This document shows positions 1-21,888 of a stretch of DNA of 21,888 bases, in pieces. Position 1 is the stretch's first letter. The number at the start of each line of letters is the position of its first letter. The stretch spans positions 1-21,888 of IMG/VR virus record IMGVR_UViG_3300028835_000354; one strand, written 5' to 3'. Source of the DNA: a virus. The position numbers were made by a program, and so were the translations under genes. The notes under the pieces were generated by a model. That model was not told the origin of the DNA, did no database searches, and worked only from the letters and a program-made list of their open reading frames with translations.

Positions 1-177
1 AAGACTAGCGTCATCAAATGCATTCCAAGTTGGTCGCTTTTTTCTCCATTGTAAGGTAACTGTTGCTCCACCCAATACGCCTTCCACTAAAAAAGAGTGT
101 AATTTACCTGCCTCATGTCCTCTTACTGGGTAGTCACCATTTGAGGTAACTGGGTCATCATTATTTATACTAGCCAT
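1..177 (-). CDS. Partial small beta-rich phage protein, runs off the left edge
   Basis: Only the first 59 codons are present. An ATG at 177 opens a frame that stays open to base 1, starting one base after the stop of the upstream 153-aa gene. The visible residues begin MASINNDDPVTSNGDYPVRG and continue through a GKLHSFLVEGVLGGATVTLQ stretch and a W-x-x-W-x-A-F-D-D segment. Alternating hydrophobic residues around GGATVTLQW look like beta-strands of the small sandwich proteins that often sit near phage fibre genes. The family resemblance is an impression from memory. Its place just after the fibre cluster suggests a virion or fibre-associated role, but the function is not established. The upstream context (aaaATG) shows no clear Shine-Dalgarno site. 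Confidence 0.65.
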   Translation of the reverse strand, partial: MASINNDDPVTSNGDYPVRGHEAGKLHSFLVEGVLGGATVTLQWRKKRPTWNAFDDASL

Positions 178-178
178 T

Positions 179-640
179 TTATGCCTTTTGTTTAATTAAA
201 TTGATTATATTTTTTCTTTTACGAACTAAGCGGTTCCAGTTGTCAGGATCACCGTCTACCTCTTTTTTTACTAAAGCCATTATCCAAGCTTCCGCAGTTA
301 CCCCCTCTTCAATGCATTTGCTTTCCACCTCTGCATCGATATTTACTTTCGGTGGTTCTATTACTGCTAAACCCTCGCTAACTTCTTTTAAAACCTCGTT
401 CCATTGAGTAGACATGTCAGACTTAAGTATTACTGTATCTTCGAATTTAACAGAAGCCCCTAAATCTTCGTAATGTTTAATAAAGGGTTTTACTTGGCTC
501 TTCTTTTTATATTTACCAAACTGCTGGTGATATGTATTTACTGGCCTTGATCTTGTGTCTAACTCTACCTTTTCGCCATCCTCTAAAGTAAGTAAAACAA
601 GTTCGCTTGTTGTATCTAAATATTCTGCCTCAATAACCAT
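179..640 (-). CDS. Hypothetical protein downstream of tail fibre (possible fibre-associated factor)
   Basis: A 153-aa protein I do not recognise with certainty. The N-terminal ~40 residues read as short beta-strands (MVIEAEYLDTTSELVLLTLE, then DGEKVELDTRSRPVNTYHQQ). This resembles the opening domain of small proteins encoded beside phage tail fibres, several of which are annotated as fibre assembly factors. The rest is charged and mostly helical, ending in a Lys/Arg-rich tail (RKRKNIINLIKQKA). There is no signal peptide or membrane segment. The start at 640 is supported by a strong Shine-Dalgarno sequence (GGAGGA, about 9 nt upstream), and it overlaps the preceding 93-aa gene by 11 nt. A chaperone role is inference from position only. 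Confidence 0.75.
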   Translation of the reverse strand: MVIEAEYLDTTSELVLLTLEDGEKVELDTRSRPVNTYHQQFGKYKKKSQVKPFIKHYEDLGASVKFEDTVILKSDMSTQWNEVLKEVSEGLAVIEPPKVNIDAEVESKCIEEGVTAEAWIMALVKKEVDGDPDNWNRLVRKRKNIINLIKQKA

Positions 641-911
641 TAATCTGTTCCTCCGTCATATGGTTGATCAAGTATTGCTCTTGCTGCTGCGAGCTCTGTA
701 TCAATGCGTCTTGATACTCAATTGAAAAGTTAACTGGTGAGTTACTATTTTTTTCAACCCTTACCCCTGAATGACCATGCCAATCTGGATAAACCAAGCA
801 GTCTGCATCTTCTGGTAGTGTTGATACCCTGTTTAAATTAATTGATACTCCATCGTCATAAAATCCAGTAGCACAATTTGCTTTAATAATTTTTCTTACT
901 AGTGTTGCCAT
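630..911 (-). CDS. Hypothetical small protein after the tail fibre
   Basis: A 93-aa protein of unknown function. It begins MATLVRKIIKANCATGFYDD, has a central DWHGHSGVRVE segment, and ends in a Gln-rich helix (QSSQQQEQYLINHMTEEQ). There is no membrane segment or signal peptide, so it does not look like a holin. Its ATG overlaps the fibre stop codon in a TAATG junction, which points to translational coupling with the fibre gene. It overlaps the next gene by 11 nt. That tight packing suggests a structural or fibre-related role, but nothing in the sequence identifies it. Confidence 0.7.
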   Translation of the reverse strand: MATLVRKIIKANCATGFYDDGVSINLNRVSTLPEDADCLVYPDWHGHSGVRVEKNSNSPVNFSIEYQDALIQSSQQQEQYLINHMTEEQINGY

Positions 912-2236
912 TATAACCTATATATTGCGTTAACCATTGTTGTTGGCCCTAAGTTGTTATGAGCATCGTCATTACCAAGGGCGTTAATAGAAACTGTGTG
1001 CGAGTGGTCGCCATCGTTTGTAATTGTTAAAGTGTGTGAGTGATCGCCTGCTGATGTTGTATCAATATCATCGGGTGCTGCTGCCTCTCTATCTGAAACT
1101 CCATCCTCAGCTGCATTGTCTGTTGACGTTGGAACAGCATTAACAGAGTGAATGTGGGCTCCTGTAGTATTTGTAGAACTTCCTGCATGATTATGATTTC
1201 CAGAAGTATTAGTAGATCCTGAAGGGCTTATGCTTGGTAACTCATCGCCTATTAATTGGTGAGTTTCAGAGCCCCCTACTGCAGCTAGTATTGTTCCGTC
1301 TAATCCTGAACCTGCAACCGTTATCCTATTATTAGAAGAACCCACCATATCGGTAAGCATTCTAAGTGTCGTTCCTTCAATATCAGGTAGAGTTAATGTT
1401 TTATTTGCTGCATAGTCTGCAGCTGCTGATGCTCCCCTGCCTCCTGAGACTGGACATTGTGCATCTGCGCATTGATTCCAAAAGTGAGTATATAAAGGCT
1501 CTGTATCTTGTCCTGCTGTTGTGGTTGTGTGGATAGCTCCTGATGCATTACTCCCAATAGTTCCGGCTGCCAAAATATGCCCTGATGGTGCAGAAGAACC
1601 AAAATAAGGCTTAGGAACACCTAAAGGATCTCTTGTATCTACGAAATTCTTTACTGAAGCTTGACTTGCTGCATCTGTAGGAGATGGGTTATCCCCGCCC
1701 ATATCGGAGTCATTAATAATATTTCCAGATACTAATACGCTTCCTGCTGCTGGCTCACCAGTTCCGCTCCATACGAAATTTAAGCCTGCTCTATCTCCCT
1801 TACTTGGTAGGATATTGCTCGTGCTAGAGTCCTCAGATATAGGATAAAGTAATGCTCTTCCCTCATTTTCTAATAACTTATTATGTGACTCTTGAGCAAT
1901 GAGTGTTAACTTATCTAGTGCTGATTCGTTAGCATCTGCAGGAAATCCGTCATTATTGATATAGTCAACCTCTTGAGTTAAGTCGGTTTGTCTTAAAACG
2001 TGCCATTCTACGCCCACTGGTGGAGCTACATTAGCCTCAATAGTTCCCCCAAGTTCCTGAAGCGCACCAGTTACGGTATAATCAATATTTAGCGTTAGCG
2101 GTGTTTGTATAGATGTAGAAACGTTTTTCTCAACAACAATTAAATCGTCGTCTTGTAAAAACAAAAAAGGAACAGGTATTGATATTGTTGTACCATTACC
2201 TACGTGAACTAATTCTGTAGCCGTTGTGCTGACCAT
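911..2236 (-). CDS. Tail fibre: T7 gp17-like N-terminus, collar domain and HxH-rich tip
   Basis: A 441-aa receptor-binding fibre built from three recognisable parts. Residues ~1-125 match the T7 gp17 N-terminal attachment domain pattern (Pfam PF03906): an early NGTTISIPVPFLF segment, LRQTDLTQEVDY near 81-92, and ALDKLTLIAQES near 106-117. Residues ~205-295 look like a phage tail-collar domain (PF07484): PKPYFGSSAPSGHILAAG, then SGGRGASAAADYAANKT and LTLPDIEGT. Residues ~345-441 form a tip with four HxH motifs (H348/H350, H361/H363, H399/H401, H411/H413) and the closing GPTTMVNAIYRL. In T4 gp37, HxH motifs of the trimer bind iron along the needle, so a metal-stabilised trimeric tip is inferred here. 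It is short for a gp17 (553 aa in T7). No Shine-Dalgarno site is seen before the ATG. Confidence 0.9.
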   Translation of the reverse strand: MVSTTATELVHVGNGTTISIPVPFLFLQDDDLIVVEKNVSTSIQTPLTLNIDYTVTGALQELGGTIEANVAPPVGVEWHVLRQTDLTQEVDYINNDGFPADANESALDKLTLIAQESHNKLLENEGRALLYPISEDSSTSNILPSKGDRAGLNFVWSGTGEPAAGSVLVSGNIINDSDMGGDNPSPTDAASQASVKNFVDTRDPLGVPKPYFGSSAPSGHILAAGTIGSNASGAIHTTTTAGQDTEPLYTHFWNQCADAQCPVSGGRGASAAADYAANKTLTLPDIEGTTLRMLTDMVGSSNNRITVAGSGLDGTILAAVGGSETHQLIGDELPSISPSGSTNTSGNHNHAGSSTNTTGAHIHSVNAVPTSTDNAAEDGVSDREAAAPDDIDTTSAGDHSHTLTITNDGDHSHTVSINALGNDDAHNNLGPTTMVNAIYRL

Positions 2237-2238
2237 AA

Positions 2239-2272
2239 CTTGATGTTAAATATATTTGTATTAATATTCAAG
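2239..2272 (-). other. AT-rich gap with weak inverted repeat before the fibre gene
   Basis: The 41-nt gap between the large ejection protein and the fibre is nearly all A/T. It carries short inverted arms, CTTGA at 2239-2243 and TCAAG at 2268-2272, with smaller TTAA arms inside. A weak stem-loop is possible. There is no GC-rich stem and no U-run, so I do not call a terminator. It is one of only a few non-coding gaps in the tail half of the cluster. Confidence 0.25.
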
Positions 2273-2277
2273 ACATT

Positions 2278-5200
2278 TTACTTGCCTTTTAGTGATTCTT
2301 CGTACTCTTGAAGTATATCCTCGAAGTCTTTAAGGAATAAATAATTCGTCGCTTGGTATACCGCTGGAAAGTTTAAAAATGGTATAAATCTCTTTGTTTT
2401 GTTAAAAAATCCTGATATATCTCCGCTAAATACAGCTTGAGAAGCTTCTATACCTGTAGATGCTATTGGTCCTAATAGATAGTCTTTATTTAGCTCTCCA
2501 ATCATTATGTCGCCTAATAATCCGAATGAGCCACCTACTGCAAATGCTCTTCTCCAAGTCTCTGGGTCTGCTGGGTCTTTTACATCTCTACCTGAAATTA
2601 GGTCTGCGATATTGTTAGATAAGTAGCCTAAGAAGGTTGCTAGTGCCGCATGCTGAATTAACTGCATCCTTCCGTATTGGCCGTCTTTAATAAATTCACC
2701 TACTGATTTAGCTCCTGACCCGAATACGCCTCTAGACATCTTTCTGGTAAGTGTAGAGATTGGGAAGGTCTTAAAAGAGAAAATTGTGTCAGCTAATAGC
2801 CTTCCGATTGTTCCAGCCTTAGTGCCTCCTGTTGTTATTAGCCTAGTCTTTTCGTCTGCTGTTAAAACAGAACTTCTCATTGAGTCACTTAAATATGCTC
2901 TGTATTTTCTGAATATTTCAGTCTTAAGCTTTTGCCTCTCTGGTTTAGATTGCCTACGGCCTTGCTCCTTAAGGATCGTATTAAGCTGCTTATCTGGAAT
3001 TGAATTAGCGTCATTCATTTTTCTGTCACTGATTATTGAGTGACCGTCAATGTCTTCTATAAGATTTTTTAATACTGCGAATTCTTTATTTGAAAATCCA
3101 TACTGACGCTTGATTCTGTCTATTACTGGTAAATCAGCCTTTGGTGTATTTCCTTTAAAAAACTCTGTAAGCACGATATTAGCGTCAACTACCGATGCTG
3201 AGTTGATAGAATTGTTCCACCAGTATGAACCTGTGAAATTCATAAATGCTCTAGCGTATCTAGATGTGAGTCCTGTTAGATCGTTATCCATGATGCCGCG
3301 TAATGAGCCTACCATAGAGTCTGATACTGCTCCCATTCGTGTTAGATATGATCTCCATTCATTATCTGAAAGCCTGCTTTTGAAACCCTTAGTTAAGCTA
3401 TTAAGCGTCTCCATTGAGTTTCTACCTAAGAATGATCCATTATAAAACAGATTAGCTATGTCTGGAAGTGATCTGATTAAAAGGTTTTGTAAAAAGAATG
3501 CTTTAAATTGTAAAACGTGTCTTCCTACTGCATGAATTGTCGTGCTGTCAGGTATATCTAACAATCCTGAAACCTTATTAAATACTGTATCTAAATCAAA
3601 AAGCTTTGCTGTGTCTGGCTTATTTGCTGTATTAATTGCTGTCTCGATTACGGTATTAACCTTCTTAGTCTCCTTCGTTTCAAACATGATTTGCTTGATA
3701 GTCTCGTGAGTTCTTACTCCATCTGGGCCTAATTTATTCATTAAGCCTACGTTTCTAGATTTCTGCATGAGATCTAGCATTACATTCTCCATTGTATTGC
3801 CCGCTACGTAGTCTGAGTTTGTATATTCGAATTCTGATGTAGAGTCTAGGAAGACCAATTCTCTGCTTTCGTCTAAACGCTCTGAGAGCTTGCTTATGGG
3901 CTGGAACGGGTCTAATAGGTCCGTTAGCATGCGTTCGTCTACGATCGCGTCATATACGCCCTTTAAATAGGCTTCACGGGCCTTTACGTCCGTCGCATTG
4001 GGTGGATATTTAACCCTTAGCCTTGAAACGTCTTCTTTCCACTTATTAAAGCCTGCCGCTACAATCTTTCCTACATCATGAGTTCGTCGACCTACGCGAC
4101 CTGCTGCGGCTCTTATTGATGTGCCGTTTGCATTTAACTCAGAAAGTAATTGTGCTTCGATATTGGACAATGTTTTAGCTGCTCTGGCTGTATCAATATC
4201 TATATCGCTGCTAATTTCTTTCCCTTGGTCGGCCTGACGCTTAGCCTCAAAGAATGCTTGTGTATTAAATTCTTCCCTTTTCCATTTTCTTAAAAGGCCT
4301 TGACGCTCTAATTGTTCAGATAGCTTACCAATGATCTCTAGTGTCTTAGCATTTGTTGCGGTATCAACGCTATCTCTTAATGAAGAATATTTACCCTCGT
4401 CCCTATATGATCCTAGATAAAATGCTTTTAATGCGTCAATTTTTTCTCCCTTAGGAAACTGGTTTAAGAATGTTGTTATTTGGTTAGTCTTCTGAAGAGT
4501 TATTAACCTTGTTCGTATATTTGTCTTAGTAGGATTTATAAAGTCATCCTCAACAGCATCAAGTATAGCATCTATATCATTTGGCTGAAGTTGATTAATC
4601 GGTTGTCCATCTGCATCTAGACCATTAAAAGCGTTTGCTTCCTGAACTCGATTATTTATAGATGTAACTAAGTCTTGTGCTACCTCTAAGTCTATTCCCT
4701 GATTTACTAATTCTCCAACTGAAGCATCGAAGTTATTGGCTACCGCAGTTATAAGTCCTGTATTCTCTCTGGCTAAATTCATAGCCTCGTTTCTTTCTGA
4801 AAGATTATCCCTTTCCCTAGAGATGGCTTTTAATTCGGATTTAATCGGCTTTAACTTTGACAACTTAATTCCATTGAACTCTAAAATCTCAAATACGTTC
4901 TGGGTTGCCGTCTCTTTCTCTAGTCCTTTTTGTAATAAAACCTCTATCTCTTTGTTTTTTTCCTGACGAACTGATTCTTCCTGCGTAGTTAGCTTTTCCC
5001 CTTTTTTTATTTTTTCAGATATATTTAAAATTGCGGAGTCTGGAACATTGCCTGTTTTTACAAAATCATTGAACTGATCTTCTGTTAAAGGTTCATTCTT
5101 ATTAGGCTTATCAATATTTCCTATATCTTCTTCGGTTGATTTTAATCCTAATTCAGTTTCAAGTGATTCGATTTCTCTATCTAGAAATTCTCTTTTCTTT

Positions 5201-6717
5201 ACTGGAGTATCAAATAAGAAAGAGTCGGAGGCCCTATCAAACTCATCTGGTGAAGCTTTTTTGGAAAGCTCTGGCTTTTTTTGTTGCGCCTCGTAAAATG
5301 CTCTCTCTATTCCTATTGTTTCGTCAAAAAGCTTTTGTTTAATATCTTCCTCTAATAAACTTCTTAAGCCTAAGTCTCCTGTCTCCTTATCTAAGACCAG
5401 ATCATCGAATATTAATTGATCTATTGAGTCGTCAATTTTATTAGGGTCTATTTTTAATCTTTCAGCTAATGCCGGATCAGCCTCAATAGAATCTTTTAGG
5501 TTTGTTCTTGCTTGCTGTATAACCTCGCCGTCTAAGTCTGCTACGTTATCGAATCTCTGCCTAATTAATTCATTTACTACCTCTGGATCTGCTTTACTAA
5601 TAATATCTTGAATAAGTTCATCATCTCCACCATTTAATGCTGCACTTACGCTTGCTGTAAACTTGTCTACTTTTGTCTTGGCCTCTAAGTTTGAATAGGT
5701 ATTAAATGCATCGTTTGCAAATTTTCCGAATATACCAGCTGCAGCTACTTGGGATACGCTAGTTCCGCTAGCTGCTATTGCGTCCAGTGCTATAGGGGCT
5801 ACTGCTGCTCCTGTAAAGGCTCTTCTAAAAATTGGAGGTGCTGTTGCGAATCCAATACCTGCACCTCCTGAAAACATTAAACCCATTGCGAAGTCTTCTG
5901 CTGAATAATTTAACTGTTGGTCTTGCAGCATAAAGGCAAGCATTGGTTCTGTTACTGTAAAATCTAAAACACCAGATGCGAAACCTCTGATGCCTTTATC
6001 TTTCATTGTTAATGCTGACTGCATTAGATCTTTTGGAACTTTACCGCCTACTACCTTAAAGGCTGAGTGTGTTTTATCCAGCCCTTCCTTAACTATATTA
6101 AGGCCTTTAGTAGAAACGTTATTACCTCTCCCTGCTGCCTTCTTAATATTATTATCTAATACTCCTTGCAAGCTATTGTATGCTTTATTTGCATATGACT
6201 TGGACGCTATGCGAGTTGAAGAACTAGTAGCCACTCTTCCTGCTGCAACCTTTGCTCCTTGCGTTGTTACCCTAGCTCCTATTCCGACTAAGTTCTCAAC
6301 AGGTATAAATAAAGTTAATGCATCTACTGGATGCCATAGTGAACCCGCTAGCTGAGATGTAAAGTTGGTGACCATATTAATTAGCCCGTCTCCACCTTCA
6401 GTAGCTAAGAATGATAAAGCTTCTTCCTCTGTCTTCCACTGCTTAAGCATACTAGCTTCTGATGCCGTCATGCCTTCTTCAAACTTTATTCCGCTATCCC
6501 CGAACCTCTCATTGAAATCTTCTTCGTTAATTGGCTTGTCAAAATTTCTTGCAATGCTTTGAGCTATTGCCCTTTCAGCAGCTTCACCGATGCTGCCCGT
6601 AAAATTACCTAACTTGAAGTTAGCAGCCGTACTATCTACGAATCCTACGCTTGGTTTTTTAAATACAAAACTATCTTGCGAATAGTTTTTTAAAATAAGA
6701 TCTTGTTGTGTTGGCAT
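2278..6717 (-). CDS. Large internal virion/ejection protein (T7 gp16-like)
   Basis: This 1479-aa protein is the largest of the window and the last of three ejection-protein genes, matching T7 gp16 (1318 aa) in order and relative size. The C-terminal part carries features I associate with large podoviral ejection proteins: a WWNNSINSASVVDAN segment, DTIFSFKTFPISTL, and a terminal RFIPFLNFPAVYQATNYL near residues 1443-1460. Small-residue-rich hydrophobic stretches near ~275-330 and ~1357-1405 could enter the host envelope. The middle (~480-700) is highly charged and helical. I see no N-terminal lytic transglycosylase catalytic signature such as T7 gp16 has, so cell-wall opening may be done by another protein. 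The ATG at 6717 lies 3 nt after the upstream stop, with no obvious Shine-Dalgarno site. Confidence 0.85.
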   Translation of the reverse strand: MPTQQDLILKNYSQDSFVFKKPSVGFVDSTAANFKLGNFTGSIGEAAERAIAQSIARNFDKPINEEDFNERFGDSGIKFEEGMTASEASMLKQWKTEEEALSFLATEGGDGLINMVTNFTSQLAGSLWHPVDALTLFIPVENLVGIGARVTTQGAKVAAGRVATSSSTRIASKSYANKAYNSLQGVLDNNIKKAAGRGNNVSTKGLNIVKEGLDKTHSAFKVVGGKVPKDLMQSALTMKDKGIRGFASGVLDFTVTEPMLAFMLQDQQLNYSAEDFAMGLMFSGGAGIGFATAPPIFRRAFTGAAVAPIALDAIAASGTSVSQVAAAGIFGKFANDAFNTYSNLEAKTKVDKFTASVSAALNGGDDELIQDIISKADPEVVNELIRQRFDNVADLDGEVIQQARTNLKDSIEADPALAERLKIDPNKIDDSIDQLIFDDLVLDKETGDLGLRSLLEEDIKQKLFDETIGIERAFYEAQQKKPELSKKASPDEFDRASDSFLFDTPVKKREFLDREIESLETELGLKSTEEDIGNIDKPNKNEPLTEDQFNDFVKTGNVPDSAILNISEKIKKGEKLTTQEESVRQEKNKEIEVLLQKGLEKETATQNVFEILEFNGIKLSKLKPIKSELKAISRERDNLSERNEAMNLARENTGLITAVANNFDASVGELVNQGIDLEVAQDLVTSINNRVQEANAFNGLDADGQPINQLQPNDIDAILDAVEDDFINPTKTNIRTRLITLQKTNQITTFLNQFPKGEKIDALKAFYLGSYRDEGKYSSLRDSVDTATNAKTLEIIGKLSEQLERQGLLRKWKREEFNTQAFFEAKRQADQGKEISSDIDIDTARAAKTLSNIEAQLLSELNANGTSIRAAAGRVGRRTHDVGKIVAAGFNKWKEDVSRLRVKYPPNATDVKAREAYLKGVYDAIVDERMLTDLLDPFQPISKLSERLDESRELVFLDSTSEFEYTNSDYVAGNTMENVMLDLMQKSRNVGLMNKLGPDGVRTHETIKQIMFETKETKKVNTVIETAINTANKPDTAKLFDLDTVFNKVSGLLDIPDSTTIHAVGRHVLQFKAFFLQNLLIRSLPDIANLFYNGSFLGRNSMETLNSLTKGFKSRLSDNEWRSYLTRMGAVSDSMVGSLRGIMDNDLTGLTSRYARAFMNFTGSYWWNNSINSASVVDANIVLTEFFKGNTPKADLPVIDRIKRQYGFSNKEFAVLKNLIEDIDGHSIISDRKMNDANSIPDKQLNTILKEQGRRQSKPERQKLKTEIFRKYRAYLSDSMRSSVLTADEKTRLITTGGTKAGTIGRLLADTIFSFKTFPISTLTRKMSRGVFGSGAKSVGEFIKDGQYGRMQLIQHAALATFLGYLSNNIADLISGRDVKDPADPETWRRAFAVGGSFGLLGDIMIGELNKDYLLGPIASTGIEASQAVFSGDISGFFNKTKRFIPFLNFPAVYQATNYLFLKDFEDILQEYEESLKGK

Positions 6718-6720
6718 AAT

Positions 6721-9351
6721 CTAAGGAGATATTGGAATTTCTAAATCTCTATTAGCGTCGATACGCTGTCTTCTTAGAGCTTCTTTAGAGAAATCAATTA
6801 AATCTCTTTTCTTTATTTTAACTGGTATATTTGTTTCCTTTATTGTTCCATCAGATTGTTTTACCCCGTAGGTAACGACTAGCTGATTTGAAAAGTTTTG
6901 CTCACCTTGAAACTGAGTTGCGAAAGCATCAGAATTGAATGCCATCATAACCGTATCGTTATCAATCTCATTCATAGTGACGCTTGATAGTGATGCGATT
7001 TCGAAAGAGTCAAACTGATCGAGCATCATAGGCTTATCGTTTGCCGATAATACCGCATCGATCTGTTGCTTTGCTTCTTCTGATAAAAATGCATTGCTGC
7101 CTAGTGAAAGAGTTAACTTGCCTGCGTCTGAAGCTGAATTAATAATCGCCTGTTCTTCTTCTGTATAGCTTCTATTGTCTACGCCTGCTACAGAATTCTC
7201 AACTGAGAACATTGCTAATCTAAATAAGTTATCAGCTCCTTGTAGGTCATTCTCGAATAGCGAATTTAATGTACCTTGTAGGTCTGCCTCGTCCTGAATT
7301 TGTTCTAACTGAACTGCTTCATCACCAAATCCAAACATAGGTTTTAGTTTGTTCCATTGGTCTTGCGCCCAGCCTACTTTCTCAAACTCAGACGCTGTAA
7401 GTTTTATAGTGCTCGTATTTTCACCTGCAGGGCTATTCAGCTTAATGTAAAGATTGTTTCCTTTGTATGCCCCTACAACGGTGTTTATTGCCTGCTCAGC
7501 GCGCGATTCAAGTCTTCCGAATAAATTGATACCTGTGTCTACTACTTGGCCTTCTGGGGCTGTTCTGATGTCATCTGCTAGCTGTTCTATTAAAGCAGCC
7601 CATGCCTGAGTCTTTCTAATACTTCCAAAGCTTAAGAAGTTTTCATCAATCGAAGATACCTTTGATGTGTCGTATATTGTTAGGTTATCTCCCCACGCTT
7701 CATTGAACTTTTCTTGCAAGTCTGAAATCACTCCATCTACTTGATCTGGGCTTAATTCAGATAATAAAGGTTGTAGCCTGTTTTTAGCATAAGCTCCCTG
7801 TTGAGATGCTTGAGTAATTGACGATGAAGCACCTCTATTTATTATCGCATGTTGTTCTGGTGTAATATTGTTATTCAGAGAATACATTGATGAAAACTCT
7901 GGTGTCTTGATTTGCTTAGAGTTTCTAAGTGAAATTAGATTAGGTAAAGCCCTGTCTTGATTAATTATTAAATGATTTACACCAGCTCGATACTTATCTA
8001 GTGCGCTAGCATTTGGATTGTTTATCGTATTTAAAAGTTGATTAGTGGATCTTACGTCAGTGAATGTTGCTGATACGTTATCTCCAAAGTGTAACTTCAT
8101 TGAGTTCTCAACACTCTTCTTGTAGTTCTCAGTCATTTTACTTAGCTCTTGAACTTTTTCTATTTTCAAAACTTCAGGTGCATCTGAAGATAATATTTGC
8201 ATAACCGCTAATTCTTCTTGAGATAATGCAGCCCTCAGCTGCTTAACTGATGTGCTATTGGCCTGAAGCCACTCTTGATAACGCTTTGGATCTTGAAAAA
8301 TATCTGATACATCTGTAAGTGTTTTTTTGACCTTTCCTAGAATAGACTTTCTATATGCCACCTTGTCATTTTCACTTAGGTTTTCGAATTCTTCTGAGTT
8401 AAATATATCAAAAGCATTGCCCATTACTTCAGCATAAAAAACGCTAGGAACATTTGAAAGTGAAGGGTTATCAGCTATTACATCTGCTACTTCTGGGAAA
8501 GTTTGTTTAAGGCCTTCTAATAACTTCTCGGTTTGAACTGTATCTGCCTTGGTAGCAAATAAAGAATCTGCTAACTCCGCATTATTTAAGGATTCAAAAT
8601 TGTCCACTGATGCTTGAACGATATTTTTTGATATTGCAGAAACACGTGAATTAATAGCGTTAATGGCATTATCTTGTTTTGCTATATCATTTATTTGCAA
8701 TGCAATCTCTCTAGCCTTTTCAGGGTGGTGTCTTAAGAATGCGTTATTTCTTACTATTGAATTAAGGTAAGTATCTTTTGTTTGCTCCGCATATTGAACA
8801 CCTGCTGCAGTAGATCCAGCGGCAGCATCAATTGTTTCTAATCCTGAGTTTACTATTTCCTCTACTTGTTCTGCTGATAGCTCGGAAATATTAGTAGTGG
8901 CAAAAATATCAGCCTGTGCTGATGTGATTCTGTCAATTGAATTAACTGTGTTCTGAGCTCTAGTCTGTATTCCAATCCCTGCAGCATCTCCAAAGAACCT
9001 TGGATTATGCTTGAATCTCATTTCCTTAATAAAGTTACTTTGATCTTGGCTTAATTCTTCCGCTTTAAATTGTGACCAAAAAGCATCTTCTTCCTTCATA
9101 GCAATCTCTTGCTGATTGACTTGAGGGTTTCCTCTATACTCAGCACGTTTCTCGTTTTGCCATAACTGATATTTTGATTCTACTTCCATCGCCCAAAGTT
9201 TATCATCTGAGCTTTGCTTTTGTTTTAAAATGTCCGCAGACTGAGACAACGATCTGCCTAGATTTGCTAAATTTCTAGCACTTGCTGTTTGTATATCTTG
9301 AAAGGGTAAATTCCCTGCTGACCCCGGAGTTCTGCTTGTTGGTGCTGGCAT
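6721..9351 (-). CDS. Internal virion/ejection protein (T7 gp15-like)
   Basis: An 876-aa, largely helical, hydrophilic protein between the gp14-like and gp16-like genes; T7 gp15 is 747 aa. The N-terminus (SAGNLPFQDIQTASARNLAN, then LWAMEVESKYQLWQNEKRAE) has the proline/glycine start followed by long helices typical of podoviral ejection proteins. Helices continue for several hundred residues (for example LRHHPEKAREIALQINDIAK). There are no membrane segments, signal peptide or recognisable enzymatic motif. In T7 this class forms part of the periplasmic tunnel after ejection. The assignment rests mainly on gene order, size and helical character. The start lies 1 nt after the preceding gene's stop, with only a weak A-rich upstream sequence. 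Confidence 0.8.
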   Translation of the reverse strand: MPAPTSRTPGSAGNLPFQDIQTASARNLANLGRSLSQSADILKQKQSSDDKLWAMEVESKYQLWQNEKRAEYRGNPQVNQQEIAMKEEDAFWSQFKAEELSQDQSNFIKEMRFKHNPRFFGDAAGIGIQTRAQNTVNSIDRITSAQADIFATTNISELSAEQVEEIVNSGLETIDAAAGSTAAGVQYAEQTKDTYLNSIVRNNAFLRHHPEKAREIALQINDIAKQDNAINAINSRVSAISKNIVQASVDNFESLNNAELADSLFATKADTVQTEKLLEGLKQTFPEVADVIADNPSLSNVPSVFYAEVMGNAFDIFNSEEFENLSENDKVAYRKSILGKVKKTLTDVSDIFQDPKRYQEWLQANSTSVKQLRAALSQEELAVMQILSSDAPEVLKIEKVQELSKMTENYKKSVENSMKLHFGDNVSATFTDVRSTNQLLNTINNPNASALDKYRAGVNHLIINQDRALPNLISLRNSKQIKTPEFSSMYSLNNNITPEQHAIINRGASSSITQASQQGAYAKNRLQPLLSELSPDQVDGVISDLQEKFNEAWGDNLTIYDTSKVSSIDENFLSFGSIRKTQAWAALIEQLADDIRTAPEGQVVDTGINLFGRLESRAEQAINTVVGAYKGNNLYIKLNSPAGENTSTIKLTASEFEKVGWAQDQWNKLKPMFGFGDEAVQLEQIQDEADLQGTLNSLFENDLQGADNLFRLAMFSVENSVAGVDNRSYTEEEQAIINSASDAGKLTLSLGSNAFLSEEAKQQIDAVLSANDKPMMLDQFDSFEIASLSSVTMNEIDNDTVMMAFNSDAFATQFQGEQNFSNQLVVTYGVKQSDGTIKETNIPVKIKKRDLIDFSKEALRRQRIDANRDLEIPISP

Positions 9352-9352
9352 C

Positions 9353-10018
9353 TTATTTTTTAATTATGTTTCCTGTAGTAGATCCAGATCCTGCTATAGA
9401 TCCGCTTTTTGGCGTAGATGATAAATTAAGGTCAGAGCTGCTAAAAGCCTTTGCAGTTCCTTGTAGTCCTTGTCCTGCTGCGCTTAATATATAAGAGCGG
9501 TCTGCTGCTTTAGCATCAAATGATGCAGCATTTAATTTGCTTGATTCAACCGCCCTATCGCTTTTAAAGCTAATTTCTGTTCTACTAATTTCTTGCTGGT
9601 TTAATTGTTCTTGTGTTTCAAAAATCCTCTTCCTTCGCTCTTTCTCAAATAAAATTTTACTAAATTCGATTGCCTTTTCTTCTTCAAGAAGCATGGATGT
9701 GATTACATCTTGAGAAAGGTTTTTAGCCCTAGCAGTGCCTAATTGCTTCCTGATTTTTCTTCTTTGCAGATATTCATCAACATTAAACTTTTCATTAGCT
9801 ATATCTTCCTCAATTTCAAGGTTTGCCTTAATAACCTCCTTATTTCTATCAATAACTTGGTTCCTGAACTTCTGCATATTCTGTTCAGCTTCTGCATTAT
9901 TACGAGCAATGTCTGCATTTAGCTGGTTTTGCTTAGATGCTTGCCTGCCTTGCTGGATGGTACTTGCTGCTGTAATACCTGTTCCGACGATTGCTAATAA
10001 TGAAATTGGATCTCCCAT
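9353..10018 (-). CDS. Internal virion/ejection protein (T7 gp14-like)
   Basis: A 221-aa protein (T7 gp14 is 196 aa). Residues ~4-22 are hydrophobic and glycine/alanine-rich (ISLLAIVGTGITAASTI), followed by long charged helices (~25-160) with many Gln, Asn, Lys and Glu. The last ~50 residues are Ser/Gly-rich and probably disordered (DLNLSSTPKSGSIAGSGSTT). This hydrophobic N-terminus plus coiled-coil layout is usual for gp14-type ejection proteins, which form the outer-membrane pore in T7. It starts 3 nt after the nozzle gene stop. Its position directly after the nozzle and before the gp15/gp16-like genes gives the T7 order. T7 gp13 has no counterpart here. Confidence 0.8.
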   Translation of the reverse strand: MGDPISLLAIVGTGITAASTIQQGRQASKQNQLNADIARNNAEAEQNMQKFRNQVIDRNKEVIKANLEIEEDIANEKFNVDEYLQRRKIRKQLGTARAKNLSQDVITSMLLEEEKAIEFSKILFEKERRKRIFETQEQLNQQEISRTEISFKSDRAVESSKLNAASFDAKAADRSYILSAAGQGLQGTAKAFSSSDLNLSSTPKSGSIAGSGSTTGNIIKK

Positions 10019-10021
10019 AAC

Positions 10022-12481
10022 TTAATATGTTACTAATTCTGGCTGTAAAGACAATATATTTAATGGATATGGCTGCGTTTGAGCTATTACATATGTTTCA
10101 TCTCTGCCATATGCTGCCTTCATTTGAATTCTTTTTGGACCTGTAAAGAAATTTGGTGATTGGTTCATATTATGATTAAGCTCTCTGAATGACTCTAGTG
10201 TTAAGTCATCTTTTTCAGGACCGTGGCTTAGCCCGATGCTATTAAATAGATTAACTACTACATGGCTAACTCTTTGAACTTGACCTCTTGCAGTTCCAAA
10301 GTTACCGCCCGCTTCAATTGGTAGAGTTTCAATTAATGATGTATAACTGTAGCCTATGTGAAGTCTGTTCACTTCGCTTTGCAGTGTTACTTGTCCATTA
10401 GAAACGGTTACGTTAGGAAATACCGCTCCATCGCCTACGGGTGTTATTTCTTCACCCTCTAAGTGATCTAAACCTACAATAGTCTTTTTAACCTCTTCTA
10501 CAGATCCATTTCCGTAGACTGGAGTTGCGGTTGTTGTTGCTGTAAAAACATCTCCTATTTTTGGGGTTGCTGATCCTCCTACTGCTGTAAGATCAAGACC
10601 GTCATTTTCAACAACTCTATACAACTTGCCCTCGGTTAAGTCTCCAGAGGTGATAGGTTCTCCTAAATCTAGTGTTAATCCTGAGTCCACAAAGAACATA
10701 TCATCTTTATCTGTTGGTGATATAGGATAAAAGTCTTTCTTTAAATACTCAACGTAACGCTCTGTCTGGCCGTTTATCGTTCTCTTGATGATCATGTATG
10801 CCGTGTCCTCTGTTCCCGCGCTAGAGGGGATTACAGCTATGCTCTCGACGACTGCATGCTCTGTTGTGTCGAATGATCCACCAATAAGCTGCCTGTGCCA
10901 TGAATAAACGTTTTGTCTTCGATTGTATGTTAAACCTACTAACTGACCATCTGATCTAATTGACCATACAACTGAATTAGGTTCCTTTTGATATTCAATG
11001 TAAGTAGCTGAATTATCGCCTTCTCTAAATATATGCTCAGATAATATTGATGCTTTCTCTCCTGCAAATGCATTAGCGTTAGCATCGAACACATACTCTT
11101 GAAGGGTTCTTCCAGCTCTTTGAATAAAAAAGGTAGAGTTATTTACTCTTATAGCTTTAATATTCTCTTTACTGCCTTCAGTGGTCTGTCTTCTTGCACT
11201 AATATTACTAGGTGTGAGTGGATTATCTAATGAGTCTGAATTTATCTGCCACTCTGAACCAGTCGTTCCGATTAGTAATACTTGGCCAGAATCTAACCAA
11301 TTGATTGCGTTAACCTGTCCTGAAGCTAATGTATATGCTATTCCGTTGTCATCTTGAACACTAGAGTCTAGTTCTGTGGGAGAATAAACTTGAAAATCTC
11401 CACTCTTACTCATCCATAATGTATCAGGCTGCGCCTCTGTGTTTGCCCAAATTAACCTTTCCTCATAAAATCCTACGTGCTTTGGATATCCTGACGTACT
11501 AGACCAAGCTCCCAGTCTCCAGAAGTCTGTTGGTGTCGTGTTGGCTAAATCTACTTCAAGAGTTACTTCAACTTGTGTGGTGCTTGTGAATCCTGTTATA
11601 AAGCCCCAGCCTACCGTCTCGCCACCTGTCTTATCTCTAAACCTTATAGATCTATTACTGCTCCCTGTTCCACCTACCCCTGATGTGTCTGTTGCTGCAA
11701 ATATTGCTGAACTAGCGGTTACTGTTATTGTTCCTGTAGTTCCTGATGGTGTTAGTGTAATTGATGCATCTGTGTTTTCTTTAAAGTAGGGTCCGTCTAG
11801 TGGAGTAAAATCGCTCAAAGTCCAAGATGTATCACCTGTCCTTGTTAGCGTTTGCGGTATATTATTTCCTTGGGCTAAATAAAGAAAGTCGGCTGATTGA
11901 GCATAATCTAGTTCTTGTAGTTGTGCGGTTTGATAAGGTGTTGTTATTTCAAATATTTTAGATGCCTTACCACCTGATGCGTAAGCTTCGTATGTAGTTG
12001 AATCAATCCCCAACAACTCGAATGTATTTGCAGTTACGTTTGCTACTTCAAAAGATCGTCCGTTAAGTTCTTCCATCCCTACAATTTCAGTTAATATAAC
12101 AAAATCACCATTACTATAACCGTGTGCATTAATTGTTACAACCGCTGGGTTCGCCTGGGTAATGGCTGTTATATTTTGGGATGTTTCTACAACAGTTCCT
12201 TCATCTCTAAAAACTCTCATGTATTCATTTCCAAACTCAAGAGAGTAAGCTTGTATTGTTGAGAACTCAAAAGGTATAAGTCTTGTAAATGCTGATGAGT
12301 CTTTTACTGAATTAATGAATCCCGTTCCAGATCTCCTAAAGCATGTTCCCTGTGGAAATACAATAAAGTTCTCACACTTCTTTAATGACGATAAATACTT
12401 TTCAATATCAACCCTTGGATTAATTAAGGGTGATACTTCTCCTGCTACAAAATTTGCTTGGTTGGTATGTGCTCTTGCCAT
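10022..12481 (-). CDS. Tail tubular protein B / nozzle (T7 gp12-like)
   Basis: An 819-aa tail nozzle, the distal part of the short tail that contacts the fibres. The N-terminus has the family signature: NFVAGEVSPLINPRVDIEKY at 10-29, a CENFIVFPQGTCFRRSGT segment at 36-53, then LIPFEFSTIQAYSLEFGN at 68-85. Further conserved blocks are ELDYAQSADFLYLAQ (~190-204), VGFYEERLIWANTEAQPDTL (336-355) and YTLASGQVNAINWL (~383-396). Residues ~102-175 (ITQANPAVVTINAHGYSNGD to YASGGKASKI) look like an FCCH-type domain inserted in the beta-propeller region, as seen in other phage nozzles. The start is supported by AGAGG about 9 nt upstream and a TAATG overlap with the adaptor gene. Confidence 0.93.
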   Translation of the reverse strand: MARAHTNQANFVAGEVSPLINPRVDIEKYLSSLKKCENFIVFPQGTCFRRSGTGFINSVKDSSAFTRLIPFEFSTIQAYSLEFGNEYMRVFRDEGTVVETSQNITAITQANPAVVTINAHGYSNGDFVILTEIVGMEELNGRSFEVANVTANTFELLGIDSTTYEAYASGGKASKIFEITTPYQTAQLQELDYAQSADFLYLAQGNNIPQTLTRTGDTSWTLSDFTPLDGPYFKENTDASITLTPSGTTGTITVTASSAIFAATDTSGVGGTGSSNRSIRFRDKTGGETVGWGFITGFTSTTQVEVTLEVDLANTTPTDFWRLGAWSSTSGYPKHVGFYEERLIWANTEAQPDTLWMSKSGDFQVYSPTELDSSVQDDNGIAYTLASGQVNAINWLDSGQVLLIGTTGSEWQINSDSLDNPLTPSNISARRQTTEGSKENIKAIRVNNSTFFIQRAGRTLQEYVFDANANAFAGEKASILSEHIFREGDNSATYIEYQKEPNSVVWSIRSDGQLVGLTYNRRQNVYSWHRQLIGGSFDTTEHAVVESIAVIPSSAGTEDTAYMIIKRTINGQTERYVEYLKKDFYPISPTDKDDMFFVDSGLTLDLGEPITSGDLTEGKLYRVVENDGLDLTAVGGSATPKIGDVFTATTTATPVYGNGSVEEVKKTIVGLDHLEGEEITPVGDGAVFPNVTVSNGQVTLQSEVNRLHIGYSYTSLIETLPIEAGGNFGTARGQVQRVSHVVVNLFNSIGLSHGPEKDDLTLESFRELNHNMNQSPNFFTGPKRIQMKAAYGRDETYVIAQTQPYPLNILSLQPELVTY

Positions 12482-13104
12482 TAATAAGCCTCTGGTGGAA
12501 ACCTTGAATCACGTGCTTTATTGAAATGCGCTCTCGCTGTTAATAAGCCGTTTGATCTAAGCTGCCTAACAGAACCTTCTCTAGAGTCCAAAGTCTTTGC
12601 TGATGACAATTGAATCCTAAATAAGCTTTGAGCTCTTTCTATTTTTCGATCACTTTGAGTTAGTGCGTCTGCTATGTCGTAAGCTAAATACCATGCAATT
12701 GTCTCTGCTAGGTATTCAGGTATAAATGCTAAATTTGTTGGACGGTATACGTATTTCATGTATAGCGTCTCTTGATTACTGAGGATATTTTCACCCTCTC
12801 TCTCCCATTCATCCTCTCTTAACTCGCAGCCGTTCTCATCTGAGATTAAAACATGCTTTAAGAAATCAGTTGGAAGTCTAAATGTATTTGCCCATTCAAA
12901 TGCTGGTGTTACTCCTGTATTAGACAATGAAGTTCTTTTCCTCGCCCATTTCCAAGGATGCATAACTAATACCGCATCTCTTGCGAATGCAAAACGTAAA
13001 TTGCATAGGTCTGTTGCTTTTGTTTGGTCAGTTAGGGATACTATGGATAGTTCGCCTAGCTTGACGATAGCTGAATTACATATAGTTGTTTGATTATGTG
13101 CCAT
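12481..13104 (-). CDS. Tail tubular protein A / head-tail adaptor (T7 gp11-like)
   Basis: A 207-aa adaptor joining portal and nozzle. It shows the family pattern: NSAIVKLGELSIVSLTDQTK (10-29), ATDLCNLRFAFARDAVL (30-46) and the hallmark HPWKWARKR (49-57). These are followed by an aromatic-rich middle and a helical C-terminal half (ETIAWYLAYDIADALTQSDR). Its length matches T7 gp11 (196 aa). The stop overlaps the nozzle start (TAATG), as expected for proteins assembled together. The start at 13104 follows a 66-nt non-coding gap containing a stable hairpin and has no Shine-Dalgarno site, only an A-rich leader (CACTTAAAAACACTATG). Confidence 0.92.
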   Translation of the reverse strand: MAHNQTTICNSAIVKLGELSIVSLTDQTKATDLCNLRFAFARDAVLVMHPWKWARKRTSLSNTGVTPAFEWANTFRLPTDFLKHVLISDENGCELREDEWEREGENILSNQETLYMKYVYRPTNLAFIPEYLAETIAWYLAYDIADALTQSDRKIERAQSLFRIQLSSAKTLDSREGSVRQLRSNGLLTARAHFNKARDSRFPPEAY

Positions 13105-13129
13105 AGTGTTTTTAAGTGTTAAGTCTTAA

Positions 13130-13149
13130 GGGTGGCCCGAAGACCACCC
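13130..13149 (-). terminator. GC-rich hairpin with UUCG tetraloop downstream of the capsid unit
   Basis: On the minus strand the RNA reads GGGUGGUCUUCGGGCCACCC. It folds into an 8-bp stem (one U-G wobble) closed by a C(UUCG)G tetraloop, one of the most stable RNA loops known. It sits 21 nt after the decoration gene stop and before the adaptor gene, the position corresponding to T-phi after gene 10 in T7. It is followed by UUAAGACUUAACACUU and not by a uridine run. It may therefore be a partial terminator, an RNA-stabilising 3' end or a processing site. The structure is read directly from the sequence; the function is inferred. Confidence 0.65.
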
Positions 13150-13170
13150 CATAGACCGAACAATATAGGT

Positions 13171-13665
13171 TTAACTACCAGCGTAGTAAACTTTACCCTT
13201 TAGATTTTTATCTGCCGTTACAGCGATCGAACCACCGTCAACGACTTTTGCAGTAATGATTACCTTTTTGGTTGTAAGGTATCCGAATTTCTCTGCTAGA
13301 GCTTTTCCTACCTCACCATTACCAACGCCTGAAACATCAACTGCTGTTGAATTGAAGAAATCATCGTCGTCAGCTGTTCCTTGGTCATCATAGACCCCTG
13401 AACCATCTGCGCCTTTGATTCCGAATAGAAGTTCAACGTCAGTGCCTAAGCCATCAGTTGCCCATTTAATATGGTCTAAGCGTCTGTTTTCTGGAACCAA
13501 CGCAAGATTAATAATGTCGTCTGCTGCTACAGCGTCATTACCTTGATCTGTTGTGTTGAATTCGTAGTATTCAGAACGCTCACGACTTCCACTTTCGTGG
13601 ATTTCTAACGGGTCTGTGCCTAGTGCTTCGACCTGTGCTCTTTGTTTTGAATTTAATTCTGCCAT
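13171..13665 (-). CDS. Probable head decoration / minor capsid protein
   Basis: A 164-aa protein directly after the capsid gene (20-nt gap), with a good Shine-Dalgarno site (AAAGGA about 8 nt before ATG), better than that of the capsid gene. After a ~45-residue charged N-terminal arm the sequence is a run of short beta-strands and acidic loops: DDIINLALVPENRRLDHIKW, DVELLFGIKGADGSG, and a C-terminal KVIITAKVVDGGSIAVTADK. The order 'strand, LVPENRRL, strand, V-L-F-G-I' resembles small jelly-roll decoration proteins encoded next to capsid genes in other phages. It is rich in Asp and Gly and has no Cys. The role is inferred from fold impression and position. Confidence 0.6.
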   Translation of the reverse strand: MAELNSKQRAQVEALGTDPLEIHESGSRERSEYYEFNTTDQGNDAVAADDIINLALVPENRRLDHIKWATDGLGTDVELLFGIKGADGSGVYDDQGTADDDDFFNSTAVDVSGVGNGEVGKALAEKFGYLTTKKVIITAKVVDGGSIAVTADKNLKGKVYYAGS

Positions 13666-13685
13666 GATTGTTATCCTTTCTTCGT

Positions 13686-14687
13686 TTATGCTACTGATTC
13701 ATCACAACGTACTTTAGCAACATGCTCTCCATACATACGTAATGCGTTCATAGACATTTCAATTTGAATCCAAGGACGGTTTTTCTTACCAGTGTGACGG
13801 AACATGTCCACATTGATGTCTTCACTGATACCTAACTTCATTCCTCTCGGACCGATAGCATAACATTCTCTTTCTGAACCAGTCTTTTTAAGAAGGTTAG
13901 AATAAATGAATTTAAATCCTAGCCATGTGTCTACTCGACCATTTACTAGAGTTCTTACGCTATTGAAGTCTGCATCAACTACTTCACTGATGTTTAGTAG
14001 TGCTGCTTGTTGACTAGGAGCTAGAACGAAATTAATCATTCCGTCATCTTCGTCTTCTAGACCTTCAAGAGTTTGCATTGCTTCACGAACTGCAATAAGC
14101 TTATCCTTAGTGATGTTAGAGTTAGCACCACCGCCACCTCTTTGGTAGTCAACAGCTACGTCAATGCCTTCGTTGTTTCCTGCTTGAACTTGGAAATCAC
14201 CTGCTGTTGAAACATAACCGTTTTCGTTACTTACTGCACCAACTGTAATTCTATTAGAATTTGTTCCTACGAAAGAAACAGTTGTTTGCCCGTTCTTATC
14301 AGTTTGAACATCAGCGTCAAATGCTGCTACCGCAATTTTGTCAATCTGACGCTTTGCTGATGCTAATGCTGCTGTTGTGTATTCATTCGTTGGGTCACTT
14401 GATACACGTCTTAAATCGTTTTTATCAATGCCCTTACCCCAATCATAATCCTTTGCGAAAATGCGTCTACGCTCATGCGCAACATCATTATTTGGAGTGT
14501 CACCTAAACGAGTTGTTACCTCGTTCATGTCGTCTGCTAGTCCGATGCGATCAAAAGTGACGTATTCACCTTTAAACGTATCCTCTTCCATTATAGACCT
14601 AAATTTGGTTGTCATTTGCTGAAACGCCTGAGTATAACCTTCTTTAAAGTCTATAACATAATTCTTTGGTATAGTTTGATCTGCCAT
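13686..14687 (-). CDS. Major capsid protein (Gp13-like, HK97-fold family)
   Basis: The 333-aa main shell protein. Residues ~40-125 carry the pattern of the Gp13-like phage capsid family: GEYVTFDRIGLADDMNEVTT (40-59), DTPNNDVAHERRRIFAKDYD (63-82), WGKGIDKNDLRRVSSDPTNE (83-102), then an alanine-rich helix ending KRQIDKIAVAAFDADV. The C-terminal half includes FVLAPSQQAALLN and VDTWLGFKFIYSNLL, typical of HK97-fold capsids. Scaffold lies upstream and decoration downstream. Two codons before the ATG is an in-frame TAA, which fixes the upstream limit of the start. No Shine-Dalgarno sequence precedes it (UUUAACAUAAAAAAUG), which is odd for the most abundant virion protein. The gene has its own candidate promoter and leader. 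Confidence 0.92.
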   Translation of the reverse strand: MADQTIPKNYVIDFKEGYTQAFQQMTTKFRSIMEEDTFKGEYVTFDRIGLADDMNEVTTRLGDTPNNDVAHERRRIFAKDYDWGKGIDKNDLRRVSSDPTNEYTTAALASAKRQIDKIAVAAFDADVQTDKNGQTTVSFVGTNSNRITVGAVSNENGYVSTAGDFQVQAGNNEGIDVAVDYQRGGGGANSNITKDKLIAVREAMQTLEGLEDEDDGMINFVLAPSQQAALLNISEVVDADFNSVRTLVNGRVDTWLGFKFIYSNLLKKTGSERECYAIGPRGMKLGISEDINVDMFRHTGKKNRPWIQIEMSMNALRMYGEHVAKVRCDESVA

Positions 14688-14757
14688 TTTTTATGTTAAA
14701 TTAAGATTAATAATTTCTGATTTGTTTCGGCAAGCTACCCTTACTTAAGGACTCTCC
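14688..14757 (-). promoter_or_regulatory. Untranslated leader of the capsid gene
   Basis: If transcription starts at the GG of the candidate promoter (14757), the capsid mRNA has a 70-nt leader. Its 5' end could fold through CCUU...AAGG arms (CCUUAAGUAAGG). The last 30 nt before the ATG are almost only A and U and lack any purine-rich Shine-Dalgarno site. A 5' hairpin followed by an AU-rich unstructured ribosome entry region is also how the T7 gene 10 leader is built, although T7 has a strong ribosome site. This is inferred from sequence only. Confidence 0.4.
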
Positions 14758-14774
14758 TATAGTTACGCTACTAG
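14752..14774 (-). promoter_or_regulatory. Candidate T7-like phage RNA polymerase promoter for the capsid gene
   Basis: Minus-strand sequence GCGTAACTATAGGAGAG matches the T7 promoter (CACTATAGGGAGA at its 3' half) exactly over ACTATA (-6 to -1) and GG at +1/+2, with a purine initial transcript. The upstream specificity region (-17 to -8) matches T7 at only a few positions, as expected if a related single-subunit polymerase of different specificity reads it. It lies 70 nt before the capsid ATG, where T7 has its strong phi10 promoter, inside the largest internal non-coding gap. I found only one such site in the window and the polymerase gene is not visible, so chance similarity is possible. Confidence 0.5.
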
Positions 14775-14790
14775 CGGCATGTCTACATGC
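14766..14790. repeat. Two adjacent small palindromes upstream of the capsid promoter
   Basis: CGCTACTAGCG (14766-14776) is an inverted repeat with 5-bp arms around one central base. Directly abutting it is GCATGTCTACATGC (14777-14790), with 6-bp arms around CT. The first overlaps positions about -9 to -19 of the promoter candidate. Back-to-back dyads here could be a protein-binding site or RNA hairpins for transcripts coming from upstream. No binding protein is identifiable in the window. Confidence 0.4.
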
Positions 14791-14801
14791 TTCTTGTAAG
14801 A

Positions 14802-14835
14802 CCAAAGAAAATGGCTACCTCACATAAGTAGCCAT
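14802..14835 (-). terminator. Rho-independent terminator-like hairpin after the scaffold gene
   Basis: On the minus strand an 8-bp perfect stem AUGGCUAC/GUAGCCAU (arms at 14828-14835 and 14811-14818) encloses a 9-nt loop and is followed by UUUCUUUGG. Counting the stem's last U, this gives UUUUCUUU, a short interrupted U-run. It begins 36 nt past the scaffold stop and ends ~45 nt before the capsid promoter candidate, so it could separate the portal/scaffold transcript from the capsid transcript. The stem is moderate in GC, so termination may be partial. Confidence 0.55.
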
Positions 14836-14870
14836 AATCGTTTTCTAAGGGTTTGTAAAGAATATTTTAA

Positions 14871-15839
14871 TTAGCTATCTCCATAGATAATTTCATTGAG
14901 TGCTGATATTTTCTTAACCGCAGCTTGATGCTCTGACCTATCTTCTCTTTTCTTACTAAGCCATACGCGCTTGAAGTCTGGATCTGACATAAGTTTTTCT
15001 TTCTCCTGTTGTGCTGCTGCTTTACCAGTTACAAATCCTCCGTCTCCTTCACCGCTTATACTTGACTCAGAAAGTGCTTTTCCCATCTCAGAGAACATTT
15101 TATTAAGGACCGGATCTCTATCTACATTAAGATCTTGCAGTCTTTGAAGTGCTTTATCGCCTCCAAACTCTCTGACTGCTGCTGCAGCAAACTGCATAGT
15201 CATCTCATATTGATCCCCTTCTGTCTCTTGAAAATCTTTAACCTGTTGAGCTATTTCATTTTCAAGTTGTTGGCCTGCTGCGGTCATTGCTGATATATGA
15301 TCTGCTGTAAAGTCATCGATAATGCCCTTTGCTTGCGCTTTTGTAAGGTTATGTTTATGAAACTTCTCCTTAAATGCCTCAATTCGATCTACGTCAAAGA
15401 ATTGTTTATGTTCTTCCGCTATATCAGGGAATTCGTAATCAGCGTGCTCTTTAGGTTTTCCTAGTTCATTATAAAACTCGTTTACCTTATCTTCGGACCA
15501 ATCTTCTGCTGGCATTGCCCCTTTTTGCTCTCCGATTTTCTTCTGAGCATGATATAGTTGATTGACTAAATCTGTTGGGTCTTCATATGGGTTTTTTACA
15601 TTCTTAAGCACATTTGATGTTTTAATGTCATCTGATAAATCTAGTTTATCTCTCCAATCTTCAGCCTTTGCTTGCGATGTGATTGAACCCTCAGAAGAGG
15701 CTATTGATCCATCTGAGTTGGATTGCGCTGTTGTCGTTCCTTCTCCTTCAGAATCGCCTGTAGCTGCTGCTGAGCCGCCTTCGCCGCCTTCGCCTGTTGC
15801 ATCTTCTCTAAAGAAACCTCTAATTAACCTTTTGTTCAT
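14871..15839 (-). CDS. Capsid assembly scaffolding protein
   Basis: A 322-aa acidic protein between portal and capsid, the usual scaffold position in T7-like phages (T7 gp9, 307 aa). It opens with a Gly/Ser/Glu-rich low-complexity region (~12-60). A conserved-looking block follows (DWRDKLDLSDDIKTSNVLKN, PYEDPTDLVNQLYHAQKKIG, then GKPKEHADYEFPD), then helical coiled-coil segments and a basic C-terminal helix (PDFKRVWLSKKREDRSEHQA...) ending ALNEIIYGDS. A C-terminal basic helix-turn-helix is how scaffolds generally bind capsid. The start at 15839 has a good Shine-Dalgarno site (AAAGGT about 8 nt upstream) and overlaps the preceding gene by 20 nt. Confidence 0.9.
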   Translation of the reverse strand: MNKRLIRGFFREDATGEGGEGGSAAATGDSEGEGTTTAQSNSDGSIASSEGSITSQAKAEDWRDKLDLSDDIKTSNVLKNVKNPYEDPTDLVNQLYHAQKKIGEQKGAMPAEDWSEDKVNEFYNELGKPKEHADYEFPDIAEEHKQFFDVDRIEAFKEKFHKHNLTKAQAKGIIDDFTADHISAMTAAGQQLENEIAQQVKDFQETEGDQYEMTMQFAAAAVREFGGDKALQRLQDLNVDRDPVLNKMFSEMGKALSESSISGEGDGGFVTGKAAAQQEKEKLMSDPDFKRVWLSKKREDRSEHQAAVKKISALNEIIYGDS

Positions 15840-16170
15840 ATTTTGACCTTTCTATATTGCTTTGATATTTTGTTATAATTTTTTTAGGTGAAATGCCGGA
15901 TAATTCTAATAAATAATGAATCATTCGTCTTTCTCCAAAGTTTACTTGAAGCGGCTCATTTACTGCTAATGGGTTCCATTTTGTTATGCCTGCCTTATCA
16001 CATAGGTGTAATAATAATGCCTGACCGTCTTCATCGGAGAACTTCTTATTTGCAACAGAATGCATATACTCTAGTGTATCCTGCTTCTCTTGTTTTTTTT
16101 CTGTTGCTTTTTTAGTTGTCCGTGTCTTTTTCCTTGTCGCTGCTTTACTGGTAGTTTTCTTTTTAGTCAT
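15820..16170 (-). CDS. Lys-rich small protein between portal and scaffold, Bbp19-like C-terminal domain
   Basis: A 116-aa protein with an extremely basic N-terminal tail (MTKKKTTSKAATRKKTRTTK; ~30 residues rich in Lys, Thr, Arg, Ala) and a compact helical C-terminal domain: FSDEDGQALLLHLCDKAG, NPLAVNEPLQ, GERRMIHYLLELSG. The C-terminal pattern (F-x-x-x-x-G-x-x-L-L-x-x-L ... G-x-R-x-x-x-x-x-L) resembles the Bbp19 family found beside portals in other podoviruses. That is recognition by eye and not certain. The tail looks suited to DNA or acidic-protein binding. The gene begins 1 nt past the portal stop and overlaps the scaffold start by 20 nt. Confidence 0.75.
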   Translation of the reverse strand: MTKKKTTSKAATRKKTRTTKKATEKKQEKQDTLEYMHSVANKKFSDEDGQALLLHLCDKAGITKWNPLAVNEPLQVNFGERRMIHYLLELSGISPKKIITKYQSNIERSKYEQKVN

Positions 16171-16171
16171 C

Positions 16172-17794
16172 CTATAATATGTCTAACCCGCCCTTCTCTT
16201 TTGCTATTGCAAAGTCTTTAGCTGCTGACGCTGCTGCTGGTGCTGCATCAAGGGCTTGCTGAGTTAATTGTTGTTCTGCTTCTGCTTGCTGCATTTCCCT
16301 TACTTCCTCATCTGTTCTTAATGTTTCTGCAGGGAATCCTCTATTGTCAAAAATAAAATCTGCTAATTTAGATCCGTCGATCTTTGCCTTAATTTCTGGG
16401 AATAACTCGCTTAACGGCAATACTTCATTTAAAAGTCTTTGCATATCTAAGCTCTTAATTGCCTTTTGAGCCATTGTAGCTGGGCTTTGAAAGACGATCT
16501 TTAGTCTATTTAGATCAAAACCTTCTAGACCTTGAAACTCCTTACCCTCTTTCATTAGGTCTATTGTTCTCTCGATAAGCTTAGATAGCATTTCTTTTTG
16601 AAGTCTTTCTAGCATAGGATTCATAAGCCTAAGCATTTCGTCTCTTTTATCAGCAACTTCAAATGCTGTCTGTCTCTCCTTCTTAAATTCTTGCCTCAAG
16701 AAATCTACAAAGAAGCATCTCGAAATATGGTTTCTAGCGTCTTGAATTAATTGCAACATTAGAGATGGGACTCCTGTTACATTTAGCACGTGCGGGTCTT
16801 CAGTTCCCGGCTCTTTCCAAATCAATGATCTTGGGCCAAAGTCTACATCAGGTAAAAGTCCTTCATCTTCTGCTACAATAGGAGGTCCATTGCTTAGCTG
16901 AGCGTTAATTAATATCTCTTTAAGCATTTCATTCAACATTCTAATATCAGAGATACAAGTCATGGCTGGTGATCTTCCGTATCTTTCTCCTGCTATAGTT
17001 GACCACCTTGGAACAATATAAGGAAAACTGTCAAAACCGCCCTCTTCTAAAGGTGGTGCATCTATATCTTTTAACCAATAAAATGAAGCAAACTTTTTAT
17101 TGTTTTTAGTTTTGCGCTTCATATCCCTCTCTGTTCGTGGAAACACCGAATGCACTACTAGATAGTTTTCGGTCATTGGGACTTTATCTTTTAAAATCTC
17201 ATCTGGTATTTGTTTTTCTGGGAATCGCTGAAGTATTTGACGCTTAGTCATTCTTATGTCTCGATCCAGTGAGTCTACTTCTCCGTCTGCATTTTCATCA
17301 ATATAGCAATCTCCCAACGGAACACTTTTGTATGTAATAGCATTAGTCAACTGACTTCTAACCACAAACATAACTGAGGTTCCAAATGCTCCTACGTCTA
17401 AGAATGCTTCGTGTGTTGAAGTTCCAAAGCATGACTTTGGTAAACTAAATACCTTATAAATCCTATCTGTTATTTTTTCTAAAAGCTCCTTCTGATCTTT
17501 ATTTGGTCTGGCTACATCTTCTAATTGCAGGCCGAACCATCTGGAGCTTGATGATACTAATGATGATGCTAATCCGTTAGCTAGGGTATTATTGGCCCAC
17601 GGTGCAGTGCCGTCAAATTGTTCACAATATTTCTCTTCGCCTATCTCAGTATCTTCTTTTGATGGGTTTTCAAATGGAGAAGTGTCAGGCCTAACTAAAT
17701 CTTTAATATCCCTAAATAGGTCATCGAAATGTCTTCTTATCTGACGCTTTTGCTCGTTCTTTTCTTTTAAAATAGTTCTAGTACTTTTAGCCAT
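16172..17794 (-). CDS. Portal protein (podoviral head-tail connector family)
   Basis: The 540-aa portal forms the dodecameric ring for DNA entry and exit; T7 gp8 is 536 aa. It shows the Head-tail_con pattern (PF12236): basic N-terminal helix (EKNEQKRQIRRHFDDLFRDI, 11-30), QFDGTAPWANNTLANGLASS (59-78), SSRWFGLQL (83-91), STHEAFLDVGAFGTSVMFV (126-144), GERYGRSPAM (269-278) and ISDIRMLNEMLKEILINAQL (281-300). The C-terminus is Gln/Ala/Glu-rich (QQAEAEQQLTQQALDAAPAA), as expected for the barrel end. Its ATG overlaps the stop of the preceding gene (TAATG) with AAGG/AGGA purines upstream. Confidence 0.94.
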   Translation of the reverse strand: MAKSTRTILKEKNEQKRQIRRHFDDLFRDIKDLVRPDTSPFENPSKEDTEIGEEKYCEQFDGTAPWANNTLANGLASSLVSSSSRWFGLQLEDVARPNKDQKELLEKITDRIYKVFSLPKSCFGTSTHEAFLDVGAFGTSVMFVVRSQLTNAITYKSVPLGDCYIDENADGEVDSLDRDIRMTKRQILQRFPEKQIPDEILKDKVPMTENYLVVHSVFPRTERDMKRKTKNNKKFASFYWLKDIDAPPLEEGGFDSFPYIVPRWSTIAGERYGRSPAMTCISDIRMLNEMLKEILINAQLSNGPPIVAEDEGLLPDVDFGPRSLIWKEPGTEDPHVLNVTGVPSLMLQLIQDARNHISRCFFVDFLRQEFKKERQTAFEVADKRDEMLRLMNPMLERLQKEMLSKLIERTIDLMKEGKEFQGLEGFDLNRLKIVFQSPATMAQKAIKSLDMQRLLNEVLPLSELFPEIKAKIDGSKLADFIFDNRGFPAETLRTDEEVREMQQAEAEQQLTQQALDAAPAAASAAKDFAIAKEKGGLDIL

Positions 17795-18243
17795 TATCCT
17801 AACCTTCTTTTAAGCACGTTTGAGCTTCCTGTATTTGCGAGGGAACCTTCCCTCGGTAAACCACCACCTCTTACGATTGATCGTCTAACCGATGATGATA
17901 CACTGCCTTCTGCTCTTTGTTTCTCTTCTTCAAATGCCTTTCTCTCTGCAATAGCCTCATCTGTTCTAGATGACCTAGCACCTGCTGCTGATTCTGCCCT
18001 TCTTTGTTCTTCCCTTTGAACTTCCCTTGATAGTGTTCTGAATTGTTCTTGTGTAGCATCTGCTAAATTAAATCCGTTTTCTGTCTCTTCTCCAAATGGG
18101 CTTAGTCGAATGATTCTGTCAATTTCTCTTTCTGGTAATATTGGCCTAGCTCTTTCAAGCAAAACTCTAAACTGTTGGTTTAATTGCGTTTGAGCTTGCT
18201 GATCTGCTTGTGCTCGCCTCCTGTTGTTTCCTGAACTGCCCAT
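17794..18243 (-). CDS. Small Gln/Arg/Ser-rich protein before the portal (T7 gp7.3-position protein)
   Basis: A 149-aa hydrophilic protein of unknown function. It starts MGSSGNNRRRAQADQQAQTQ, has a central helical region (LNQQFRVLLERARPILPERE), and a very charged Gln/Arg/Glu stretch at ~80-120. The tail carries LPREGSLANTGSSNVLKRRLG. That C-terminal G-S-L...T-G-S...LG pattern recalls the tail of the Pro-rich gene upstream (18561-18902) and of small virion proteins near portals in other phages. T7 gp7.3, a tail assembly protein, occupies this place. The ATG at 18243 overlaps the upstream gene by 77 nt; no later Met is available, so the long overlap is real unless a GTG or TTG start is used. A GAGAGAAAG purine run precedes it. 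Confidence 0.75.
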   Translation of the reverse strand: MGSSGNNRRRAQADQQAQTQLNQQFRVLLERARPILPEREIDRIIRLSPFGEETENGFNLADATQEQFRTLSREVQREEQRRAESAAGARSSRTDEAIAERKAFEEEKQRAEGSVSSSVRRSIVRGGGLPREGSLANTGSSNVLKRRLG

Positions 18244-18595
18244 TTGTAAACTTTCTCTCTAATTTCTCCCAACTGTATTTGTAAATCTGCTTTCCTCCAT
18301 CTCTCTTCTCTCTTACCCAAGAAACATAGGGTAGGTAAAAAGGAATGCTCCAATAAAAAACTTCAAATGCATTTTTACCAACTGCCAGTCCAATGAACCA
18401 AGTGTCGTCGTCAACCACGCAAGCGAGTAACATATGGTCGGGCTTTGCGACACAAATTCCTTTTTTAGCAAAGAATAATATGTGTTGATCCAAAAGCTCT
18501 TGGTTTCCTTTATAGAATTTGACTGCCTCGATATATGCGTCATTATGTTCGTATAGTTCGTTATCCCAGTGTTTTTGACAATTGTCTTGATGCAT
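18167..18595 (-). CDS. WFI-LA-G / PxYLPxV family protein, second paralogue
   Basis: A 142-aa protein of unknown function, clearly related to the 114-aa gene at 18887-19231. Shared core: DTWFIGLAVGKNAFEVFYW (64-82) then PFYLPYVSWVREKR (85-98) and a final KLERKF (111-116). The first paralogue has AWFIFLAIGSNCFKIWYKQM, PYYLPNVAYYRPLR and RLEKFI. The core reads as beta-strands with aromatic side chains, without recognisable catalytic residues. This copy has an extra Ser-rich tail (ASTSRSASSNAIKPTV) encoded entirely within the overlap with the next gene. The start has GGAG about 9 nt upstream and overlaps the Pro-rich gene by 35 nt. In position it matches T7 gene 7, between 6.7 and 7.3, but homology is not shown. 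Confidence 0.8.
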   Translation of the reverse strand: MHQDNCQKHWDNELYEHNDAYIEAVKFYKGNQELLDQHILFFAKKGICVAKPDHMLLACVVDDDTWFIGLAVGKNAFEVFYWSIPFYLPYVSWVREKRDGGKQIYKYSWEKLERKFTNGQFRKQQEASTSRSASSNAIKPTV

Positions 18596-18902
18596 CCGTT
18601 GAAGCTCCGCTTGCTGTTAAACCTAATGAACCAGTCAATCTGGTTGTATCTTTGCTCTGTATTGTTCTGTTTCTAGCTAATACGTTTAGTCTGGTATTTG
18701 CTCTAAATGCTTCTTTCTCTGCCTCGGTAGGTGCTATTTCACTAATCTCTGTTCCTATTGGCAGTGGTGTTGGTTCTGGAGCTACTACTGGTGGCGGGGG
18801 TAATTCTGGTGGCGGGGGTGGTGCTTGAACAGCCGTGCTTCCACCGCCTCCTAATTCACATAGTAGTGTAAATTTAAAAAATTTTTTTATTTCTTTGAAC
18901 AT
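18561..18902 (-). CDS. Proline-rich small virion-type protein (T7 gp6.7-position)
   Basis: A 113-aa protein with a basic/aromatic N-terminus (MFKEIKKFFKFTLLCELGGG), a polyproline stretch at ~28-48 (PPPPPELPPPP and VVAPEPTPLP), a helical charged middle (TEAEKEAFRANTRLNVLARN), and a C-terminal TRLTGSLGLTASG...LSKTLG tail. The G-S-L-G-L-T-x-S-G...LG ending is common in small head/tail proteins encoded near phage portals. It is also echoed at the end of the 149-aa gene (GSLANTGSS...RRLG). T7 gp6.7 sits at the comparable place and enters the virion. The Cys at 15 lacks a lipobox, so it is not called a lipoprotein. It overlaps its neighbours by 16 and 35 nt. Confidence 0.75.
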   Translation of the reverse strand: MFKEIKKFFKFTLLCELGGGGSTAVQAPPPPPELPPPPVVAPEPTPLPIGTEISEIAPTEAEKEAFRANTRLNVLARNRTIQSKDTTRLTGSLGLTASGASTDASRQLSKTLG

Positions 18903-19231
18903 ATAAATTTCTCTAGTCGCTTCATTGGTATAATATGCAATCTATCCCTTCCCCTTAGCGGCCTGTAGTATGCTACGTTGGGCAAGTAATATGGCATTTG
19001 CTTGTACCAAATCTTAAAACAATTTGAGCCTATAGCAAGAAAAATAAACCAAGCCTTGACAGGATGGTTAATTCTCTTTGCCCATATCATAGAGCTTGGA
19101 GTCTTTACCACATAATGGTTGCCCATGTATATTTCATATTGCTCTCGATAGTTTAAACCCTGTGATTCTACGAGTTCTTTTGCCTTAGGAAATATATCTC
19201 TATCACATAACTCTTCTTGGTCTATTTGCAT
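18887..19231 (-). CDS. WFI-LA-G / PxYLPxV family protein, first paralogue
   Basis: A 114-aa protein I cannot assign to a named family. Residues 39-53 (HYVVKTPSSMIWAKR) and 60-90 (AWFIFLAIGSNCFKIWYKQM, PYYLPNVAYYR) align with the 142-aa protein at 18167-18595, and both end in R/K-L-E-[KR]. The pair therefore arose by duplication, then diverged strongly. The sequence is rich in Trp, Tyr and Phe and looks like a compact beta-rich fold. There is no signal peptide. It overlaps the terminase end by 29 nt and the Pro-rich gene by 16 nt. The upstream purines (GAGACAGAAG) make a mediocre ribosome site. Its place between terminase and portal suggests a head- or tail-assembly role. Confidence 0.8.
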   Translation of the reverse strand: MQIDQEELCDRDIFPKAKELVESQGLNYREQYEIYMGNHYVVKTPSSMIWAKRINHPVKAWFIFLAIGSNCFKIWYKQMPYYLPNVAYYRPLRGRDRLHIIPMKRLEKFICSKK

Positions 19232-20519
19232 ACTTCTGTCTCGTAGTTTCTTTTTTTCTTTCTTTGAAAGACATAGCTAAAGTCCTCATTGCGTCTGCTG
19301 CATGTGATGACCAGTCATGTGTTGGGTTATTTGAGTACACTTGCCTTTCTTCATTCCAAGCTTTTGAATATGACTTTAATGCTTTAATACCTAAGTCGCA
19401 TCTTCTATAATCGAACCAACATCTTGATAGTAAGTCTCTTACGGCTTCTATGCCGTGTGCTACACCTTCTTTTGGTAGGACTTTAAACTTAATTCCTTTT
19501 AATCTTGCATGGTCCTTAAGCTTTCTTCCGGTTTGAACGCTTCCTGATCCAGCATCCCAAGGGGCAAAGTGAGTTCCGTAATTGTAATTTTTTTGTTTAA
19601 GTATTTTTGCGTAGAACTCAATGCCTTCACCGCTGTTTTCGTAATAATCAATTAACCTAATCTCCTGACCCCATCTTTGGTAGAACCATATACTTGTAGC
19701 GTCACCGTATCCAAAGTCCCATGCTGTATGGACTTCAAGTCTTGTATCGTAAGGCACATTAGTTATTCTCTGCTCTTTTGTCGCTGTTCTCATTTGAGGG
19801 CCATAATAAGCACCTTGAATTGGTGACTTGAAAGAACAGAAGAACTCTTGCTGAAATAATGCCTCATCGCCTAATGCTTCTCTAGATTCCCTCAATTTTT
19901 CTTTTGTAAGTACTTTACAGTCTTTTGATGTTAGCCATGAGCAATACCAATCTTTTTCTTTTTGGGACTTAAGCATTAAATCATATGCGTGGTTTTCTCC
20001 ACGAGGTGTAAAAATAAAGTTAGCCCACCCATCATTCTCTGCGAGGATAGGGACAATGAGCTTCCAAACCTGCTCACTCATAAGCGAATACTCAGAGAAG
20101 ACTACACCTACTGGATTTGCACCTACTAGTCTGTCTGGGTCATCAGCACCCATTATTTGTATAATGCTTCCGTTGCGCATGTTAATACGCATCTCATTAC
20201 CAATTTTTCTTTCAACTAAAGCTTCTGGTGCATAATCAATAAACTTAACCCCCGGACTTCTTGTGCCGTCAGCTCTTAGTGTACCACCCGTAACACCATT
20301 CCATAAAATCTTTTTACCTTGATTGAGGAACGGATATATAAGCCAATATAGCCCAACTCTAAGTTGTGACTGTAATACGGTCTGATTAAATACTGTTAAA
20401 TCTTTTCCGTGTCGTCGAGGCCAAACCATTACGGCTCTCTTGCCTCCTTTTTGCATATAATCCCAGTAGCCTCTTTGATAAACTCTGGGTGTGAATCCGT
20501 GCGCTGGTAGTTGTATCAT
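19203..20519 (-). CDS. terL: Terminase large subunit (packaging ATPase and nuclease)
   Basis: The 438-aa motor that packages and cuts phage DNA. The N-terminal ATPase has a deviant Walker A, WPRRHGKD (33-40, Lys39), and a Walker B with catalytic glutamate, VGVVFSEYS (137-145, Glu143). A TPRGENHAYD segment (171-180) fits the coupling motif. The C-terminal RNase H-like nuclease shows three acidic sites: WDFGYGDATS (Asp268), WDAGSG (Asp322) and SSHAADAMR (Asp409). The length is typical of compact phage terminases (T7 gp19 is 586 aa). The ATG immediately follows the stop of the preceding small gene. In T7 the terminase lies after the fibre; here it precedes the portal. The strategy (headful, cos or terminal repeats) cannot be read from this sequence. 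Confidence 0.96.
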   Translation of the reverse strand: MIQLPAHGFTPRVYQRGYWDYMQKGGKRAVMVWPRRHGKDLTVFNQTVLQSQLRVGLYWLIYPFLNQGKKILWNGVTGGTLRADGTRSPGVKFIDYAPEALVERKIGNEMRINMRNGSIIQIMGADDPDRLVGANPVGVVFSEYSLMSEQVWKLIVPILAENDGWANFIFTPRGENHAYDLMLKSQKEKDWYCSWLTSKDCKVLTKEKLRESREALGDEALFQQEFFCSFKSPIQGAYYGPQMRTATKEQRITNVPYDTRLEVHTAWDFGYGDATSIWFYQRWGQEIRLIDYYENSGEGIEFYAKILKQKNYNYGTHFAPWDAGSGSVQTGRKLKDHARLKGIKFKVLPKEGVAHGIEAVRDLLSRCWFDYRRCDLGIKALKSYSKAWNEERQVYSNNPTHDWSSHAADAMRTLAMSFKERKKETTRQKYANRPRRVM

Positions 20520-20672
20520 TTATTTAGCTGGGTCTAACTGTATCTCTAATTTGACCGTCAATGGGTTAGATTTGCCGTATATGACGTTTTTACGCGGGTA
20601 GGGTATATTGGTATTCTTTTTAACATTCGGGTTTAATACGAGGATTTTATTAGGTTTTAATTTTTTGTTCAT
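20520..20672 (-). CDS. Small basic hypothetical protein upstream of terminase
   Basis: A 50-aa Lys/Asn-rich protein (MNKKLKPNKILVLNPNVKKN, later NPLTVKLEIQLDPAK), function unknown. I chose the ATG at 20672. The longer option at 20708 adds 12 residues lying wholly inside the upstream gene and out of frame with it. Neither start has a strong Shine-Dalgarno site. Its stop codon directly abuts the terminase ATG, so it may serve partly for translational coupling. It could be a minor gene or a spurious frame, but coding would fill an otherwise empty 130-nt gap. Confidence 0.5.
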   Translation of the reverse strand: MNKKLKPNKILVLNPNVKKNTNIPYPRKNVIYGKSNPLTVKLEIQLDPAK

Positions 20673-20922
20673 TTTCGTACTTTTTGAAGTTAGACATGAT
20701 ATCCACATCTTCTCTCATTTTAACACGAACATTTTTTATTTTCAATAAATTACACTGATGAGTAAAATCTCTTGCTGCTGTAAACATATATTGATCTTTA
20801 TCCATTCTTCTGAATAACATGCCGTGTGCATATTTCTTTCCTTTAATTTCTGCAACAGACAACCACATTGGTTCACCTGTACTGCTATTATGCCCTACTC
20901 CGTATTTAACTTGTATATTCAT
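20650..20922 (-). CDS. Hypothetical 90-aa protein between small and large terminase
   Basis: I do not recognise this protein. The first half has alternating polar/hydrophobic residues suggesting a small beta-sheet (MNIQVKYGVGHNSSTGEPMW, then LSVAEIKGKKYAHGMLFRRM). The second half is charged with Lys/Arg (KIKNVRVKMREDVD). There are no membrane helices and no catalytic motif. GAGG lies upstream of the ATG at a slightly long spacing, and the gap to the preceding gene's stop is only 2 nt, so it belongs to the packaging operon. A DNA-packaging accessory role is possible from context only. Confidence 0.7.
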   Translation of the reverse strand: MNIQVKYGVGHNSSTGEPMWLSVAEIKGKKYAHGMLFRRMDKDQYMFTAARDFTHQCNLLKIKNVRVKMREDVDIMSNFKKYENEQKIKT

Positions 20923-20924
20923 AA

Positions 20925-21461
20925 TTAATCATCATCCTCTAAAAATTCGAATTCATCATACTCTTCGTCATTAATCTCAGGTAATACCTCAGTATCTTCG
21001 CCTTCCTCATAGCTATACTGCTTAATCTCAACAGAGACGTTCGATTTATTTTCCTCGTCCATATCGCTACTACGATACTGTGGAGCTTCATACTTAGCCA
21101 GTTCCTTGTGAATAGCTAGTCTCTGACCAGCATTTAATACGAATTCACCTTTCTTATCCTTTTCATTAACCATATCCATCATTGACTTAATAGATGAATA
21201 TCCGATCTCATGCGCGTATTTCTTAATCTCCCTACGAATATCGGCAGCGTTCTTAGGGGTAAATTCGTCGTCCTCTTCCTTTTTAGCCTCAGCCTGTTTT
21301 TTCTTGGACAGGTATTCTATACCATGTTTTTTACAAAAGTCACGCTTAAGCTTAGACATATACCCTGCTTTTAATACAGGTTTATCTAAACTGGCCAAAT
21401 GTTGCTCTTCCTCTTCAGAAAGCTTAAAATCATCAAGCGTTATCTTCTTTTCGTCCGTCAT
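20925..21461 (-). CDS. Probable terminase small subunit
   Basis: A 178-aa, highly charged helical protein. The N-terminal part (~1-75) is Lys/Glu-rich and could include the DNA-binding region. The middle (NAADIRREIKKYAHEIGYSS, then SIKSMMDMVNEKDKKGEF and AGQRLAIHKELAKYEAPQYR) has the 'helix, R-L-x-x-x-x-x-L-x-x-Y-x-x-P-x' pattern that ends the oligomerisation core of many small terminases. The C-terminus is strongly acidic (EEYDEFEFLEDDD), again common in TerS. It lies two small genes upstream of the large terminase. The assignment is by pattern and context. The ATG at 21461 overlaps the upstream gene by 29 nt without a clear Shine-Dalgarno site. Confidence 0.6.
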   Translation of the reverse strand: MTDEKKITLDDFKLSEEEEQHLASLDKPVLKAGYMSKLKRDFCKKHGIEYLSKKKQAEAKKEEDDEFTPKNAADIRREIKKYAHEIGYSSIKSMMDMVNEKDKKGEFVLNAGQRLAIHKELAKYEAPQYRSSDMDEENKSNVSVEIKQYSYEEGEDTEVLPEINDEEYDEFEFLEDDD

Positions 21462-21696
21462 CTAATACTGGTGGTTTAGGCTTTGCCTGTTCTCTAATTC
21501 TTGCGAGTAGTCTACTTTCTGCATCCTTACAAAGCTGCCAGCCGTGTAATACAAGCGTAGCCTCGTAAACCTCATCACATTTAATATTAACCTCTCCTTT
21601 AATAAGGTTAATCTTGTTTCCTATTGATATTTTAAAACCAAGCGCATCTGCTTTAGCCTTTAGCTCCATTACGTCCTTATAGTTCTTTACACTCAT
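21433..21696 (-). CDS. Hypothetical 87-aa protein
   Basis: Unknown function. It begins MSVKNYKDVMELKAKADALG, continues through a likely beta region (FKISIGNKINLIKGEVNIKC), then a helix with HGWQLCKDAESRLLARIREQ, and ends in a Pro/Lys/Asp tail. There are two Cys and no membrane segment. The start has a strong ribosome site (GAGGAAGGT about 9 nt upstream). It starts 2 nt after the stop of the 56-aa gene and overlaps the probable small terminase by 29 nt. Confidence 0.75.
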   Translation of the reverse strand: MSVKNYKDVMELKAKADALGFKISIGNKINLIKGEVNIKCDEVYEATLVLHGWQLCKDAESRLLARIREQAKPKPPVLDDGRKEDNA

Positions 21697-21698
21697 AA

Positions 21699-21869
21699 TT
21701 AATTACCTTCCTCACATTCATTCCAAAAATCCGCAACACTGTGCGCCTGTTCACTACTTAATCCTATAATAACTGGTTCTAGGTTATTATCTGCATCACA
21801 TATGCAACACTCTGGTTCCTTTTCCCAATAACCACTTTCAACAGGTATAGGCATCATTACAAAAACCAT
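21699..21869 (-). CDS. Small Cys-containing hypothetical protein (56 aa)
   Basis: A complete short frame with ATG at 21869 and TAA at 21701-21699. It reads MVFVMMPIPVESGYWEKEPE, then CCICDADNNLEPVIIGLSSE, ending in a helix with WNECEEGN. AGGAAG lies about 6 nt before the ATG, a good ribosome site, and the next gene starts 2 nt after its stop. This spacing and site support it as a real gene despite its size. The CCIC and final Cys give four cysteines, enough to bind a metal in principle, but no known zinc-finger spacing is evident. Starts at codons 5 or 6 cannot be excluded. It fills nearly all of the right end of the window. Confidence 0.6.
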   Translation of the reverse strand: MVFVMMPIPVESGYWEKEPECCICDADNNLEPVIIGLSSEQAHSVADFWNECEEGN

Positions 21870-21888
21870 AAATCTTCCTATTGCTTGT

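Follow-up and report, generated by a model that had tools for sequence, protein, structure and literature searches.

What do the small genes between the terminase and portal genes of this virus do, and why should there be two pairs of them? The window, that is the whole stretch of DNA analysed here, is a 21.9-kb IMG/VR virus record (21,888 nucleotides) of an uncultured short-tailed phage. A BLASTN comparison of the window with annotated phages gave no match. On its minus strand, the genes run in the order TerL-A1-B1-A2-B2-portal:

19203..20519, minus strand: TerL, large terminase subunit, the upstream anchor (phrog_2, E 3e-27; Terminase_6C)
18887..19231, minus strand: A1, small protein of 114 aa, GNAT-fold-like by prediction (homologous to A2 and to the single A of other phages)
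18561..18902, minus strand: B1, low-complexity protein of 113 aa (codon usage; layout like that of PHROG 831-type B proteins; a weak match to phrog_13568, E 0.044)
18167..18595, minus strand: A2, small protein of 142 aa, GNAT-fold-like by prediction (homology to A1; AlphaFold core; GNAT structure matches)
17794..18243, minus strand: B2, low-complexity helical/charged protein of 149 aa (codon usage; tail weakly resembling other B tails)
16172..17794, minus strand: portal / head-to-tail connector, the downstream anchor (PF12236, E 6e-100; phrog_332, E 1e-108)

Every neighbouring pair overlaps, by 29 nt (TerL/A1), 16 nt (A1/B1), 35 nt (B1/A2), 77 nt (A2/B2) and 1 nt (B2/portal). A codon-usage model trained on the window's other genes placed the A2, B1 and B2 frames far above the remaining five frames. 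The A1 frame also ranked top, but weakly; the A1 gene is backed instead by homology. A1, B1, A2 and B2 are real genes, and the coordinates of a sequence-only reading that preceded this work are correct.

The two A proteins are 34% identical over 68 aa (BLASTP, E 3e-11) and, judged by this alignment, are homologous, distantly related copies. Their kinship had been proposed earlier on the strength of a W-F-I..LA.G / P-x-Y-L-P core, and the wider family bears it out: the core, extended by a further R, recurs in 13 members, with W, G, P, L, P and R invariant. Searched against Pfam and PHROGs, the 13 members matched no named family and no GNAT profile, in keeping with the earlier view of A1 and A2 as one unnamed family. 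An A profile returned chance-level matches only from PDB sequences, and no A relatives were confirmed in bacterial and archaeal genome contigs. A thus represents a family absent from databases and flags unannotated ORFs before podophage portals as worth attention.

An AlphaFold model of A2, run with 12 sequences, has a pLDDT of about 95 over residues 21-110, and its elements follow the order helix, helix, strand, strand, strand, helix, strand, strand. This agrees with GNAT topology, namely a helix pair, a three-stranded antiparallel sheet, a helix and a further strand. When models were compared with the PDB by VIA-align, GNAT enzymes accounted for 50 of the 50 matches listed for A2 (Z 6.5-7.8 over about 90 residues) and for 50 of the 50 listed for an A-B fusion protein from another phage, L014 (Z 4.7-7.0); values below 8 fall in the range where a common arrangement alone can score, and no other fold was among the matches listed. 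Foldseek alone gave no PDB match to the A model with E below 0.001. Among viral models (BFVD), the T7-type gp7 (host range protein) of phage P694 ranked fifth for A2, with a Foldseek prob of 1.00 and E 6e-3 but a low TM (0.32-0.35, 76 columns); further down the viral matches came the host specificity proteins of CR8 and Ahp1. A is accordingly predicted from these models to have a GNAT-like fold. By inspection, the R/Q-x-x-G-x-G/A loop for the acetyl-CoA pyrophosphate (strand 4/helix 3) is absent from a 40-sequence A alignment, and the third helix of the A2 model, after strand 4, is very short. Because A is without this loop, we describe it as GNAT-fold-like rather than assign it to the acetyltransferases. 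It probably lacks catalytic activity and serves an ejection-type protein as a GNAT-fold partner in assembly.

Relatives were gathered by protein searches and profile scans of IMG/VR. Eighty IMG/VR loci were fetched by similarity to TerL, not to A, and A was then detected with an iterated A profile limited to the stretch behind TerL. It lay between TerL and portal in 34 of the 80. An acetyltransferase held the same place in 22 of the 80, and A and acetyltransferase occurred together in none (0/80). The remaining loci had B alone, something else, or were cut. In some phages of the group both A and the acetyltransferase are missing, so such a helper is dispensable in general. The acetyltransferases found in this slot are recognisable as such: each of the four tested matched Pfam Acetyltransf_1 or _7 (in two cases with scores under the curated cut-offs), both of the two tested against PHROGs matched the phrog_1249 acetyltransferase, and their relatives are present in 162 annotated phage records. 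With the window and those loci that A itself had led to, the A-bearing loci numbered 42 overall. Every other A-bearing record tested had one A; two A genes occurred solely in the window virus, represented by two contigs, the window and L001. The latter was set aside as independent support, being the same virus: over 5.6 kb the two contigs show 11 differences, all outside A1, B1, A2 and B2. Two-cassette versions among related phages, envisaged in the sequence-only reading, were thus found in none of the surveyed phages beyond this virus.

A is met in two genomic settings. The first is TerL-A-B-portal, with a small, Pro/Gly-rich B that ends in LG. In the second (L011, L015, L023 and L028), A comes after a tail protein and directly before a low-complexity, ejection-type protein of 370-660 aa, the N-termini of which are B-like (MGGSTTVEAPTP, MGSTTVQAPAP, MASVKVPTPPPAP and MGSRVTMPAAPPAP). 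Roseophage CRP-810 carries an acetyltransferase flanked by a tail protein and by a protein of 621 aa that starts MCGGSPPPPP. This arrangement is that of the second setting, so that A and acetyltransferase alternate in both. The acetyltransferases of roseophages CRP-4 and CRP-5 have been read as metabolic, as a regulator of host metabolism (PMC6918029); the position of the CRP-810 enzyme speaks for a virion-assembly role there.

B1 has a GGGG-containing, proline-rich N-terminal half and a tail of the form ...LTGSLGL...KTLG; B2 starts M-G-S-S-G and ends ...VLKRRLG. At full length they had no BLASTP match to each other. When their last 25 residues were aligned, 8 of 1000 shuffles did as well, and 35 of 1000 did so for the last 50. 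We also scored the last 45 residues with a profile built from the B tails of other phages (the full-length score is biased against B1 by composition and length). For B2, all but 4 of 500 shuffles scored lower; for B1, all but 9 of 500 did so when composition was left uncorrected, but with the correction it failed (78 of 500). What survives of the common B tail described earlier is therefore a resemblance weakly above shuffles, retained by B2 and lost by B1 upon composition correction, with no full-length match between the two. A profile search of B1 and B2 against phrog_831 yielded no match up to E 1, their likeness to that family being one of layout only; phrog_13568, weakly matched by B1, is also weakly touched by PHROG 831 B proteins.

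Of 33 A-bearing loci, 31 encode a B with LG among its final 12 residues, and one of the two exceptions is a mis-picked ORF; as background, LG falls within the last 6 residues in 19 of 541 other ORFs. A directly precedes a proline-rich, LG-tailed B, in line with the sequence-only reading. Moreover, A and B form a single ORF in two other phages (L014 and L029), which supports a specific A-B partnership and, with it, the earlier suggestion that A is a specific partner for B. The fold model of the L014 fusion was considered as a possible view of B docked on A and was discarded: B is modelled with low confidence as mostly unstructured, and there is no trustworthy B-A contact.

As to the origin of the two pairs, the 34% identity of A1 and A2 excludes a recent tandem duplication. 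The two are no closer to each other than either is to the A of other phages (about 33-34% identity). In a tree of A, which has long branches, they are neither joined nor separated (p-AU 0.37 and 0.53), and A1 shows a weak affinity to an A from the second setting. The duplicated cassette of the sequence-only reading is thus upheld in that A is present in two homologous copies; duplication of the whole pair is unproven, given the weak B1-B2 resemblance and A proteins no closer than others. The pair may have been duplicated long ago, A alone may have been duplicated, or a second A may have come in from another phage. We give slightly less than an even chance to there having been no pair duplication, with a second A, alone or with its downstream gene, acquired from a different phage and inserted between two old B-type genes, or A alone copied there. 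The distance between A1 and A2, the grouping of A1 with a second-setting A and the little that B1 and B2 have in common would fit a separate gain, as would the existence of two B-type genes without A in L008, L045 and L117. Against it, a tree joining A1 and A2 is not rejected. Our guess, by analogy, is that A1 would be the added gene, since B1-A2-B2-portal copies the T7 order.

What might A do for B? We propose that A1 and A2 are diverged GNAT-fold-like, probably non-catalytic assembly factors, each helping its B reach the portal/tail channel, and we rate the chances of this model as even. In it, A fills the portal-proximal slot that gp7 has in T7 and an acetyltransferase has in SP6/K1E and many marine podophages. 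Translation of each A would come just ahead of, and overlap with, that of a small, disordered, gp6.7/gp7.3-like B with a Gly/Pro-rich N-terminus and an LG tail. It would bind its cognate B during synthesis of the latter, hold or protect it, and pass it to the portal/tail channel in head assembly. A would stay unpackaged, and B would enter the virion and exit ahead of the DNA. Two such pairs would work in series here, as opposed to one in relatives. We infer the binding of A to B, the location of A outside the virion, the role of B and the loss of catalysis in A; the A-B fusions, the constant gene order and the overlaps make an assembly helper of B, acting outside the virion, the best reading of A. 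Counting against the model are the absence of a profile match from A to gp7 or to the slot acetyltransferases, fold Z values below 8, a resemblance of B1 and B2 to PHROG 831 in layout only, the disordered B of the fusion model with its lack of a trustworthy contact to A, and those phages of the group that do without either gene.

A separate observation concerns the N-termini of the B proteins. At 17 of the 21 loci with a slot acetyltransferase, the adjacent B starts with Met-Cys; with clustering at 60% identity, this amounts to 6 of 7 clusters. Met-Cys starts were seen in 0 of 38 B proteins beside A, 0 of 15 with an empty slot and 3 of 399 other ORFs. Although Fisher's test gives an extreme value, the loci are related by descent, and starts were chosen by eye or as the first ATG. 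T7 gp6.7 and gp14 also have MC starts. An MG start is present in 21 of the 38 B proteins beside A, and likewise in four slot-acetyltransferase loci (one cluster), SP6 and K1E. The association of Met-Cys with the slot acetyltransferase hints at N-terminal modification of ejection proteins. One could go further and picture the portal-proximal acetyltransferase of podophages as a dedicated N-terminal modifier of ejection proteins (with Met-Cys-Gly-Gly or Met-Gly-Ser plus proline starts), and A as a form derived from it that either continues to modify Gly starts or has only a chaperone's binding role left. We consider this extension unlikely; were it true, ejection in podophages would require a modifier matched to its substrate, and this virus would have two such pairs.

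A rival idea is that A itself is an active acyl- or acetyltransferase which, like the acetyltransferase standing in for it in relatives, modifies B, or the large ejection protein, at the N-terminus exposed once Met is removed. A shares its position and predicted fold with the slot acetyltransferases, and the Met-Cys bias beside the latter (Met-Cys being seen in none of the 53 B proteins whose slot is empty or holds A), the start of the CRP-810 ejection protein and those of T7 gp6.7 and gp14 could all be read in its favor. The missing loop after strand 4 and the very short helix that follows speak against activity, however, as do the lack of any MC-starting B beside A, the incomplete incidence of MG there and its recurrence in slot-acetyltransferase loci and SP6/K1E; in addition, the loci are phylogenetically non-independent, with only 7 acetyltransferase clusters. 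An enzymatic A seems to us quite unlikely. Somewhat less probable again is that A is a virion component, for instance a portal- or tail-channel protein ejected with B. Its seat among structural genes and its fusion to B in two phages would suit such a role. T7 ejects both gp6.7, which links the portal barrel with the core proteins, and gp7.3, which occupies the tail channel (PMC11784390). Virions of phiPsa17 contained gp6.7 and gp7.3, yet gp7 and gp13, the T7-type candidates at matching positions, are absent from the 11 proteins listed (PMC4517105); we take this to favor an assembly helper over an ejected partner as the role of A. A globular domain of 110 aa would, besides, poorly suit an ejected peptide. 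Between the assembly and ejection partners that the sequence-only reading had offered as alternatives, the balance therefore inclines to the former. Least probable in our judgment is that A is a host-takeover or moron protein hitchhiking in a permissive gap. PHROGs class T7 gp7 as moron/host takeover, and phages with neither A nor acetyltransferase exist; but A directly precedes a Pro/Gly-started protein in two genomic settings and has been fused to B twice. Returning to the assembly-helper model, shared position, predicted fold, mutual exclusion of A and acetyltransferase, A-B fusion and the Met-Cys association converge on a single hypothesis open to test: that a GNAT-fold helper is produced together with every small ejected protein.

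To our knowledge, no settled role has been assigned to T7 gp7 or gp13, or to the acetyltransferases of SP6-like and marine podophages. The closest annotated relative of the window virus, MW202510.1 (Podoviridae sp. ct3Et533, from Manatee Spring), was the one annotated phage with A that protein searches retrieved. It has TerL, an unannotated A (124 aa), B (82 aa) and portal, hence one cassette where the window has two. PHROG 831, function unassigned in PHROGs, takes in the B proteins of L003, L013, L081, L058 and HTVC203P, which are Pro-rich with an STILTG...LLG end; unlike these members, B1 and B2 of the window reach no profile match. In L058, L104 and other marine podophages, the PHROG 1249 acetyltransferase is a one-for-one replacement of A between TerL and a PHROG 831 B. 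Unlike A, it has Pfam Acetyltransf_1/7 matches, and its B partners mostly start with Met-Cys. SP6 and K1E show the order small ORF - acetyltransferase - 69-aa ORF - portal. Their acetyltransferases (SP6 gp28, K1E gp27) share position and order with A, along with the GNAT fold predicted for it, but they are recognisable and probably active enzymes, whereas A is shorter, is without the acetyl-CoA loop and has no sequence match to them.

In T7 the order is 6.7-7-7.3-(7.7)-8, with gene 8 the portal: a small unfolded virion protein, gp7, another small unfolded virion protein and the portal, as in B1-A2-B2-portal. The positional correspondence drawn in the sequence-only reading holds, although the T7 cluster follows DNA-metabolism genes rather than TerL and the window has an extra A in front. 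In sequence, A has no match to gp7, nor B to gp6.7 or gp7.3. The profile comparison of A with gp7 proposed at the outset was negative: hhalign gave a probability of 0.1-0.2% against the gp7 family (phrog_2746), the profile of which comprises only 5 sequences. Links sought by hhalign between A and the slot acetyltransferases, gp7 and the slot acetyltransferases, gp13 and the slot acetyltransferases, and gp13 and gp7 were likewise not significant, and we do not claim homology across these proteins. Small ORFs directly before the portal have also been proposed as gp6.7/gp7.3 analogues in phage Peru-2 (PMC13320782). With a T7-type gp7 among the viral matches to the predicted fold of A, though at low TM, the positional parallel between B1-A2-B2 and T7 6.7-7-7.3 gains weight.

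In two other phages, a single continuous ORF spans both A, the small protein family with a predicted GNAT-like fold, and B, the low-complexity protein that follows it (related loci L014:4869-5348 and L029:838-1320); the L014 fusion retains the old B start (MGGAPS) as an internal methionine. ORFs homologous to the A and B of MW202510.1, a public record that carries no annotation for either (L003:2051-2594), are present in many contigs. The near-identical contig L001 shows 11 differences from the window in all, 7 of them in TerL, and six of these seven are clustered within about 20 bases (L001:3435-3762).

Two window genes outside the cassette deserve mention:

9353-10018, minus strand: gp14-like internal virion protein, 221 aa (phrog_418, E 1e-7)
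15820-16170, minus strand: Lys-rich protein, 116 aa, directly after portal (weak Bbp19-like and phrog_14772 matches)

The gp14-like gene has no gp13-like gene directly before it, and after it are encoded proteins of 876 aa and 1479 aa, in all probability the large ejection proteins. In the relatives, the gene after the portal, where the window has the Lys-rich protein, encodes 90-100 aa.

The position between TerL and portal can also hold a 159-aa protein of another kind, neither A nor acetyltransferase, that precedes a Pro-rich, LG-tailed B (L046:3784-4263). In marine podophages, acetyltransferases are found directly upstream of proteins with mostly MC(GG)..PPP starts (CRP-810, L124:4004-6329; L058, L087, L104 and others). 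A metabolic role has been ascribed to a roseophage acetyltransferase (PMC6918029).
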